A program made the translations under genes and the position numbers. Below are positions 1 to 64,000 of a stretch of DNA of 64,000 nucleotides, piece by piece. Positions within the stretch are counted from its first letter, which is position 1; each line of letters starts with the position of its first letter. The DNA comes from Coriobacteriia bacterium (GTDB lineage: Bacteria > Actinomycetota > Coriobacteriia > Anaerosomatales > SLCP01): positions 62,001-126,000 of the forward strand of contig JAUVXE010000001.1 in assembly GCA_030603745.1 (NCBI GenBank). Reading direction: 5' to 3'. The notes below the pieces were generated by a model. The model was not told where the DNA came from. It worked only from the letters and a program-made list of their open reading frames with translations, and ran no database searches.

Positions 1-1
1 C

Positions 2-766
2 AGGCAGCGCCCGCACGGGGAGGGGGAGGCGCGCGTGACCACGCGCCTCGTGAACCGCGCGCATCGCGCCGAGGCGTACGGGGCGGTCCGCGCCGCGGTG
101 CGGGCCGGCCGGCAGGCCTACGTCGTGTGCGCGCTCGTCGACGAGTCCGACTCCGTCCAGGTTCGCTCGGCGAACAAGGAGGCCGACCGGCTGCGCGCAG
201 AGGTCTTCCCCGACCTGCGCGTCGGGCTCCTGACCGGCAAGATGCGCACCCCGGAACGTCTCGACGCCATGCGCCGATTCCGCGCCGGGGAGGTCGACGT
301 CCTCGTGGCCACCACCGTCATCGAGGTCGGTGTCGACGTACCCAACGCCACGCTGATGATCATCGAGGACGCCGAGCGCTTCGGCCTCGCGCAGCTCCAC
401 CAGCTCCGCGGCCGCGTCGGGCGGGGCGAGCACCCCGGCGAGGTGCTGCTCTTCGCAGACCCCAAGAGTGCCGAGAGCAGGGCACGGATGGAGGCGATCG
501 TGTCGACATCCGACGGTTTCGAGCTCGCCGAGGCGGACCTCCGCCTGCGCGGGGCCGGACAGATGCTCGGCGAGGCCCAGCACGGGCTTCCCGAGCTCCG
601 CCTCGCGTCGCTCGTCGATGACGCGGCGCTCCTCGAGACCGCCCGCGACGACGCCAGGACGATCATCGAGGCCGATCCGCACCTGAGCGCGCCCGCCCAC
701 GGGCCCCTCGGCATCGAGGCGAGACGACGGTTCACGGACGCATGGACGTGGGTGAGCGCCGGATGA
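2..766 (+). CDS. recG: ATP-dependent DNA helicase RecG, C-terminal part (gene cut by window edge)
   Basis: This is the last 254 codons of RecG, the superfamily 2 helicase that remodels stalled replication forks and Holliday junctions. The frame is open from base 2, so the start lies upstream. The second helicase domain is visible: motif V (VATTVIEVGVDVPNA), then the ERFGLAQLHQLRGRVGRG stretch with the motif VI arginines. The RecG-specific tail follows (DLRLRGAGQMLGEAQHGLPE), which separates it from Mfd and other helicases. The stop overlaps the rsmD start by four bases (ATGA), so the two are probably translationally coupled. recG followed by coaD and the fatty acid genes is a common Gram-positive order. 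Confidence 0.96.
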   Translation, partial: RQRPHGEGEARVTTRLVNRAHRAEAYGAVRAAVRAGRQAYVVCALVDESDSVQVRSANKEADRLRAEVFPDLRVGLLTGKMRTPERLDAMRRFRAGEVDVLVATTVIEVGVDVPNATLMIIEDAERFGLAQLHQLRGRVGRGEHPGEVLLFADPKSAESRARMEAIVSTSDGFELAEADLRLRGAGQMLGEAQHGLPELRLASLVDDAALLETARDDARTIIEADPHLSAPAHGPLGIEARRRFTDAWTWVSAG

Positions 767-1344
767 GGATCGTGGCGGGCACCCTCGGCGGACGGACGAT
801 CACGGCACCGAAGGGCGCGACCACCCGCCCTACGTCGGATCGCGTCCGTGAGGCGCTCTTCAGCCGGCTCGAGGCGCTCGACGACGGCGCGCTCGTGGAC
901 GGCTCGGTGCTCGACGCGTTCGCCGGGAGCGGAGCCCTCGGGATCGAGGCGCTCTCGCGGGGGGCGGCATCGGCCACGTTCGTCGAGCGTGACCGCGCTG
1001 CGCTGACAGCGCTGCGGCGCAACATCGACGCGCTCGGCATCGCCTCTCGCACCCGCGTGACCCCGGCCGACCTGTTCGTCCTCGCTCGCCGCACGCCGCC
1101 GCCTGGGCATCCGTTCTCGTTGCTCTTTCTCGACCCTCCCTATAGAATCAACAAGTCCGAGGTCAGGCAAGTCGTCGAGCGTCTCGCCGCGACGAACGCG
1201 CTCAGCCCCGGCGCCCTGGTGGTGTGGGAGCACGCGACGGGCGAGCCGCCCGAGTGGCCGCCCGGATTCGAGTCGCTCGGTCCGCGGCGCTACGGAGACA
1301 CGACGATCGAGATCGCACGATGGAGAGGGGAGGGGACCGGATGA
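763..1344 (+). CDS. rsmD: 16S rRNA (guanine966-N2)-methyltransferase RsmD
   Basis: RsmD methylates G966 of 16S rRNA with S-adenosylmethionine in assembled small-subunit particles. The 193-residue product has motif I (DAFAGSGALGIEAL) and the catalytic FLDPPY motif typical of N2-guanine and N6-adenine methyltransferases. I place the start at the ATG at 763, which gives the family-typical N-terminus MRIVAGTLGG and overlaps the recG stop. An in-frame ATG seven codons upstream (742) would add an atypical leader. It is coupled to coaD downstream by another ATGA overlap, and rsmD-coaD is a widespread pair. Confidence 0.96.
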   Translation: MRIVAGTLGGRTITAPKGATTRPTSDRVREALFSRLEALDDGALVDGSVLDAFAGSGALGIEALSRGAASATFVERDRAALTALRRNIDALGIASRTRVTPADLFVLARRTPPPGHPFSLLFLDPPYRINKSEVRQVVERLAATNALSPGALVVWEHATGEPPEWPPGFESLGPRRYGDTTIEIARWRGEGTG

Positions 1345-1844
1345 AGCGGGGCATGTGTCCCGGTACCTTCGACCCGGTGACCTCGGGGCACCTCGACATC
1401 ATCGAGCGCGCCGCGACCCTCTTCGATGAGCTCGTGGTCGCTGTCGCCCTCAGTCCGGACAAGGGCGGCGGACCGCTCTTCTCCATCGATGAGCGGTGCG
1501 CGTTCATCGAGCAGGCGACCGAACACCTCCCTCACGTATCGGTACGGCCTTTTGATACTCTCTTGATGGATTTCGCCGCCGAGGTCGGGGCGACCGCCAT
1601 CATCAAGGGACTTCGGGCGGTGACCGACTTCGAACGCGAGTTCCAGATGGCCCAGCTGAACTACCGCATCTCGACCGAGATCGAGACGATGTTCATCATG
1701 GCCATCCCCGAGTACATGTATCTGAGTTCTTCGGCAGTCAAAGAGATAGCCCGACACGGTGGACCGATCGAAGGGCTCGTGCCGCTTCACGTGCACGACG
1801 CCCTCGAGGAACGCCTGGCGGGGTCCCGTTTAGGGAGGACGTAG
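1341..1844 (+). CDS. coaD: Phosphopantetheine adenylyltransferase CoaD
   Basis: CoaD makes dephospho-CoA from 4'-phosphopantetheine and ATP, the next to last step of coenzyme A synthesis. The 167-residue length fits the family. Two nucleotidyltransferase signatures are present: GTFDPVTSGHLDII near the N-terminus, containing the T/HxGH motif, and YLSSSAVKEIA near the C-terminus, the ISSTxxR-type position. The ATG at 1341 overlaps the rsmD stop and follows a purine-rich ribosome site (GGGGAGGGG). The product supplies the phosphopantetheine needed by the acyl carrier protein encoded 6 kb downstream. Confidence 0.97.
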   Translation: MKRGMCPGTFDPVTSGHLDIIERAATLFDELVVAVALSPDKGGGPLFSIDERCAFIEQATEHLPHVSVRPFDTLLMDFAAEVGATAIIKGLRAVTDFEREFQMAQLNYRISTEIETMFIMAIPEYMYLSSSAVKEIARHGGPIEGLVPLHVHDALEERLAGSRLGRT

Positions 1845-2321
1845 ATGGACATCATGGCCTTGATCGACCGGATCGAAGAGCTCGTCGACAACGGGCGCTC
1901 GATCCCGCTCTCCGGCTCGAAGATGGTCGACCCCGAGAAGGTCTACGAGATCGTCGATGAGATCAGGGCACAGTTCCCCGACGAGCTGAAGCAGGCGCGC
2001 TGGATCGTCAAGGAGCGTCAGGAGATGCTCGAGGAGGCGGAGAAGGAAGCCAACCGCATCCTCGAGGAGGCTCGGGACCGCGCGCAGGCCATCGCCAGCG
2101 AGCAGGAGATCGTCAAGCTCGCGGAGCAGCAGGCCGCCGCGATCATGGACGACGCGCGCACCAAGGAGCGCGAGATCCGTCTCGGCGCCGAGGACTACGC
2201 CGACGAGATGCTCGCCAACCTCGAGGTGAACCTCGGCAAGTTGCTCACCGCGGTCCAGCGTGGCCGAGACCGGCTCCAGGGCAAGGTCGGCGCCGGCGGG
2301 GGCGGCTCCCAGCAGCGATGA
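1845..2321 (+). CDS. DivIVA/SepIVA-like coiled-coil protein
   Basis: This 158-residue protein is acidic to neutral and almost wholly helical. A short N-terminal helix (ALIDRIEELVDNG) is followed by a long heptad-type coiled coil at about residues 45-140, rich in Glu, Ala, Arg and Gln, and a flexible Gly-rich tail. It has no enzymatic motif. In mycobacteria the gene between the coaD region and the DUF177/rnc region encodes SepIVA, a DivIVA-family septation factor, and this gene holds a comparable place and architecture. I infer a scaffold role in envelope growth or division. The start is the ATG right after the coaD stop, with GGGAGG six bases upstream. Confidence 0.7.
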   Translation: MDIMALIDRIEELVDNGRSIPLSGSKMVDPEKVYEIVDEIRAQFPDELKQARWIVKERQEMLEEAEKEANRILEEARDRAQAIASEQEIVKLAEQQAAAIMDDARTKEREIRLGAEDYADEMLANLEVNLGKLLTAVQRGRDRLQGKVGAGGGGSQQR

Positions 2322-2860
2322 GCGCGACGCTGCGCATCGACCTGTCCGAGGTCCTCGCCGAGACGGGCCGCTCCGTCGACCTCGACGACGAGGTCCCGCT
2401 CGACTCGCTCACGATCGGCGACACGGTCGCCGTCTTCGAAGACCGTCCCCGGGTCCGGGCCTCGATCTCCAACGCGGGCGAGGGCCTCGTGCTCCTCGGC
2501 GAGGTGCAGGCCGAGGCCCGCATGGAGTGCTCCCGCTGCCTGGAGCCGTTCACCACCTCGCTCACCGGCTCGCTCGAGGGCACGCTGACCGTGCCCGAGG
2601 AGCGTCCCGCGATCGGTGAGGACGAGGAGTGGTACCCGATCGACCCCGACGGGAGCGCGGACCTGCTCCCGGCGGTCATCGCCGCCCTCGGCATCGAGAT
2701 CCCCTACGCCCCGCTCCACGACGAGGCGTGTCTCGGCATCTGCCCCACCTGCGGCTGCGACCTGAATCGCGATACGTGCACGTGCGAGACGCCCGATCCG
2801 TCGGACGAGGGGCCGTTCGCCGCCCTCAAGGGCCTCATCGCCGAGGACGAGGCCGAGTAG
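2318..2860 (+). CDS. DUF177 (YceD family) protein with C-terminal zinc-ribbon cysteines
   Basis: This 180-residue YceD/DUF177 protein is of a type almost always encoded directly before rpmF, and in plants and bacteria linked to 23S rRNA accumulation. A mid-protein Cys pair (CSRCLEPF, about residues 71-74) is the family signature. The C-terminus carries a dense Cys cluster (C138, C142, C145, C147, C154, C156) that looks able to bind zinc and is typical of the actinobacterial subgroup. The start ATG overlaps the stop of the upstream coiled-coil gene. Its biochemical activity is not established, and linkage to rpmF argues for a ribosome assembly role. Confidence 0.88.
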
Positions 2861-2886
2861 GCGTCTACCCACCACGCGGGGCCGTG

Positions 2887-2956
2887 TGCTATAGTCTGTC
2901 GCCGTGCGGCCGCAGGTCGCCTGGTATGAACACCCTACGACGGCCCGGCGCCGTCG
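2887..2956 (+). promoter_or_regulatory. Extended -10 promoter and leader hairpin for rpmF
   Basis: A TG-n-TATAGT extended -10 element lies at 2887-2895 inside TGTGCTATAGT, with no convincing -35 box. Within the presumed leader, CGACGGC (2938-2944) and GCCGTCG (2950-2956) can form a 7 bp hairpin with a five-base loop, ending eight bases before the rpmF ribosome site GAAGGAG (2965-2971). The promoter would drive rpmF and plsX. Confidence 0.6.
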
Positions 2957-2976
2957 CGCTGAACGAAGGAGACACC

Positions 2977-3153
2977 ATGCCTGTCCCCAAGCGGAAGACC
3001 TCACGAGCCGTCCGTGACGCCCGTCGCGCCACGCACGCCATCGACGCGCCCGCCAAGTCGGTGTGCCCGCAGTGCCACTCTCCCAAGCTCCCGCACCGCG
3101 TGTGCGGCGAGTGCGGCTACTACAACGGCAAGGAAGTCATCGACACCGAGTAG
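2977..3153 (+). CDS. rpmF: Large ribosomal subunit protein bL32
   Basis: A 58-residue basic ribosomal protein. Its N-terminus ([18 protein letters not shown]) is typical of bL32. It has two zinc-binding Cys pairs, CPQC and CGEC, so this is the zinc-containing (C+) form. The start ATG lies five bases after GAAGGAG. The gene sits between the DUF177 gene and plsX, as in many bacteria, where rpmF and fatty acid genes share transcripts. A promoter at 2887-2895 gives it transcription independent of the upstream group. Confidence 0.97.
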
Positions 3154-3203
3154 CACTCCGTGCGTGGTGTCAGGACGGTATCAGCGCGGACGTGGAGGGT
3201 GCG

Positions 3204-4208
3204 ATGAGCGAGGCACGACCGGTCCGCGTGGTGGTCGACGCCATGGGCGGGGATCACGCGCCGGGACACATCCTCGCAGGCGTCGAGCGCGCCGTTGCCG
3301 CCGATACCTCGGTCGAGGTCGTCCTGACCGGGGACGACGCGGTGGTGACCCCCTTCGCCGCCACGCGTGACCGCGTGACGGCGCACGCCACCACCGAGGT
3401 CATCGCGATGGGCGAGCACCCTGCCCAGGCGGTGCGGTCCAAGAAGGACTCCTCGATCGTCGTCGGCTGCCGCCTTGTTCGCGAGGGGTCGGCCGACGCC
3501 TTCTTCTCCGCCGGCTCCACCGGCGCCTGCATGGCGGCCGCCACCCTCGTGATGGGCCGCGTGAAGGGCGTCTCGCGACCCGCGATCGCGACCGTCATCC
3601 CCACCGTCGGCGCGCCGGCGGTCCTGCTCGATGTCGGGGCGAACGCCGACTGCAAGCCGGAGCACCTCCTCCAGTTCGGCCTCATGGGCGCGGCGTACGC
3701 GGAGACGGTCCTCGGCGTGAGCGCCCCCCGCATCGGCCTGCTCAACATCGGCGAGGAGCCCACGAAGGGCTCGCAGCTCGCCATCGACGCGCACGTGGCG
3801 ATGGCCGCCTCGCTCGAGGGGTTCGTCGGCAACATCGAGGGTCGCGACGTCTTGGCCGGCGAGGTCGACGTCATCGTCACCGACGGTTTCACCGGTAACG
3901 TCGCACTCAAGCTCCTGGAGGGCACCTCGGCCGCGCTGCTCGGCCAGATGCGCGACGTCATGACCGCCACGCCGCTGCGGACCGCCGCGGCCGCGATCCT
4001 CAAGCCGGGTCTGCGCGAGCTCAAGCGCCGCCTCGACCCCGACACCTACGGGGGAGCGCCGCTCCTCGGCGTCGACGGGGTCTGCATCATAGGCCACGGC
4101 AGCTCAGGGCCCGACGCGGTCGCCGCCGCCGTCAGGGTCGCCGCACAGGCGGTCCGGGGGGACCTCGCCGGTCGCATCGGGCACGCGGTCCGCGCCACGG
4201 AAACGTAG
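3204..4208 (+). CDS. plsX: Phosphate acyltransferase PlsX
   Basis: PlsX converts acyl-ACP to acyl-phosphate, the donor used by PlsY to acylate glycerol-3-phosphate, so it links fatty acid synthesis to phospholipids at the membrane surface. The 334-residue protein begins with the hallmark VVVDAMGGDHAP. It also contains SAGSTGACMA, LLDVGANADCKPEHL and VTDGFTGNVALK. The ATG at 3204 follows GGAGGG. Upstream in-frame codons read into rpmF sequence in another frame and are not credible. No plsY is in the window. Confidence 0.97.
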   Translation: MSEARPVRVVVDAMGGDHAPGHILAGVERAVAADTSVEVVLTGDDAVVTPFAATRDRVTAHATTEVIAMGEHPAQAVRSKKDSSIVVGCRLVREGSADAFFSAGSTGACMAAATLVMGRVKGVSRPAIATVIPTVGAPAVLLDVGANADCKPEHLLQFGLMGAAYAETVLGVSAPRIGLLNIGEEPTKGSQLAIDAHVAMAASLEGFVGNIEGRDVLAGEVDVIVTDGFTGNVALKLLEGTSAALLGQMRDVMTATPLRTAAAAILKPGLRELKRRLDPDTYGGAPLLGVDGVCIIGHGSSGPDAVAAAVRVAAQAVRGDLAGRIGHAVRATET

Positions 4209-4220
4209 GTACCCGCCCCT

Positions 4221-4271
4221 TTGCGCCACGCGCGCGCCCGTGTACACTACTCGGACATCCCGTCCGGGATG
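4221..4271 (+). promoter_or_regulatory. fabH promoter with an inverted repeat at the expected transcription start
   Basis: TTGCGC (4221-4226), a 16-base spacer and TACACT (4243-4248) form a good sigma-A-type promoter in the 89-base gap after plsX. Immediately downstream, CATCCCG (4256-4262) and CGGGATG (4265-4271) form a perfect inverted repeat around two bases, spanning or just following the expected start. It could be an operator for the fatty acid operon or a 5' RNA hairpin. Confidence 0.6.
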
Positions 4272-4297
4272 ATGACCTCCGAGGAGTAAACCCGCTG

Positions 4298-5302
4298 ATG
4301 ATGCGCGCCGCCCGCATAACTGGGATTGGTTCATACCTTCCTTCGCGCGTGCTCTGCAACGCGGAGCTCGAGCGCATGGTCGACACCAGCGACGAGTGGA
4401 TCACCACACGTACCGGGATCCGTGAGCGCCGCCTCGCCGAGGAGGGCCAGGCCACCTCCGACCTCGCTGTGGTCGCCGTCGAGCGCGCGCTCGTCGACGC
4501 CGGCCTGGGTCCTGCCGACATCGACCTGCTCGTGGTCGGCACGTCGAGCCCCGACATGATCCTGCCCGCGACCGCCTGCCTGGTGCAGGCCCGCCTCGGC
4601 ATGTCCTGTCCGGCGTTCGACGTGAACGCGGCGTGCTCCGGGTTCCCGTACGCGCTTCAGGTGGCGACCTCGGCGATCGAGGCCGGGCGCGCCTCCCGCG
4701 TGGTCGTCGTGGGGGCCGACGCGCTCACCCGGCATATCGATTTCGCCGACCGTGCCACCTGCGTGCTCTTCGGAGACGGTGCGGGAGCGGTGGTGGTCGA
4801 GGCGGCCGAGGAGCCCGGAGTGCTCGGGATCGTGCTCGGGGCGGACGGACGCGGCGCCGATATGCTGCGGATCGCGGCCGGGGGCTCGGCAGCGCCCGCG
4901 ACGCCCGAGCGGCTCGCGGCGGGGGAGCAGTACCTCACGATGAACGGCAACGAGGTCTTCCGCTTCGCGGTCAAGGTGATCCCCGCGGCCACCCGTGAGG
5001 CGCTCGAGGCGAGCGGGTGCTCCGTCGAAGACCTCGCGTGGCTCGTCCCGCACCAGGCGAACCAGCGCATCCTCAACACGGTCGGCGAGCGCCTCGGGAT
5101 CGACCCCGAGCGCGTCTTCAGCCACGTGCACCGCACCGGGAACACGTCGGCGGCCTCGATTCCGCTGGCCCTCGACGACCTGTATACTAGCGGGCGACTC
5201 GCCCCCGGAGACCTCGTCGCCCTCGTCGGCTTCGGTGCCGGTCTGACCTGGGGAGCCGCGGTGGTCCGCTGGACCAAGGCCCGAACGACCAAGGAGATGT
5301 AG
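4298..5302 (+). CDS. fabH: Beta-ketoacyl-ACP synthase III FabH
   Basis: FabH starts fatty acid synthesis by condensing an acyl-CoA primer with malonyl-ACP. The 334-residue product carries the Cys-His-Asn triad: Cys113 in VNAACSGFPYAL, His in VPHQANQRI and Asn in RTGNTSAAS. The N-terminal ITGIGSYLPSRVL and the TRTGIRERR loop are typical. Two adjacent ATG codons (4298 and 4301) could start it. GAGGAG lies 11 bases before the first, a rather long spacing. Its promoter is at 4221-4248, and fabK follows with no gap. Confidence 0.97.
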   Translation: MMRAARITGIGSYLPSRVLCNAELERMVDTSDEWITTRTGIRERRLAEEGQATSDLAVVAVERALVDAGLGPADIDLLVVGTSSPDMILPATACLVQARLGMSCPAFDVNAACSGFPYALQVATSAIEAGRASRVVVVGADALTRHIDFADRATCVLFGDGAGAVVVEAAEEPGVLGIVLGADGRGADMLRIAAGGSAAPATPERLAAGEQYLTMNGNEVFRFAVKVIPAATREALEASGCSVEDLAWLVPHQANQRILNTVGERLGIDPERVFSHVHRTGNTSAASIPLALDDLYTSGRLAPGDLVALVGFGAGLTWGAAVVRWTKARTTKEM

Positions 5303-6259
5303 ATGGCCCTTCGGACCAGAATCACCGACCTGCTCGAGATAGAGCACCCTGTCATCCAGGGCGGCATGGCGTGGACCGCCACCGCGGAGCTCTCCGCGGC
5401 GGTCAGCAACGGCGGCGGCCTCGGCGTCATCGGCGCCGGTCACATGCCCACCGAGCTGCTACGCGAGCAGATCCGCCTCGCCAAAGAGCTGACCGACAAG
5501 CCGTTCGGCGTCAACCTGATGCTCCTCACCCCGCACATCGACGAACTCGTCGAGATGGTCCTCGAGGAGGGCGTCCACGCCGTCACCACCGGCGCGGGCA
5601 ACCCCGGCAAGTACATGGCCGCCTTCAAGGACCGCGGCATCAAGGTCCTGCCGATCGCCCCGAGCGTGGCGCTCGCGAAGCGCCTCGAGTCCATCGGCGC
5701 CGACGCGATCATCGGCGAGGGCATGGAGGCCGGCGGTCACATCGGCGATCTCACCACCATGGTGCTCACGCCCCAGCTCGTGGACGCGGTCGAGGTTCCG
5801 GTCGTCGCCGCCGGCGGCATCGCCGACGGGCGCGGTGTCGCGGCGGCGTTCGCGCTCGGCGCCGAGGGCATCCAGGTCGGCACCCGGTTCATGTGCGCCA
5901 CCGAGTGCACGATCCACCCCGAGGTCAAGGCACGCATCGTCAAGGCGCGCGACCGCGACACCGTCGTCACCGGCTACTCCACCGGACACCCCGTCCGTGT
6001 CATCAAGAACCGGCTCGCCAAGATCCTCGGCGAGCTCGATCGTGACAACAAGCCCGAGGAGATCGAGACCCTCGGCGCCGGCAAGCTCGCGCTGTGCATG
6101 CGCGAGGGCGACCTCGACATGGGCAGTCTCATGGCGGGTCAGGCGGCGGCGATGGTCTCGTGCGTCCAGCCGGCCGCGGAGATCATCGAGGAGCTCGTCT
6201 CCGACGCGGTCCAGGTGATGGAGGCACTCTCCGAGACGGCCGGCGCGGTGCGGAAGTGA
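5303..6259 (+). CDS. fabK: Enoyl-ACP reductase FabK (FMN-dependent)
   Basis: FabK is the flavin-dependent enoyl-ACP reductase that finishes each elongation cycle and replaces FabI in many Gram-positive bacteria. The 318-residue TIM-barrel protein starts with ITDLLEIEHPVIQGGMAW. It has the flavin-site motif EAGGHIGD containing the conserved catalytic-region His146, and VVAAGGIADGRG for FMN phosphate binding. Position between fabH and fabD supports the FabK assignment over nitronate monooxygenase. The ATG directly follows the fabH TAG, with AAGGAGA upstream. No FabI-like gene is present, so intrinsic triclosan tolerance is a reasonable inference. Confidence 0.93.
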   Translation: MALRTRITDLLEIEHPVIQGGMAWTATAELSAAVSNGGGLGVIGAGHMPTELLREQIRLAKELTDKPFGVNLMLLTPHIDELVEMVLEEGVHAVTTGAGNPGKYMAAFKDRGIKVLPIAPSVALAKRLESIGADAIIGEGMEAGGHIGDLTTMVLTPQLVDAVEVPVVAAGGIADGRGVAAAFALGAEGIQVGTRFMCATECTIHPEVKARIVKARDRDTVVTGYSTGHPVRVIKNRLAKILGELDRDNKPEEIETLGAGKLALCMREGDLDMGSLMAGQAAAMVSCVQPAAEIIEELVSDAVQVMEALSETAGAVRK

Positions 6260-6264
6260 CGGGC

Positions 6265-7179
6265 ATGCAGGCCGCACTCGTCTTCCCCGGACAGGGCTCG
6301 CAGCGCCCGGGCATGCTCGATCGGGTCCCGGAGACCGACGCCCTCGACCGCCTGCTCGACGCCGCCGAGGCGCTGACCGGGCGTGAGCTCCGCTCGCTCG
6401 CGTCCGAGGGGCGCCCCGAGGACCTCACCGACACCACCGTCGCGCAGCCGCTCCTCTACCTCGCCGACTGGGCGTGGGGCCGCGCGCTGCTCGACATCGG
6501 CGTGACGCCCGCCTACGTCGCCGGACACAGCCTCGGCGAGCTCGCGGCCCTCGCGGTCGCGGAAGTCTACTCGCCCGAGGCGGGTCTCGAGCTCGTCTGC
6601 GAGCGTTCCCGGCTCATGGCCGAGACCGCGGCGCGCACGCCGGGGACGATGGCGGCGTGCCTCGGCCTGGACGCCGAGGTGGTGACGTCGGTCGTCGACC
6701 CGGTGGAGGGGGTGTGGGTCGCCAACGACAACGCTCCGGGACAGATCGTCATCTCGGGCACCGCCGAGGGCGTCAGCGTCGCCACTGCCCTCCTGAACGA
6801 CGCCGGCGCTCGCCGGGTGGTCGCCCTCGACGTATCGGGGCCGTTCCACTCGCCGCTGATGGCGCCTGCCGCCGACGCGTTCGCGCAGATCCTCGCCGGC
6901 ACGGAGATGGCCGACGCGGCGATCCCCGTCATCCAGAACACCCGGCCCGTGCCTTCGACCGCGGCAGGCGAGATCCGCGGGGCCCTCGCCGCGCAGATCA
7001 CCGCTCCGGTAGAGTGGACGTCAGCGATGCGCTACCTCGCCGGCCATCCGCCCATGACCGTGGTGGAGGCCGGCCCGGGGTCGGTCCTGCGTGGGCTCGC
7101 CCGGAGGATCGACGGCCTGGGCGCGGTCAGCGTCGAAGATGTCGGTCTCGAAGTCCTCGTCGAGGAGGTACTGCGATGA
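6265..7179 (+). CDS. fabD: Malonyl-CoA:ACP transacylase FabD
   Basis: FabD moves the malonyl group from CoA to acyl carrier protein. The 304-residue protein has the N-terminal FPGQGSQ loop and the nucleophile elbow GHSLGEL (Ser89). The catalytic His lies in SGPFHSPLM and the substrate-side Gln in IQNTRPV. I start it at the ATG at 6265 by family alignment. A GTG at 6256 overlapping the fabK stop is an alternative, adding three residues and tighter coupling. Its stop overlaps the fabG start (ATGA). Confidence 0.96.
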   Translation: MQAALVFPGQGSQRPGMLDRVPETDALDRLLDAAEALTGRELRSLASEGRPEDLTDTTVAQPLLYLADWAWGRALLDIGVTPAYVAGHSLGELAALAVAEVYSPEAGLELVCERSRLMAETAARTPGTMAACLGLDAEVVTSVVDPVEGVWVANDNAPGQIVISGTAEGVSVATALLNDAGARRVVALDVSGPFHSPLMAPAADAFAQILAGTEMADAAIPVIQNTRPVPSTAAGEIRGALAAQITAPVEWTSAMRYLAGHPPMTVVEAGPGSVLRGLARRIDGLGAVSVEDVGLEVLVEEVLR

Positions 7180-7925
7180 GTTCTCTGGAATCCAGGGTCG
7201 CGCTCGTCACCGGCGCCTCGCGCGGCATCGGCGCGGCGGTCGCGCGCACCCTTGCCGCCCGTGGTGCCCTCGTCGCCGTCAACTATGCGGGAAGCGCCGA
7301 TGCGGCGGCCGCGGTGGTCGCGGGGATCGAGGAGGCCGGTGGGACCGCGGCGGTCTTCCAGGCCGATGTCTCCGATCCCGTTCAGGCGACCGCGCTCGTC
7401 GAGGCGGTGACGGCACGGTTCGGCCGGCTCGACATCGTGGTCAACAACGCCGGCATCACCCGTGACGGCCTGCTCGTCAGGATGTCCGACGAGGACTGGG
7501 ACGCGGTGGTGCGCACCAACCTCACCGGCGCCTTCACGATCACGCGTGCCGCCGCCAAGGTCATGATGCGCGCCCGCGCCGGCTCGATCATCAACATCTC
7601 CTCGGTCGTCGGGCTCACCGGCAACGCCGGGCAGGCGAACTACGCCGCCGCCAAGGCCGGGATGATCGGTCTGACCAGGTCGGTCGCCCGTGAGCTCGCG
7701 TCACGGTCGGTTCGCGTCAACGCGATCGCGCCGGGCTTCATCGAGACCGACATGACCTGCGAGCTCTCGCCCGCGGTCCGCGAGGCCGCCCTCGGCCAGG
7801 TCGCCATGGGCACCTTCGGGCAGCCCGAGGACATCGCAGCGGCGGTCGCATTCCTGGCCTCGGATGAGGCCCGCTACATCACCGGTCAGGTCCTCGCGGT
7901 CGACGGGGGCATGACGTTCGTCTAG
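7176..7925 (+). CDS. fabG: 3-oxoacyl-ACP reductase FabG
   Basis: FabG is the NADPH-dependent ketoacyl-ACP reductase of the elongation cycle. The 249-residue short-chain dehydrogenase has the TGASRGIG dinucleotide loop and the NNAG motif. Its catalytic Ser-Tyr-Lys set is INISSVVG followed by YAAAKAG, and the C-terminal end VDGGM is typical of FabG tetramers. It starts at the ATG overlapping the fabD stop, after GAGGAGG. It is the last gene before a 55-base gap leading to acpP. Confidence 0.97.
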
Positions 7926-7931
7926 AGTGCA

Positions 7932-7967
7932 CGGCGGTATTGTCCGCCGAACCCCCTCGGAAGGAGG
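7932..7967 (+). promoter_or_regulatory. fabG-acpP intergenic hairpin and strong acpP ribosome site
   Basis: CGGCGG (7932-7937) and CCGCCG (7944-7949) flank a six-base loop just after the fabG stop. A strong AAGGAGG site at 7961-7967 follows, but 13 bases before the acpP ATG, which is longer than usual. The preceding CCTC can pair with the GAGG of this site. No promoter is evident in the gap, so acpP probably depends on read-through from fabH. Confidence 0.45.
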
Positions 7968-7980
7968 TGTGGTAGGACTG

Positions 7981-8220
7981 ATGGAGAGAGAAGAGATCCT
8001 TGAGAAGGTGACCGAGGTCATCGTCGATCAGCTCAACGTCGAGCGTGACGATATCGCCGAGGAGGCCTCGTTCATCGACGACCTGGGCGCCGACTCGCTC
8101 GACCTCGTCGAGCTAGTCATGGCGCTCGAGGCCGAGTTCGGGATGTCGATCCCGGACGAGGACGTCGAGACGATCAAGACCGTCGGCGACGCGGTCGCCT
8201 ACGTGGAGGCGAACGCCTAG
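7981..8220 (+). CDS. acpP: Acyl carrier protein
   Basis: A 79-residue, strongly acidic four-helix carrier protein. The phosphopantetheine attachment site is Ser39 in [15 protein letters not shown], the classic ACP motif. It carries growing acyl chains for FabD, FabH, FabF, FabG, FabK and PlsX encoded around it. The ATG at 7981 gives the usual ACP length. In-frame GTG (7969) and CTG (7978) codons closer to the ribosome site are possible alternatives. A strong terminator-like hairpin follows at 8233-8280, which may raise acpP relative to the genes after it. Confidence 0.97.
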
Positions 8221-8232
8221 CAGTGAACACCT

Positions 8233-8280
8233 CCCCGGGCCGCCGCGGATGACTTCGCGCCGGCCCGGGGTCTTCCTGTT
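8233..8280 (+). terminator. Intrinsic terminator after acpP
   Basis: CCCCGGGCCG (8233-8242) and CGGCCCGGGG (8261-8270) form a perfect 10 bp stem, with an inner region able to add CGCG/CGCG pairs. The T-rich tail TCTTCCTGTT follows. It separates the fabH-acpP transcript from the second FabK-like gene and fabF, although some read-through is likely because no clear promoter follows. Confidence 0.75.
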
Positions 8281-8310
8281 CCCGGCCACCCCCGAACGGA
8301 GGCCCGAGAA

Positions 8311-9279
8311 GTGCCCGAGATGCCCACGCTGACCATCGGCGCCAAGACCGCCCGACTCCCCATCGTGCAAGGGGGTATGGCGGTCCGGATCTCCATGGCG
8401 CCGCTCGCCGCCGCGGTCGGACGGGCCGGCGGGGTCGGCCTGATCGCCGGCTCCGGGCTCACGCCCGACGAGCTCACGGCAGAACTTCGAACGGCCCGCG
8501 AGATCACCGACGGCGTCGTCGGCGTGAACATCATGGTGGCCGTCCGCCGCTTCAAGGAGCTCGTGCACGCGGCGATCGCGGCGGGTGCGGACGTGCTCGT
8601 CGTGGGCGCCGGGTTCTCGCGCGACGTCTTCACCTGGGGACGGGAGGCTGGGGTCCCGGTCGTCCCGATCGTCGGGTCGGTGCGAGTGGCCAAGCTCGCC
8701 GAGCGATTCGGCGCGGCAGCGGTCGTCGTCGAGGGCGTCGAGGCCGGGGGTCACCTCGGCACGGATCGCCCGATGCTCGAACTCCTGCCTGAGATCGTCG
8801 AGTCCGTCGACATCCCGGTGATCGGCGCCGGCGGCGTAGTGGACGGTGTCGACATCAAGCGGACCCTCGACGCGGGCGCCGCCGGCGTCCAGATGGGATC
8901 GCGGTTCGCCGCGACCGTCGAGTCCTCGGCGCCCGACTCGTTCAAGCAGCTCTACGTCGACTCGGTCGAGTCCGACATCGTGATCGTCAAGAGCCCCGTG
9001 GGTCTTCCCGGCCGCGCCATCGAGAACCCCTTCGCCCGACGTCTCGCAGCCGGCGACTTCCCGCCGATCGACCGGTGCGTCTCGTGCCTCAAGGAGTGCG
9101 GGAAGGACTACTGCATCATCGACCGCCTCGTGCGAGCGCAGGGCGGTGACGTCGATGACGGTCTCGTCTTCGCCGGTTCCTCGGCCGCCCGGATACACGA
9201 CGTCCCCACGGTCGCGAGCCTCATGGAGCGTCTCGAGAACGAGTGGAAGGCCGTGTCGGCCAGGGAGGAGCAGTCATGA
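8311..9279 (+). CDS. Second FabK-like / nitronate monooxygenase family flavoprotein with a Cys cluster
   Basis: A 322-residue FMN TIM-barrel protein related to FabK and nitronate monooxygenases. VQGGMAVRISM near the N-terminus, EAGGHLGTDRP (His148) and PVIGAGGVVDG show the flavin fold. Unlike the FabK at 5303 it has a late cluster of four cysteines, C256, C259, C263 and C268 (CVSCLKECGKDYC), as in some clostridial flavin oxidoreductases. It lies between acpP and fabF and overlaps the fabF start, so a fatty-acid role is likely, perhaps a second enoyl reductase or an unsaturation-related enzyme. The GTG at 8311 has CGGAGG eight bases upstream; an ATG at 8320 is the alternative. Confidence 0.85.
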   Translation: MPEMPTLTIGAKTARLPIVQGGMAVRISMAPLAAAVGRAGGVGLIAGSGLTPDELTAELRTAREITDGVVGVNIMVAVRRFKELVHAAIAAGADVLVVGAGFSRDVFTWGREAGVPVVPIVGSVRVAKLAERFGAAAVVVEGVEAGGHLGTDRPMLELLPEIVESVDIPVIGAGGVVDGVDIKRTLDAGAAGVQMGSRFAATVESSAPDSFKQLYVDSVESDIVIVKSPVGLPGRAIENPFARRLAAGDFPPIDRCVSCLKECGKDYCIIDRLVRAQGGDVDDGLVFAGSSAARIHDVPTVASLMERLENEWKAVSAREEQS

Positions 9280-10502
9280 GGAGAGTCGCGATCACCGGTG
9301 TGGGCGTCGTCTCGCCGATCGGCACCGGACGGACTGCGATGCAGAAGGGTATCGCCGCCGGCCGCTCAGGCGTCGGTCCGATCACGCACTTCGACGCCGC
9401 CACGTTCTCCACACGGTTCGCGGCCTCCGTCGACGACTTCGACCCGCTCGCGTTCCTCGACGCCAAGGAGGCGCGCCGGATGGCGCGGTTCCAGCAGTTC
9501 GCCGTGGGGGCGGCGCTCGAGGCGATCGGCGACGCCGGGCTCGAGTTCGACGAGCAGGAGGCGGACCGGATCGGCGTGATCGTCGGTTCGGGCATCGGCG
9601 GCCTGCAGGTCATGGAGGATCAGTGCCAGCGGCTCCTGGAGGGCGGGCCGCGCAAGGTGAGCCCCTTCCTCGTCCCGATGATGATCGTCGACCTCGCGGC
9701 GGGACTGATCTCGATCAGGATCGGCGCCAAGGGCATCAACTACTCGCCGGTCTCCGCATGCGCCACCGGTACCCACGCGATCGGCGAGGCCGCCGAGGCG
9801 ATCTCGCGCGGTCAGGCCGACGTGATCATCGCCGGCGGCGTCGACGCCGCCATCACCCCGCTTGGCCTGGCCGGGTTCGCCTCGGCCCGGGCGCTCTCGA
9901 CGCGCAACGACGAGCCCGAGAGGGCGTCGCGCCCGTTCGACGTCGCTCGCGACGGCTTCGTGATGGGGGAGGGGTGCGGCATCCTCGTGCTCGAGTCGTG
10001 GGACCGGGCCGAGGCGCGGGGAGCCCGCATCTACGGGGAGCTCGCCGGCTACGGCGCGAGCGGGGACGCCTATCACATCACCGCGCCCGCCCCGGACGGC
10101 GACGGCGCCGTCCGCGCGATGCGTCACGCGCTCGACCGCGCCGGCCTCGCTCCTTCCGACATCGGCTACATCAACGCGCACGGCACCTCCACCCCGCAGG
10201 GCGACGTGATCGAGACGCGCGCCGTCAAGACGGTCTTCGGCGACTCCGCGCCCCCGGTCTCCTCCACGAAGTCGATGATGGGCCACCTGCTCGGTGGCGC
10301 CGGCGCCGTGGAGGCCGTGGTCTGCACGCTCGCCCTCGAGCACGAGCTGCTGCCTCCCACGATCAACCTCGACGACCCCGATCCCGAGTGCGACCTCGAC
10401 TACGTCCCGCACACCGCGCGCCCCGCGCGCGTCGACGCGGTCATGAGCAACTCCTTCGGCTTCGGGGGCCACAACGCCACGATCATCATCACGAGGGCGT
10501 AG
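9276..10502 (+). CDS. fabF: Beta-ketoacyl-ACP synthase II FabF
   Basis: FabF elongates acyl-ACP with malonyl-ACP. The 408-residue thiolase-fold enzyme shows the Cys-His-His triad: Cys in VSACATGTH, His in NAHGTSTP and His in SMMGHLLGGAG. The C-terminal SNSFGFGGHN loop that gates the active site is also present. The ATG at 9276 overlaps the stop of the preceding flavoprotein gene and follows AGGGAGGAG, so the two are coupled. rnc begins four bases after its stop, tying fatty acid synthesis and RNA processing genes into one unit. Confidence 0.97.
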   Translation: MRRVAITGVGVVSPIGTGRTAMQKGIAAGRSGVGPITHFDAATFSTRFAASVDDFDPLAFLDAKEARRMARFQQFAVGAALEAIGDAGLEFDEQEADRIGVIVGSGIGGLQVMEDQCQRLLEGGPRKVSPFLVPMMIVDLAAGLISIRIGAKGINYSPVSACATGTHAIGEAAEAISRGQADVIIAGGVDAAITPLGLAGFASARALSTRNDEPERASRPFDVARDGFVMGEGCGILVLESWDRAEARGARIYGELAGYGASGDAYHITAPAPDGDGAVRAMRHALDRAGLAPSDIGYINAHGTSTPQGDVIETRAVKTVFGDSAPPVSSTKSMMGHLLGGAGAVEAVVCTLALEHELLPPTINLDDPDPECDLDYVPHTARPARVDAVMSNSFGFGGHNATIIITRA

Positions 10503-10506
10503 CGCC

Positions 10507-11226
10507 GTGCCCGCCGCCGAGCCATCGGCCGGATCGCTCCGTCGGGCCGAGGAGATCACCGGCCACCGGTTCGCCGACCCCGCGCTCGTCGCACGCGCCC
10601 TCACGCACCCGAGCGCGGTGGAGGGCGCCTCGATCCGTGAGGACTACGAGCGGCTCGAGTTCCTCGGCGACGCCGTGCTCGGGCTCGTGGTCGTCGACGA
10701 GCTCTATCGTCGCTACCCCGAGCTCACCGAGGGAGAGATGACCAAGCTCAAGGTCTCAGTCGTCTCGGGCGGGGTCCTCTCCGAGGTCGCCGCCTCCCTC
10801 GGACTGGAGGAACTCATCGTCCTCGGCGGGTCGGAGCGGGGCGCCGGGTCGCGCGGGCGCCGCTCGGCGCTCGAGAACGTCTACGAGGCGCTCGTGGGGG
10901 CGCTCTACGCCGACGGCGGGCTCGAGGCCGCCCGATCGTTCGTGCTCGCCTCCCTCGGCCGGCGGATCGAGCCCTCCGCTCTCGCCGAGATCGCGCTCGA
11001 CCACCCCAAGTCCGCGCTCCAGGAGTTGCTGCAGGCCCGCGGCGAGACGCCGACCTATCGGATCGTCGCCGAGGAGGGCCCTCCGCACCGGCGCACCTTC
11101 CACGCCGAGGCGCTGCTGGGCGACCGCGTCGTGGGTGCGGGTGCCGGGGCCAGCAAGAAGGAGGCGGAGCTCAACGCCGCCCGCGAGGCGCTCGCACTCC
11201 TGAGCGCCCCCTCGAAGAGGTCCTGA
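10507..11226 (+). CDS. rnc: Ribonuclease III
   Basis: RNase III cleaves double-stranded RNA, processing rRNA precursors and structured mRNA leaders. The 239-residue protein has the catalytic signature ERLEFLGDAVLGL with its acidic metal ligands, a second acidic set at ALENVYEALVGALY, and a C-terminal double-stranded-RNA-binding domain beginning at DHPKSALQELLQARG. It starts at GTG four bases after fabF. The hairpins between rpsO and pnp elsewhere in this window are candidate substrates. The mutM (fpg) gene that often sits between rnc and smc in actinobacteria is absent. Confidence 0.97.
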   Translation: MPAAEPSAGSLRRAEEITGHRFADPALVARALTHPSAVEGASIREDYERLEFLGDAVLGLVVVDELYRRYPELTEGEMTKLKVSVVSGGVLSEVAASLGLEELIVLGGSERGAGSRGRRSALENVYEALVGALYADGGLEAARSFVLASLGRRIEPSALAEIALDHPKSALQELLQARGETPTYRIVAEEGPPHRRTFHAEALLGDRVVGAGAGASKKEAELNAAREALALLSAPSKRS

Positions 11227-11262
11227 AAGGGCTCCTGACACGCCGTCGAACCTGCCGTCCTG

Positions 11263-11333
11263 TGATAGAATCCTGGGCGTTCCGTCGCACGTCATCCCTG
11301 TTCCGGCGACCTGCGCTCCGCGCCTCGAGAGGC
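11263..11333 (+). promoter_or_regulatory. smc promoter (extended -10) and hairpin over the ribosome site
   Basis: TGATAGAAT at 11263-11271 is an extended -10 element without a clear -35 box. In the leader, GCCTC (11322-11326) and GAGGC (11329-11333) pair around two bases. The 3' arm contains the only ribosome-site-like sequence (GAGAGG) before the TTG start of smc, so translation may be held low. Confidence 0.55.
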
Positions 11334-11341
11334 CACGCACC

Positions 11342-14300
11342 TTGTATCTCAAGTCGCTCATACTCAAAGGCTTCAAGTCGTTCGCGGACCGGACCGTCCT
11401 CTCGCTCGAACCGGGAGTGACCGTCGTCGTCGGGCCGAACGGTTCCGGCAAGTCCAACATCTCCGACGCCATGCTCTGGGTCCTCGGCGAGCAGTCCGCC
11501 AAGTCGCTGCGCGGCCAGGCCATGGAAGACGTCATCTTCGCGGGCTCCTCGGCGAGGCAACCGGTCGGGGTCGCCGAGGTCGACCTGGTGCTCGACAACT
11601 CCGACGGCACCCTTCCCATCGAGTTCAACGAGGTCACCATCACGCGCCGGATGTTCCGCAACGGCGAGAGCGAGTACCTCATCAACCAGACCCCGTGCCG
11701 GCTCATGGACGTGCACGAGCTGCTCCACGACACCGGCCTCGGTCGGGACACCCACTCGATCATCTCGCAGGGGCGTCTCGACGAGGTCCTCAACTCGCGT
11801 CCCGAGGAGCGCCGCCAGCTCATCGAGGAGGCGGCTGGCGTCCTCAAGCACAAGAAGCGCCGCGAACGCGCGGTCCGCAAGCTCGCGGGGATGGAGGCCC
11901 ACCTCGAGCGCGTCCGGGACATCTCGGCCGAGATCGACCGACAGCTCCGTCCGCTCCAGCGTCAGGCGTCACGTGCCGCGCAGCACGCCGAGATACGCGA
12001 GGACCTCGCGGGGATCGAGACCGCGCTCGCCGTCGACGACCTGCGCTCGCTGCAGGGGGAGTGGGAGCGGGCCACCAAGCGCGAGAAGGAGCAGGACGCG
12101 GAGATCGAGCTCGCCCGCTACCGCCTGGCCGAGAAGGAGCGGGAGCTCGCGAAGTTCCAGACGCTCCTCGAGGAGAAGGGCTTGTTCGTCGGCGACCTCT
12201 CCGAGCAGCGCCGCCGTCTGCAGTCCGTGCTCGAACGCCTCAACTCCGGGCTGTTGCTGCTGGAGGAGAAGGGCAAGAACCTCATCGACCGGCTGAGCGA
12301 CCTGCGGGCCAAGATCCACAACGCCGAGTCGCGCACCTCCAGCCGGGCCGCCGACCTCGAGCGTCTCACGGCCGAGCGGGCCGAGACCGACGCGCGGCTC
12401 AAGGCGCACTACTCTCAACTGGGCGAGCTCCGCCGCGAGGCCGAGGCGTCCAAGAAGCAGCGGATCGCCGCCGACGAGGCGCTCGCCGGCCTGGGCGGTG
12501 AGGGCCGCCGGGCGCGCAAGGAACACGACGACCTGCGGATCGAGCTCTCCGGACACGAGCAGGCCCTGGCCTCGTTCACCCTCGAGTCGGAGATGCTCGA
12601 CGAGCGCATCGTCGCCCTGAAGGAACAGCGGACCGGCGTCGCGTCCACGCTCGCCACGCGGAGGGCGCGCCTCGAGCAGCTGGAGGCGGACCTGACCCGC
12701 ACGCGCAAGGAGCGCGCGCTGGCCGACAGCGACGTCGACAAGCGGGTCCGCGTCCTTGAGAGCCGCCGCAAGGACCTCGCCACGGTCCGGGAACGACTGA
12801 CCGACGCCCGGGCCGAGGTCCGCGCCCTCGCCGAGGTCGATCGGGCCTTCGAGTCCGCGTCCCCGGCACTCGCCTGGGCGCTCTCCCGGGAGCGGGACCT
12901 CGACGGCGTGGTGGGCCCGCTCGCAGAGCGGGTCAGGGTCCCCGAGCGCTACGAGCGGTTGCTGGAGCACCTCCTCGGCACCGACCTCTTCGCGCTCCTC
13001 GTCGACGACATCGACGCCGGGGCTCGCATCGCCGCCGCCGCCTCCTCGGAGTCCGAGGGCGAGCTGTCGCTCGTCCCGCTCGCGGCGCTCTCCGCGGCCG
13101 AGCGGCCCGGCGCCGCCGACGGCACCTCGCTGCTCGACCTCGTCGAGTGCGCTCCGGAGGTCCGTGCCCCGCTCGCCACGCTCATCGGCGACGTCTTCGT
13201 GGTCGAGGACCTCGACGCCGCCGTGCGCGCCACGCGCGCGGACCGGACCGGTTCGCGCTTCGCCACTCCCGACGGCGCCATCGTGTGGCCCGGCGGCAAG
13301 GTGACGATCGGCCGCGTCATGGCCACCGACGGCGCTGGCGTGCTCGAGCGCAAGCGCCGGATCACCGAGCTCGAGGACGAGGTCGCCGCGCTCGAGATCG
13401 CGGTCGGGGACGCCGAGGCGATCACCTCCACCGCCGAGGAGGCGCTCGTCGTCGCCCAGCAGGACGCGCTCGAGCTCGGCCAGCGGCTGGCACAGCACGC
13501 GGGCGAGCACGACTCCCTGCGCGAGGAGATCGGCCGTCTCGAGGCCACGCTCACCTCGGTAGACGTCGACCACGACCGTGTCGTCGTCCGCCTCGAAGAA
13601 CTGCACGCCCGCATCACCAAGGACGCCCCCTCGCTCGAGACCGCGAAGTCCCGGATCCTCGAGCTCGAGGTCGAGATAGCCGAGCTCGAGGAGCGTACCG
13701 CCGTCGCCCGCGAGCAGCGTGACGCCTTCTTCCGCGAGGAGGCGGGCATCAACGAGCGACTCTCGGCGTGTCAGGTCGACATCGCCACGGTCTCGGAGCG
13801 TGAGGTCCACCTCAAGCGCCAGGTCGCGTCGATCGATGCCGAGCTCGCCGACCTCGCCGAGACGGTGAGGCTGGCCCGCGAGACCGAGATCGCGCTCGAG
13901 CTCCTCCGCGAGCGGATCCAGCCCGTCCACGACCTCTACAGCGCGCTCCTCGAGCGGGCGGAGCACTGGGCGGTCCGGCTGAAGGATCGCGCTCGGTTCG
14001 AACAGGCGGACTCCGAGTCGCTGCGCACCACGATCCACGAGGCCCAGGAGGCGGTTCGCGCCCTGCAGTCCGAGATCGACGCCCACGGCGAGGTCATGAG
14101 CGACATCCGCGTCGAGAAGGGCCGTCTCGAGGTCCAGGTCAACGCCGCCGTCGCGCGCATCGTCGAGGAGATCGGCATCCCGCTGGAACGCGCGCTGGAG
14201 CACGAGCCCGTCGAGGACCGCGTGCGCGCCGAGGACCGCGCGCACGCGCTGCGCAAGAAGCTCGAGAACCTCGGTCCGGTCAACCCCATCGCCATGCAGG

Positions 14301-14905
14301 AGTTCGAGGCGCTCCAGGCCCGGCGCGACTTCATGAACGAGCAGGTCGCCGACCTCGTCGCGAGTCGCCAGGCGCTCCAGAAGGTCGTGGCGGCGATCGA
14401 CCGGAAGATCCGGGAGCGCTTCTTCGAGACCTTCGAGCAGGTGAACGCGCACTTCCAGGAGGTCTTCGGCCTGCTCTTCCCAGGGGGACACTCCTCACTG
14501 GAACTGACCGACCCCGACGACCCGGAGGCCACCGGCGTCGAGGTCATCGCTCAGCCGCGCGGCAAGAAGCTCTCGAAGATGACGCTCATGAGCGGCGGCG
14601 AGAAGTCGCTCACAGCCCTCGCGCTGCTCTTCGCCGTCTACCGCACGCGTCCCTGCCCGTTCTACGTCCTCGACGAGGTCGAGGCCGCGCTCGACGACAC
14701 CAACCTCCGTCGCTTCATCGGCTTCACCGACAGCATGCGCACCCACACCCAGTTCATCATCGTCACGCACCAGCGTCGCACGATGGAGATGGCCGATGTC
14801 CTCTACGGCGTCTCGATGCAGGCCGACGGGGTGAGCAAGGTCGTCAGCCAGAAGCTCGACCGTGTCGATGCCGAGGAGGTGGCTGATGAGCACGCCGTGG
14901 TATAG
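11342..14905 (+). CDS. smc: Chromosome segregation ATPase SMC
   Basis: SMC is the ATPase of the bacterial condensin that organises and separates replicated origins. The 1187-residue length is typical. The N-terminal head has GFKSFADRT and Walker A GPNGSGKSN (about residues 31-39). Two long coiled-coil arms flank a hinge at roughly 490-660. The C-terminal head carries the ABC signature MSGGEKS (1083-1089) and Walker B with Asp1111-Glu1112. The start is a TTG at 11342, chosen because it gives the canonical YLKSLILKGFKSF N-terminus; no ATG or GTG fits. scpA and scpB are not in the window. Confidence 0.97.
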   Translation: MYLKSLILKGFKSFADRTVLSLEPGVTVVVGPNGSGKSNISDAMLWVLGEQSAKSLRGQAMEDVIFAGSSARQPVGVAEVDLVLDNSDGTLPIEFNEVTITRRMFRNGESEYLINQTPCRLMDVHELLHDTGLGRDTHSIISQGRLDEVLNSRPEERRQLIEEAAGVLKHKKRRERAVRKLAGMEAHLERVRDISAEIDRQLRPLQRQASRAAQHAEIREDLAGIETALAVDDLRSLQGEWERATKREKEQDAEIELARYRLAEKERELAKFQTLLEEKGLFVGDLSEQRRRLQSVLERLNSGLLLLEEKGKNLIDRLSDLRAKIHNAESRTSSRAADLERLTAERAETDARLKAHYSQLGELRREAEASKKQRIAADEALAGLGGEGRRARKEHDDLRIELSGHEQALASFTLESEMLDERIVALKEQRTGVASTLATRRARLEQLEADLTRTRKERALADSDVDKRVRVLESRRKDLATVRERLTDARAEVRALAEVDRAFESASPALAWALSRERDLDGVVGPLAERVRVPERYERLLEHLLGTDLFALLVDDIDAGARIAAAASSESEGELSLVPLAALSAAERPGAADGTSLLDLVECAPEVRAPLATLIGDVFVVEDLDAAVRATRADRTGSRFATPDGAIVWPGGKVTIGRVMATDGAGVLERKRRITELEDEVAALEIAVGDAEAITSTAEEALVVAQQDALELGQRLAQHAGEHDSLREEIGRLEATLTSVDVDHDRVVVRLEELHARITKDAPSLETAKSRILELEVEIAELEERTAVAREQRDAFFREEAGINERLSACQVDIATVSEREVHLKRQVASIDAELADLAETVRLARETEIALELLRERIQPVHDLYSALLERAEHWAVRLKDRARFEQADSESLRTTIHEAQEAVRALQSEIDAHGEVMSDIRVEKGRLEVQVNAAVARIVEEIGIPLERALEHEPVEDRVRAEDRAHALRKKLENLGPVNPIAMQEFEALQARRDFMNEQVADLVASRQALQKVVAAIDRKIRERFFETFEQVNAHFQEVFGLLFPGGHSSLELTDPDDPEATGVEVIAQPRGKKLSKMTLMSGGEKSLTALALLFAVYRTRPCPFYVLDEVEAALDDTNLRRFIGFTDSMRTHTQFIIVTHQRRTMEMADVLYGVSMQADGVSKVVSQKLDRVDAEEVADEHAVV

Positions 14906-15800
14906 GCGGATCTCCGAGGGCCTGACCAAGAGCCGCGAGCGCCTCGGCGAGCAGCTCAACGTCATCGTCGGCCGCAGCCCGGATGTCGACGAGGACTTCT
15001 GGGAGAACCTCGAGGACGCGCTGATCGGCTCGGACGTCGGCGTGACCGCGGTCACCGAGATCGTCGATCGGCTCCGCGACACCGCGACGCGCAAGGCCCT
15101 CCCGGACGCCCGAGCGGTCCTCGATCACCTCGCCGAGGAGATCGCCGCCGAGTTCCCAACGAGCGCGCCGGACCCGTTCTCAGCCGCACCGGTCGTCGTG
15201 CTGATGGTCGGCGTCAACGGCACCGGCAAGACCACCTCGGTCGGTAAGATCGCCAGCGAACTCGCCACCTCCGGCAAGCGCGTGCTGCTCGGGTCGGGCG
15301 ACACCTACCGGGCAGCAGCCGTCGAGCAGCTCGACATCTGGGCGGACCGCGCGGGAGTGCCGGTCGTCCGCCGCGACCGGGGCACCGACCCCGCCGCCGT
15401 CGCGTTCGACACCGTCGCCGAGGCGAACCGCACCACCCCAGACGTCACCCTCATCGACACCGCCGGCCGCCTTCACACCTCGGCGGACCTCATGCGCGAG
15501 CTGCAGAAGGTCAAGCGGGTCGTGGAGCGGGAGAGCAGCGCACCTGTGCGCACGGTGCTGGTGCTCGACGCGACCACCGGCCAGAACGGGCTCACGCAGG
15601 CCCGGGAGTTCGACGCCGCGCTCGGCCTCGACGCCCTCGTGCTCACCAAGCTCGACGGCACCGCGAAGGGCGGCATCGCGATCGCGATCGCCCGGGAGCT
15701 CGGTATCCCGATCGTCCGGATCGGGGTCGGGGAGGGCGTCGACGACCTCAAGCCGTTCGACGCCCTCGACTACGCGCGCGCCCTCATCGGCGGGGAGTGA
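14886..15800 (+). CDS. ftsY: Signal recognition particle receptor FtsY
   Basis: FtsY is the membrane-associated SRP receptor GTPase that docks ribosome-SRP complexes at the translocon. The 304-residue protein is the short form: an N domain without the long acidic A domain, then the G domain with GVNGTGKTTSVGK, DTAGRLH and TKLDGTAKGG. The ATG at 14886 lies six bases after GAGGAGG and overlaps the end of smc by 20 bases. An alternative GTG at 14862 would lengthen the overlap. It is followed after two bases by a signal peptidase gene and then ffh, forming a secretion group. Confidence 0.96.
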   Translation: MSTPWYRRISEGLTKSRERLGEQLNVIVGRSPDVDEDFWENLEDALIGSDVGVTAVTEIVDRLRDTATRKALPDARAVLDHLAEEIAAEFPTSAPDPFSAAPVVVLMVGVNGTGKTTSVGKIASELATSGKRVLLGSGDTYRAAAVEQLDIWADRAGVPVVRRDRGTDPAAVAFDTVAEANRTTPDVTLIDTAGRLHTSADLMRELQKVKRVVERESSAPVRTVLVLDATTGQNGLTQAREFDAALGLDALVLTKLDGTAKGGIAIAIARELGIPIVRIGVGEGVDDLKPFDALDYARALIGGE

Positions 15801-15802
15801 CG

Positions 15803-16342
15803 ATGGCGCTCTTCGGCGAGCCGGGACGCGGCGACAGGATCGCGCGGCGGCTCGCGTTCCCGCTGCTGCTCCTCTTCGCCCTCGTCGTCACGCTCGTGTG
15901 GGTCGTCCACTTCCCGCTCCGGGTCGCCGGCGACTCGATGTTCCCCTCGCTCCACGACGGCGACCGCGTCCTCGTGACCCGCGGGTACCCCGATCCTCGC
16001 CGCGGGGACGTCATCGTGGTGAGCGTCACCCGGCGCGGGGCCACCGAGCCAGTGGACATGCTGAAGCGGGTCGTCGCCCTGGCCGGCGAGTCCGTGCGCA
16101 TCGAGCAGGGTATCGCGTTCGTCGACGGGGTGCCCGAACGGCCGTCGGCGCGGGTGCTGCTCAGCCCGGACGACGTATCGCGCCGTGAGATCTCCGTTCC
16201 CGAGGGGCACCTCTACGTCCTCGGCGACAACCGGCCGGCCTCGCTCGACAGCAGGTTCTACGGACCGGTGCCGATCACCGAGGTTCGCGGCCGTGTCACC
16301 TTCGTCTTCGCGCCCGCGACGCGCTTCGGCACGGTTGACTGA
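15803..16342 (+). CDS. lepB: Signal peptidase I, short form (first of two)
   Basis: Type I signal peptidase removes signal peptides from exported proteins on the outer face of the membrane. The 179-residue protein has one N-terminal membrane helix (about residues 16-34), the catalytic serine in AGDSMFPSL (Ser45) and the general-base lysine in MLKRVVALAGES (Lys88). The box E motif is LGDNRPASLDSR. The ATG at 15803 has GGGGA six bases upstream; a GTG at 15797 overlapping the ftsY stop is possible. It lies between ftsY and ffh. A second, divergent copy is at 19809. Confidence 0.93.
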   Translation: MALFGEPGRGDRIARRLAFPLLLLFALVVTLVWVVHFPLRVAGDSMFPSLHDGDRVLVTRGYPDPRRGDVIVVSVTRRGATEPVDMLKRVVALAGESVRIEQGIAFVDGVPERPSARVLLSPDDVSRREISVPEGHLYVLGDNRPASLDSRFYGPVPITEVRGRVTFVFAPATRFGTVD

Positions 16343-16391
16343 CCGCGCCGCGCGATACTAGCCTGGACCGACCCACCGAGGAGGACCACGG

Positions 16392-17744
16392 ATGTTCCAG
16401 AACCTGACCGAGCGGCTGCAGGCCGTCTTCTCGAACCTGACCGGCAAAGGACGGCTCTCCGACGCCGACGTCGACGCCGCCATGCGCGAGATCCGTATGG
16501 CGCTGCTCGAGGCGGACGTCAACTTCAAGGTCGTGAAGGAGTTCGTCGCGCGGGTACGCGAGCGGGCGGTGGGCGCGGAGGTCCATAGCAGCCTCACGCC
16601 CGGCCAGGCCGTCATCCGCATCGTCGACGAGGAGCTCACCGCGCTCCTCGGCGGGACCGACGCCCGTCTCGTGTTCAGCGGCAGGATCCCCGGCGTCGTC
16701 ATGCTCGTGGGCCTGCAGGGCTCCGGTAAGACCACTGCCAGCGCCAAGCTCGCGAACCTGCTCCGCAAGCAGGGGAAGCGCCCGATGCTCGTCGCGTGCG
16801 ACGTCTACCGGCCCGCGGCGATCGACCAGCTCGAGGCCCTCGGCCGGGAGCTCGACATCCCGGTCCATCGTGGCGAGGGGACCGACGCGGTCGCCATCGC
16901 CAAAGCGGGCGTACGGGCCGCCATCGACTCGCTTCGCGACGTGGTCGTCATCGACACCGCCGGCCGGCTCCACGTCGACGAGGAGATGATGGACGAGGTC
17001 GCCCGGATCAAGGAGGCGGTCCGCCCCGACCAGGTACTCATGGTGATCGACGCCATGACAGGACAGGACGCGGTCAACGCCGCGACCGCGTTCGCCGAGC
17101 GGGTGGACTTCGACGCGGTGATCGTCACCAAGCTCGACGGGGACGCGCGCGGAGGCGCTGCCCTCTCGGTGAAGAGCGTGACCGGCAAGCCGATCATGTA
17201 CGCGGGCGTCGGCGAGAAGCTCGACGCGCTCGAGCAGTTCCACCCCGACCGCATGGCGCGCCGCATCCTCGGCATGGGCGACATGATGACCCTCATCGAG
17301 AAGGCGGTCGAGACGGCCGACGCCGAGGCGGCGGCAGAGATGGAGGAGCGCGTCCGGACGGCGACCTTCACCTTCGACGACTTCCTCCAGCAGCTGCAGC
17401 AGGTCAAGAAGATGGGCGGCCTCGGGAGTATGCTCAAGATGATGCCCGGCGCAGGGCAGATGAAGGGGCTCGACACCGAAGACGTCGACGAGCGTCAGCT
17501 CGACCGGGTCGCGGCCATCATCCAGTCGATGACCGCCGAGGAACGAGCGAACCCGCGGCTGCTCAACGGCTCGAGACGTGAGCGGATCGCGCGGGGGGCG
17601 GGCGTCACGGTATTCGACGTCAACCAGGTCATCAAGCAGTTCGAGCAGGCCCGCAAGCTCATGAAGCAGTTCTCCAAAGGGGGAGGGAAGGGTCGCCGCA
17701 AGGGCAGGTTCGGACTTCCCGGCGGCATGCAGTCGCCCTTCTGA
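16392..17744 (+). CDS. ffh: Signal recognition particle protein Ffh
   Basis: Ffh (SRP54) binds 4.5S RNA and nascent signal sequences and delivers ribosomes to FtsY. The 450-residue protein has the N domain, the G domain with GLQGSGKTT, DTAGRLHVDEEMM and TKLDGDARGGAAL, and a methionine-rich M domain. The M domain includes KKMGGLGSMLKMMPGAG and the RNA-binding SRRERIARGAG, and ends in a basic Gly/Lys tail. It starts at ATG 16392. The 49-base gap from lepB has no confident promoter. The SRP RNA gene is not in the window. Confidence 0.97.
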   Translation: MFQNLTERLQAVFSNLTGKGRLSDADVDAAMREIRMALLEADVNFKVVKEFVARVRERAVGAEVHSSLTPGQAVIRIVDEELTALLGGTDARLVFSGRIPGVVMLVGLQGSGKTTASAKLANLLRKQGKRPMLVACDVYRPAAIDQLEALGRELDIPVHRGEGTDAVAIAKAGVRAAIDSLRDVVVIDTAGRLHVDEEMMDEVARIKEAVRPDQVLMVIDAMTGQDAVNAATAFAERVDFDAVIVTKLDGDARGGAALSVKSVTGKPIMYAGVGEKLDALEQFHPDRMARRILGMGDMMTLIEKAVETADAEAAAEMEERVRTATFTFDDFLQQLQQVKKMGGLGSMLKMMPGAGQMKGLDTEDVDERQLDRVAAIIQSMTAEERANPRLLNGSRRERIARGAGVTVFDVNQVIKQFEQARKLMKQFSKGGGKGRRKGRFGLPGGMQSPF

Positions 17745-17796
17745 GCCGCACGTCCCGGGCCGACCGCGCCGGACCGCTCGACCCCTGGTCGGGCTT

Positions 17797-17864
17797 TTGA
17801 CCCGCCCGAGGGTATGACGTATCATGAGCAATCGTTTTGCGTGTACGTGGCCGGTCCCGGCCAC
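17797..17864 (+). promoter_or_regulatory. rpsP promoter and leader hairpin
   Basis: TTGACC (17797-17802), a 17-base spacer and TATCAT (17820-17825) form one of the best sigma-A-type promoters in the window, in the 140-base gap after ffh. In the leader, GTGGCCG (17847-17853) and CGGCCAC (17858-17864) form a 7 bp hairpin with a four-base loop, ending seven bases before the ribosome site of rpsP. Confidence 0.8.
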
Positions 17865-17884
17865 CTTAGTCGGAGGTGAACCCG

Positions 17885-18277
17885 TTGGCAGTCAAGATCC
17901 GTCTGGCGCGTGCCGGTGCGAAGAAGGCCCCCTTCTACCGCATCGTCGCCGCTGATTCGCGCTCCCCGCGCGACGGCCGTTTCATCGAGATCCTCGGCCG
18001 GTACAACCCGCGCACCGAGCCGAGCACCATCGAGCTCGATGTCGAGCGCGCCGATGCGTGGCTCGAGAAGGGCGCGCAGATGACCGAGACCGTCGCGAAG
18101 CTCTACGCTGCGGCCAAGAACCCCGAGGCTGCCGCTCCGGAGAAGGCCCCCAAGCTCTCCAAGAAGGCCAAGGCGAAGGCCGAGGCTGAGGCTGAGGCCG
18201 CCGCGTCGGCGACCGAGGAGGCCGAGGAGGCTCCCGCCGAGGAGCCGGCCGAGGCAGAGTCCGCCGAAGCAGAGTAA
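17885..18277 (+). CDS. rpsP: Small ribosomal subunit protein bS16 with long acidic tail
   Basis: bS16 helps nucleate 30S assembly. The first 80 residues are canonical ([20 protein letters not shown], then [12 protein letters not shown]). They are followed by about 50 extra residues of Lys/Ala then Ala/Glu repeats, giving 130 residues against a usual 80-90; such tails occur in actinobacteria. The start is a TTG at 17885: it reads Met-Ala-Val-Lys-Ile-Arg as in other bS16 proteins and lies five bases after GGAGGTGA. A GTG at 17876 falls within that site and is unlikely. It heads the rpsP-khpA-rimM-trmD-lepB unit. Confidence 0.95.
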
Positions 18278-18292
18278 CGGAGCGCTGAGCCT

Positions 18293-18541
18293 ATGTCCCG
18301 CACCGCCGATCCCGAATCCCTCGTCCGCTATCTGGCGACGTCCCTCGTGGACGAGCCCGGCTCGGTCGAGGTCGTCAAGAAAGTCTCCGGTGACACGGTG
18401 ACCTTCGAGATCTCACTCCACCCGGACGACGTCGGCAAGGTCATCGGCCGTCAGGGACGCGTCATCAAGGCCATCCGCACCGTGGTCCGCGCCGCCGCGA
18501 GCGTCAACGGCGAGCACGTGGACGTGGAGGTCCTGGGGTAG
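18293..18541 (+). CDS. khpA: KH-domain RNA-binding protein KhpA
   Basis: KhpA is an 82-residue single type II KH domain protein. In Gram-positive bacteria it pairs with KhpB/Jag and affects cell elongation, sRNA binding and translation. The RNA-binding GxxG loop is clear in GKVIGRQGRVIKAIR, flanked by the expected beta strands (VTFEISLHPDDV and HVDVEVLG). The position between rpsP and rimM is the standard one for this gene. Jag is not in the window. Confidence 0.93.
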   Translation: MSRTADPESLVRYLATSLVDEPGSVEVVKKVSGDTVTFEISLHPDDVGKVIGRQGRVIKAIRTVVRAAASVNGEHVDVEVLG

Positions 18542-18547
18542 GCGATC

Positions 18548-19075
18548 ATGGATGATGCGCCCTTCGTCCCGGTGGGGCGGGTCGTCAAAGTGCATGGCGT
18601 GAAAGGGGAGGTCTCGGTGGCGATGGCCGCCGGGCCTCCCTTCTCGCTACCTGAAGGTATCCCGCTGTGGGTCGTGCCCCCCGCCGGCAAGCCGGTCCCG
18701 CGTGTGGTCGAGCGGGTCAGGCAGGGCCCCAAGGGACCGCTCGTCAAGCTCGCCGGCATCGATGACCGTCACGGTGCCGAGGACCTGAGGGACCGCACGC
18801 TCGTCGCCCGCCCCTCCGACCTGCCTGCGGACTACCCGGACGAGCCCGCCGACGAGACCGGGATGGCCGTCTACGACGCAGACCGAGGGTTCCTCGGCGA
18901 GGTCGTCGACACCATCGTCACGGGCGCGAACGATGTCTGGGTGATCGACGGCGGGCCCTTCGGCGAGGTGCTCGTGCCCGTCATCGACGATGTGGTCGTA
19001 GAGATCGACGAGGAGCGCGGACGGATCGACGTCACGCTGCTCCCCGGCCTGATCGAAGAGGAGCCCCGCGGATGA
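18548..19075 (+). CDS. rimM: 16S rRNA processing factor RimM
   Basis: RimM binds uS19 and assists maturation of the 30S head. The 175-residue protein has the N-terminal RimM domain beginning VGRVVKVHGVKGEV and a C-terminal PRC barrel (GMAVYDADRGFLGEVVD through EVLVPVIDDVVVEID). The ATG at 18548 follows khpA by six bases. Its stop overlaps trmD by four bases, matching the conserved rpsP-rimM-trmD-rplS order. Confidence 0.96.
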   Translation: MDDAPFVPVGRVVKVHGVKGEVSVAMAAGPPFSLPEGIPLWVVPPAGKPVPRVVERVRQGPKGPLVKLAGIDDRHGAEDLRDRTLVARPSDLPADYPDEPADETGMAVYDADRGFLGEVVDTIVTGANDVWVIDGGPFGEVLVPVIDDVVVEIDEERGRIDVTLLPGLIEEEPRG

Positions 19076-19812
19076 TCATCGACATCGTCACGATCTTCCC
19101 CGAGATGTTCGACGGCCCGATGTCGACCTCGATGGTCGGCCTCGCACGCGAGAAGGGCCTGCTCGACCTGCGGCTTCACGACCCGCGCGACCACACCGAG
19201 GACCGGCACCGTTCGACCGACGACTACCCCTACGGCGGCGGCCCGGGCATGGTCATGAAGCCCGAGCCGGTCATCCGCGCCGTGCGTGCCGTGCGCGCGT
19301 CCGATGCCGCCCCGGCCACCGTGGTCTTCCTGACGCCGGGTGGCGAGCCGTTCACCCAGCGCATGGCCGAGGAGTTCTCGCGGCTCCCGCGCCTCGCCCT
19401 GGTCTGCGGTCGCTACGAGGGGTTCGACGAGCGATCGCTCGCGCACGCCGACCGCGAGGTGTCGATCGGTGACTTCGTGCTGACCGGCGGAGAGCTCGCC
19501 GCCATGGTCGTGACCGACGCGGTCATCCGGCTGGTCCCGGGGGTCCTCGGCCACGAGGGGTCGGCGCTCGACGAGTCGTTCGCCGACTCGTTGCTCGAGT
19601 ATCCTCAGTACACGCGCCCGGCCGAGTTCGAGGGTGCGCGCGTCCCCGACGTGCTCCTCAGTGGAGACCACGCGAAGATCGCCGCATACCGGCGTCGACA
19701 GGCTATCATCAAGACCGCACGCGTCCGCCCGGACCTGCTCGCCGGCGCGGACCTGACCGACGAAGAGCGCACCCTGGTCGCGCGGGTGCTCGAAGGGAGC
19801 GAGGACCGGTGA
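19072..19812 (+). CDS. trmD: tRNA (guanine37-N1)-methyltransferase TrmD
   Basis: TrmD methylates G37 next to the anticodon to prevent +1 frameshifting. The 246-residue SPOUT-fold enzyme has DIVTIFPEMF at the start and the trefoil-knot SAM site LVCGRYEGFDER followed by SIGDFVLTGGELAAMV. The PYGGGPGMVMKPEP loop, with its substrate-binding and catalytic Asp region, is also present. It starts at the ATG overlapping rimM, and its stop overlaps the second signal peptidase gene (GTGA). Confidence 0.97.
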   Translation: MIIDIVTIFPEMFDGPMSTSMVGLAREKGLLDLRLHDPRDHTEDRHRSTDDYPYGGGPGMVMKPEPVIRAVRAVRASDAAPATVVFLTPGGEPFTQRMAEEFSRLPRLALVCGRYEGFDERSLAHADREVSIGDFVLTGGELAAMVVTDAVIRLVPGVLGHEGSALDESFADSLLEYPQYTRPAEFEGARVPDVLLSGDHAKIAAYRRRQAIIKTARVRPDLLAGADLTDEERTLVARVLEGSEDR

Positions 19813-20399
19813 CCGACCCCAGCACGCCGGAGGCGGCGATCGAGACCGAGGGCCGACGGGAGCACGCGAGCCCGAGTTTCGGCCGCTGGCTGATCGAGAC
19901 CGTGCTCATGATCGCGATCGCCTTCCTGCTCGCCCAGGGCGTGAAGACGTTCGTGCTGCAGCCCTTCGTGATCCCGACCGGTTCCATGGAGCCGACCATC
20001 ATGGCGGGTGACCGCGTCCTGGCCGAGAAGGTGTCGCTGCGCTTCCGTCCCGTCCGGGCAGGGGAGATCGTCGTCTTCGACGATCCCACCGGACGCCATC
20101 CGCAGCTGATCAAGCGGGTGATCGCCGTCGGCGGCCAGACGGTCGACATCGTCGACGGGACGGTCATCATCGACGGGGCGCTGCTCGACGAGCCCTATGT
20201 CCACGGCTCGCAGACCGAGCCCGGCACCGTCCCGATGCCGGTCACGCTTGCGCCGGACGAGGTCTGGCTGATGGGCGACAACCGTCCCAACTCCGGAGAC
20301 AGCCGGTTCATGGGCGCCATCCCCGAGTCGATGGTCCGTGGACGCGCCTTCTCGATCTACTGGCCGATCGACCGGATATCCTCGCTCTCGGCACCCTGA
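19809..20399 (+). CDS. lepB: Signal peptidase I, canonical form (second of two)
   Basis: A 196-residue type I signal peptidase. It has a cytoplasmic N-terminal segment, a single membrane helix at about residues 29-46 and the catalytic PTGSMEPTI (Ser59). The lysine is in LIKRVIAVGGQ (Lys102), and box E is MGDNRPNSGDSR. It matches the usual Gram-positive SipS-type sequence more closely than the copy at 15803. The GTG start overlaps the trmD stop. A lepB between trmD or rplS and rnhB is common in actinobacteria, so this is likely the ancestral copy. Confidence 0.95.
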   Translation: MTDPSTPEAAIETEGRREHASPSFGRWLIETVLMIAIAFLLAQGVKTFVLQPFVIPTGSMEPTIMAGDRVLAEKVSLRFRPVRAGEIVVFDDPTGRHPQLIKRVIAVGGQTVDIVDGTVIIDGALLDEPYVHGSQTEPGTVPMPVTLAPDEVWLMGDNRPNSGDSRFMGAIPESMVRGRAFSIYWPIDRISSLSAP

Positions 20400-20418
20400 T
20401 CCGCCGAGGAACCCGGCG

Positions 20419-20448
20419 TTGCATCCCCACCTGCCGCTCGGCTATACT
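20419..20448 (+). promoter_or_regulatory. rplS promoter
   Basis: TTGCAT (20419-20424), an 18-base spacer and TATACT (20443-20448) lie in the 103-base gap between lepB and rplS. This gives the ribosomal protein gene its own start point, with a leader of about 48 bases. Confidence 0.75.
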
Positions 20449-20502
20449 ACCGGCTTGCGCCTGGTGCGCCCCTGACCGTATGAGGACGACCGAGGATACT
20501 CA

Positions 20503-20850
20503 ATGAACACCATCATCCGTGCCATCGAACAGCAGCAGATCCGCGAAGACCTGCCCGACTTCCAGGTCGGTGACACCGTCAAGGTCCACTACCGCGTCGT
20601 CGAGGGCAGCCGCGAGCGCGTCCAGGTCTTCCAGGGCGTCGTCATCAGCCGCCACGGGTCGAGCAACCGCGAGACGTTCGCCGTCCGCAAGATCTCGTTC
20701 GGCGTGGGCGTCGAGCGCAAGTTCCCCGTGCACTCGCCCAAGATCGTGCAGATCGAGATCGTCAGCCGCGGCAAGGTCCGCCGCTCCAAGCTCTACTTCC
20801 TGCGCGACAAGGTCGGAAAGGCCGCCCGCCTCAAGGAGAAGTCCTACTAG
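20503..20850 (+). CDS. rplS: Large ribosomal subunit protein bL19
   Basis: bL19 lies at the 30S-50S interface. The 115-residue protein has the family landmarks [30 protein letters not shown] and [15 protein letters not shown], and the C-terminal [20 protein letters not shown]. The ATG at 20503 follows GAGG by seven bases. It is transcribed from its own promoter and followed by a terminator hairpin at 20878-20903, so it is probably largely monocistronic. Confidence 0.98.
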
Positions 20851-20877
20851 GCGCAGCCTGGGACTGACGTATGTACC

Positions 20878-20903
20878 GAAGACCCCGCAGGTGCGGGGTC
20901 TTC
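20878..20903 (+). terminator. Terminator hairpin after rplS
   Basis: GAAGACCCCGC (20878-20888) and GCGGGGTCTTC (20893-20903) form a perfect 11 bp stem with an AGGT loop, 28 bases after the rplS stop. The trailing sequence is only weakly T-rich. The symmetric AA/TT ends could serve either strand. Confidence 0.75.
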
Positions 20904-20919
20904 GTGCGTCCCGGGACGG

Positions 20920-20925
20920 TATACT
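20920..20925 (+). promoter_or_regulatory. Probable -10 box for rnhB
   Basis: A perfect TATACT hexamer lies 28 bases before the rnhB start and just after the rplS terminator, where a new promoter is expected. No good -35 match lies 16-18 bases upstream, since that region falls in the terminator stem, so confidence is moderate. Confidence 0.45.
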
Positions 20926-20953
20926 CGTCCGAGCCCCCTTCGAGAGGACCCTC

Positions 20954-21736
20954 GTGCCCGCCCCCCGTACCGTCGCCGAATGCACCCGGATGCTCGCCGA
21001 GGCCAGCGGACGCCCGCTCGCCCGCCTGATCTCCGAGCTCGCGTCAGACGAGCGGTCCGGCGTCAGGGACGCGGTCGCCCGTGCCCGCCGGCGCCTTGCC
21101 GCCGAGCGGGCCGAGACCCGTCGCCTTGACGCCCTCCACGCCCTCCAGAGGCGTCTGCATGCCGAGGGATGCGCCTGCGTCGCCGGCGTGGACGAGGTCG
21201 GTCGCGGCGCGCTGGCCGGCCCGGTCACGGCCGCCGCGGTCGTGCTCTCCACCGACGTCCGCATCCTCGGACTCGATGACTCCAAGCGGCTGCGCCGCGA
21301 GGTGCGTGAGCGCGTGGCCAGCGAGGTGTCGGACCTCGCCGTCGCCTGGGCGGTCGCCCACGTCCCGGCGCACATCATCGATGCCATCGGTATCGCGCCG
21401 GCGACCCGGCTCGCGATGTCACTGGCGCTCGAGCGGCTCCCCCTGCGGCCCGACCACGTGATGACCGACGGTCTCCCCGCCGGCCTGCCGTACCCGGAGA
21501 CGGCCGTGGTCGGTGGCGACGCGACGGTCGCCGCCATCGCCGCCGCGTCCGTCGTCGCCAAGGTCGCGCGCGACCGGCTCATGGAGGAACTCGCGCGCCA
21601 CTACGGACCCTGGAACCTCGAGGTCAACCGTGGTTACGGCACCCCTGAACATCTCGCGGCGCTCCGGATCTCCGGCGTCAGCCCGGTCCATCGTCGCTCC
21701 TTCGCCCCGTGCGGCGTCCAGCCGACGCTCTTCTGA
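20954..21736 (+). CDS. rnhB: Ribonuclease HII with N-terminal extension
   Basis: RNase HII removes ribonucleotides and RNA primers from DNA. The 260-residue protein has about 70 residues before the catalytic domain (TVAECTRMLAEAS onward), as in the Bacillus enzyme. The domain itself starts at VAGVDEVGRGALAGPV with the Asp-Glu pair, and continues with GLDDSKRLRR and the C-terminal aspartates in MTDGLP and VVGGDATVAAIAAAS. The GTG at 20954 has GAGAGG seven bases upstream and preserves the extension. Confidence 0.94.
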   Translation: MPAPRTVAECTRMLAEASGRPLARLISELASDERSGVRDAVARARRRLAAERAETRRLDALHALQRRLHAEGCACVAGVDEVGRGALAGPVTAAAVVLSTDVRILGLDDSKRLRREVRERVASEVSDLAVAWAVAHVPAHIIDAIGIAPATRLAMSLALERLPLRPDHVMTDGLPAGLPYPETAVVGGDATVAAIAAASVVAKVARDRLMEELARHYGPWNLEVNRGYGTPEHLAALRISGVSPVHRRSFAPCGVQPTLF

Positions 21737-21809
21737 CCAGGCGGGACAGGGAACGGTAAGGCCTGGGTAGCACCGGCATGTGACACTCCCTGTGGGGAAG
21801 GGAGGACCC

Positions 21810-22172
21810 ATGTCCGGATCAGGAGAGCTCGCACGCCGAGGCGAGGAAGCCGCGGCCGTCTACCTCGAGCGCATCGGGCACACCGTCGTCGAACGCAACT
21901 GGCGCTGTCCGTCAGGGGAGGCCGACGTGATCTCGCTCGACGGGGAGACGCTCGTCATCACCGAGGTCAAGACACGCCGTTCGAACGCCGCAGGCACCCC
22001 CGATGAGGCGGTGTCCCCGACCAAGCAGAAGCGCCTCGTCCGCGTCGCGCGACACTACGTGGCGAGCACCGGCCTCGATGACGCCGAGGTACGGTTCGAC
22101 GTCATCGCCATCCTCCCCATCGGGGAGGACCGGGCGATACTCCGTCATCATCGCGCCGCCTTCACGGCATGA
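21810..22172 (+). CDS. yraN: YraN/UPF0102 family endonuclease-like protein
   Basis: A 120-residue member of UPF0102, a small restriction-endonuclease-fold family usually encoded beside rnhB, comM and dprA. The nuclease-like core residues are visible: E in RGEEAAA, then GEADVISLDGETLVITEVKTR (the E/D-x-E-x-K pattern is seen in GEAD and EVK). A DNA-processing role is presumed. The ATG at 21810 follows AAGGGAGG closely. A GTG at 21780 lies before the ribosome site and is rejected. Its stop overlaps the comM start. Confidence 0.92.
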   Translation: MSGSGELARRGEEAAAVYLERIGHTVVERNWRCPSGEADVISLDGETLVITEVKTRRSNAAGTPDEAVSPTKQKRLVRVARHYVASTGLDDAEVRFDVIAILPIGEDRAILRHHRAAFTA

Positions 22173-23668
22173 CCTCCGATCGGGGGCAGGCGACCGTCGC
22201 GACCGCCACCCTCCACGGCACCGAGGCTGTCGGAGTGGAGGTACAGGTCGACGTGACGAACGGATTGCCGCTCTTCGCGATCGTCGGACTTGCCGATGCC
22301 GCAGTGATGGAGGCCCGCGAGCGGGTGCGCGCAGCGATCCGGTCGACCGGGTATCGGTTTCCGAACGCGCGCATCGTCGTGAACCTCGCGCCCGGGCCAC
22401 TGCGCAAGCATGGGACCGGGTTCGACCTGCCGATCGCGATCGGGATCCTGAGAGCGACCGGACAGCTCGATGGCGTGCCGGAGCCCCGCGCACGCGCGGT
22501 GGGCGAGCTTGCGCTCGACGGCACTGTCAGGTCGGTTCCTGGCATCCTCGCGCACGCGCTTGCCGCCCGGACCAACGCGGTTCCGCTTCTCGGCCCGGCT
22601 GACTCGCTCGACGCGGCGTCCGCGCTCCCCGGACTGGCCTACCTGCCGGTCCGCTCCCTCACGGACCTGCCCCGGGCCCGCGCGTCGTCCCCGGTGCAAC
22701 GCGAACGCCTGGTGTCGGCCGGGACCGGATCTCCGGACCTCGCCGACATCCGTGGTCTCGGGCTCGCCCGGCGGGCCCTCGAGATCGCCGCCGCGGGCTC
22801 TCACAATCTGCTCCTGATCGGTCCTCCAGGGGCCGGCAAGACCATGCTCGCCCGGCGGCTCGGCTCGATCATGCCACCCCTCGATGACGAGGAGCGCCTT
22901 AACGCCGCCGTGATCCACTCCGTGGCGGGGCTCGATGAGCGACACGTCCTCGCGGGCGTTCGACCCTTCAGGGCCCCTCACCACAGCGCGACCATCGCAG
23001 GGCTCGTGGGTGGCGGGGTCCCGCTGCGGCCCGGCGAGATCAGTCTCGCCCACGCAGGGGTCCTCTTCCTCGACGAACTGCCCGAGTTCGGCCCCGCGTG
23101 CCTCCAGGCCCTCCGCCAGCCGTTGGAGGACGGCCGCGTCGTGCTGGTACGTGCCGAGGGGAGGGTCCGGTTCCCCGCACGTTTCACGCTCATCGCTGCG
23201 GCGAATCCGTGTCCCTGCGGATACCGGGGGGACCCAGATCGGGGGTGCCGGTGCGGCGAGAGCACCGTGGCCCGATACCACGCCCGTGTCGGGGGACCGC
23301 TGATGGACCGCTTCGACCTCGTGGTGCACGTCGACCGTATGGATCCTGGTCACCTCCTGCACTACGAGGCGGGGGAGAGCAGCGCGACCGTGCGCGGCCG
23401 GGTGTGTGCCGCCCGCGAGCGTGCCGCGCGTGCGGGGCTCGCAACCCCGGCGGTGCTCACGGGCCAGGCGCTGCTCGACGCGTGCCGCCTGAACTCTGGA
23501 GCGCTCGAGGCGATCACCTTCCTCGGCAGGGCGCATCACCTGTCAGCACGCGGCGTGACCCGGCTGCTCAAAGTCGCCCGTACGGTCGCACACCTCGCGG
23601 GCGAGGACAGGGTGACCGAGAACCACCTGCACGAGGCGGCGATGTATCGGGGAGAGGGGTTCAGATGA
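22169..23668 (+). CDS. comM: ComM/YifB family AAA+ helicase (Mg chelatase-like)
   Basis: ComM is a hexameric AAA+ helicase that promotes branch migration during natural transformation. The 499-residue protein has the N-terminal Lon-substrate-like ChlI domain (about residues 1-170, with GLADAAVMEARERVRAAI) and Walker A GPPGAGKTM. Walker B is VLFLDELPEF, the zinc-like CPCGYRGDPDRGCRC follows, and the sensor 2 region is at the C-terminus. It overlaps yraN and dprA by four bases each. The comM-dprA pair makes DNA uptake or incoming single-strand processing plausible, though no uptake machinery is in the window. Confidence 0.95.
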   Translation: MTSDRGQATVATATLHGTEAVGVEVQVDVTNGLPLFAIVGLADAAVMEARERVRAAIRSTGYRFPNARIVVNLAPGPLRKHGTGFDLPIAIGILRATGQLDGVPEPRARAVGELALDGTVRSVPGILAHALAARTNAVPLLGPADSLDAASALPGLAYLPVRSLTDLPRARASSPVQRERLVSAGTGSPDLADIRGLGLARRALEIAAAGSHNLLLIGPPGAGKTMLARRLGSIMPPLDDEERLNAAVIHSVAGLDERHVLAGVRPFRAPHHSATIAGLVGGGVPLRPGEISLAHAGVLFLDELPEFGPACLQALRQPLEDGRVVLVRAEGRVRFPARFTLIAAANPCPCGYRGDPDRGCRCGESTVARYHARVGGPLMDRFDLVVHVDRMDPGHLLHYEAGESSATVRGRVCAARERAARAGLATPAVLTGQALLDACRLNSGALEAITFLGRAHHLSARGVTRLLKVARTVAHLAGEDRVTENHLHEAAMYRGEGFR

Positions 23669-24567
23669 GCGGCTCACCCACGAACGGCTGGGTGCTCAAG
23701 CAGGGGGAGGCGGGGTACCCATCAGTGCTCGAGGACCTGCCGGACCCGCCTCCGGCCCTCTACGGGTTCGGCGATCATGCGCTCCTGGGAGACGGCCTGG
23801 CGGTCATCGGGGCCCGACAGGCGACGCCTTATGGCTTGAGCTGCGCGCGCCGCTTCGCCCGGTGGACCGCGAACCGGGGGATCCCGGTCGTCTCGGGGGC
23901 GGCGATCGGCTGTGACCTCGAGGCGCACAGAGGGGCCTTGGATGCCGATGGGCCGACCGTCGCCGTCCTCGGGTGCGGGGCGGACGTGGACTACCCCCTG
24001 CGCGCGGCGACGGTCCTGGCCAGCATCCGGCGGTGCGGCGTCGTCGTCTCGGAGGCCCCGTGGGGCGGGCCGCCGACGCGGTGGACGTTCCCGCGTCGCA
24101 ACCGGCTGATCGCCGCGCTGTCGCGTGCGGTCCTCGTCGTCGAGGCCTCCCTCCCGAGCGGCACCTTCTCCACCGCCGACCATGCGCTCGACCTCGGCCG
24201 CGAGGTCCTCGCCGTGCCCGGCTCGATCTTCTCCCCGGAGTCCCGAGGACCCAACCGGCTCATACGCCAGGGCGCGACACCGATCACCGACGTCAGCGAC
24301 CTCGCCCATGAGCTCGGCGAGGCCTGGTCGGCAGGGCCCCGAACGCTTCCCGGAACGGAGGACCGGCTCCTCGCCTGCCTGACCGCCGATCCGCTACGCC
24401 CCGACGACGCGGCGCGCGTGCTGGGCACGGACATCGTCTCGCTCATCCGCGCTATCGCTGCACTCGAGGCCCGCGGATGGGTCACGCGGTATCCCGACGG
24501 ACGATACGGCATCAGCGTCGCGTACGCTCGGCTACAATCACAGCACCTGGACGCAGAGCACACCTAG
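23665..24567 (+). CDS. dprA: DNA processing protein DprA
   Basis: DprA loads RecA on incoming single-stranded DNA in transformation. The 300-residue protein has the Rossmann-like core: VIGARQATPYG, the VVSGAAIGCDLEAHRGAL loop (a variant of the usual SGxAxGID), VAVLGCGADVDYP and PRRNRLIAALS. A C-terminal winged helix covers about residues 225-300 (RLLACLTADPLRPDDAAR). The N-terminal SAM-like domain of some DprA proteins is missing. The start ATG overlaps comM. topA, which often follows dprA in Gram-positives, is absent. Confidence 0.94.
   Translation: MSGSPTNGWVLKQGEAGYPSVLEDLPDPPPALYGFGDHALLGDGLAVIGARQATPYGLSCARRFARWTANRGIPVVSGAAIGCDLEAHRGALDADGPTVAVLGCGADVDYPLRAATVLASIRRCGVVVSEAPWGGPPTRWTFPRRNRLIAALSRAVLVVEASLPSGTFSTADHALDLGREVLAVPGSIFSPESRGPNRLIRQGATPITDVSDLAHELGEAWSAGPRTLPGTEDRLLACLTADPLRPDDAARVLGTDIVSLIRAIAALEARGWVTRYPDGRYGISVAYARLQSQHLDAEHT
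24533..24538 (+). promoter_or_regulatory. Possible -10 box for trmFO inside the end of dprA
   Basis: TACAAT lies in CTCGGCTACAAT, closely matching the CTCGGCTATACT context of the rplS promoter. It is 45 bases before the trmFO GTG. There is no obvious -35 element. Confidence 0.35.
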
Positions 24568-24582
24568 AGAGTCGGAGGCACC

Positions 24583-25932
24583 GTGCCGCACCACCCCGTC
24601 ACCGTCATCGGCGCAGGGATCGCAGGATCCGAGGCCGCCTGGCAGCTCGCCGTTCGCGGGATCCCGGTCACCCTCCTCGAGATGCGCCCGCATCGGCGCT
24701 CACCCGCGCACGGTGGCTCCGACTTCGCCGAGCTCGTCTGCTCGAACTCCTTCAAAGGCACCGACCCCTCCAGCGCCACCGGCACCCTCAAGCTCGAGCT
24801 ACGGTCCCTCGGATCCCTCATCACCTCGGTCGCCGAGGAGACCCGGGTCCCGGCCGGAGCGGCGCTCGCGGTCGACCGGGACGCCTTCGCCACCGAGGTC
24901 ACGCGCCGCATCGAGTCGCATCCGCTGATCGAGGTCGAACGGACCGAGGCGTGTGATATCCCCGAAGGTGACGTGATCCTTGCGACTGGTCCGCTCTCCA
25001 GCGAATCCATCGAACAGGCGCTCTCCCGACTCATCGGGGAGGACCGCCTCGCGTTCTTCGACGCAGCAGCACCCATCATCGACGGCCTGACGGTCGATCG
25101 ATCGATCGCCTTCCCCGCGTCGCGCTACGACAAGGGCGACGGCGCCGACTACCTGAACTGTCCGCTCGACCGGACGGAGTACGCGGCGCTCGTCGAGGCC
25201 TTGACCTCGGCACCACGCGTCCACGCACACGAGTTCGAGAGCGGTGACCTGTTCCAGGCCTGCCAGCCGGTGGAGGAGGTCGCCCGGACAGGGCCCGACT
25301 CGCTTCGGTTCGGCGCGCTCAAGCCGGTCGGGCTCGTCGACCCCCGCACGGGCGAGCGACCATGGGCGGTGGTCCAGCTGCGGCCCGAGAACCGGGCTCG
25401 CACCGCGTACAACCTCGTCGGGTTCCAGACGAACCTGACCTTTCCCGCACAGCGGGCGGTGATCGGCATGATCCCCGGCCTCGCCGGAGCGGAGATACTG
25501 CGCTTCGGGGTCATGCACCGCAACACGTTCGTCGACGCTCCCCGGACGCTCGCACCGGACCTCTCGCTCATCGGACACCCCCGCGTTCGCCTCGCCGGGC
25601 AGCTCACCGGAACCGAGGGGTACCTTGAGGCGGCAGCGTCCGGGCTGCTCGCCGCTCTCAATGTCGCCGCCGCGTTGACCGGACAGCCGCCGGTGGTACT
25701 CCCGCGCGAGACCGCGTTCGGCGCCCTCGTATCCTACGCGACCGACCCGGCGACCAGCCCCTACCAGCCGATGCACGTCAACTGGGGCCTCGTCCCGCCG
25801 CTCGACCCGCCTGTGAGGGGCAAGCGTGCCCGCTACGCCGCGTACGCCGCGCGCGCCGCGGCGTCGCTCGCGACCTTCCGCTCATCCCATCCGCTGCTCG
25901 CCGATGCCCCGTCGGGCCCTTCCCGGGGCTGA
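24583..25932 (+). CDS. trmFO: Methylenetetrahydrofolate-tRNA-(uracil54-C5)-methyltransferase TrmFO
   Basis: TrmFO makes ribothymidine 54 in tRNA using methylenetetrahydrofolate and FAD. The 449-residue flavoprotein has the N-terminal dinucleotide fold VTVIGAGIAGSEAAWQLA and LLEMRPHR, then SDFAELVCSNSFKG and the substrate Cys in FQACQPVEEVA (usually CLPIEE). C-terminal features are TYNLVGFQTNLTFP-like residues (AYNLVGFQTNLTFPAQ) and LAGQLTGTEGYLEAAA. The GTG start at 24583 follows GTCGGAGG. It precedes xerC, as in Bacillus (trmFO-codV). Confidence 0.96.
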   Translation: MPHHPVTVIGAGIAGSEAAWQLAVRGIPVTLLEMRPHRRSPAHGGSDFAELVCSNSFKGTDPSSATGTLKLELRSLGSLITSVAEETRVPAGAALAVDRDAFATEVTRRIESHPLIEVERTEACDIPEGDVILATGPLSSESIEQALSRLIGEDRLAFFDAAAPIIDGLTVDRSIAFPASRYDKGDGADYLNCPLDRTEYAALVEALTSAPRVHAHEFESGDLFQACQPVEEVARTGPDSLRFGALKPVGLVDPRTGERPWAVVQLRPENRARTAYNLVGFQTNLTFPAQRAVIGMIPGLAGAEILRFGVMHRNTFVDAPRTLAPDLSLIGHPRVRLAGQLTGTEGYLEAAASGLLAALNVAAALTGQPPVVLPRETAFGALVSYATDPATSPYQPMHVNWGLVPPLDPPVRGKRARYAAYAARAAASLATFRSSHPLLADAPSGPSRG

Positions 25933-25933
25933 G

Positions 25934-26830
25934 ATGGCTGCCGGCGCACACGAGGCCCTCGATCGCTTCCTCGACCACTGCACGTCGGCCCGGGGACTCT
26001 CTCCGCACACCGTCCGTGGTTACTCCGCGGACCTCTCGCGCTATCTCGAGTGGGCCGACCGCCAGAGTGTCGACCCGCTTCGCCCCACCCATCGGGAGCT
26101 GCGCCGCTACCTCGCCGAGCTCGATCAGGCCGGGTACTCGCGTCGAACGGTCGCGCGGCGGCTCGCGTCGCTTCGGGCGTTCCTGCGTCACCTGCTCGAG
26201 ACCGGCGTCACCACGTCGGATCCCTCGTCGGTGATACTCACGCCCCGGGTGTCGCGGAGCCTCCCTTCGGTCGTCCGTCCGGATGACCTGCGCGCTCTTC
26301 TCGACGCGCCGGACCCCGCGACCCCCGTCGGGTCACGTGACCGGGCGGTGCTCGAACTGCTCTACGCGACCGGCATGCGCGTGTCCGAGCTCTCCTCGCT
26401 CGATCCCGGCTCCCTCGACCTCGGGTCGGGGACCCTCACCGTGCTGGGCAAAGGCGGCCGGGAGCGCGTGCTCCCGGTCCACCCGCTCGCGGTCAAGCGT
26501 ATCCGGGCGTACCTCGGCGACGCGCGTCCCGCGCTCCTCCGGCCAGGGCGCAGTGAACGGCTCTTCCTCTCGTCACGCGGGAACGACTTCACGCCGGACG
26601 CGGTCCGCCGGATGCTCAAGCAGCGCCTCGCCGAGGCGGGCCTCCCGTCCGACATCACGCCGCACACCCTGCGCCACACCTACGCCACCCACCTTCTCGA
26701 GGGCGGCGCCGACCTGCGCTCCGTCCAGGAGCTCCTCGGCCACGTTGCGCTGTCTACCACCCAGATTTATACTCACGTCAGCACCCGGCGACTACAGGAC
26801 GTGCATCGCAGGGCTCACCCGCGCGGCTGA
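25934..26830 (+). CDS. xerC: Tyrosine recombinase XerC/XerD
   Basis: This recombinase resolves chromosome dimers at dif sites with its partner and FtsK. The 298-residue protein has an N-terminal SAM-like core-binding domain (residues 5-90) and the catalytic domain with Arg149, Lys173, His244, Arg247, His270 and nucleophile Tyr279. All six active residues are present (ATGMRVSEL, TLRHTYATHLLE, LGHVALSTTQIYTHVS). ATG 25934 begins one base after the trmFO stop. ftsK lies about 30 kb downstream in this window. XerC versus XerD cannot be settled by sequence alone; synteny favours XerC. Confidence 0.93.
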   Translation: MAAGAHEALDRFLDHCTSARGLSPHTVRGYSADLSRYLEWADRQSVDPLRPTHRELRRYLAELDQAGYSRRTVARRLASLRAFLRHLLETGVTTSDPSSVILTPRVSRSLPSVVRPDDLRALLDAPDPATPVGSRDRAVLELLYATGMRVSELSSLDPGSLDLGSGTLTVLGKGGRERVLPVHPLAVKRIRAYLGDARPALLRPGRSERLFLSSRGNDFTPDAVRRMLKQRLAEAGLPSDITPHTLRHTYATHLLEGGADLRSVQELLGHVALSTTQIYTHVSTRRLQDVHRRAHPRG

Positions 26831-26871
26831 TACGCGGTCGGTGAGCAGCCGAGATCGAGGGGCACGGCTTC

Positions 26872-27654
26872 ATGAGGAACGACCCGCGGACGGACGTGTC
26901 CGCCCTCTGGTCAACCTATAAGGAGACGGGCGCCCAAGACGCGCGCGAACACCTCATCCTCAACTACTCCCCGCTGGTGAAGTACGTCGCGGGGAGGGTG
27001 TCGGCAAGCCTACCCCAGACCGTCGACACCGCCGACCTCATCAGCTACGGGCTCTTCGGTCTCATCGACGCCATCGAGAAGTACGACCCCGAGCGGGGGA
27101 TCAAGTTCGAGACCTACGCGATCGCCCGCATCAAGGGGGCGATCATCGACGAGCTCAGGACGATGGACTGGGTTCCCCGGTCGGTACGGTCCCGTGCGCG
27201 CCAGCTCGAGGCGGCCTACGTGACGCTCGAGAACCGCCTGCGCCGTACCCCGACCGATGCCGAGATCGCGGCCGAGATGGGCATCTCGAGCGATGATCTG
27301 CGCGAACTGCTCTCCCGGCTCTCCTACACCTCGGTGGTCTCGTTCGAGGAGATGTGGGCCGGCGGTGACCGAGAGGAGCGGGGCGACGCCTTCGCCGTCA
27401 TCGCGGACGACTCGGCTGACGATCCGGTCGCGCTCTTCGAGACCGAGGAGACCAAGGAGATACTCGCCTCGGCGATCGAGCGGCTACCCGAACGGGAACG
27501 CATCGTGATCGCGCTCTACTACTACGAGGGCTTGACGCTCAAGGAGATCGGGCGCGTACTCGGTGTCACCGAGTCCCGCGTCAGTCAGCTTCATACCAAG
27601 GCGGTCCTGAGGATGCGTGCCCGGCTCCAGGCGGCGCAGACGTTCGCGGACTGA
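26872..27654 (+). CDS. whiG: Alternative sigma factor of the WhiG/FliA (sigma-28) family
   Basis: A 260-residue group 3 sigma factor. Region 2 is very clear (LILNYSPLVKYVAGRVSASL, TADLISYGLFGLIDAIEKYD, GIKFETYAIARIKGAIIDEL). Region 3 has PRSVRSRARQLE, and region 4 ends in LKEIGRVLGVTESRVSQLHT. The match to Streptomyces WhiG, including its position upstream of rpsB, is strong. Bacillus sigD lies at the same place. It may control motility or differentiation, but no flagellar or anti-sigma gene is nearby. It likely shares a transcript with the response regulator 28 bases downstream. Confidence 0.93.
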   Translation: MRNDPRTDVSALWSTYKETGAQDAREHLILNYSPLVKYVAGRVSASLPQTVDTADLISYGLFGLIDAIEKYDPERGIKFETYAIARIKGAIIDELRTMDWVPRSVRSRARQLEAAYVTLENRLRRTPTDAEIAAEMGISSDDLRELLSRLSYTSVVSFEEMWAGGDREERGDAFAVIADDSADDPVALFETEETKEILASAIERLPERERIVIALYYYEGLTLKEIGRVLGVTESRVSQLHTKAVLRMRARLQAAQTFAD

Positions 27655-27682
27655 CCCACAACCCATACGAAGGAGGCGGCGG

Positions 27683-28273
27683 ATGTCTGCTCTCACGGTT
27701 CTGGTGGTCGAGGACACGGAGCTTCTCAGGAGGATCTACGCTGACAAGCTCGCACAGGACGGATACCGGGTGGTCACCGCCGCCGACGGGCTCGAGGCGC
27801 TCCAGCACGTCCGTGCCGAGCCGGTCGACCTCGTCCTCCTCGACCTCGTCATGCCCAAGATGAGCGGTCTTGAGGTGCTCGAGGCGATCAAGAAGGATCC
27901 CCGTACGATGCACGTCCCCGTCCTGATCCTCTCCAACCTCGGCCAGGAGTCCGACATCGAGCGCGGTCTCGAGCTCGGCGCGATCGACTACCTCATCAAG
28001 AACGAGGCGAAGCCCGCAGACGTCACCGAGAAGATCAAGGCGTCCCTCGAGCTCGCCGCGGGCCGCAAGCTTGAAGGACCCTCGTTCAAGGTCGCCGTCA
28101 AAGACCGTGAGTACGACGCGGACCGTCTCATCGAGCACGCGCGCCTGCAGCGCCGCTTCTGGTGTCCCGCGTGCGAGGTGGAGGTCGCCATCGAACTCAT
28201 CCCCAAGGCTGACCGCCCGGGCTGGTTCGATGCGCATATCGTCTGCCCGATGTGCGGCAAGGAGTTCGCCTGA
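27683..28273 (+). CDS. Orphan response regulator with C-terminal zinc ribbon
   Basis: A 196-residue protein. Residues 4-125 are a CheY-like receiver with Glu10-Asp11, phosphoacceptor Asp54 (LVLLDLVMP), Ser84 and Lys106. After a linker, residues 159-196 contain C161-x2-C164 and C188-x2-C191 (FWCPACEVEV and VCPMCGKEF), a probable zinc ribbon rather than a known DNA-binding output domain. No histidine kinase is in the window. The start ATG at 27683 follows AAGGAGG. It lies just after the WhiG/FliA sigma gene, so a motility or developmental signalling role is a reasonable guess; the output function is unknown. Confidence 0.88.
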   Translation: MSALTVLVVEDTELLRRIYADKLAQDGYRVVTAADGLEALQHVRAEPVDLVLLDLVMPKMSGLEVLEAIKKDPRTMHVPVLILSNLGQESDIERGLELGAIDYLIKNEAKPADVTEKIKASLELAAGRKLEGPSFKVAVKDREYDADRLIEHARLQRRFWCPACEVEVAIELIPKADRPGWFDAHIVCPMCGKEFA

Positions 28274-28287
28274 TCGCGGTCGCGATC
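28272..28287 (+). repeat. Perfect inverted repeat after the response regulator gene
   Basis: GATCGCG and CGCGATC are separated by two bases directly at the response regulator stop. A short T run follows about seven bases later, so it could be a weak terminator, or simply a palindrome. Confidence 0.35.
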
Positions 28288-28293
28288 GACCGT

Positions 28294-28322
28294 TTCTGTC
28301 TCGCGTGGGCCTGTGCTATCAT
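28294..28322 (+). promoter_or_regulatory. rpsB promoter (extended -10)
   Basis: TTCTGT (28294-28299), 17 bases and TATCAT (28317-28322) with an extended TG (TGTGCTATCAT). It gives a leader of about 110 bases containing GC-rich potential hairpins (CCCG/CGGG at 28368-28381 and GCCCCGGGGC at 28386-28395) before AAGGAGG. Such leaders often mediate uS2 autoregulation, but I cannot match this one to a known structure. Confidence 0.65.
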
Positions 28323-28437
28323 ACGCAGGCTCTTATCACACACGTCTGCCGACCCGAGCGTCAGGTGCCCGCGAGAACGGGTGGCGCCCCGGGGCTGACA
28401 GCAGGCGGAGGAACCAACCGAACAAGGAGGTACCACC

Positions 28438-29262
<825 letters not shown>

Positions 29263-29323
29263 CGTCCGCTTCACGGGCATCGCGGACGGTCCGCCTGCCC
29301 ACATCGTTCCGGAGGAACCGAAG

Positions 29324-30205
29324 ATGGCTGAGATCACCGCCAAGATGGTCAAGGACCTGCGCGAGTGCACGGGCGCGGGCATGATGGACTGCAAGAAGGC
29401 GCTCTCCGAGGCCGAGGGCGACATGGACACCGCGATCGACATCCTGCGCACCAAGGGACTCGCCGCGCTCGCCAAGAAGGCCGGCAGGGCGACGAACGAG
29501 GGTGTCATCGGCGGCACCGTCAGTGAGGACGGTCGCGTCGGCGTGCTCGTCGAAGTGAACTGCGAGACGGACTTCGTCGCGCGCAACGCCGACTTCAAGG
29601 CGTTCGTCAGCGACATCGCCGCCCACGTCGCCGAGAGCGCTCCGGCCGACGTGCCCGCACTCCTCGGCCAGGCATACACCCCCCGCCCTGAGATCACCGT
29701 CGAGCAGTACCTCGGCGAGACCGTGGGTAAGCTCGGCGAGAACATGGGCATCGCGCGCTTCGAGCGCTACGAGCTCGGTTCCGCCGCCGGGGCCATCACC
29801 GTCTACATCCACGGCGTCGGCAACATCGGCGTCATGGTCGAGCTCGCCGCGACCGAGTCCGGCGCCGACGTGCTCGCCACCGTGGGCAAGGACCTCGCGA
29901 TGCAGATCGCCGCCGCCGCGCCGATCGCGGTCACCCGCGACGAGGTGCCTGCCGATGTCGTCGAGCACGAGCTCGCGATCTACAAGGCACAGGCCGCCGA
30001 GTCGGGCAAGCCTGAGGAGATCCAGGAGAAGATGGCCACCGGCCGCCTCCAGAAGTACTACAAGGAGGTCTGCCTCCTCGAGCAGTCCTTCGTCAAGGAT
30101 CCCGATCTCTCGGTCGAGCAGTATGTCGCCCGCGCCGGGAAGGACATCGCCGTTGCGCGGTTCGCGCGCTTCGTCCTGGGAGAGACCGCCGCTTCGGCGG
30201 AGTAG
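29324..30205 (+). CDS. tsf: Translation elongation factor Ts
   Basis: EF-Ts recycles EF-Tu by exchanging GDP for GTP. The 293-residue protein has the N-terminal UBA-like helical domain (KMVKDLRECTGAGMMDCKKA) and the EF-Tu-binding TDFVAR motif. Two core subdomains follow (IGVMVELAATES, QIAAAAPIAVTRDEVP). The spacing of 61 bases from rpsB and the GGAGGAACC ribosome site are ordinary. Two strong hairpins follow its stop at 30218-30275. Confidence 0.98.
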   Translation: MAEITAKMVKDLRECTGAGMMDCKKALSEAEGDMDTAIDILRTKGLAALAKKAGRATNEGVIGGTVSEDGRVGVLVEVNCETDFVARNADFKAFVSDIAAHVAESAPADVPALLGQAYTPRPEITVEQYLGETVGKLGENMGIARFERYELGSAAGAITVYIHGVGNIGVMVELAATESGADVLATVGKDLAMQIAAAAPIAVTRDEVPADVVEHELAIYKAQAAESGKPEEIQEKMATGRLQKYYKEVCLLEQSFVKDPDLSVEQYVARAGKDIAVARFARFVLGETAASAE

Positions 30206-30217
30206 ACACAGGGTACG

Positions 30218-30275
30218 CACGGCGCGTAACGGCGCCGTGACGACGCGGGCCGGTGCGAGATGCGCCGGCCCGCGT
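30218..30275 (+). terminator. Tandem hairpins between tsf and pyrH
   Basis: The first hairpin is CACGGCGC (30218-30225) with GCGCCGTG (30232-30239), 8 bp perfect. The second is ACGCGGGCCGGTGC (30243-30256) with GCGCCGGCCCGCGT (30262-30275), 14 bp with one G-U pair and a five-base loop. Neither has a T tract, so they may be U-less terminators, pausing sites or transcript-end stabilisers. Confidence 0.6.
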
Positions 30276-30279
30276 GCTG

Positions 30280-30285
30280 TATGCT
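30280..30285 (+). promoter_or_regulatory. Possible -10 box for pyrH
   Basis: TATGCT, preceded by GTGCTG, immediately follows the second tsf hairpin and lies 47 bases before the pyrH GTG. The -35 region would fall within the hairpin, so support is weak. Confidence 0.3.
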
Positions 30286-30289
30286 GTAG

Positions 30290-31611
<1,322 letters not shown>

Positions 31612-31617
31612 GACCCC

Positions 31618-32394
31618 GTGACCCTGCCCTCAGACTCGCAGAGGGCGTTCTTCGCGGCGGACCCGGGACCGGAGCTGCTCGCGCGGATCGACCTCGAACG
31701 CATCCCGCGCCACGTCGCGGTCATCATGGACGGCAACGGACGCTGGGCGGCGGCACGCAACCTGCCTCGCGTCGCGGGTCACCGTGCCGGCGCCAAGGCG
31801 GTCCGCGAGCTCATCGCGGCCTCCATCGAGCTCGGCGTGGAGTACCTCACCATCTACTCGTTCAGCTCGGAGAACTGGTCGCGTCCGGCCGACGAGGTCT
31901 CCGGCCTCATGCGGCTGTTCGTCGAGGTCCTTGAGCGCGAGCTCGTCAACCTCGAGAGGATGCGCGTCCGGGTCCTGGTGCAGGGCGAGATCGGCGACCT
32001 TCCCGCCGAGACCGCCTCGGCGTTCCAGGACACCATCGCGCGCACCGCGGACAACGACGCCCTTACGCTCGTGGTCGCCCTCAACTACGGCGCCCGGGCC
32101 GAGATCGCACGCGCCGCCCGCGCGCTGGCCCGAAAGGCCGCGCTCGGAGAGCTCGACCCCGCCGCCATCGGCGAGGAGGCCGTCGCCGGTCACCTGTACC
32201 TGCCGGGTGTTCCCGACCCCGACCTCGTCATCCGCACGAGCGGGGAGATGCGTGTCTCGAACTTCCTGCTCTGGCAGATCGCCTACAGCGAGTTCTGGGT
32301 GACCGAGACGTTGTGGCCCGACTTCGGCCGCATCGAGGTCCTGGAGGCCGTCGTGGATTTCCAGTCGCGCACCCGCCGCTTCGGGGGGCGATGA
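31618..32394 (+). CDS. uppS: Isoprenyl transferase (undecaprenyl diphosphate synthase type) UppS
   Basis: UppS condenses isopentenyl diphosphate onto farnesyl diphosphate to make the C55 carrier lipid precursor. The 258-residue cis-prenyltransferase has the catalytic Asp38 in VAVIMDGNGRWA, then YLTIYSFSSENWSRP and LVVALNYGARAEI. The C-terminal motifs are DLVIRTSGEMRVSNFLLWQ and YSEFWVTETLWPDF. The start is GTG at 31618. It works upstream of uppP, also in this window, and draws on the MEP enzymes Dxr and IspG encoded nearby. Confidence 0.96.
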   Translation: MTLPSDSQRAFFAADPGPELLARIDLERIPRHVAVIMDGNGRWAAARNLPRVAGHRAGAKAVRELIAASIELGVEYLTIYSFSSENWSRPADEVSGLMRLFVEVLERELVNLERMRVRVLVQGEIGDLPAETASAFQDTIARTADNDALTLVVALNYGARAEIARAARALARKAALGELDPAAIGEEAVAGHLYLPGVPDPDLVIRTSGEMRVSNFLLWQIAYSEFWVTETLWPDFGRIEVLEAVVDFQSRTRRFGGR

Positions 32395-32397
32395 GCG

Positions 32398-33228
32398 GTG
32401 ACCGATCGTCCCTCACGTCTCGCCGGCCTCGCCGGCATGCCGGTCCGGCTGCTCACGGCCGCGGCGTACGCGACCGTCCTGCTCGCCGCCGTGCTGTTCG
32501 GCGGTACGCTGGGGCTCGCGCTCCTCGTCGCCGTCCTCGGGGTCCTCGCGTGCAGGGAGCTCCTCACCATCGTGCGCGGTACCGCCCGCGCGTCGGCCGA
32601 CGCGGTCGCGCTCTTCGGGGTCGCTGCCATGCCGCTGGCGAGCGCTGCCTGGGGATCCGCCGGCCTGCTCGGTGTCGCCTCCGCTGCGACACTCGCGCTG
32701 CTGCTCGCGCACACCACGACCCCGTCTGCGTCTGCACGGGAGACGGCCGTCACGCTCCTCGGCGTCACCTACATCGGCGTGCTGCTCTCGCACCTCGTGC
32801 TCGTGCGGACCCTCGACACCGGGCTCGCCCTGGTGCTCGTGGCGATCGTGAGCGTGTGGGCCAGCGATGTCTTCGCCTATCTCGTCGGGTCGACCCTCGG
32901 TCGCCACAAGATGGCTCCGCGGATCTCGCCCAACAAGTCGTGGGAGGGGTTCATCGCTGGCACCGTCGGCACCGTGGCGGTCTGGACGATCGGCGCCCGG
33001 GTCATCGAACTCGGTATCACCACGCCGCTCGCCGCAGCGACGGGTATCGCGGTGGCACTGGCCGCCGTCGCGGGGGACCTGTTCGAGTCCCGCCTCAAGC
33101 GTGAGGCGGGCGTGAAGGACTCCGGGACCGCGCTCCCCGGCCACGGCGGGTTCCTCGACCGCATCGACAGCCTCATCCTCGTGAGCGCCGTCGTCTACTA
33201 CGTGATGCTGGCGGGTGGGGTCCGATGA
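32398..33228 (+). CDS. cdsA: Phosphatidate cytidylyltransferase CdsA
   Basis: CdsA makes CDP-diacylglycerol, the branch point to phosphatidylglycerol (via PgsA, also in this window) and other lipids. The 276-residue membrane protein has about seven hydrophobic segments and the CDS signature near the C-terminus (SRLKREAGVKDSGTALPGHG, then GFLDRIDSL). The NKSWEGFIAG motif is also present. It starts at GTG 32398, three bases after uppS. Its stop overlaps dxr. Confidence 0.96.
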   Translation: MTDRPSRLAGLAGMPVRLLTAAAYATVLLAAVLFGGTLGLALLVAVLGVLACRELLTIVRGTARASADAVALFGVAAMPLASAAWGSAGLLGVASAATLALLLAHTTTPSASARETAVTLLGVTYIGVLLSHLVLVRTLDTGLALVLVAIVSVWASDVFAYLVGSTLGRHKMAPRISPNKSWEGFIAGTVGTVAVWTIGARVIELGITTPLAAATGIAVALAAVAGDLFESRLKREAGVKDSGTALPGHGGFLDRIDSLILVSAVVYYVMLAGGVR

Positions 33229-34382
33229 GCGCCCGCCTGCGCGTCGCCCTCCTCGGATCGACCGGCTCGATCGGTCGACAGGCGCTCGAGGTCGCCGCTG
33301 CGCACCCTGATGCCATCGAGGTGGTGGCGCTCGCCGCGCACTCCTCGGCGGAAGCGCTCGCCGCACAGGCCCGCGCGTTCGGCGTCCCGGACGTCGCGCT
33401 CGCCGATGGGGGGGCGGCCCACCGGCTCGAACATGAGCTTCGCCGGGACGACGACCCGTTCCGCGCGGTGGGAGCCGGGCCCGACGCCATCGAGCGCATG
33501 GCGGCGCGCGACGACGTGGATGTGGTGCTGAACGCGCTTGTGGGCGCCGCAGGACTGCGCGCGACGATCGCCGCTCTCGACGCGGGGACGACGCTTGCGC
33601 TCGCGAACAAGGAGTCGCTCGTCGTAGGCGGCGACCTCGTCACGCGCCGCGCCCGTCCCGGCCAGCTGCTCCCGGTCGACTCGGAGCACTCGGCGATCCT
33701 CCAGTGCCTCGTGGGAGAGGACGACCGCGACGTCTCCCGCCTCTGGCTGACCGCAAGCGGCGGGCCGTTTCGAGGGTGGTCGCGCGACGAGCTCTCCTCC
33801 GTGACCGCCTCCGACGCGCTCGCGCATCCGACCTGGCGGATGGGCCCCAAGATCACCGTGGACTCGGCGACCCTCATGAACAAGGGGCTGGAGGTCATCG
33901 AGGCGCACCACCTCTTCGCCATCCCGTACGATCGGATCCGCGTCGTCGTGCACCCCCAGTCGTGCGTCCACTCGATGGTCGAGTACGTGGACGGCTCGGT
34001 GAAGGCGCACCTCGGCGTGACCGACATGCGCATACCGATCCAGTACGCCCTGAGCCATCCGCGACGCTGGACCGGACCCCTCGAGCCGCTCGACTTCACG
34101 ACCCTGGGCACGCTCGACTTCGAGGCCCCCGACCCCGACACCTTCCGCTGCCTGGGGCTGGCGCTCGAGGCCGGCCGCACCGGCGGCACGATGCCTGCGG
34201 TCATGAACGCCGCGAACGAGGTCGCCGTCGCCGCGTTCCTCGGCGGACGGTGCGCCTTCACCGATATCGACCGGATCGTCGAGCGCGTCATGGCGGGTCA
34301 TGCCCCCTCGGCCCTCGACTCGGTCGAGCAGGTCCTCGAGGTCGACCGGCACGCGCGGGACGCCGCGGCGGGCCTGCTCTGA
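33225..34382 (+). CDS. dxr: 1-deoxy-D-xylulose 5-phosphate reductoisomerase Dxr
   Basis: Dxr catalyses the first committed step of the MEP isoprenoid pathway, forming MEP with NADPH, and is the fosmidomycin target. The 385-residue enzyme has LLGSTGSIGRQAL for NADPH, ANKESLV and the metal ligands in VDSEHSA. The flexible loop is TASGGPFRGW, and ATLMNKGLEVIEAHHLF follows. The ATG at 33225 overlaps the cdsA stop. The 79-base gap to rseP holds no clear promoter. Confidence 0.97.
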   Translation: MSARLRVALLGSTGSIGRQALEVAAAHPDAIEVVALAAHSSAEALAAQARAFGVPDVALADGGAAHRLEHELRRDDDPFRAVGAGPDAIERMAARDDVDVVLNALVGAAGLRATIAALDAGTTLALANKESLVVGGDLVTRRARPGQLLPVDSEHSAILQCLVGEDDRDVSRLWLTASGGPFRGWSRDELSSVTASDALAHPTWRMGPKITVDSATLMNKGLEVIEAHHLFAIPYDRIRVVVHPQSCVHSMVEYVDGSVKAHLGVTDMRIPIQYALSHPRRWTGPLEPLDFTTLGTLDFEAPDPDTFRCLGLALEAGRTGGTMPAVMNAANEVAVAAFLGGRCAFTDIDRIVERVMAGHAPSALDSVEQVLEVDRHARDAAAGLL

Positions 34383-34461
34383 GAACACCCGCGATGGCGC
34401 GACCTTTGCACTACCCGAGTACACGCCCGAACACGAGTCGACCGGAGAGTGAGAGCGCTTG

Positions 34462-35727
34462 ATGCCTGAGGCGATGAGCACCATCCTGTGGGGCGTCCTG
34501 ACCTTCTCGATCCTCGTGGTCATACACGAAGGCGGCCACTTCCTCGCGGCCCGCGCGTTCGGGGTGAAGGTGCATGAGTTCATGATCGGCCTTCCCGGAC
34601 CCGCGCTGCGGTTCAAGAGCAGGCGCTCGGACACGGTCTTCGGCATCACCGCGATCCCGCTCGGCGGCTACGTGCGCATCGCGGGGATGGAGCCCGGCCC
34701 GGAGGACGAGCTGCTCGCCCCCGCGCTCAAGACCGCCGCGATCGCCGGCCGCATGGACGCGGGCACGCTCTCCTCGGCGTTGGGCGTGGACACCGCACGG
34801 GCCTCGGCACTCCTGGTGACGCTCGCGGACTGGGGGGTTCTCGAGCCCGCGACCGACGACGAGGTCTCCTACCTCGCGACCGTCTCGGCCACCGATCATA
34901 CGGACGCCGAGGCGCTCCTGGCCGACGCCCGGGCGGTCACGTACCGCGCGCTCTCCAAGCCCAAGCGGATCACCGTGCTCGTGATGGGGGTGCTCGCCAA
35001 CCTCGTGACCGCCCTGCTGGTGTTCACGGTCGTCCTCGGCGTGTGGGGCTACTATCAGCATTCGCTCACCCTCTACGACGTCCAGCCGGACTCCGCGGCC
35101 GAAGCCGCGGGCCTGCAGGCCGGGGACACCATCGTCGCGCTCGACGGAGAGCCGGTGGGCGACTGGATCGAGCTCACCACCGGCCTGTCAGAGCGGTCCC
35201 CCGGCGATGCCGTGCTGATCGACTTCCGCCGTGACGGTTCGGACCTGAGCGCCACCGCCGTCCTCGGCGCCTCGGAGAGCGGGACGCCGGTCCTCGGCGT
35301 GGTCTCCGACCTCGAGCATGTCGACCTGTCCATCGGGCGGGCCGCGATCGAGAGCGTGCGGATGACCGGTCTCGTCTTCCAGGCGATCGGGCGCTTCTTC
35401 TCGCCGGCCCACTTCCAGGAGTCGGTCGAGGGAGCGCGCAGCATCGTCGGCATCACGGTCGAGGTCGCCGAGGCCGCGGGCCGCGGCCCGCTCGACTACG
35501 CGTGGATCGTCGCGCTGCTCTCGCTCTCGCTCGGCGTGATGAACATCCTGCCGATACCGCCGCTCGACGGTGGCAAGGTCGCCATCGAGGTCATCGAGGG
35601 GGTCTCCGGCCGTCAGCTCGGCAGGCGTTTCGCCGTCGGCGTGAGCATCTCGGGGGCGGTCCTGCTCTTCTCGCTCATCGGCTACCTCATGTACGCCGAT
35701 GTGGTGCGCTACTTCATAGAACGCTAG
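34462..35727 (+). CDS. rseP: RseP-type site-2 zinc metalloprotease with an inserted winged-helix-like segment
   Basis: An intramembrane protease of the S2P family, which cuts regulatory membrane proteins such as anti-sigma factors and cleaves remnant signal peptides. The 421-residue protein has HEGGH (residues 22-26) in the first membrane helix, a PDZ domain at about 215-295 (YDVQPDSAAEAAGLQAGD), and the third zinc-ligand motif NILPIPPLDGGKV near the end. Unusually, residues about 82-160, between GGYVRIAGM and the second hydrophobic core, form an extra segment resembling a winged helix-turn-helix. ATG 34462 follows GGAGAGTGAGAG; a TTG one codon earlier is possible. Confidence 0.94.
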   Translation: MPEAMSTILWGVLTFSILVVIHEGGHFLAARAFGVKVHEFMIGLPGPALRFKSRRSDTVFGITAIPLGGYVRIAGMEPGPEDELLAPALKTAAIAGRMDAGTLSSALGVDTARASALLVTLADWGVLEPATDDEVSYLATVSATDHTDAEALLADARAVTYRALSKPKRITVLVMGVLANLVTALLVFTVVLGVWGYYQHSLTLYDVQPDSAAEAAGLQAGDTIVALDGEPVGDWIELTTGLSERSPGDAVLIDFRRDGSDLSATAVLGASESGTPVLGVVSDLEHVDLSIGRAAIESVRMTGLVFQAIGRFFSPAHFQESVEGARSIVGITVEVAEAAGRGPLDYAWIVALLSLSLGVMNILPIPPLDGGKVAIEVIEGVSGRQLGRRFAVGVSISGAVLLFSLIGYLMYADVVRYFIER

Positions 35728-35754
35728 AGCGGGAGTGCACGGAAGGGGAGGGCG

Positions 35755-36834
35755 ATGACGTACGAACGGCGGGATTCGCGGCCGGTGATGGTCGGCCGTG
35801 TCATGGTGGGCGGCGGCGCCCCGATCACGGTCCAGTCGATGACCACGACCGATCCGCGCGACGTCTCGGCCACCCTCGAGCAGATCGGACGCCTGACAGA
35901 GGCGGGCTGCGAGATCGTCCGTGTGGCGCTTCCGGGGCATGAGTCGCTCGACGGGTTCGAGCGCGTCTGCGCCCAGTCGCCGATCCCGGTCGTGGCCGAC
36001 GTCCACTTCGACCACACCCTCGCCATCGAGGCCGCCCGACGAGGCGCCGCGAAACTGCGGGTCAACCCCGGCAACATCGGTTCGCTCGACCGGGTCGACG
36101 CGGTGATCGACGCCGCCGGGGAGGCGGGGATCCCGATCCGGATCGGCGTCAACGCAGGCTCGCTCGCATCCGAACACCGGGACAAGGACTGGCCGCTCGC
36201 CGACAAGCTCGTCGCGAGCGCGATCGCCTTCTGCGAGCACTTCGAGGGCCGCGGGTTCACCGACATCGTCGTCGCCGCCAAGGCCTCCAACGTGGTCTCT
36301 ACGGTCGATGCCTACCGCGCGCTCTCCACCGCGGTGCCCTACCCGTTCCACATCGGGGTGACCGAGGCGGGCACCTCGCTCGCCGGCACGGTGAAGTCGA
36401 GCGTGGGTCTCGGCATCCTGCTCGCCGAGGGGATCGGCGACACGCTGCGCGTCTCGCTGACCTCGGACCCGGTCGACGAGGTCAGGGTAGGGTGGGCGAT
36501 CCTCGCCGCGCTCGACATCCGGCGGCGGGGCCCCGAGCTCGTGAGCTGCCCGACGTGCGGCCGGTGCGAGGTCGACCTGATCCCGCTCGCGCGCGAGATC
36601 GAGGAGCGTCTGCGCACCCGGACCACGCCGCTCAAGGTCGCGGTGATGGGGTGCGTGGTCAACGGCCCCGGAGAGGCGCGGGAGGCCGATATCGGCGTCG
36701 CGGCGGGCAAGGGGGTCGGCATGATCTTCGCCAAGGGGCGTCCTTTGCGCAAGGTCCCCGAGGAGGGGATCGTCGACGCCCTCATGGACGAGATCGACGC
36801 CATCGACCGCCACGGGGCTCCGGCCGACCGCTGA
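35755..36834 (+). CDS. ispG: 4-hydroxy-3-methylbut-2-en-1-yl diphosphate synthase IspG
   Basis: IspG is the [4Fe-4S] enzyme that converts MEcPP to HMBPP in the MEP pathway. The 359-residue protein has the TIM-barrel half (VMVGGGAPITVQSMTTTDPR, LRVNPGNIGS, IGVTEAGT). The cluster-binding half has Cys265, Cys268 and Cys300 with Glu307 (CPTCGR, GCVVNGPGEA). The ATG at 35755 is 27 bases after rseP. dxr, rseP, ispG and proS form a group found in many bacteria. ispH is not in the window. Confidence 0.97.
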   Translation: MTYERRDSRPVMVGRVMVGGGAPITVQSMTTTDPRDVSATLEQIGRLTEAGCEIVRVALPGHESLDGFERVCAQSPIPVVADVHFDHTLAIEAARRGAAKLRVNPGNIGSLDRVDAVIDAAGEAGIPIRIGVNAGSLASEHRDKDWPLADKLVASAIAFCEHFEGRGFTDIVVAAKASNVVSTVDAYRALSTAVPYPFHIGVTEAGTSLAGTVKSSVGLGILLAEGIGDTLRVSLTSDPVDEVRVGWAILAALDIRRRGPELVSCPTCGRCEVDLIPLAREIEERLRTRTTPLKVAVMGCVVNGPGEAREADIGVAAGKGVGMIFAKGRPLRKVPEEGIVDALMDEIDAIDRHGAPADR

Positions 36835-36849
36835 TACCGCGGGTTGCGC

Positions 36850-36855
36850 TATCCT
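36850..36855 (+). promoter_or_regulatory. Possible -10 box for proS
   Basis: TATCCT lies in GCGCTATCCT, in the 97-base gap between ispG and proS. No -35 box was found, so this is only a candidate; the context resembles the other extended -10 sites in the window. Confidence 0.3.
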
Positions 36856-36931
36856 GTCACCCGACACGCATCACCGACTCAGACCGTCGGACGCCGAGCG
36901 CCGCGCGTCCGCATCCGGAGGGGACCGCCCG

Positions 36932-38659
36932 ATGACCGTCGCGCTTCGCATGACCGCCCTGCACGTCCCTACGCTCAAGGAGGACCCCGCCGAGGCCGAG
37001 ATCGCCTCGCACCGGCTCCTCCTGCGCGCCGGGTTGATCCGCAAGGCGGCCGCCGGCATCTACACCTTCCTCCCCCTCGGCTGGCGCTCGGTCGTCAAGA
37101 TCGAGCAGATCGTCCGTGAGGAGATGGACGCGATCGGCTCCCAGGAGCTGCTCCTGCCGTTCGTGCAGCCCGCGGAGTTGTGGCAGCGGTCGGGCCGCTG
37201 GGACGACTACGGTCCCGAGCTCGCCCGCCTCCACGACCGCCAGGGACGCGAGTTCTGCCTCGGGCCCACCCACGAGGAGATCATCACCGCGCTCGTGAGC
37301 GGCGAGGTGCGTTCCTATCGCGACCTCCCGCTCTCCCTCTACCAGATCAACCTGAAGTTCCGCGATGAGATGCGCCCCCGCTTCGGCCTGCTGCGTGGAC
37401 GCGAGTTCATCATGAAGGACGCCTACTCGTTCCACGACAGCCAGGAGTCGCTGCAGGCGCACTACGACGACCAGGCCCGCGCCTACGGGCGCATCTGCGA
37501 CCGCCTCGGCCTGGTCTATCGCCCCGTCGAGGCCGACTCCGGGCAGATCGGCGGGTCGGTCACCACCGAGTTCATGGCGCTCGCCGAGACGGGGGAGGCC
37601 GAGCTCGTCTACTGCGAGTGCGGCTGGGCCGCCAACGTCGAGGCCGCCTCCACCGTGGTGTCCCGCACGCCCTCGATCACCGAGCCCGTCGCTCTCGAGC
37701 GCGTCCACACCCCGCAGATCCGCACGATCGCCGAGCTCGCGTCCTTCCTCGGCATCAGCGACCATGACACGGTCAAGACGATGGCGGGCAAGGACGCCGA
37801 CGGCCGCCTCGTGTTCTTCTGCGTGCCTGGTGACCGCGAGCTCAACCCGCTCAAGGCCGCGCGCGCGGTGCCCGGCGTCGAGCTCCTCGCCGAGGAGGAC
37901 TTCGCCGCCTACGCGATCCCCAAGGGCTCCCTCGGCCCGGTCTCGCCGCCCGAGGGCACGCTCGTCGTCGCTGACGAGTCGCTCAGGGGCGACGTCGCGT
38001 GGGGCATCGGCGCCAACGAGGACGACTTCCACTACACGGGCGCGATGCCGGGACGCGACTTCGAGGTCGAGGTGTGGGCGGATCTCGTGGTCGCCCGCCC
38101 CGGCGACGGGTGCCCGACCTGCTCCGGCGCGCTCTCGGGGGCGCGGGGCATCGAGGTCAGCCAGGTCTTCCAGCTCGGCACCAAGTACTCCGAGTCGCTC
38201 GGCGCCACCTACACCGCCGAGGACGGTTCCGAGCAGCCGTTCGTCATGGGCTGCTACGGTGTCGGCATCACGCGCTCGCTCGCCGCGGTGATCGAGCAGC
38301 ACCACGACGAGAACGGCATCGTGTGGCCGGTCTCGGTGGCCCCGGTGGAGGCCGCGGTCATCCCGCTGACCGTGGGCGACGACGAGGTCGCCCCGGTCGC
38401 CGAGCGCCTCTGGCGCGAACTCGCCGAGGCGGGCGTCGAGGTCGTCATCGACGACCGGGACGAGCGCGCCGGCGTGAAGTTCGCCGATGCGGAGCTCATC
38501 GGCTTCCCGTTCCAGCTCGTGCTCGGCAAGCGCGGCTTGGCGGCGGGCGTGGTCGAACTCAAGGACCGCGTCACCCTCGATCGCATCGAGGTGCCCCTCG
38601 CCGAGGCGGTCCGAACCCTCGTTGCGCGCGTCGAGGAGGAGCGGGCGCGCTTCCGCTAG
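36932..38659 (+). CDS. proS: Prolyl-tRNA synthetase ProS (bacterial type with editing domain)
   Basis: ProS charges tRNA-Pro. The 575-residue length and order fit the bacterial class: class II core with motif 1 region (GIYTFLPLGWRSVVKIEQIV), motif 2 (FRDEMRPRFGLLRGREFIMK), then the YbaK-like INS editing domain at about 235-385 (TVKTMAGKDADGRLVFFCVP). Motif 3 (MGCYGVGITRSLAAVIEQ) and an anticodon-binding domain follow. Start ATG 36932 follows GGAGGGG; an ATG at 36950 has no ribosome site. An imperfect hairpin (TATCCG/CGGATA, 38680-38708) follows the gene. Confidence 0.97.
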   Translation: MTVALRMTALHVPTLKEDPAEAEIASHRLLLRAGLIRKAAAGIYTFLPLGWRSVVKIEQIVREEMDAIGSQELLLPFVQPAELWQRSGRWDDYGPELARLHDRQGREFCLGPTHEEIITALVSGEVRSYRDLPLSLYQINLKFRDEMRPRFGLLRGREFIMKDAYSFHDSQESLQAHYDDQARAYGRICDRLGLVYRPVEADSGQIGGSVTTEFMALAETGEAELVYCECGWAANVEAASTVVSRTPSITEPVALERVHTPQIRTIAELASFLGISDHDTVKTMAGKDADGRLVFFCVPGDRELNPLKAARAVPGVELLAEEDFAAYAIPKGSLGPVSPPEGTLVVADESLRGDVAWGIGANEDDFHYTGAMPGRDFEVEVWADLVVARPGDGCPTCSGALSGARGIEVSQVFQLGTKYSESLGATYTAEDGSEQPFVMGCYGVGITRSLAAVIEQHHDENGIVWPVSVAPVEAAVIPLTVGDDEVAPVAERLWRELAEAGVEVVIDDRDERAGVKFADAELIGFPFQLVLGKRGLAAGVVELKDRVTLDRIEVPLAEAVRTLVARVEEERARFR

Positions 38660-38723
38660 GGAGGCGTGTTCGCGCACGGTATCCGGGTCGCCGGGAGCGG
38701 CACGGATACGTCGGCGCGCTGCT

Positions 38724-38751
38724 TTGTCCTCCCTGCTCCGTGTGCTAGAAT
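38724..38751 (+). promoter_or_regulatory. rimP-nusA operon promoter (extended -10)
   Basis: TTGTCC (38724-38729), 16 bases, then TAGAAT (38746-38751) with extended TG in TGTGCTAGAAT. The expected start is near 38758, at the edge of a perfect palindrome CAGGACGTCCTG (38764-38775). Confidence 0.75.
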
Positions 38752-38763
38752 CGGGTGGTTGTA

Positions 38764-38803
38764 CAGGACGTCCTGCAAGAAGTGGGTGACCCCCGCTTCT
38801 TTT
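38764..38803 (+). promoter_or_regulatory. Leader attenuator of the nusA operon: palindrome plus intrinsic terminator
   Basis: Just after the expected start is CAGGACGTCCTG, followed by a terminator-like hairpin. GAAGTGGG (38779-38786) can pair with the CCCCGCTTC side ending at 38799 in an 8 bp stem including one G-U pair, followed by a T run (TTTT at 38800-38803). It lies between promoter and rimP, with AAGGAGG at 38811-38817 beyond it. NusA-dependent termination in such a leader is known for Bacillus nusA; its operation here is inferred. Confidence 0.65.
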
Positions 38804-38826
38804 CGTCTGGAAGGAGGTCGGTCGGT

Positions 38827-39315
38827 ATGAGCGAGGCCCTCGTGGCCCGCCTGGAGGCGCTTCTCGAGCCCCGGGCGCTGCAGCACGGGTACGAGCTCGT
38901 CGCGGTCGAGCTCGCCGGCGGGCAGGGGTCCCCGATCGTGCGGGTCTACCTCGACCGCGAGGGCGGGGTCGACCTCGACGCGATCGTCGCGGCGAACGAG
39001 TGGGTCTCGGCGACCCTCGACGATGCGGATCCCATCGAGGGTGCGTACACCCTCGAGGTCTCGTCGCCGGGCATCGACCGCCCGCTCCGCAAGATCGAGG
39101 ACTACCAGCGTTTCGCGGGGTCGGTCGCGACCCTGAAGACCCGGCCCGTGGAGGGGCGGACCCGCTTCACCGGTCGCATCGAGCGTCTCGACGGCGACGT
39201 GATCGTGCTCGACATCGACGGAACATCCGTTCGCATCGACTTCGGCGACGTGCGCAACGCGCGCCTGAAGGGCGACGTGGACTTCGGACAGGGAAAGGGT
39301 GGCGAGGAGCGATGA
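38827..39315 (+). CDS. rimP: Ribosome maturation factor RimP
   Basis: RimP assists early 30S assembly. The 162-residue protein has the N-terminal RimP domain (ALVARLEALLEPRALQHGYE, VYLDREGGVDLDAI, YTLEVSSPGIDRPL) and the C-terminal SH3-like domain. ATG 38827 is nine bases after AAGGAGG. In-frame codons upstream run into the leader terminator and are rejected. It heads the rimP-nusA-ylxR-infB operon and overlaps nusA by four bases. Confidence 0.96.
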   Translation: MSEALVARLEALLEPRALQHGYELVAVELAGGQGSPIVRVYLDREGGVDLDAIVAANEWVSATLDDADPIEGAYTLEVSSPGIDRPLRKIEDYQRFAGSVATLKTRPVEGRTRFTGRIERLDGDVIVLDIDGTSVRIDFGDVRNARLKGDVDFGQGKGGEER

Positions 39316-40460
39316 GTTCTGAGCTCATGGACGCGCTGCGGCAGCTGGCGCGCGAGAAGAACATCGACGAGTACGACATGCTGGACCGCCTCGAGCAGCA
39401 GCTCGCGGCCACCTACCGACGCATGCTCGACCTCGAGAACGACACACGGGTCTCCATCGACCGCGAGACCGGCCGGATCTACCTCTACGAGCTCGTCCCC
39501 GTGGGCGGCACCGAGGAGGAGCCGGAGGTCGAGGAGCGCGACATCACGCCCTCCGACGTCTCCCGCATCGCGGCCCAGGCAGCCAAGAACGTGATCATGT
39601 CGTCGATCCGCGAGGCGGAGCGCGACAAGATCTACGAGGAGTACTCGGACCGGGTGGGCGAGAGCGTGACCGGCACGGTACAGCAGTCGGACAACCGCTA
39701 CACGCTGATCAAGCTCCGCGAAGGGGTCGAGGCGCTCCTCCCCCCGTCCGAGCAGCCGCCCAACGAGCGCTACGACCACAACCAGCGCCTCAAGGCCTAC
39801 ATCATCGAGGTCCGCAAGACATCGACCGAGCCGTCGATCGTCGTATCGCGCACCCACCCCGGCCTCATCCGGCGCCTCTTCGAGCTCGAGGTTCCCGAGA
39901 TCTACGACGGCCTGGTCGAGATCAAGAGCGTGGCCCGGGAACCCGGCATGCGGTCCAAGGTCGCGGTCTCGAGCCGTGAGAGCGGTCTCGACCCGGTCGG
40001 CGCGTGCGTGGGCCCCAAGGGCAGCCGTGTTCGCATGATCGTGAGCGAGCTGCGCGGCGAGCGGATCGACGTCATCCCGTGGTCCGAGGAGCCCTCGGCC
40101 TACGTCGCCAACGCCATCTCTCCCGCCAAGGTCTCCTCGGTCATCATCGACGAGGCGAACCACATCGCGACCGTCATCGTCCCCGACGACCAGCTGTCGC
40201 TCGCGATCGGCAAGGAGGGCCAGAACGCCCGCCTCGCGGCGAAGCTCACCGGCTGGCGGATCGACATCAAGAGCCAGGTCCAGGCCGCGGAGGCAGGGCT
40301 CGCCGCCCAGGTGGCCTCCGGCGGGGACGACCGGCATGCCGAGGAGGAGTCCGACGGGCGCTGCATCGCCGTCATGAGCTCCGGGATGCGGTGCCGCAAC
40401 AAGGCCCGCCCGGGCAGCTCGTACTGCGGCGTCCACGAGAAGGAGGGTGCCGACTCGTGA
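39312..40460 (+). CDS. nusA: Transcription factor NusA with a C-terminal Cys3-His module
   Basis: NusA binds RNA polymerase and controls pausing, termination and antitermination. The 382-residue protein has the N-terminal polymerase-binding domain (about 1-125), an S1 domain (about 130-205) and two KH domains (about 205-340, with [15 protein letters not shown] and [15 protein letters not shown]). Past the point where the Gram-positive form normally ends, residues 349-382 add C351-x9-C361-x10-C372-x2-H375, a candidate zinc-binding module ([20 protein letters not shown]). It overlaps rimP and ylxR. ylxQ, the L7Ae-like neighbour in Bacillus, is absent. Confidence 0.96.
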
Positions 40461-40759
40461 CACGGACCCGCAAGACCCCGGTGCGCAGCTGCATCGGGTG
40501 CGGTCGCGCCGACGACAAGCGCGCATTCACGCGCATCGTCCGCACGAAGGACGGCCACATCGAGGTCGACCCTTCAGGCAAGGCCAACGGCAGGGGAGCG
40601 TACCTCTGCCCGCGCACCGCGTGCTTCGAGGCGGCGGTCTCCAGGCGCCGGTTCGACGCGGCACTCCGTGTCAGACTTCACGATGACGACCTTGACCGAC
40701 TGAGACGAGACTTCGAGGCGCTGACCGACCAGGACGCGACCTCGCAGCAAGGACGGTGA
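40457..40759 (+). CDS. ylxR: YlxR (RnpM) family RNA-binding protein
   Basis: A 100-residue YlxR/DUF448 protein. This family was recently linked to RNase P modulation (RnpM) and is found between nusA and infB. It has the family signature [10 protein letters not shown] (Cys12, Cys15), then [14 protein letters not shown] and the basic RRRFDAALR. The GTG at 40457 overlaps the nusA stop. The short size and location are typical. Confidence 0.93.
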
Positions 40760-40766
40760 CCGATCT

Positions 40767-43199
40767 ATGCCCAGCATGAGAGTCCACGAACTCGCCAAGG
40801 AGTTCGGCATGACCTCCAAGGAGCTGCTCGAGCGGCTCCAGGAACTGAAGATACCGGCGAAGAACCACGCCTCCACCCTCGTCGAGGCGTACGTGGACAA
40901 GATCCGCAAGGACCTCGGGCCGCTCATCGCTGAACGCCAGGCCGCCCTCGAGGAGGAGCGTCTCAAGAAGGAGGCCGCCGAAGCCGCCAAGCGCGAGGCC
41001 GAGGAGGCGGAGCGCCGTGCGGCCGAGGAGGCGCACCGTGCAGCCGAGGCCGCCCGCCGCGAGGAGGAGGAGCTCCGCAAGAAGGAGGCCGAGCAGGCCG
41101 CCGCCGCTGAGCGGGAGGCCGCCGAGAAGGCCGAGGAGGCCGCTGCCGCCGCTCGTGCCGCGGAGGCCGCGCGTGCTCAGGAAGAGGCCGCCGCCCGCGC
41201 CGCCGAGGAGGCCGCCAAGCGCGAGGCCGAGGAGGCCGCGCGTCTCGAGAAGGCCGAGGAGGAGCGGTACCGCCAGATGGCGCGCGAGGCCGAGCAAGTC
41301 GTGTCGAGCCCCGTCATCGAGCAGGCCAAGGCCGCTGTCGCCGCCGCGCAGGCGGAGCAGGGCAAGCGCAAGAAGCGCAAGGAGAAGCGGGCGAAGCGCG
41401 AAGAGGCGACCGCCGCCGAGGCCACGTCCGACGCCTCTGCCGCCGCCGGCTCCGAGGACCTCGTGACCGTGACCGAGGGAGTGACCGTCGGCGAGTTCGC
41501 CGACGCCCTCGGCCTGCCTTCCACCGAGATCATCAAGCGGCTGATGCTCCTCGGCACGCCGCTGACCGTCAACCAGCCGATGATGAGCGACATCGTCGAG
41601 CTGATCGCCGAGGACCTCGGCAGGGAGGTCGCCATCGTCTCGCCGGAGGAGGAGACCGGGTTCGTCTTCGAGGACGACCCCGCCGATCTCGTCGCGCGCC
41701 CGCCGGTCGTCACCGTCATGGGCCACGTCGACCACGGCAAGACGTCGCTGCTCGACGCGATCCGTGAGACGGGGGTCGCCGAGACCGAGGCCGGCGGCAT
41801 CACCCAGCACATCGGCGCGAGCGTCGTCTTCCACAACGGCAAGCAGGTCACCTTCATCGACACGCCGGGTCACGAGGCCTTCACCGCCATGCGTGCCCGC
41901 GGCGCCAAGGTCACCGACGTCGCGGTCCTCGTGGTCGCGGCGGACGACGGCGTGATGCCGCAGACCGTCGAGGCCATCCACCACGCGAAGGCCGCAGGCG
42001 TCCCGATCATCGTCGCCGTCAACAAGATCGACAAGGACGGCGCCAACCCCGACCGCGTGCGCCAGGAGCTGACCGAGCACGAGATCGTGCCCGAGGAGTG
42101 GGGCGGAAGCGACATCTTCGTCAACGTCTCGGCCAAGCAGCGTCTCAATATCGACGAGCTGCTTGAGATGATCCTGCTGCAGGCCGACGTCCTCGAGCTC
42201 AAGGCGAACCCGGGCGCTCCCGCCTCGGGCATCGTCATCGAGGCCAAGCTCGACCGCGGCCGCGGCCCTGTCGCCACCGTCCTCATCCAGCGCGGCACCA
42301 TGCGCGTGGGTGACGCCATCGTCGCCGGCACGAGCCACGGCCGCGTGCGCGCGCTCGTCAACCCGCTCGCCGAGACGGTCGAGTCCGCCGGTCCCGCCGA
42401 CCCGGTCGAGATCCTCGGCCTGGGCAGCGTCCCCTCGGCGGGAGACGAGTTCCGCGTCTTCGCCGACGAACGCGACGCCCGCAACCTGGCCGAGGAGCGC
42501 GCCCTCAAGCAGCGCCTCCTCGCGCAGGAGAAGAAGGTCCACGTCTCACTCGACGACCTGTTCGCCCGGATCCAGGAGGGCGAACTCGCGGAGCTCAACC
42601 TCGTGGTCAAGGCAGATGTCCAGGGCTCGATCGAGGCCCTCAAAGACGCGCTCGACAAGATGGACCAGAGCGAGGTCCGCATCAACGTCATCCACTCGGC
42701 GGTCGGTGCGATCACCGAGACCGACGTCATGCTCGCCGACGCCTCCGACGCCATCATCATCGGCTTCAACGTGCGCCCCGAGCCCAAGGCCAAGTCGCTC
42801 GCCGAGAAGGAGAGCGTCGACATCCGCCTGTACCGGGTCATCTACCAGGCCATCGAGGACATCAACGCTGCCCGAGTCGGCCTGCTGGCGCCGGAGTTCC
42901 ACGAGGAGGAGACCGCCCGGGTCGAGATCCGCGAGCTGTTCCGCGTGCCCAAGCTCGGCGTCATCGCGGGCTCCTACGTGCTCGATGGAGAGATCACCCG
43001 CGACGACCTCGTGCGTGTCGTCCGCGACGGCACGGTCATCTACGAGGGCAAGCTCGGCTCGCTCCGCCGGTTCAAGGACGACGTCAAGTCGGTCCGCTCC
43101 GGCTACGAGTGCGGTCTGAGCATCGCCGGCTTCCAGGACGTCAAAGAAGGCGACATCGTCGAGGCGTACAAGATCGTCGAAGTCGCCCGCGAGTCGTAA
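40767..43199 (+). CDS. infB: Translation initiation factor IF-2
   Basis: IF-2 is the GTPase that places initiator tRNA and joins subunits. The 810-residue protein has an N-terminal IF2N domain ([20 protein letters not shown]) and a long Glu/Ala/Arg-rich helical low-complexity stretch (about 55-195). A second IF2N domain follows (about 235-285), then the G domain with GHVDHGKT (319-326), DTPGHEAF and NKID. Domains II-IV contain [15 protein letters not shown] and the C-terminal fMet-tRNA barrel. It starts at ATG 40767, seven bases after ylxR. ATG 40776 ([10 protein letters not shown]) is an alternative. Confidence 0.97.
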
Positions 43200-43212
43200 G
43201 AGGTATCGACAG

Positions 43213-43608
43213 ATGAAGCAGACCCCACGCACCCGCAAGGTCAACGAGATGGTCCGGGAGGAGGTCGCGAGGATCCTCGCCGAGGAGATCTCCGACCCTC
43301 GCCTGATGCTGGTCACCGTGACCTCCGCCGAGGTGAGCCCCGACATGTCCGTTGCCAGCATCTACGTGATCACGCACGGCGACCAGGAGCGCTACGACGA
43401 GATGCTCGCCGGCCTCGAATCGGCGAAGGGCCGGATCCGCTCGCTCCTCGGCGGACGGATCTCGCTCCGGCTCACCCCGGAGCTCCGGTTCTTCGTCGAC
43501 AGCTCCGTCGACGAGGGCATGCGCATCGCCGAGGCGCTCAAGGACGTCCCGCCCAGCCTCGCTGCTTCGGGTGACGCGGACCCCGGCGACGAGCCAGAGA
43601 CCGAGTGA
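43213..43608 (+). CDS. rbfA: Ribosome-binding factor A
   Basis: RbfA is a KH-fold 30S maturation and cold-adaptation factor. The 131-residue protein shows TRKVNEMVREEVARIL, EISDPRLMLVTVTSAEVSPD and LTPELRFFVDSSVDEGMRI, the usual RbfA blocks, with a short acidic tail. It follows infB after 13 bases and precedes the nrnA-type gene. infB-rbfA-nrnA-truB-ribF is the widespread Gram-positive arrangement. Confidence 0.96.
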   Translation: MKQTPRTRKVNEMVREEVARILAEEISDPRLMLVTVTSAEVSPDMSVASIYVITHGDQERYDEMLAGLESAKGRIRSLLGGRISLRLTPELRFFVDSSVDEGMRIAEALKDVPPSLAASGDADPGDEPETE

Positions 43609-43612
43609 CCCG

Positions 43613-44581
43613 GTGCTCGCCGGATATCACCGGGTCGCGGTCGAACTGCGCAAGGCGCGTTCGGTCGCGGTCTGCTCACACGTCAAGCCCGATGGCGACG
43701 CGATCGGCTCGGTCCTCGCGCTGACGCTCGCGCTCCGCTCCGCCGGGATCGCCGCGGTCCCCACGCTCGCCGACCCGGCCGACCCTCCGTCGACCTACCG
43801 GTTCCTTCCGGGCTTCGGGCTGTTCGTCGCCGCCCGGGACCTCGAGCCCGTCGATGTGTTCGTCGCGCTCGACACGCCCAACCCCGACCGCCTCGGCGTC
43901 GCGGCCGCCCTCGCCGATTCGGCCCGGGCGACGCTCGTCCTCGACCATCACCCGGACAACACCGGGTTCGGCACGGTGAACCTGACCGATCCCGCCGCCG
44001 CCGCGACGGGACTCATGGTCTGGCGTCTCCTCGAGCCGCTCGGCGTCACGCCCACTGCAGACATCGCGCTCTGCTGCTGGGCCGCGCTCGTGACCGACAC
44101 GGGACGGTTCGCGTACGGCAACACCACCGCCGACGCCCTCCGGGACGCCGCTGCGATGCTCGAGGCCGGCGTCGATCCCGCCGAGGCGCACCGCCTACTC
44201 CACGAGAGCCGCAGCGGCGCGTCCCTCACGCTCGAGTCGACGGTGATGGGCCGCGTCGAGCTCGCCAACGACGGCCGGGTCGCGCACACGTGGGTCTCCT
44301 CGGCGGACTACGCCACCACGGGGGCGCGCGCCGAGGAGACCGAGCACCTCATCGACGGCGTTCGCGTGATCGACGGCATCGATGTGGCCGTCCTCATCCG
44401 GGTCCACGCCGACCACGTGCGCGTGAACCTCCGCGCCAAGACCGGTTTCGACGTCGGCGCGGTCGCCCGGAAACGGGGCGGGGGAGGACACGCTGCGGCC
44501 GCTGGCTACAGCACGGGGGGTACGCGCGAGTCGGTCCTCGCAGACCTGCTGCCCGACCTGCCGGGCGGCGCGTCGTCGTGA
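43613..44581 (+). CDS. nrnA: DHH-family oligoribonuclease / pAp phosphatase NrnA-type
   Basis: NrnA-type enzymes degrade short RNA oligonucleotides and dephosphorylate pAp. The 322-residue protein has the DHH domain (SHVKPDGDAIGSVLAL with Asp27 and Asp29, VALDTPNPDR, LVLDHHPDN) and the DHHA1 motif RGGGGHAAAAGY near the end. I start it at GTG 43613, four bases after rbfA, for a normal length. A GTG at 43571 inside rbfA is possible but lacks a ribosome site. In actinobacteria similar proteins also act on c-di-AMP breakdown products, so the substrate is uncertain. Confidence 0.92.
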   Translation: MLAGYHRVAVELRKARSVAVCSHVKPDGDAIGSVLALTLALRSAGIAAVPTLADPADPPSTYRFLPGFGLFVAARDLEPVDVFVALDTPNPDRLGVAAALADSARATLVLDHHPDNTGFGTVNLTDPAAAATGLMVWRLLEPLGVTPTADIALCCWAALVTDTGRFAYGNTTADALRDAAAMLEAGVDPAEAHRLLHESRSGASLTLESTVMGRVELANDGRVAHTWVSSADYATTGARAEETEHLIDGVRVIDGIDVAVLIRVHADHVRVNLRAKTGFDVGAVARKRGGGGHAAAAGYSTGGTRESVLADLLPDLPGGASS

Positions 44582-45510
44582 GCAGGTCCAGGCGCGGGGT
44601 CACCGGGCTTTCCGGCGTGCTGCTCATCGACAAGCCCGCAGGGATGACGAGTCACGACGTCGTCTCAGCGGTCCGTCGCGCCACGGGCGAGCGACGGGTC
44701 GGACACGCCGGCACGCTCGACCCGGCCGCGACCGGCCTCCTCGTGGTCCTCGTGGGCCCTGCCACGCGCCTCGCGCCCTACCTCACCGCGGCCGACAAGT
44801 CCTACGAGGCCACGGTGGTCTTTGGGACGAGGACCGACACCGACGACGTCGAGGGGGCGGTGGTCGAGACGGCCCCCGTACCGCCCGCCCTCTCCGACCC
44901 TGCCTTCGCCCGTGACCTGGTCGACGGCTTGAAGGGCGTCTCAGAGCAGCTGCCCCCCTCGTACTCCGCGATCAAGCGTGACGGCAAGGTCGCCCACCGT
45001 GCCGCCCGCCAGGGCGCCCCGCTCGAGCTCCAGTCCCGCACGATCGAGGTGCTCGACGCGCGACTGAAGAGCGTGACCGACTCGATTCCGCTCGTCTGGG
45101 ACCTCACGCTCACCGTGTCGAAGGGCACGTACGTCCGCGCGATCGCGCGCGACCTCGGCCATACAGCGGGGACCGTGGCCCATCTCGGCGCGTTGCGCAG
45201 GACCGCGAGCGGCCCGGCGCGCCTCGCCGATGCGCACACCCTCGCCGAGGTCGTCGACGCCGGCCCCGCCGTCGACCGGCTCTTCGCGGACCCGGTGCCA
45301 TTGCTCGCCATGCCCGCCCTGGAAGCGGACGCGCACGCTGCGGCCGCCGTCGCCCATGGAGCCCCCGTCGCAGCGGCGCTCGCCGACGAAGCGCCCGGTG
45401 ACGCCGTCGCCGTGGTACGAGGTGACCGTCTCCTCGGCATCTACCGCCGCAGGGGACACGACGATATGCTCAAGGCCGAGATCGTCGTCCCCGGAGGCGT
45501 CAGCCGATGA
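44578..45510 (+). CDS. truB: tRNA pseudouridine55 synthase TruB
   Basis: TruB makes pseudouridine 55 in the T loop of tRNA. The 310-residue protein has SGVLLIDKPAGMTSHDVV and the catalytic Asp in GHAGTLDPAATGLL. The middle block is KSYEATVVFGTRTDTDD, and QLPPSYSAIKRDGK and VSKGTYVRAIARDLG follow. The GTG at 44578 overlaps the nrnA stop. Its stop overlaps ribF. All the expected active-site features are present. Confidence 0.96.
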   Translation: MSRSRRGVTGLSGVLLIDKPAGMTSHDVVSAVRRATGERRVGHAGTLDPAATGLLVVLVGPATRLAPYLTAADKSYEATVVFGTRTDTDDVEGAVVETAPVPPALSDPAFARDLVDGLKGVSEQLPPSYSAIKRDGKVAHRAARQGAPLELQSRTIEVLDARLKSVTDSIPLVWDLTLTVSKGTYVRAIARDLGHTAGTVAHLGALRRTASGPARLADAHTLAEVVDAGPAVDRLFADPVPLLAMPALEADAHAAAAVAHGAPVAAALADEAPGDAVAVVRGDRLLGIYRRRGHDDMLKAEIVVPGGVSR

Positions 45511-46439
45511 GCGTCCGCGTGATCATGTGGGAGGAGGGCACGCACCCGATCGGTCCCGCGGTGGTCGCGATCGGGGTCTTCGACGGCGTCCACCTCGGCC
45601 ATCAGGCGCTCATCGCCTCGGCGTGCGAGGACGCTCGCGCACGCGGGGTCTCGGCGGCGGCGCTGACGTTCGACCGTGACCCCGACCAGGTCGTGACCCC
45701 GGACAGCGCCGCGCCCCAGCTGCTCTCGATCGAGGACAAGTGCCGCTTCCTCGCCCAGGCGGGTGCCGACACCGTTCTCGTGATCCCGTTCGACGTGGCG
45801 GTGGCGGCGCTGCCGCCCGAGCGCTTCGTCGAGGGCATCCTCGCGGGCGCGTGCACCCCGCTCGCCGTCCACGTGGGCGAGGACTTCCGGTTCGGCCGAT
45901 TCGCCGAGGGGGACGTCCGCACGCTGCTCTCGCTCGGCCAGGCCCACGGGTTCGACGTCCGCCCGCACTCCCTCGTGACCGCCGGCGGCGCCCCGGTCAC
46001 CTCGACGCGGATCAGGGCCCTCGTCGCGGCCGGGGCCGTCGCCGATGCGGCGACTCTGCTCGGCAGGTCGCACCGGGTGGCCGGGATGGTGACCCGCGGG
46101 AGAGGGGAGGGAGTCGCGCTCCTCGGCATCCCCACCGCCAACGTGGTGCCGGCCGCCTTCTCGGCCCTCCCGGCCGACGGCGTCTACGCGGGGGGCGCCG
46201 AGGTCGGCGACACTGGATACCCCGCGGCGATCTCGGTGGGGGTCCCGCCCTCGTTCCCCGGTGCGCACCACGTGCTCGAGGCCCACCTGCTCGGGTTTCA
46301 CGGTGACCTCGTACACCGGGAGATCACGCTCACCTTCTCCGAGCGGCTTCGCGATCAGCGCCGGTTCTCCTCGACGGACGACCTCGCGCGCGCGATGCGC
46401 GACGACATCGCCCGGGCGGGAGCGCGCGCGTCCGGGTGA
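45507..46439 (+). CDS. ribF: Bifunctional riboflavin kinase / FAD synthetase RibF
   Basis: RibF makes FMN and FAD, cofactors used in this window by FabK, its paralogue and TrmFO. The 310-residue protein has the nucleotidyltransferase half (VAIGVFDGVHLGHQALI, STRIRALVAAG). The kinase half begins near residue 185 (GEGVALLGIPTANVVP, YAAISVG-like GYPAAISVGVPPSFPG, LEAHLLGFHGDLVHREI). The ATG overlaps truB. There is no FMN riboswitch in front of it, as expected inside a translation operon. Confidence 0.95.
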   Translation: MSVRVIMWEEGTHPIGPAVVAIGVFDGVHLGHQALIASACEDARARGVSAAALTFDRDPDQVVTPDSAAPQLLSIEDKCRFLAQAGADTVLVIPFDVAVAALPPERFVEGILAGACTPLAVHVGEDFRFGRFAEGDVRTLLSLGQAHGFDVRPHSLVTAGGAPVTSTRIRALVAAGAVADAATLLGRSHRVAGMVTRGRGEGVALLGIPTANVVPAAFSALPADGVYAGGAEVGDTGYPAAISVGVPPSFPGAHHVLEAHLLGFHGDLVHREITLTFSERLRDQRRFSSTDDLARAMRDDIARAGARASG

Positions 46440-46456
46440 GACCCGTATCACCCGGT

Positions 46457-46486
46457 CCGCCCCCGCGTGAGCCCTCGCGCGGGCGG
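46457..46486 (+). terminator. Hairpin after ribF
   Basis: CCGCCCCCGCG (46457-46467) and CGCGCGGGCGG (46476-46486) pair with one mismatch in 11, with an eight-base loop. It sits between the ribF stop and the rpsO promoter and has no T tract. Its position suggests it ends the long nusA-ribF transcript. Confidence 0.5.
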
Positions 46487-46494
46487 ATGACTCC

Positions 46495-46503
46495 TGCTAT
46501 ACT
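46495..46503 (+). promoter_or_regulatory. rpsO promoter (extended -10)
   Basis: TGCTATACT is a perfect extended -10 element. The leader to the rpsO ATG is about 87 bases and includes CCCCCG (from 46523) able to pair with CGGGGG (from 46564) over a long loop, a possible uS15 autoregulatory structure that I cannot assign to a known class. Confidence 0.6.
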
Positions 46504-46596
46504 GCTCAGGTTGTCATGACTACCCCCGCCCGGGACGTTCGACTCACCGACGGCGATCTCAGACGGGGGCGGACCCCACAGGAAGGTGGACCACGC

Positions 46597-46866
46597 ATGC
46601 CCCTTGAGAAGGATGTCACCGCACAGATCATCGCCGAGCACGCCCGCACCGAGGGCGACACCGGCTCCCCCGAGGTCCAGATCGCGCTGCTCACCCAGCG
46701 TATCCGCGATCTCACCGAGCACCTCAAGACCCACAAGAAGGACCACCACACCCGCCGCGGCCTGCTGAAGCTCGTCGGTCAGCGCCGTCGCCTGCTCGGG
46801 TACCTCAAGAAGACCGACATCGAGCGTTACCGCGACATCGTCGCGAAGCTCGGCATCAGAGGGTAA
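46597..46866 (+). CDS. rpsO: Small ribosomal subunit protein uS15
   Basis: The 89-residue size is exact for uS15, which binds 16S rRNA helix 22. The sequence has [20 protein letters not shown], the [19 protein letters not shown] block and the C-terminal [19 protein letters not shown] 46597 lies six bases after GGAAGGTGGA. An ATG at 46516 in frame would add a non-homologous leader and is rejected. It pairs with pnp downstream as in most bacteria. Confidence 0.98.
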
Positions 46867-46883
46867 GAACAGGTTCGGGACCC

Positions 46884-46938
46884 AGAAGGCGGGAGAACCT
46901 CTCCCGCCTTCTCACTACCGGTCGCCCGTCGCGACCGG
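46884..46938 (+). promoter_or_regulatory. Tandem hairpins between rpsO and pnp (possible RNase III site)
   Basis: The first hairpin pairs AGAAGGCGGGAGA (46884-46896) with TCTCCCGCCTTCT (46900-46912), 13 bp perfect with a three-base loop. The second pairs CCGGTCGC (46918-46925) with GCGACCGG (46931-46938), with a five-base loop. Neither has a T tract. In E. coli and Streptomyces the same interval holds a structure cut by RNase III that governs PNPase autoregulation. Confidence 0.65.
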
Positions 46939-46998
46939 TCGCGACCGTATCCCCCGCGCACGGGGCGCGAGGGGACGAGGCAGAGGAAGTAGGAGTAG

Positions 46999-49185
46999 AT
47001 GCAGAAGATCGTCGAGCGTTTCGAGCTGTACGGCAAGGAGTACGTCCTGGAGACCGGCGAGCTGGCCAAGCAGGCCGGCGGCGCCGTGGTGGTGCGCCAG
47101 GGCGATACGATGGTACTGGTCACCGCCACCGCGTCCAGGAACCCGAAGGACCTGGACTTCTTCCCGCTCACCGTCGACTTCGAAGAGCGGATGTACGCCG
47201 CGGGCAAGCTGCCCGGCGGCTTCATCAAGCGTGAGGCCCGCCCGAGCGAGAAGGCGATCCTCACCGCGCGTATGATCGATCGTCCGCTGCGCTCGGCCTT
47301 CGCCGACGGCTTCCGCAACGAGGTGCAGATCATCGCCACGGTCCTCTCGGCCGACCAGGTGAACCAGCCCGACGTGATCTCGATCATGGGCGCCTCCGCG
47401 GCGCTGCTCGCCGCCGGCATCCCGTTCGAGGGCCCGCTGGCCGGCGTGCGCATCGCACGCATCGACGGCGAGTTCGTGGTCAACCCGACCTTCGACGAGC
47501 TCGAGCTCTCCGACCTCGACCTGGTCGTCGCCGGTTCGCCCGACGCGGTCTACATGATCGAGGCCGGCGCCTACGAGGTCTCCGAGGACGAGATGCTCGC
47601 CGCGCTGACCTTCGCCCAGGAGGCGATCACCGAGTTCTGTGCCGTCCAGGAGCGCTTCGTCGCCCAGACCGACGTCACGCCGATGGACGTGCCGCTCTAC
47701 ACCATCGACGAGTCGCTGCGCGAGCGGGTGTTCGCCGCCGGCGCCGAGAAGATGCGCGCCGCGCTCCGCAACCCTGACAAGCACGCCCGCATGGACGGCG
47801 TGGCCGCGGTCAAGGACGAGGTGCTCGCCACCTTCACCGAGGACGAACTCGCCGAGAGCGGCAAGGACGTCAAGTCGCTCCTCAAGGAGCTTGAGAAGAC
47901 CACCATGCGCCGCATGGTCCTCGACGAGGGCGAGCGCGCCGACGGCCGCACGGTCGACGAGGTCCGCCAGGTCACGAGCGTTGCGGGCTACCTGCCGCGC
48001 GCCCACGGCTCCGGGCTCTTCACCCGCGGCCAGACCCAGGTCCTCTCGGTCCTGACCCTCGGCATGCTCTCTGAGTGGCAGCGCATCGACACCATCGACG
48101 TCACCGAGGGCAAGCGCTACCTGCACCACTACAACTTCCCGCCCTTCTGCACCGGCGAGACCGGCTTCATGCGCGGACCGAAGCGCCGCGAGATCGGTCA
48201 CGGCGCGCTCGCCGAGCGTGCCCTCGTGCCGGTGCTGCCGCCCGAGGACGAGTTCCCCTACACGATCCGTATCGTCTCGGAGGTCCTCGAGTCCAACGGC
48301 TCGAGCTCCATGGGCTCGGTCTGCGGCTCGACGCTCGCGCTGATGGACGCCGGCGTACCGATCAAGGCGCCGGTCTCCGGCATCGCGATGGGTCTCATCA
48401 AGGAGGGTGACGAGGTCGCGGTCCTCTCGGACATCCAGGGCCTCGAGGACTTCCTCGGCGACATGGACTTCAAGGTCGCGGGCACCGAGAAGGGCATCAC
48501 CGCGCTGCAGATGGACAACAAGGCCAAGGGGCTCTCGTACGAGATCCTCGAGACCGCCCTCCGCCAGGCGCAGCAGGGCCGTGCGCACATCCTCGGCAAG
48601 ATGCTCGACGCCATCGACGTCCCGCGCGAGTCGCTCTCCGAGTACGCGCCCCGCATCCTTACCGTGAAGATCCCGGTCGACAAGATCCGTGACGTCATCG
48701 GCTCGGGCGGCAAGGTCATCCGCGGCATCCAGGAGGAGACCGGCGCCCAGATCGACATCCAGGAGGACGGCACCATCTTCGTCGCCGCGCGCGACAAGGG
48801 CGGCGAGGAGGCGGTCCGCCGCATCCAGCTCATCGTCAAGGTCCCCGAGGTCGGCGAGCGCTACAAGGGCCGCGTCGTGTCGATCCAGGCGTTCGGCGCG
48901 TTCATCGAGCTCACCCCGGGCAAGGACGGCCTGCTCCACATCTCGCGCGTGGCCAAGGGCCGCGTCGAGAAGGTCGAGGACGTGTTGACCGTGGGCGACG
49001 AGGTCGAGGTCGAGGTGCTCGACATCGACGACCGCGGGAAGATCTCGCTCGACCGCATCGACAAGCCCGACGCCCCGCCGTCCTCCGGCGGAGGGGAGCG
49101 ACGCTCCGAGGGTGGCGGCGACCGGCCCGGCGGCGGGCGCGACCGCGACCGTGGCGGGGACCGCAAGCCCCGTCGTCGCCACTAG
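46999..49185 (+). CDS. pnp: Polyribonucleotide nucleotidyltransferase (PNPase)
   Basis: PNPase degrades RNA from the 3' end phosphorolytically and can add tails. The 728-residue protein has two RNase PH domains joined by an alpha-helical domain (FFPLTVDFEERMYAAGKLPG, MIDRPLRSAF, YNFPPFCTGETGF-type block, SNGSSSMGSVCGSTLALMDAG), a KH domain at about 555-615 (RDVIGSGGKVIRGIQEETGA) and an S1 domain at about 619-690. The last 35 residues form a Gly/Arg-rich basic tail. It starts at ATG 46999. RNase J, its likely partner in decay, is 4.4 kb downstream. Confidence 0.97.
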   Translation: MQKIVERFELYGKEYVLETGELAKQAGGAVVVRQGDTMVLVTATASRNPKDLDFFPLTVDFEERMYAAGKLPGGFIKREARPSEKAILTARMIDRPLRSAFADGFRNEVQIIATVLSADQVNQPDVISIMGASAALLAAGIPFEGPLAGVRIARIDGEFVVNPTFDELELSDLDLVVAGSPDAVYMIEAGAYEVSEDEMLAALTFAQEAITEFCAVQERFVAQTDVTPMDVPLYTIDESLRERVFAAGAEKMRAALRNPDKHARMDGVAAVKDEVLATFTEDELAESGKDVKSLLKELEKTTMRRMVLDEGERADGRTVDEVRQVTSVAGYLPRAHGSGLFTRGQTQVLSVLTLGMLSEWQRIDTIDVTEGKRYLHHYNFPPFCTGETGFMRGPKRREIGHGALAERALVPVLPPEDEFPYTIRIVSEVLESNGSSSMGSVCGSTLALMDAGVPIKAPVSGIAMGLIKEGDEVAVLSDIQGLEDFLGDMDFKVAGTEKGITALQMDNKAKGLSYEILETALRQAQQGRAHILGKMLDAIDVPRESLSEYAPRILTVKIPVDKIRDVIGSGGKVIRGIQEETGAQIDIQEDGTIFVAARDKGGEEAVRRIQLIVKVPEVGERYKGRVVSIQAFGAFIELTPGKDGLLHISRVAKGRVEKVEDVLTVGDEVEVEVLDIDDRGKISLDRIDKPDAPPSSGGGERRSEGGGDRPGGGRDRDRGGDRKPRRRH

Positions 49186-49191
49186 GCGCTC

Positions 49192-50454
49192 GTGGCCGAG
49201 CCGATGTTCTACCGCGAGACGGTCCTCGACAACGGCGTGACGGTGCTCACCGAGTCGCTCGACGCGGTGCGCTCCGTCGCGCTCGGCGTCTGGTTCTCGG
49301 TAGGCAGCCGTGACGAGTCGCCGGCCGAGGCCGGGATGTCCCACTTCATGGAGCACATGATGTTCAAGGGCACCCCGACCCGGTCGGCGGCCGACATCTC
49401 GGAGACGTTCGACCGCCTCGGCGCGGAACTCAACGCTTTCACGAGCAAGGAGTACACCTGCTACTACGCTCGGGTGATCGACGAGCACCTTCCCACCGCG
49501 GTCGAGGTCCTCTCGGACATGGTCGCCAACGCGACACTCGCCGAAGACGCCTGCGCGCGCGAGCGCGAGGTCGTCATCGAGGAGATCGCGCGGATGGAGG
49601 ACACGCCCGACGACCGCATCCATGAGCTCTTCGCCCGCACGCTGTGGCCCGGCCACCCCATCGGCCTGCCGATCCTCGGCGGGCGCGAGACCGTGGGCGG
49701 GTTCGACCACGCGCAGTCGGTGACGTTCCGTGAGCGGCACTATCTCACCGGCAACTGCGTGGTGGCCGCGGCCGGGAGCGTGGACCACGACGCCCTCGTC
49801 GACCTGGTCCGCACCCATCTCGACCTGCCGCGCGGCCCGCGCAGCACGCGGCCGGCCGCCGAGGCCCCCGACACGGGACGCCTCGCGGTCCTGCGGAAGG
49901 ACACCGAGCAGGCCCACATCTGCTACGGGGCCACCTGCCTCTCGGCGCGCCATCCCGACCGTTTCGCCCTCACAGTGCTCGACACGGTCCTCGGCGGGGG
50001 GATGTCCTCACGGCTCTTCCAGGAGATCCGGGAGAAGAAGGGGCTCGTCTACTCGGTCTACAGCTTCCACGCGCTCTACCAGGACACCGGTCAGTTCACC
50101 GTCTACGCGGGGACCCGTCCGTCCAACGCCGAGCAGGTGGTCCGCCTCATCCAGGCCGAGATCGCCCGGGTGCTCGACTCAGGCATCACCGCCGAGGAAC
50201 TCGACCGGGCCAAGGAGTCCATCAAGGGCCACCTCGTGCTCGGACTCGAGAGCACCCGCAACCGGATGACACGCCTCGGCAAGAACCTGGTCACCGGCGG
50301 GGAGCTCCTCTCGGTCGACGAGGTCGTGAACCGCATCGACGCGGTGGATCGCGAGACCGTCAGCCGCCTCGCGCACGACGTCCTCGGCGGCCAGAAGGTC
50401 CTCGCGATGATCGGCCCGTTCGACGCCGACGCCGTCTCGCACCTCGTCGAGTAG
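49192..50454 (+). CDS. M16-family zinc metallopeptidase (processing-peptidase type)
   Basis: A 420-residue pitrilysin-family peptidase related to mitochondrial processing peptidase beta and to the Bacillus MlpA/YmxG protein encoded after pnp. The inverted zinc motif HFMEH is at residues 51-55 (GMSHFMEHMMFKGT), with the third ligand Glu131 in EREVVIEEI. The second M16 domain contains GGGMSSRLFQEIREKKGLVY. The GTG at 49192, six bases after pnp, has only a weak ribosome site; ATG 49204 is an alternative. There is no signal peptide, so it is probably cytoplasmic. Its substrate is unknown. Confidence 0.92.
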   Translation: MAEPMFYRETVLDNGVTVLTESLDAVRSVALGVWFSVGSRDESPAEAGMSHFMEHMMFKGTPTRSAADISETFDRLGAELNAFTSKEYTCYYARVIDEHLPTAVEVLSDMVANATLAEDACAREREVVIEEIARMEDTPDDRIHELFARTLWPGHPIGLPILGGRETVGGFDHAQSVTFRERHYLTGNCVVAAAGSVDHDALVDLVRTHLDLPRGPRSTRPAAEAPDTGRLAVLRKDTEQAHICYGATCLSARHPDRFALTVLDTVLGGGMSSRLFQEIREKKGLVYSVYSFHALYQDTGQFTVYAGTRPSNAEQVVRLIQAEIARVLDSGITAEELDRAKESIKGHLVLGLESTRNRMTRLGKNLVTGGELLSVDEVVNRIDAVDRETVSRLAHDVLGGQKVLAMIGPFDADAVSHLVE

Positions 50455-50476
50455 AGCCGAAGGGAGGCCGGATCCG

Positions 50477-51262
50477 ATGATAGAGGTCGTTGTGAGCGGC
50501 GCAGCCGGTCGCATGGGCGCCGAGGTCGTGCGCGCAGTGGCCGCCGCGGAAGACATGCGCGTCGCCGCCGCGGTCGATCCCGCGAACGCGGGACGGGCGA
50601 TCGACGACGGCTCCGGCTCGACCGTGACGTGCGAGCCCGATCTCGCCGCAGCGCTCAGGCGGACCTCGGCCGACGTGATGGTCGACTTCACGCATCCCGC
50701 TGCCGTCGAGGCCAACCTCGAGATCGCACTCTCCGCCGGCGTCGACGCCGTCGTCGGCACCACCGGCATCCCCATCGAGACCCTCCAGCGCTTGGCCGAC
50801 GACGCGCCGGCGGGCACCTGCCTGTTCATGGCGCCCAACTTCGCGATCGGCGCGGTGCTGATGATGCGCTTCGCCGCCGAGGCCGCCCGCTACCTCCCGC
50901 ACGCCGAGGTCATCGAGTTGCACCACGACCGCAAGGCCGACGCGCCGAGCGGCACCGCCCTGCGCACCGCCGGCCTGATCGCCGAGGCCCGCGCCGAGGC
51001 CCCTGTGGTGCCGTGGCGCGAGAGTGAGCTCGCCGAGGGAGCGCGCGGTGCGCTCGTCGACGACGTGGCGGTGCACAGCGTGCGCCTGCCCGGCCTCGTC
51101 GCGCATCAGGAGGTCCTCTTCGGCGGGCAGGGCCAGACCCTCACGATCCGCCACGACTCGATCGACCGCACGTCGTTCATGCCGGGTGTCGTGCTCGCGA
51201 TCCGCGAGGTCGGCACCCGCTCGGGCCTGATCGTCGGGCTCGAGCACCTCATGGGGGAGTGA
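50477..51262 (+). CDS. dapB: 4-hydroxy-tetrahydrodipicolinate reductase DapB
   Basis: DapB reduces hydroxytetrahydrodipicolinate in the lysine/diaminopimelate pathway that feeds peptidoglycan cross-bridges. The 261-residue enzyme has [15 protein letters not shown] for NAD(P)H binding, VDFTHPAAV and GTTGIPIE. The catalytic [18 protein letters not shown] (His-His and Lys) is present, and [21 protein letters not shown] closes it. It begins at ATG 50477 after AGGGAGG. lysC follows after one base and dapA comes next; asd, expected between them in Bacillus, is absent. Confidence 0.96.
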
Positions 51263-51263
51263 C

Positions 51264-52490
51264 GTGGAGCGCACCACCCGACCCATCGTCGTCATGAAGT
51301 TCGGCGGCACCTCGGTCGCGACCCCCGCAGGCCGCGAAGCGATCGCGCGCCGTGTCCGGGCGGCACTCGACGACGGCCACGCCCCGGTCGTCGTCGTCTC
51401 GGCCATGGGTCGCCGAGGGGCCCCGTACGCCACGGACACCCTCCTCGGCCTACTCGAGGACCTGCCCGGCGACGAGGCCGAGCGCGACTGGCTGATGGCC
51501 GCCGGGGAGATCATCTCCGCGGTCGTGTGCTCCCACGAGCTCCGGGGGGCCGGCATCCCGGCGAAGGCCTTCACCGGGCCTGAGGCGGGGATCGCCACCG
51601 ACGGGGTGCACGGCTCCGCCGCCGTCACGAGCGTGTACCCCGGACCGCTGCTCTCCGCGCTCTCCGCGGGCACCGTGCCGGTGGTCGCCGGGTTCCAGGG
51701 GATGGCCGACGACGGCCGGCTCACCACGCTCGGCAGGGGAGGCACCGACACCACGGCATGCGCTCTCGGCGTCGCGCTCTCGGCCGAGTCGGTCGAGATC
51801 TACACCGACGTCGACGGCGTCGCGACCGCCGACCCGCGCGCCTGCGAGGACACGCGCGTACTGGAGACCATCCGGGCCGACGAGCTCTTCCAGATGGCCC
51901 GCCACGGATCGCGGGTCGTGCACACGCCCGCCGCCGAGCTCGCCCTCGCGAGCGGCCTGGCCGTCCGGGTCCGCAACACCTTCTCCGACCATCCCGGCAC
52001 CGAGGTCGCCGACATCGCCGGCTACCGTCCGGACCGTGTCGCGACCGCGGTCTCCCACGCAGACGGCGTGGCCCGTCTGCGCGTCTCGCTGCCCGCGCCC
52101 GAAGGCACCCGTGCGCACATGTCCGCGCAGACCCGGGTCTACCGTGCGATGGCGGAGGCCGGCGTCTCGCTCGACATGTTCACCCCGGTGGGAGAGAGCC
52201 TCGTCTTCTCGATCCCCGAGCCGATGCTCGACGCGGCCTGCTCGGTGCTCTCCTCCCTCGGCCTGACCTACCAGGTGCAGGCCGGGCTCGCCAAGGTCAC
52301 GCTCGTGGGCGCCGGCATGCACGGGGTGCCCGGCGTGATGGCGCGCCTCGCCGAGAGCCTCGATCGCGCGGGCGTCACCGTACTGCAGACCGCCGACTCG
52401 CACGCGACCATCTCGGTGCTCATCCCCGCCGAGGAGACCTCGACCGCCGTTCAGGCGCTCCACGCCGGGTTCGACCTCGGAGGACAGTGA
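51264..52490 (+). CDS. lysC: Aspartokinase
   Basis: Aspartokinase phosphorylates aspartate, the first step to lysine, DAP, threonine and methionine. The 408-residue protein has the kinase motifs [37 protein letters not shown] and [14 protein letters not shown]. Two C-terminal ACT domains (about 265-405, including [14 protein letters not shown] and [18 protein letters not shown]) are usual feedback-inhibition sites. The GTG start follows dapB by one base. Placement with dapB and dapA resembles the Bacillus dapG isozyme, which serves DAP synthesis. Confidence 0.95.
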
Positions 52491-52525
52491 CGCCTCCGCC
52501 ACTTCGCAGCTCCGTGACGGAGGCG
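52491..52525 (+). terminator. Hairpin between lysC and dapA
   Basis: CGCCTCCG (52491-52498) and CGGAGGCG (52518-52525) form an 8 bp stem directly after the lysC stop. An alternative inner stem CTCCG/CGGAG uses the same 3' arm. There is no T tract. It could limit transcription into dapA. The 136-base gap is too short and lacks conserved elements for a lysine riboswitch. The sequence near 52558 (CACAAT) is only a weak promoter candidate. Confidence 0.45.
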
Positions 52526-52626
52526 GGCGGCACACGCCTCACCTGCGTCGTTTGTGGCACAATGGTGCAGTCCGATGAGCACTCGCCGGTGTCGGCCGGC
52601 TCGACATACGCTGGAGTGAACAGGCC

Positions 52627-53523
52627 ATGAACACACCCCGTTTCGGCCGCATGCTGACGGCCATGGTCACGCCCTTCACCGACGACGACCGTCTCGACCT
52701 CGATCGCGCCCAGGAGCTCGCGCTCAGGCTGCTCGATCACGGCAGCGACGGACTGATCGTCTGCGGTACCACGGGCGAGAGCCCGACCGTCTTCTACGAC
52801 CAGAAGATGGAGCTCTTCCGCGCCGTCCTCGATGCGGTCGACGGACGCGCTCCTGTGATCGCCAACGCGGGCGACAACTGCACCGCGGACTCGGTGGCGT
52901 TCGCGCGCCAGGTGGCCGCGCTCGGCGTCGACGGCATCATGACCGTGGTTCCGTACTACAACAAACCGCCGCAGGAGGGGATGTACCGCCACTTCCGCGA
53001 GATCGCCTCGGCGGTCGACCTCCCGGTCATCCTCTACAACATCCCCGGCCGGTGCGTGGTCAACATGACGGCAGAGACCACACTCCGTCTCGCGCGCGAC
53101 TGCGAGAACATCGTCGCGGTCAAGGAGGCCAGCGGCGACCTCACCCAGATCGCGCAGATCATCGACGGGGCGCCCGACGGCTTCGAGGTGCTCTCCGGCG
53201 ACGACGAGATGACCCTGCCGATGATGGGACTCGGCGGCACCGGGGTCATCTCCGTGGTGAGCCACGTCGCGGGCGATCGCTTCAAGGCGATGATCGAGGC
53301 CCAGGCGGCGGGCGACCACACGCGCGCGCTTCGGGCCCACCTCGAGCTGCTCCCGCTCATGAAGGCGCTCTTCATCACCGCGAACCCCATCATGGTCAAG
53401 GAGGCCCTCCGCCTCACCGGTTTCGACGCGGGCAGCGTGCGACTGCCCCTCGTACCGCCCACCCCCGAGCAGACCGAGGAGCTCACCCGCGTCATGCGGC
53501 ACGTGGGTATCCTGACCGACTAG
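52627..53523 (+). CDS. dapA: 4-hydroxy-tetrahydrodipicolinate synthase DapA
   Basis: DapA condenses pyruvate with aspartate semialdehyde. The 298-residue TIM-barrel lyase has TAMVTPFTDDDRLD, GTTGESPTVFYDQK and VVPYYNKPPQEGMYRHF. The active-site Tyr lies in ILYNIPGR and the Schiff-base Lys in IVAVKEASGD. The GDDEMTLPMMGLGGTGVISV motif is also present. It starts at ATG 52627. Its partners DapB and aspartokinase are just upstream, and RNase J follows, as dapA-rnj does in Bacillus. Confidence 0.97.
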   Translation: MNTPRFGRMLTAMVTPFTDDDRLDLDRAQELALRLLDHGSDGLIVCGTTGESPTVFYDQKMELFRAVLDAVDGRAPVIANAGDNCTADSVAFARQVAALGVDGIMTVVPYYNKPPQEGMYRHFREIASAVDLPVILYNIPGRCVVNMTAETTLRLARDCENIVAVKEASGDLTQIAQIIDGAPDGFEVLSGDDEMTLPMMGLGGTGVISVVSHVAGDRFKAMIEAQAAGDHTRALRAHLELLPLMKALFITANPIMVKEALRLTGFDAGSVRLPLVPPTPEQTEELTRVMRHVGILTD

Positions 53524-53534
53524 CACGTATCGAA

Positions 53535-53559
53535 CGCGGGAGCGCCACCGCTACCCGCG
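53535..53559 (+). terminator. Hairpin after dapA
   Basis: CGCGGGAGCG (53535-53544) pairs with CGCT and CCCGCG (53549-53559) around a CCAC loop with one bulged base. It is 11 bases after the dapA stop and has no T tract. Confidence 0.45.
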
Positions 53560-53616
53560 CGTACCGACCGCCCTGCCGCTTTGACGGCACGACCGAAGGA
53601 GCGTTCCGTAACGCCC

Positions 53617-55287
53617 ATGACACAGAAGAAGACCCGCCTGCGCGTGATCCCCCTCGGGGGTCTCGGCGAGATCGGCAAGAACATGACCGTCTTCGAGTAC
53701 GGCAACGACATGGTGCTCGTCGACGCGGGGATCATGTTCCCCGACGACGACCACCCCGGTGTCGACCTCATCCTCCCCGACTACAGCTACGTTCTGCGCC
53801 GCAAGGACAAGCTGCGCGGCATCATCATCACCCACGGCCACGAGGACCACACCGGCACCCTCCCGTACCTGCTCAAAGACCTCGGCTCCGCGGTGCCCGT
53901 GCTCGGCACGAAGCTCACCCTCGGCCTGATCTCAGGCAAGCTCGAGGAGCACCGGATCAAGAAGCATAAGCTCCGCGAGGTCAAAGCCGGCGGACACGTC
54001 AACCTCGGCGTGTTCGGGTTCGACTTCATCCCGGTCAACCACTCGATCCCCGACGCTGTGGCGCTGTTCATCCGCACGCCTGTGGGCAACGTACTGCACA
54101 CCGGCGACTTCAAGTTCGACCAGACGCCTATCGACGGCCGCCTCACCGACTACGGAGCCCTCGCGGCCGCCGGCAAGAAGGGCGTCATGCTCCTCATGAG
54201 CGACTCGACCAACGCCGAGTCACCCGGCATCACCAACTCCGAGGCGACAGTAGGCGCCGCGTTGCGGTCCATCTTCGCGACGGCCGACCAGCGCATCATC
54301 GTCGCCTCCTTCTCGAGCCACATCCACCGCCTGCAGCAGGTCTGTGACGCGGCTGTCGAGTCCGGCCGCAAGGTCGTCGTCACCGGCCGCTCGATGATCA
54401 ACAACACCAAGATCGCGCGCCAGCTCGGCTTCCTCGAGATCGCCGAAGAGGATCTGGTCGACGCGTACGACATGGGCGACCTGCCCCCCGAGCGGGTCGT
54501 GGTGCTCTCGACGGGGAGTCAGGGCGAGCCGCTCTCCGCGCTCGCGCGCATGGCCAATGGCGACCACAAGACCGTCTCGATCGAGGAGGGGGACACCGTC
54601 GTCATATCGGCGACCCCCATCCCCGGCAACGAGAAGGCGGTCAGCCGCGTGATCAACCGCCTCTCCAGCGCAGGGGCCGACATCAAGCACAAGGGGACCG
54701 CCCCGGTGCACGTCTCCGGACACGCGGCGGCCGAGGAGCTCAAGCTGATGCTCAACCTCGTCAGGCCCCGCTACTTCGTGCCCGTCCACGGTGAGAGCCG
54801 CCATCTGCGCGCGCACGCCGAGCTCGCCCGGGCGACCGGGGTCGCAGAGAAGGACGTGTTCGTGCTCGACAACGGCGACTGCCTCGAGCTCACCGACTCC
54901 GGCGCCCGCGTGAGCGAGCGGGTGGAGTCCGGCGTGGTCTACGTGGACGGCCTGTCCGTGGGCGACATCGGCAAGGTCGTGCTGCGCGACCGCCAGATGC
55001 TCGCCAAGGACGGCATCGCGACCGTCGTTATCGCGGTCGACCGCCAGAACGGCAAGCCCACCGGGGAGCCCGAGCTCGTCGCGCGCGGGATCGTCTCCGG
55101 CGCCGATGAGGCCGCCTTCTTCGAGGACGCGCGGGCCCGGGTCGCCAAGACGCTCGCCAAGACCGCGAAGGAGGGCGCCACCGACCACTCGGTCATCAAG
55201 AACGCGGTGCGCGAGTCGCTCTCCCAGTTCATCTGGGAGCGGACCCGCTCGCGCCCGATGATCATCCCCGTGGTCATGGAGGTCTAG
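53617..55287 (+). CDS. rnj: Ribonuclease J
   Basis: RNase J is a metallo-beta-lactamase-fold enzyme with endonuclease and 5'-3' exonuclease activity in mRNA decay and rRNA maturation. The 556-residue protein starts RLRVIPLGGLGEIGKNM and has the zinc motif ITHGHEDH (His73, His75, Asp77, His78). Further motifs are PVNHSIPDAVAL, HTGDFKFD, STNAESPGIT and the beta-CASP region with SGHAAAEELKLML and PVHGESRHLRAHAELA. ATG 53617 matches family N-termini. The nearest ribosome-like site (GAAGGAG, 53595-53601) is 15 bases away, unusually far; a TTG at 53581 is an alternative. Confidence 0.96.
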   Translation: MTQKKTRLRVIPLGGLGEIGKNMTVFEYGNDMVLVDAGIMFPDDDHPGVDLILPDYSYVLRRKDKLRGIIITHGHEDHTGTLPYLLKDLGSAVPVLGTKLTLGLISGKLEEHRIKKHKLREVKAGGHVNLGVFGFDFIPVNHSIPDAVALFIRTPVGNVLHTGDFKFDQTPIDGRLTDYGALAAAGKKGVMLLMSDSTNAESPGITNSEATVGAALRSIFATADQRIIVASFSSHIHRLQQVCDAAVESGRKVVVTGRSMINNTKIARQLGFLEIAEEDLVDAYDMGDLPPERVVVLSTGSQGEPLSALARMANGDHKTVSIEEGDTVVISATPIPGNEKAVSRVINRLSSAGADIKHKGTAPVHVSGHAAAEELKLMLNLVRPRYFVPVHGESRHLRAHAELARATGVAEKDVFVLDNGDCLELTDSGARVSERVESGVVYVDGLSVGDIGKVVLRDRQMLAKDGIATVVIAVDRQNGKPTGEPELVARGIVSGADEAAFFEDARARVAKTLAKTAKEGATDHSVIKNAVRESLSQFIWERTRSRPMIIPVVMEV

Positions 55288-55290
55288 GAC

Positions 55291-56094
55291 GTGGAGATAC
55301 TCCAGGCGGTACTGCTCGGCGTCGTCCAGGGCATCTCTGAGTTCCTGCCGATCTCCTCCTCCGGCCACCTGCGCCTGCTGCAGGAGGTCTTCGGGCTCAC
55401 CGACGACTTCGGCCTCGTGTTCGACACATGGGTCCACGTGGCCACCCTCGCCGCGGTCGTCGTCTACTTCCGCGCCGACCTCGCGGGGATGGCCGCCTCG
55501 GTCCTCTCCCGGGACCCGGGCCGCAGGGCCGACCGCCGGCTCGCCTGGCTCGTGGTCGTGGCCACCATCCCGACCGGCCTCATCGGCCTGGCGGGCAGCG
55601 ACTTCTTCGAGAGCGCCGACATCCTCTACGTGGGAGTCGCGTTCCTCGTCACCTCGGCGGCCCTCACGCTCGCCGACGCGCTCTCGAAGATGACCCTCCA
55701 CGAGGCGTCCGCGCTCGGCTGGAAGCGCGCGGTGCTGATCGGCGTGGCGCAGGGGATCGCCGTCATGCCGGGGATCTCCCGCGCAGGTGCGACCATGGCT
55801 GCCGGCCTCGGGCTCGGCCTGGACCGGGAGCAGGCGGCGCGCTTCTCGTTCCTGCTCTCCGGCCCGATCATCCTGCTCGCGGGCGCGAAGCAGGCCCTCG
55901 ACGTCTTCCTCACCGGCGAGGCGGGACCGAGCCTGCTCGCCACGGTGGCCGGCTCCGCCGCTGCCGCGATCACCGGGTACCTGGCCATCGCGGGCCTGAT
56001 GGCCTTCATCAAGCGTCACTCGTTTCGCGTGTTCGCCGTCTACACCGGCATGCTCGGTGTGGGCGTGCTAGTCTGGCGATTGACCGCAGGCTAG
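55291..56094 (+). CDS. uppP: Undecaprenyl-diphosphatase UppP (BacA)
   Basis: UppP dephosphorylates undecaprenyl diphosphate to regenerate the lipid carrier for cell wall synthesis. The 267-residue polytopic membrane protein has the first motif LGVVQGISEFLPISSSGHL with catalytic Glu and Ser residues, and the second motif GVAQGIAVMPGISRAGATM. About seven hydrophobic segments are visible. It begins at GTG 55291, three bases after rnj. It completes the carrier-lipid cycle begun by UppS. Confidence 0.95.
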   Translation: MEILQAVLLGVVQGISEFLPISSSGHLRLLQEVFGLTDDFGLVFDTWVHVATLAAVVVYFRADLAGMAASVLSRDPGRRADRRLAWLVVVATIPTGLIGLAGSDFFESADILYVGVAFLVTSAALTLADALSKMTLHEASALGWKRAVLIGVAQGIAVMPGISRAGATMAAGLGLGLDREQAARFSFLLSGPIILLAGAKQALDVFLTGEAGPSLLATVAGSAAAAITGYLAIAGLMAFIKRHSFRVFAVYTGMLGVGVLVWRLTAG

Positions 56095-56112
56095 AGGGGC
56101 GGGACCGAGTCG

Positions 56113-58383
56113 ATGGCCTCACGGGGAACAACCAAGAAGCGCACCACCGGCTCCCGTGCGACGGGCGCTTCCCCGAAGCGCGCCAACAACCGTCGCCAGC
56201 CGGCACAGCCGGTCCTCGAGCCGGACGCCCGCTACGACATCTACGGGATCGTCCTGGTCGCCGCTGCCATCGCGCTCGCGATCGCGCTGCTCTCCTCGGG
56301 GGCCGGTCTTCTCGGCGGGGCGGTGGCCGGCATCTTCCGACTGCTCTTCGGACTCGGCGCGTTCGTCGTCCCCGTGCTCATGCTGCTGTGGGGCGTGACC
56401 TTCTTCGTGCGCACCATCGCGATCAGCGAGCTCCGTGTCGGCGCGGGCCTCGGCATCGTCCTCCTGGCGCTCATCGGGATGCTCGGTCTCGGCTCGTCCG
56501 CCGAGGAGCAGTGGCGCACCATCGAGCTCGAGACCCACGGCGGCTACCTCGGAGGGGGACTCGCCTGGGCGCTGCGCTCCCTGGTGGGCGAGCCGATCTC
56601 TTACGTGGTACTCGCCGCCGTCATGCTGATCGGCCTGGTGATCACGGGCCTGTCGGTCTCAGGTCTCGTCGAGAGGGTGTCGGAGCGGTTCGCGACCTCG
56701 GGTCGCGACGAGGACCGCCCGGAGCCGTCGCGCCGGACCGAACGCGCACCGCGCACCGTCCCGCTCGAGGAGCTCGACTCCTCGGCGCCGGAGATCGCGC
56801 GCTCCCGCCCGGTCAGCGGACGCATCCGGTCGAAGAATCCCGCCGAGGACCCCGAGGTACGGCGTCAGACCGTGCCCACGCCGCGCACGAGCGCTCCCAA
56901 GGCGATGGAGGGTTTCGAGCTGCCCGCGACGACCCTTCTCGCACGCAGCCCCGAGAGCGCCTCGCGCCACCGGGCCACCGAGAAGGAGCTCACCACCACC
57001 GCCCGGGTCATCGAGGAGACGCTCGCGACCTTCGACATCCCCTCGAAGGTCGTCGGCTGGATCCCCGGACCCACGGTCACGATGTATGAGATCGAGCTGT
57101 CGCGCGGGGTCAAGGTCAACCGGGTGACCTCGCTCGCCGACGATCTCGCCCTCGCGCTGGCCGCCGCCACGGTGCGCATCCTCGCGCCGATACCCGGCAA
57201 GTCCCTCGTGGGCATCGAGGTCCCCAACGAGCGCCGCTCCACCGTCACCCTTGGCGACGTCCTCGCCGCGCCCGCCGCGGCCGCCGGCGGCCCACTCGTC
57301 CTCGGCATCGGGAAGGACGTCTCGGGGGACAGCGTCGTCGCCGACCTCGCGTCCATGCCCCACCTCCTCATCGCCGGCTCCACCGGCACCGGCAAGTCCG
57401 TGTGCATCAACGCGCTGCTCACCTCGGTGCTCATGCGGGCGACCCCGGCCGAGGTCCGCCTCATCCTCATCGACCCCAAACGCATCGAACTCTCGCTCTA
57501 CAACGGCGTGCCGCACCTCTATGTCCCGGTGGTCACCGAACCCAAGGAGGCCGCGAGCGCGCTCGCCTGGGCGGTGAGCGAGATGGAGGCACGCCTCAAG
57601 CGCCTGCAGAAGGCCGGGGCGCGCAACATCGGGATGTACAACGCCATGGTCCAGGACGGTCGGGGGCCCGAGGGTGCCGAGGAGATGCCCTATCTCATGA
57701 TCGTCATCGACGAGCTCGCCGACCTCATGATGGTGGCGGCCAAGGAGGTCGAGGACTCGATCTGCCGCCTCGCCCAGCTCGCCCGCGCGGCCGGCATCCA
57801 CCTCGTGGTGGCGACGCAGCGTCCCTCGACCGACATCATCACCGGCCTCATCAAGACCAACATCACGAACCGCATCGCGTTCGCGGTATCCTCGGGGATC
57901 GACTCCCGCGTCATCCTCGACCAGCCCGGCGCGGACAAGCTCGTCGGTCTCGGGGACATGCTCTTCTCCACGCCCGCCTGGCCCAAGCCCAAGCGGATCC
58001 AGGGGGCCTTCGTCTCCGAGGACGAGATCGGCGCCATCGTCGCGCACCTCAAGGAGCAGGCCGAGCCCGACTACCACGAGGAGATCCTCCACCTCAAGGT
58101 CGCCTCGGCCGGTGGCGGGGTCGACGCGGGTGAGGACGACGACCCGCTGCTGTGGGAGGCCGCCGACGTGGTGGTGACCTCAGGGCTCGGCTCGACGTCG
58201 ATGCTCCAGCGCCGCCTCAAGGTCGGCTACGCGCGGGCAGGGCGTATCATGGACATGCTCGAGTCAAAGGGCGTCGTCGGACCGCCGGACGGCTCGAAGC
58301 CCCGCGAGGTGCTCGTCGACGTCGAGGACCTCGAGGCGATCAAGGGGTTCGAGCGCAGCGACCGCGACAGGGAGGGGGAGTAG
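56113..58383 (+). CDS. ftsK: DNA translocase FtsK/SpoIIIE
   Basis: FtsK pumps chromosomal DNA through the closing septum and activates Xer recombination. The 756-residue protein has a basic N-terminus, four membrane helices (about residues 40-185) and a short linker. The alpha-beta motor has Walker A GSTGTGKS (422-429) and Walker B LMIVIDELADLMM. RPSTDIITGLIKTNITNRIA follows, and a C-terminal gamma winged helix covers about 680-745 (SMLQRRLKVGYARAGRIMDM). It follows uppP by 18 bases. The xerC gene at 25934 provides a likely partner recombinase. Confidence 0.96.
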   Translation: MASRGTTKKRTTGSRATGASPKRANNRRQPAQPVLEPDARYDIYGIVLVAAAIALAIALLSSGAGLLGGAVAGIFRLLFGLGAFVVPVLMLLWGVTFFVRTIAISELRVGAGLGIVLLALIGMLGLGSSAEEQWRTIELETHGGYLGGGLAWALRSLVGEPISYVVLAAVMLIGLVITGLSVSGLVERVSERFATSGRDEDRPEPSRRTERAPRTVPLEELDSSAPEIARSRPVSGRIRSKNPAEDPEVRRQTVPTPRTSAPKAMEGFELPATTLLARSPESASRHRATEKELTTTARVIEETLATFDIPSKVVGWIPGPTVTMYEIELSRGVKVNRVTSLADDLALALAAATVRILAPIPGKSLVGIEVPNERRSTVTLGDVLAAPAAAAGGPLVLGIGKDVSGDSVVADLASMPHLLIAGSTGTGKSVCINALLTSVLMRATPAEVRLILIDPKRIELSLYNGVPHLYVPVVTEPKEAASALAWAVSEMEARLKRLQKAGARNIGMYNAMVQDGRGPEGAEEMPYLMIVIDELADLMMVAAKEVEDSICRLAQLARAAGIHLVVATQRPSTDIITGLIKTNITNRIAFAVSSGIDSRVILDQPGADKLVGLGDMLFSTPAWPKPKRIQGAFVSEDEIGAIVAHLKEQAEPDYHEEILHLKVASAGGGVDAGEDDDPLLWEAADVVVTSGLGSTSMLQRRLKVGYARAGRIMDMLESKGVVGPPDGSKPREVLVDVEDLEAIKGFERSDRDREGE

Positions 58384-58386
58384 GCC

Positions 58387-59166
58387 GTGAGCGACACGCT
58401 CGGCAGCATGCTCGAGAAGGCACGCCGCTCCCTCGGCAGGTCCCTCACCGAGGCCGAGGCGGTCACCCGTATCCGCGCGAAGCGGCTCGAGGCGCTCGAG
58501 GCCGGCGACTACGATTCCCTGCCGAGCCCCGCCTACGTCCGCGGGTACATCATCTCGTACGCGAAGTTCCTCGGCCTCGACCCGGCTCCGCTGCTCGAGG
58601 CCTACGCGCGCGAGGCGGGCGCCGAGGAGCCCGAGAGTCCGCGGCTGCCCGAGCCGGTCGTCACGCCGCGGTCCCAGGCCCATCAGATCCCCTTCCGGGC
58701 CGCGGTCGCCGTCGTCGCGATCGTCGCGGTCCTCGCGCTCACGGTCTGGGGCGTAGGACGCCTGCTCTCCGGACCGGAGGCGCCGCCGCCCATCCCCGTC
58801 GTGCCGGAGCCCACCGCGACCGCCGAGCCCTCCACCGAGCCCACCTCCGTACCGGGAGTCGACGACGCGGACGACCAGGCACCTCCGTCCGGCGACGCTG
58901 AGGAGCAGGCGCTCCCGTCCGGCCCGTTCACGGTGCGTGTCGAGATCGAGCAGGGCAGCGCGTCGTGGATGCGCGTCACCATCGACGGCCTCGTCGCCTA
59001 CGAGGGCACGCTGGCCGGGGGCCAGACCCAGGAGTGGACCGCCGAGGAGTCGGCGGAGCTGAGGATCGGCCGTGCCCCGGCGGTCACCGTCTACCAGGAC
59101 GACGTCGAGGTGGAGATCCCCTCAGGCGACCCGCCCGTCCTCGTTCTTCCGCAGGCGACGCCGTAG
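58387..59166 (+). CDS. rodZ: RodZ-like membrane protein with N-terminal HTH
   Basis: A 259-residue protein with a RodZ-type helix-turn-helix of the Xre class (residues about 5-75: LGSMLEKARRSLGRSLTEAE, SPAYVRGYIISYAKFLGLDP). A single membrane helix (about 99-122) and a Pro/Thr/Glu-rich linker follow, then a C-terminal DUF4115-like beta domain (FTVRVEIEQGSASWMRVTID). RodZ anchors the elongation machinery to MreB; its neighbour position after ftsK matches Bacillus ymfM. The start is GTG 58387, three bases after ftsK. Whether MreB exists here cannot be seen. Confidence 0.88.
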   Translation: MSDTLGSMLEKARRSLGRSLTEAEAVTRIRAKRLEALEAGDYDSLPSPAYVRGYIISYAKFLGLDPAPLLEAYAREAGAEEPESPRLPEPVVTPRSQAHQIPFRAAVAVVAIVAVLALTVWGVGRLLSGPEAPPPIPVVPEPTATAEPSTEPTSVPGVDDADDQAPPSGDAEEQALPSGPFTVRVEIEQGSASWMRVTIDGLVAYEGTLAGGQTQEWTAEESAELRIGRAPAVTVYQDDVEVEIPSGDPPVLVLPQATP

Positions 59167-59217
59167 CCGCCTGCCGTACGCACCCGTTTCGAACCTACCC
59201 CGAGGAGGAGTGCCGAG

Positions 59218-59715
59218 ATGGCCAAGTATCAGAGCTTCGACGTGGTTTCACAGGTCGACATGCAGGAGGTCGACAACGCCGTCCAGCAGGCGGCCAAGGA
59301 GCTCACGCAACGCTACGACCTCAAGGACAGCGGCGCCACGGTGACCCTCGACAAGAGCGCCGCGACGATCACGGTCGCCGCGCCCGCGGATTTCGTCGCG
59401 CGTCAGGTCATCGACGTGCTCGGCTCGAAGCTGGTCAAGCGGGGCGTCGACCTCAAGGCGCTCGACTGGGGACAGACGGAGAACGCGTCGGGCGGTACGG
59501 TCCGGGTGACCGGCGCGATCGTCAACGGCATCGAGGCCGATCTCGCCAAGCGCATCAACAAGGAGATCCGCGACCAGAAGTTCAAGGTCAAGGTGCAGAT
59601 CGAGGGCGACAAGCTCCGGGTCTCCGGACCTAAGCGCGACGAGCTGCAGGCGGTCATCGCCTTCCTCAAGGAGCAGGAGTACGGCATCCCGCTCCAGTTC
59701 ACGAACTACCGCTAG
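59218..59715 (+). CDS. YajQ family nucleotide-binding protein
   Basis: A 165-residue YajQ/UPF0234 protein with two ferredoxin-like domains. Family members bind nucleic acids or cyclic di-GMP in some bacteria. The start MAKYQSFDVVSQVDMQEVDN, the NKEIRDQKFKVKVQIEGDK region and the ending QEYGIPLQFTNYR are diagnostic. ATG 59218 follows GAGGAGG. It sits between the rodZ-like gene and rimO, an insertion relative to the Bacillus gene order. Its role here is unknown. Confidence 0.94.
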   Translation: MAKYQSFDVVSQVDMQEVDNAVQQAAKELTQRYDLKDSGATVTLDKSAATITVAAPADFVARQVIDVLGSKLVKRGVDLKALDWGQTENASGGTVRVTGAIVNGIEADLAKRINKEIRDQKFKVKVQIEGDKLRVSGPKRDELQAVIAFLKEQEYGIPLQFTNYR

Positions 59716-59719
59716 ACCC

Positions 59720-61015
59720 ATGGAGCGCCCCGCTGTCGCCTTCATCACCCTCGGCTGCCCCAAGAACGAGGTCGACTCCGACCGCATGACGGCCGCCGTG
59801 GTCTCCTCGGACTACCGGGTGGTCGACGAGATCGACGACGCCGACATCGTCGTGCTCAACACGTGCGGCTTCATCACCGACGCCGTGGAGGAGTCGGTGT
59901 CGGTCGCGCTCGAGCTCGCCGAGTGGCGCGACGCCCGCGCCGGGCGCCGCCTCGTGCTCGCGGGATGCATGGTCTCGCGGTACGGCGACGACCTCGCCTC
60001 GGCCATGCCGGAGGCCGACGCGCTGGTCCCGGTCGCGGGCGAGGCTGGGCTGCTCACGGTCCTTGAGGGCCTGACGGGCTTCGCGGCGAACCCGGTCGCG
60101 GGCAGCGGGCGCACGGTCACCGGGCCCTCGGCCTACCTGCAGATCTCGGACGGCTGCCACCGCTCCTGCGCGTACTGCACGATCCCGTCGATCCGCGGAC
60201 CCTACCGCAGCCGGCCGATCGCCGGGATCGCCGAGGAGGCCGCTCTGCTCGTCGCCTCCGGAGCGCGGGAGCTCGTGCTGATTGGACAGGACACCTCGGC
60301 GTGGGGGAGGGACCTTCCCGGAGACGAGGACGTCGCCGACGTGCTGCGCGCCGTCGCCGCTACGCCCGGGCTCGCGTGGCTCCGGCTCATGTACGTCCAG
60401 CCCGACGGGGTCACCGACCGCCTGCTTGCGACCATGGCCGAGTTGCCCCAGGTGGTGCCCTACCTCGACATGCCGCTCCAGCACGCCGCCGCAGACGTGT
60501 TGCGCGCGATGCGCCGCGGCGGTTCGGCCGACGACTTCCTCGCGCTCATCGCACGGATCCGCTCAGCCCTGCCGGAGGTCTGCCTCCGCTCGACCTTCAT
60601 CGCCGGGTTCCCCGGGGAGGCCGAGGAGGACCTCGATGTGCTCCTCGACTTCATCGTCGAGGCCGGCCTCGACTACGTCGGCGTCTTCCCGTACTCGCCC
60701 GAAGACGGGACCGCTGCCGCGGCGCTTCCCGGCCAGCTCCCGTTCGAGGAGCGCGCCCTGCGGGCGAACCGTGTCCGCGAGGCCGCCGATTCCGTCGCGT
60801 TCGCTCGCGCCGAGGCGCGCACGGGCACGCAGCTCGAGGTGCTGGTCGAGGGGGTCGACGCGGAGGACGGCACCGCTGTCGGCCGCTGGAAGGGCCAGGC
60901 GCCCGAGATCGACGGACTGGTCATCCTCGACACGACGCCCGAACCGGGTACCCTGGTGTGTGCCGAGATCATCGAGACGTACGGCTACGACCTCTCCGGG
61001 AAGGTCCGCACATGA
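59720..61015 (+). CDS. rimO: Ribosomal protein uS12 methylthiotransferase RimO
   Basis: RimO is a radical-SAM enzyme that methylthiolates the conserved aspartate of uS12. The 431-residue protein has the UPF0004 domain with three Cys ligands (TLGCPKNEVDSDRM, NTCGFI, LAGCMV), then the radical-SAM CxxxCxxC at Cys146, Cys150 and Cys153 (GCHRSCAYCTIP). A C-terminal TRAM domain starts at about residue 365. LGCPKN favours RimO over MiaB. Its stop overlaps pgsA, an association also seen in Bacillus relatives. Confidence 0.95.
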   Translation: MERPAVAFITLGCPKNEVDSDRMTAAVVSSDYRVVDEIDDADIVVLNTCGFITDAVEESVSVALELAEWRDARAGRRLVLAGCMVSRYGDDLASAMPEADALVPVAGEAGLLTVLEGLTGFAANPVAGSGRTVTGPSAYLQISDGCHRSCAYCTIPSIRGPYRSRPIAGIAEEAALLVASGARELVLIGQDTSAWGRDLPGDEDVADVLRAVAATPGLAWLRLMYVQPDGVTDRLLATMAELPQVVPYLDMPLQHAAADVLRAMRRGGSADDFLALIARIRSALPEVCLRSTFIAGFPGEAEEDLDVLLDFIVEAGLDYVGVFPYSPEDGTAAAALPGQLPFEERALRANRVREAADSVAFARAEARTGTQLEVLVEGVDAEDGTAVGRWKGQAPEIDGLVILDTTPEPGTLVCAEIIETYGYDLSGKVRT

Positions 61016-61617
61016 TCCGCAACATGAACTGGGCGAACCGGGTGACCGTAGCGAGGATGGTCTTCATCCCCGTGTTCGTGGTCACACTGCTCGCGGGCAT
61101 GCCTGAGTGGGGCCCATGGTGGGCGGCCGGCGTCTTCACGCTGCTCGCGATCACCGACGGGGTGGACGGCTACCTCGCCCGCTCGCGCAACGAGGTGACG
61201 ACCTTCGGCAAGTTCCTCGACCCGCTCGCCGACAAGCTGCTCGTCACCGCCGCGCTCGTCGCGCTCGTCGAGCTCGGCTCCCTGCCGTCGTGGATCGCCC
61301 TCGTGATCATCAGCAGGGAGTTCATCGTGAGCGGCCTGCGGCTCGTCGCCGTGGCCGAGGGCAAGATCATCGCCGCATCCGACTACGGCAAGGCCAAGAC
61401 CGTCCTGCAGGTGCTCGCGATCATCGCGTTCATCCTCAAGGACAGCGCGCCCCTCGCGCGCCTCCTCGGCGAGACCGGCACCGGCTACTTCTCCGCCGCC
61501 TCATGGCTCCTCATGGGCGCCGCGGTCGCGCTGACGATCATCTCGATGGTCGACTACTTCTACCATGCCCGTGACGTGATCACCGGCCCGTGGAAGACGG
61601 AGTCCGAGGAGGCCTGA
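61012..61617 (+). CDS. pgsA: CDP-diacylglycerol-glycerol-3-phosphate 3-phosphatidyltransferase PgsA
   Basis: PgsA makes phosphatidylglycerophosphate from the CDP-diacylglycerol produced by CdsA. The 201-residue membrane protein has the CDP-alcohol phosphotransferase signature DGVDGYLARSRNEVTTFGKF continuing LDPLADK, with all four acidic residues. Five to six hydrophobic segments are visible. ATG 61012 overlaps the rimO stop; ATG 61024 (MNWANRVTVARM) is a second candidate. The pgsA-cinA-recA order is a well known Gram-positive arrangement. Confidence 0.96.
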   Translation: MIRNMNWANRVTVARMVFIPVFVVTLLAGMPEWGPWWAAGVFTLLAITDGVDGYLARSRNEVTTFGKFLDPLADKLLVTAALVALVELGSLPSWIALVIISREFIVSGLRLVAVAEGKIIAASDYGKAKTVLQVLAIIAFILKDSAPLARLLGETGTGYFSAASWLLMGAAVALTIISMVDYFYHARDVITGPWKTESEEA

Positions 61618-61618
61618 C

Positions 61619-62878
61619 GTGGCAGGAGGTCCGGCGCCCGGCGATCCGCGGATCCTGCATGCAGCGGTCATCGCGGTCGGGAGCGAGCTCACCGAGGGGA
61701 TCCGCACCGACACGAACGGCCCCGAGGTCTCGCGCGCGCTCGCCGGTGCGGGCTGGGTCGTGTCCGCGCGTGAACAGCTGCCCGATGACCGGGCGCTCCT
61801 AGCCGGCCGCATCGCCTCCCAGCTCGCCGCCAACGACCTCGTGGTCGTGACCGGCGGCCTCGGCCCGACCCACGACGACGTCACCCGTGACGCGGCCGCC
61901 GACGCCCTCGGCGTCACGCCCGGACGCGATCCCGCCCTCGAGCGCGCGCTCGGCCCGGTCGTCGAGCGCCACACCTCCCCGCAGGCCCGCGCCCAGGTCC
62001 TGCGCCAGGCGCTCGTACTCCCCGGGGCCAAGGTCCTCGCGCCCTCCGTCGGCACCGCGCCGGGGCAGCTCCTCGCCACCGCCGGCGGCGCGCGGCTGCT
62101 CCTCCTCCCGGGACCGCCGCGCGAGATGCGCCCCATGCTCGCCGAGGCCATCGCGCTCCTCTCGCCCACACGCCCGCCCGGCGTCCGCACGCTGGGATGC
62201 GTCGGCCTGCCCGAATCCGACGCCCAGGTCATGGCCGAGGAGGTCCTCGCGGCGCATCCCGGCGTCGCGCTCACCGTCCTCGCCCGGCCGTCGCTCGTCG
62301 ATGTCGTGCTGCTCCCGCGCGGCGCGGACGCCGAAACGCTCGACGCCGCGGCCGACGCGGTGGCGGCGCGCCTCGGCGAGCACTGCTACGCCATCGACGG
62401 CTCCTCGCTCGCCGCCACGGTCCTGCGGGTCGCGCGTGAGGCCGGTGTCACGATCGCCACCGCCGAGTCGTGCACCGGAGGGCTCGTCTCGGCCGAGCTG
62501 ACCGCCGTGGCGGGCTCATCGGCGACGTTCACCGGCGGCGTGGTGGCCTACTCCGATCCGCTCAAGCGCTCGCTCCTCGGGGTCTCGACCGGCACCCTGG
62601 CTTCAAACGGGGCGGTCAGCGAGGCGGTCGCGCGCGAGATGGCCGAGGGTGGACGGCGCGCGTGCGGCGCCGACGTCTGCGTCGCGATCACCGGGATCGC
62701 GGGGCCGGGCGGCGGCACCACGACGAAGCCGGTCGGGACCGTCTGGTTCGCCTGCGCCTCGCGCGCCGGCACCGCCGCCTCCCTCGCGACCTTCTCCGGT
62801 GACCGGGAGGTCGTGCGGGCGCGGGCGACCGTGCGCGCCCTCGATCTGTTGCGACGCGCCGTCCGCCCAGGCGGGTGA
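61619..62878 (+). CDS. cinA: CinA: MoCF-like domain plus nicotinamide-nucleotide amidase
   Basis: A 419-residue competence/damage-inducible protein. The N-terminal COG1058 domain (about 12-180) shows AVIAVGSELTEG and VTGGLGPTHDDVTRDAAADA. The C-terminal PncC domain (about 260-415) has TIATAESCTGGLVSAELTAV, VVAYSDPLKRSLLGVS and AITGIAGPGGGTTTKPVGTV, which deamidates NMN for NAD recycling. Start GTG 61619 is one base after pgsA, with GAGGAGG upstream. Linkage to recA is conserved; a transcript extending into recA would allow co-induction as in pneumococcus. Confidence 0.95.
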   Translation: MAGGPAPGDPRILHAAVIAVGSELTEGIRTDTNGPEVSRALAGAGWVVSAREQLPDDRALLAGRIASQLAANDLVVVTGGLGPTHDDVTRDAAADALGVTPGRDPALERALGPVVERHTSPQARAQVLRQALVLPGAKVLAPSVGTAPGQLLATAGGARLLLLPGPPREMRPMLAEAIALLSPTRPPGVRTLGCVGLPESDAQVMAEEVLAAHPGVALTVLARPSLVDVVLLPRGADAETLDAAADAVAARLGEHCYAIDGSSLAATVLRVAREAGVTIATAESCTGGLVSAELTAVAGSSATFTGGVVAYSDPLKRSLLGVSTGTLASNGAVSEAVAREMAEGGRRACGADVCVAITGIAGPGGGTTTKPVGTVWFACASRAGTAASLATFSGDREVVRARATVRALDLLRRAVRPGG

Positions 62879-62891
62879 GGGGGGAGGGGAC

Positions 62892-63485
62892 GTGCACCGG
62901 TCGTTCGTCGCGCTCGACCTCACCGAACCGATGCGCCGGCGGCTCGCCGCGGTGGCGCGGTCGATCCGCTCTCACGACCCGCGCTGGGCCACGGCCCGGT
63001 GGGTGCCGCCCGAGAACCTCCATCTCACGATCCGCTTCCTCGGCGACCTCGCCGAGGAGAACCTCGAGTCGTTCATCCGTGACCTGCCCGGGGCGGTGGG
63101 CGCTCTGTCCACTTTCGAACTGCCGCTCGCCGAGGTCGTCCGCCCTATCCCCTCGTCCAGTCATGCCTCCATGCTCTGGGCGACCTTCGACGATCCGGAC
63201 GGACGGTGCGCACTGCTCGCGAACGCGGTCTCCGACCTCGCAGCCACCTTGGGCGTCGCGCCCGAGACGCGGCCGTTCTCGCCCCACGTGACCCTTGCGC
63301 GGAGTCGTCGACCCATCCCGTTCTCCGCCGACGTCACCGGGCGTGCGGACGGCGGGATGTACACTCCGGCCACAGGCCCGCCCGACTCGATGTCAGTGCG
63401 GGAGGTTACGGTCTACACGAGCACGTTGGCCAGGGCAGGGGCGCGCTATCGGAGATGGGCCTCGATCGAGCTCGGAGAGCGTTGA
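62892..63485 (+). CDS. thpR: RNA 2',3'-cyclic phosphodiesterase ThpR (LigT/2H family)
   Basis: A 197-residue 2H phosphoesterase. Its two catalytic H-x-T-x motifs are HLTI (in NLHLTIRFLGD) and HVTL (in FSPHVTLARS). Family members hydrolyse RNA 2',3'-cyclic phosphates and can ligate tRNA halves in vitro. The GTG at 62892 directly follows GGGGAGGGGA. Location between cinA and recA is typical for thpR in several phyla. The -35 box of the recA promoter overlaps its stop codon. Confidence 0.94.
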   Translation: MHRSFVALDLTEPMRRRLAAVARSIRSHDPRWATARWVPPENLHLTIRFLGDLAEENLESFIRDLPGAVGALSTFELPLAEVVRPIPSSSHASMLWATFDDPDGRCALLANAVSDLAATLGVAPETRPFSPHVTLARSRRPIPFSADVTGRADGGMYTPATGPPDSMSVREVTVYTSTLARAGARYRRWASIELGER

Positions 63486-63510
63486 CACCGAACAGGTGTT
63501 CGTGTACGTT
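63482..63510 (+). promoter_or_regulatory. recA promoter with embedded LexA (SOS) box
   Basis: TTGACA (63482-63487), exactly 17 bases, TACGTT (63505-63510). A perfect Gram-positive LexA operator CGAACAGGTGTTCG occupies 63489-63502, within the spacer between -35 and -10, so LexA binding would block polymerase. The leader then has a GGGTCGACCC palindrome (63512-63521) before the recA ribosome site. Confidence 0.9.
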
Positions 63511-63557
63511 CGGGTCGACCCCGAGGGAGTCTCCGCCGGAGAGAAGGAGCGCAGGGA

Positions 63558-64000
63558 ATGGAATCCGAGAAGAACAAGGTGCTCGACGTCACCAAAGAGC
63601 AGATCGAGCGCAAGTACGGCAAGGGATCCCTCATGAAGCTTGGCGAGCACGCAGCGGTCACGCAGGTCGCCGCGATCCCCACCGGCTCGCTCGCCCTCGA
63701 CGCGGCGCTCGGCATCGGCGGGGTGCCCCGTGGCCGTATCGTCGAGATCTTCGGCCCGGAGTCGAGCGGTAAGACGACCCTCGCCCTACAGATCGTCGCC
63801 GAGGCACAGGCGGCCGGCGGGATCGCCGCGTTCATCGACGCGGAGCACGCGCTCGACCCGAGCTACGCCGCACGTCTCGGTGTCGACATCGACGAGATCC
63901 TCATCTCGCAGCCGGACACCGGCGAACAGGCCCTCGAGATCGCGGACATGCTCGTGAGGAGCGGCGCCATCGACGTCATCGTCATCGACTCGGTCGCAGC
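63558..64000 (+). CDS. recA: Recombinase RecA, N-terminal part (gene runs off the window)
   Basis: RecA forms filaments on single-stranded DNA, drives strand exchange and triggers LexA self-cleavage. The first 147 codons are present: the N-terminal helix, Walker A GPESSGKT (66-73), the catalytic Glu96 in [11 protein letters not shown], and Walker B IVIDS (141-145), after which the window ends. ATG 63558 lies eight bases after GAAGGAG (63543-63549). There is no sign of an intein in the visible part. Transcription is SOS-controlled by the LexA box at 63489-63502. Confidence 0.98.

Follow-up and report, generated by a model that had tools for sequence, protein, structure and literature searches.

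The choice of substrate by site-2 proteases is an open question. Known control elements of the Group I enzymes are a periplasmic PDZ and amphiphilic helix, a membrane-reentrant loop and a short first cytoplasmic loop. In E. coli RseP, Tyr69-Val-Lys, a strand of the membrane-reentrant loop, crosslinks to the substrate, which it binds through strand addition (PMC4597795), and the first cytoplasmic loop, which is adjacent to that strand, also touches the substrate, whilst the PDZ tandem of the same enzyme acts as a size-exclusion filter (PMC7728848). RasP, a Group I protease of B. subtilis, depends for its activity on the EcsAB complex (PMC7478892), and a model of RasP with EcsA is available in the PDB (9a6w). 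In SpoIVFB, a Group III enzyme, a cytosolic CBS domain contacts the cytosolic part of the substrate Pro-sigmaK (PMC9042235). The portion of a 2023 review consulted here divides the site-2 proteases into groups with PDZ domains (Group I), with CBS domains (Group III) and with no additional domain (Groups II and IV), and that portion names no winged helix among their domains (PMC10202637).

Here we describe a Group I RseP from Coriobacteriia with a predicted winged helix in the cytoplasmic loop between its first two transmembrane helices. Although RseP itself is already known, no description of a winged helix in a site-2 protease, or in a Coriobacteria RseP, was found in the literature searched, with most subscription papers lying outside its scope; an earlier reading of the DNA from sequence alone had likewise known of none. 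Like SpoIVFB, the protein is an intramembrane metalloprotease with a soluble accessory domain that should lie in the cytosol. The two arrangements differ, however, as SpoIVFB has a C-terminal CBS fold and no PDZ, whereas the coriobacterial winged helix belongs to a Group I enzyme and is placed in the loop between TM1 and TM2. It differs similarly from the RasP system, in which the regulator EcsA is a separate protein, in that the extra domain is built into RseP itself.

The protease and its predicted winged-helix insert

The window, a stretch of 64,000 nucleotides from a Coriobacteriia bacterium, encodes a 421-residue protein that matches the RIP metalloprotease RseP model TIGR00054 (E 3e-56) and Peptidase_M50 (PF02163, E 7.9e-44), both above cut-off, and is the sole full RseP-type match in its genome (Table 1). 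It shares with E. coli RseP and the other Group I enzymes (TIGR00054, MEROPS M50B), including M. tuberculosis Rip1, an HExxH motif in TM1, a reentrant beta-sheet with GGYV(K/R), TM2, a PDZ between TM2 and TM3, the LDG motif and the dxr/cdsA/uppS cluster. The motif residues H22, E23, G25 and H26 do not vary in alignment A1. The gene order, pyrH-frr-uppS-cdsA-dxr-rseP-ispG-proS-rimP-nusA, is the usual RseP neighbourhood, and a motif scan placed both dxr and ispG next to rseP in 89 of 119 relatives' loci, a set that is redundant and in which misses may reflect the limits of the motifs. A CBS domain gave no Pfam match in the protein at E ≤ 10, and the Group III pattern of a C-terminal CBS without a PDZ is absent. 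Judged by these sequence features, the protein is an orthologous RseP, a Group I site-2 protease with predicted cleavage activity.

Table 1. Features of the rseP locus, with coordinates in the window
Feature	Residues	Position	Strand	Basis
rseP, site-2 protease, 421 aa		34462..35727	+	TIGR00054, PF02163
HEGGH zinc motif in TM1	22-26	34525..34539	+	read from sequence
GGYVR, counterpart of the E. coli Tyr69-Val-Lys strand, membrane-reentrant beta-loop	68-72	34663..34677	+	
Inserted segment	77-156	34690..34929	+	loop lengths; homologous in all Coriobacteriia read
Winged-helix H1 (predicted)	85-95	34714..34746	+	AlphaFold2, full protein and isolated segment
Winged-helix H2 (predicted)	100-107	34759..34782	+	AlphaFold2, full protein and isolated segment
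Winged-helix H3, 'recognition' helix (predicted)	111-123	34792..34830	+	AlphaFold2, full protein and isolated segment
Asp123-Trp124 pair at end of H3	123-124	34828..34833	+	column counts
Wing (predicted): strands S2 and S3	127-129, 137-139	34840..34878	+	AlphaFold2, full protein and isolated segment
C-terminal helix leading back to TM2 (predicted)	149-157	34906..34932	+	AlphaFold2
TM2	166-195	34957..35046	+	helix 166-195 in AlphaFold2 model
Single PDZ domain	202-265	35065..35256	+	PF13180, E 6.3e-10
LDGG motif	368-371	35563..35574	+	read from sequence; invariant in A1
dxr, upstream neighbour		33225..34382	+	PF02670/PF08436/PF13288
ispG (gcpE), downstream neighbour		35755..36834	+	PF04551, E 2.4e-137

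Only a short link joins GGYV to TM2 in the RseP of E. coli, in that of A. aeolicus and in most of the actinobacterial proteins, whereas the coriobacterial proteins have some 70 extra residues at this site, which contain the winged helix. Counted from GGY up to where the sequence first turns strongly hydrophobic, the loop measures 101 residues in the window protein and 98-145 in those Coriobacteriia RseP proteins that could be read, against 27-63 in other Actinomycetota (mostly 31-38, ~32 being typical) with the exception of two lineages. The insert begins a few residues past Y70-V71-R72 and precedes TM2; the GGY before it is invariant across 65 homologous inserts. The sequence-only reading had described about 80 extra residues, at 34705-34941 (residues 82-160); the extra segment is real and the net gain over other actinobacterial RseP proteins, ~70 residues, is slightly smaller. 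A frame or assembly artefact was ruled out by the presence of homologous open frames across many independent genomes.

The same topology, H1-S1-H2-H3-S2-wing-S3, emerges from AlphaFold2 models of the full-length protein (15-sequence alignment; pLDDT 86-95 by block across the insert) and of the segment alone (20 sequences; pLDDT ~90), with S1 a short strand at ~97-98 between H1 and H2. A strand at 69-73 covers the GGYVR region in the AlphaFold2 model. The pTM of the full-length model is 0.67, and the way in which it sets the domain against the protease is to be taken as provisional. In Foldseek searches of the PDB with the isolated insert, the top 50 matches were almost all winged helices, headed by the MarR family, with probabilities of 0.75-1.00 and no E-value under 0.001, as is common for domains this small; FtsK gamma (2ve8) superposed on the model with a target-normalised TM-score of 0.81 and an rmsd of 2.3. 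A fold search with the whole of RseP was dominated by RseP and PDZ matches and gave nothing informative on the insert.

Sequence profiles point to the same fold, with more matches than chance would give. With Pfam at E up to 1, MarR_2 matched 21 of the 65 homologous inserts (best E 3.6e-7), TrmB 19, HTH_IclR 12 and FtsK_gamma 10; a single member, L048, exceeds the MarR_2 (PF12802) cut-off, at 30.7 bits against 27. A profile of the insert searched against PDB sequences ranked FtsK gamma first (2j5o, E 0.0019). The window's own insert alone matches winged-helix families weakly (E 0.05-0.1, below cut-off), so that the assignment is carried by the homologous inserts together with the predicted structure. 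On these grounds the insert is predicted with high confidence to be a winged helix-turn-helix, the fold of FtsK gamma (PF09397) and MarR (PF12802). The winged-helix-like character proposed from the sequence thus holds at the level of structure prediction, and its placement of H2, H3 and the wing was correct, although it missed H1.

Distribution, origin and variants

The window RseP was matched, mostly at full length, in 68 of the 69 genomes of its order, a few incomplete genomes yielding only fragments or PDZ-like matches, and an RseP profile matched 193 of 199 genomes of the class at E ≤ 1e-30. Within a 346-genome sample of the phylum, a profile of the insert region matched all 31 Coriobacteriia genomes at E ≤ 4e-25 whilst its best matches outside the class reached only ~1e-4, many of them frames of 700-870 aa, the size of FtsK; the profile takes in a few flanking RseP residues, and the gap between in-class and out-of-class matches is about twenty orders of magnitude. 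Wherever the loop of a Coriobacteriia RseP was readable, the winged helix was present, with no readable loss in the class. The earlier question of whether the segment is an ordinary actinobacterial feature is answered in part each way: it is ordinary within Coriobacteriia, but the other lineages of the phylum sample lack it and the literature searched gave no description of it. The search for distant relatives of the insert covered Actinomycetota, and the broad genome scan beyond that phylum is of a kind that finds close relatives only.

In a tree of the RseP core, built by a quick search with loop and PDZ removed, all 38 carriers of the winged helix fall on one side of one branch (SH-aLRT 99.6), and one change suffices for the insert and one for the loss of the PDZ described below. 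By this sequence-based reconstruction, the winged helix is a single gain in the ancestor of Coriobacteriia that was subsequently retained. Divergent members, with 24-73% identity, keep the insert pattern intact. The closest pair (L001/L002) has a dN/dS of 0.089 for the insert and 0.064 for the remainder of RseP; where dS was usable in other pairs, the insert mostly gave values of 0.08-0.45. Since these values are well below 1, though somewhat higher than in the catalytic core, the insert is constrained, and it is under purifying selection. Identity to the window protein within the family is correspondingly 0.61-0.71 for the insert and 0.68-0.76 for the remainder of RseP.

The closest sequence relative of the insert that was found is FtsK gamma, encoded by the last part of the FtsK gene, at 58132-58317 of the same window. 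Comparison of the insert with FtsK gamma of the same order by hhalign gave 27-29% identity to the window's own FtsK gamma, E-values of 1e-4 to 3e-4, which as single-comparison values are not decisive, and probabilities of 42-57%. A duplication of FtsK gamma, whose gene lies in the same window, is a possible source of the insert on this sequence evidence. A search of the genome for paralogues of the insert returned only weak matches (E 0.06-0.4), one of them within FtsK.

One coriobacterial lineage, f19, departs from this architecture. Its RseP proteins (L088, L097, L108, L138, L161 and L170) are ~350-370 aa long and have HEGGH, LDGG and the insert, and no Pfam match to a PDZ was obtained in them; each of ten f19 genomes has one such PDZ-less winged-helix RseP together with shorter M50 proteins of other types. 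In view of the size-exclusion role of the PDZ tandem in E. coli, this lineage seems to have given up the PDZ size filter and kept the winged helix. In f18 and f22 (L081, L082, L083 and L117-L128), ~35 further residues lie between the winged helix and TM2, with a recurring motif of roughly Y-D-x-x-x-x-F ... G-E-P/W.

Long loops outside Coriobacteriia were met in just two actinobacterial lineages of the sample. In f31 (L162, L163, L164, L167, L168 and L169) the loops are 115-141 residues long, with ~85-110 extra residues that are mostly helical-looking, differ in sequence from the coriobacterial insert and have no Pfam match; in f62 (L087/L166) a loop of 97 residues occupies the same site with an unrelated sequence. 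Neither was accepted as the same domain, in view of the absence of winged-helix Pfam matches and their separate positions in the tree. The GGY-TM2 loop of RseP looks like a recurrent site of domain insertion.

The surface of the domain and its proposed role

Because the PDZ between TM2 and TM3 lies outside, the TM1-TM2 loop should lie inside, and by RseP topology the insert would therefore be on the cytoplasmic side of the membrane, in agreement with the sequence-only reading, which had argued on the same basis. That reading went on to suggest that the protease might be tethered to DNA or to a cytosolic partner that gates proteolysis. A winged helix in this position could in principle hold the enzyme on DNA in the manner of FtsK gamma or of a membrane-bound ToxR-type regulator, and its nearest folds and profiles, MarR, TrmB and FtsK gamma, are indeed DNA-binding winged helices, as is the subject of the hhalign match (E 1e-4 to 3e-4) to FtsK gamma of the same order. 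The surface of the domain speaks against such a role. Residues 82-140 are acidic in every homologue (net charge -10 to -1, median -6), and the H2-H3 stretch, which is basic (+4) in FtsK gamma, a domain nearly invariant in the order, has a median charge of -3 in the insert (range -10 to +1). Position 112 of H3 is Asp or Glu in 46 of the 65 inserts, and the exposed positions of this helix are variable and often acidic. The insert diverges fast, whereas FtsK gamma domains of the order, which do read DNA, retain 74-89% identity to that of the window. A basic, conserved recognition surface of the MarR or FtsK gamma type was looked for in the insert homologues and was not found; unlike MarR, moreover, the insert is no free dimeric repressor and sits within a protease. 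With every member acidic and no basic recognition helix conserved among them, tethering to DNA is disfavoured and appears very improbable. The DNA half of the earlier proposal is thus not supported, and a protein partner seems the better reading.

Conserved columns of the insert belong mainly to the hydrophobic core (L89, L103, A114 and L121). The near-invariant Asp123-Trp124 pair is the exception, with D123 present in 53 and W124 in 59 of the 65 inserts; at this place FtsK gamma carries a residue that is small or variable, and Lys. Apart from this pair, no exposed patch is obviously conserved. The pair may make contact with a partner, or else it may pack on the helix that comes next. R157, T160 and Y161, near the end of the insert, are also strongly conserved.

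The reading that we favour, with a probability of roughly 55%, is that the insert serves on the cytoplasmic side as a module for protein docking and gating where substrates enter RseP, in analogy to the CBS domain of SpoIVFB; the dependence of RasP on EcsAB is a further parallel. The winged helix would sit where the active site opens to the cytoplasm, after the strand that clamps the substrate beside the zinc site and before TM2. The domain, which probably docks protein rather than DNA, would bind the cytosolic part of a substrate, for example an anti-sigma factor with its sigma factor, or else a cytosolic regulator, and such binding would control substrate access, that is, which transmembrane proteins reach the catalytic site. 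The predicted fold and the position of the domain, its class-wide retention after a single gain, purifying selection, its acidity, the loss of the PDZ in f19 and the precedent of SpoIVFB count for this proposal. Against it count the faster evolution of the insert relative to the rest of RseP, the scarcity of conserved exposed residues beyond D123-W124 and the provisional orientation of the domain in the model.

Two other explanations dispense with an outside partner. The winged helix might be mainly an oligomerisation or structural module that pairs with itself between RseP copies or packs on the beta-sheet and TM2, holding the protease in shape. Dimers are frequent among winged helices, of which MarR has the closest fold, Trp124 and the R157/T160/Y161 linker could be packing residues, and the remainder of the insert diverges quickly. 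Group I proteases elsewhere, those of other Actinomycetota among them, nevertheless manage without it, and we consider this explanation rather unlikely, though the strongest of the alternatives. Less likely again, yet ahead of DNA tethering, is that the insert is merely tolerated: a permissive loop would have captured this passenger a single time, and inertia, not any particular function, would have kept it there. The unrelated long insertions in the same loop of f31 and f62 show that the site tolerates insertions, but a passenger is difficult to reconcile with the lack of readable loss in the class, the intact pattern in divergent members, a dN/dS well below 1 and the retention of the winged helix where the PDZ was lost.

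Beyond the docking and gating module itself, a more tentative extension is that in Coriobacteriia intramembrane proteolysis has passed from periplasmic to cytoplasmic control. The winged helix would then read either the substrate's cytosolic domain or a signal from the cytosol, and would have replaced the PDZ filter altogether in f19; we regard this as possible rather than likely. A folded cytosolic domain beside the substrate-binding strand, found class-wide and kept without a PDZ in f19, offers a natural experiment on the rewiring of gating. Since Coriobacteriia include common gut bacteria, the winged-helix variant of RseP is probably widespread in people.
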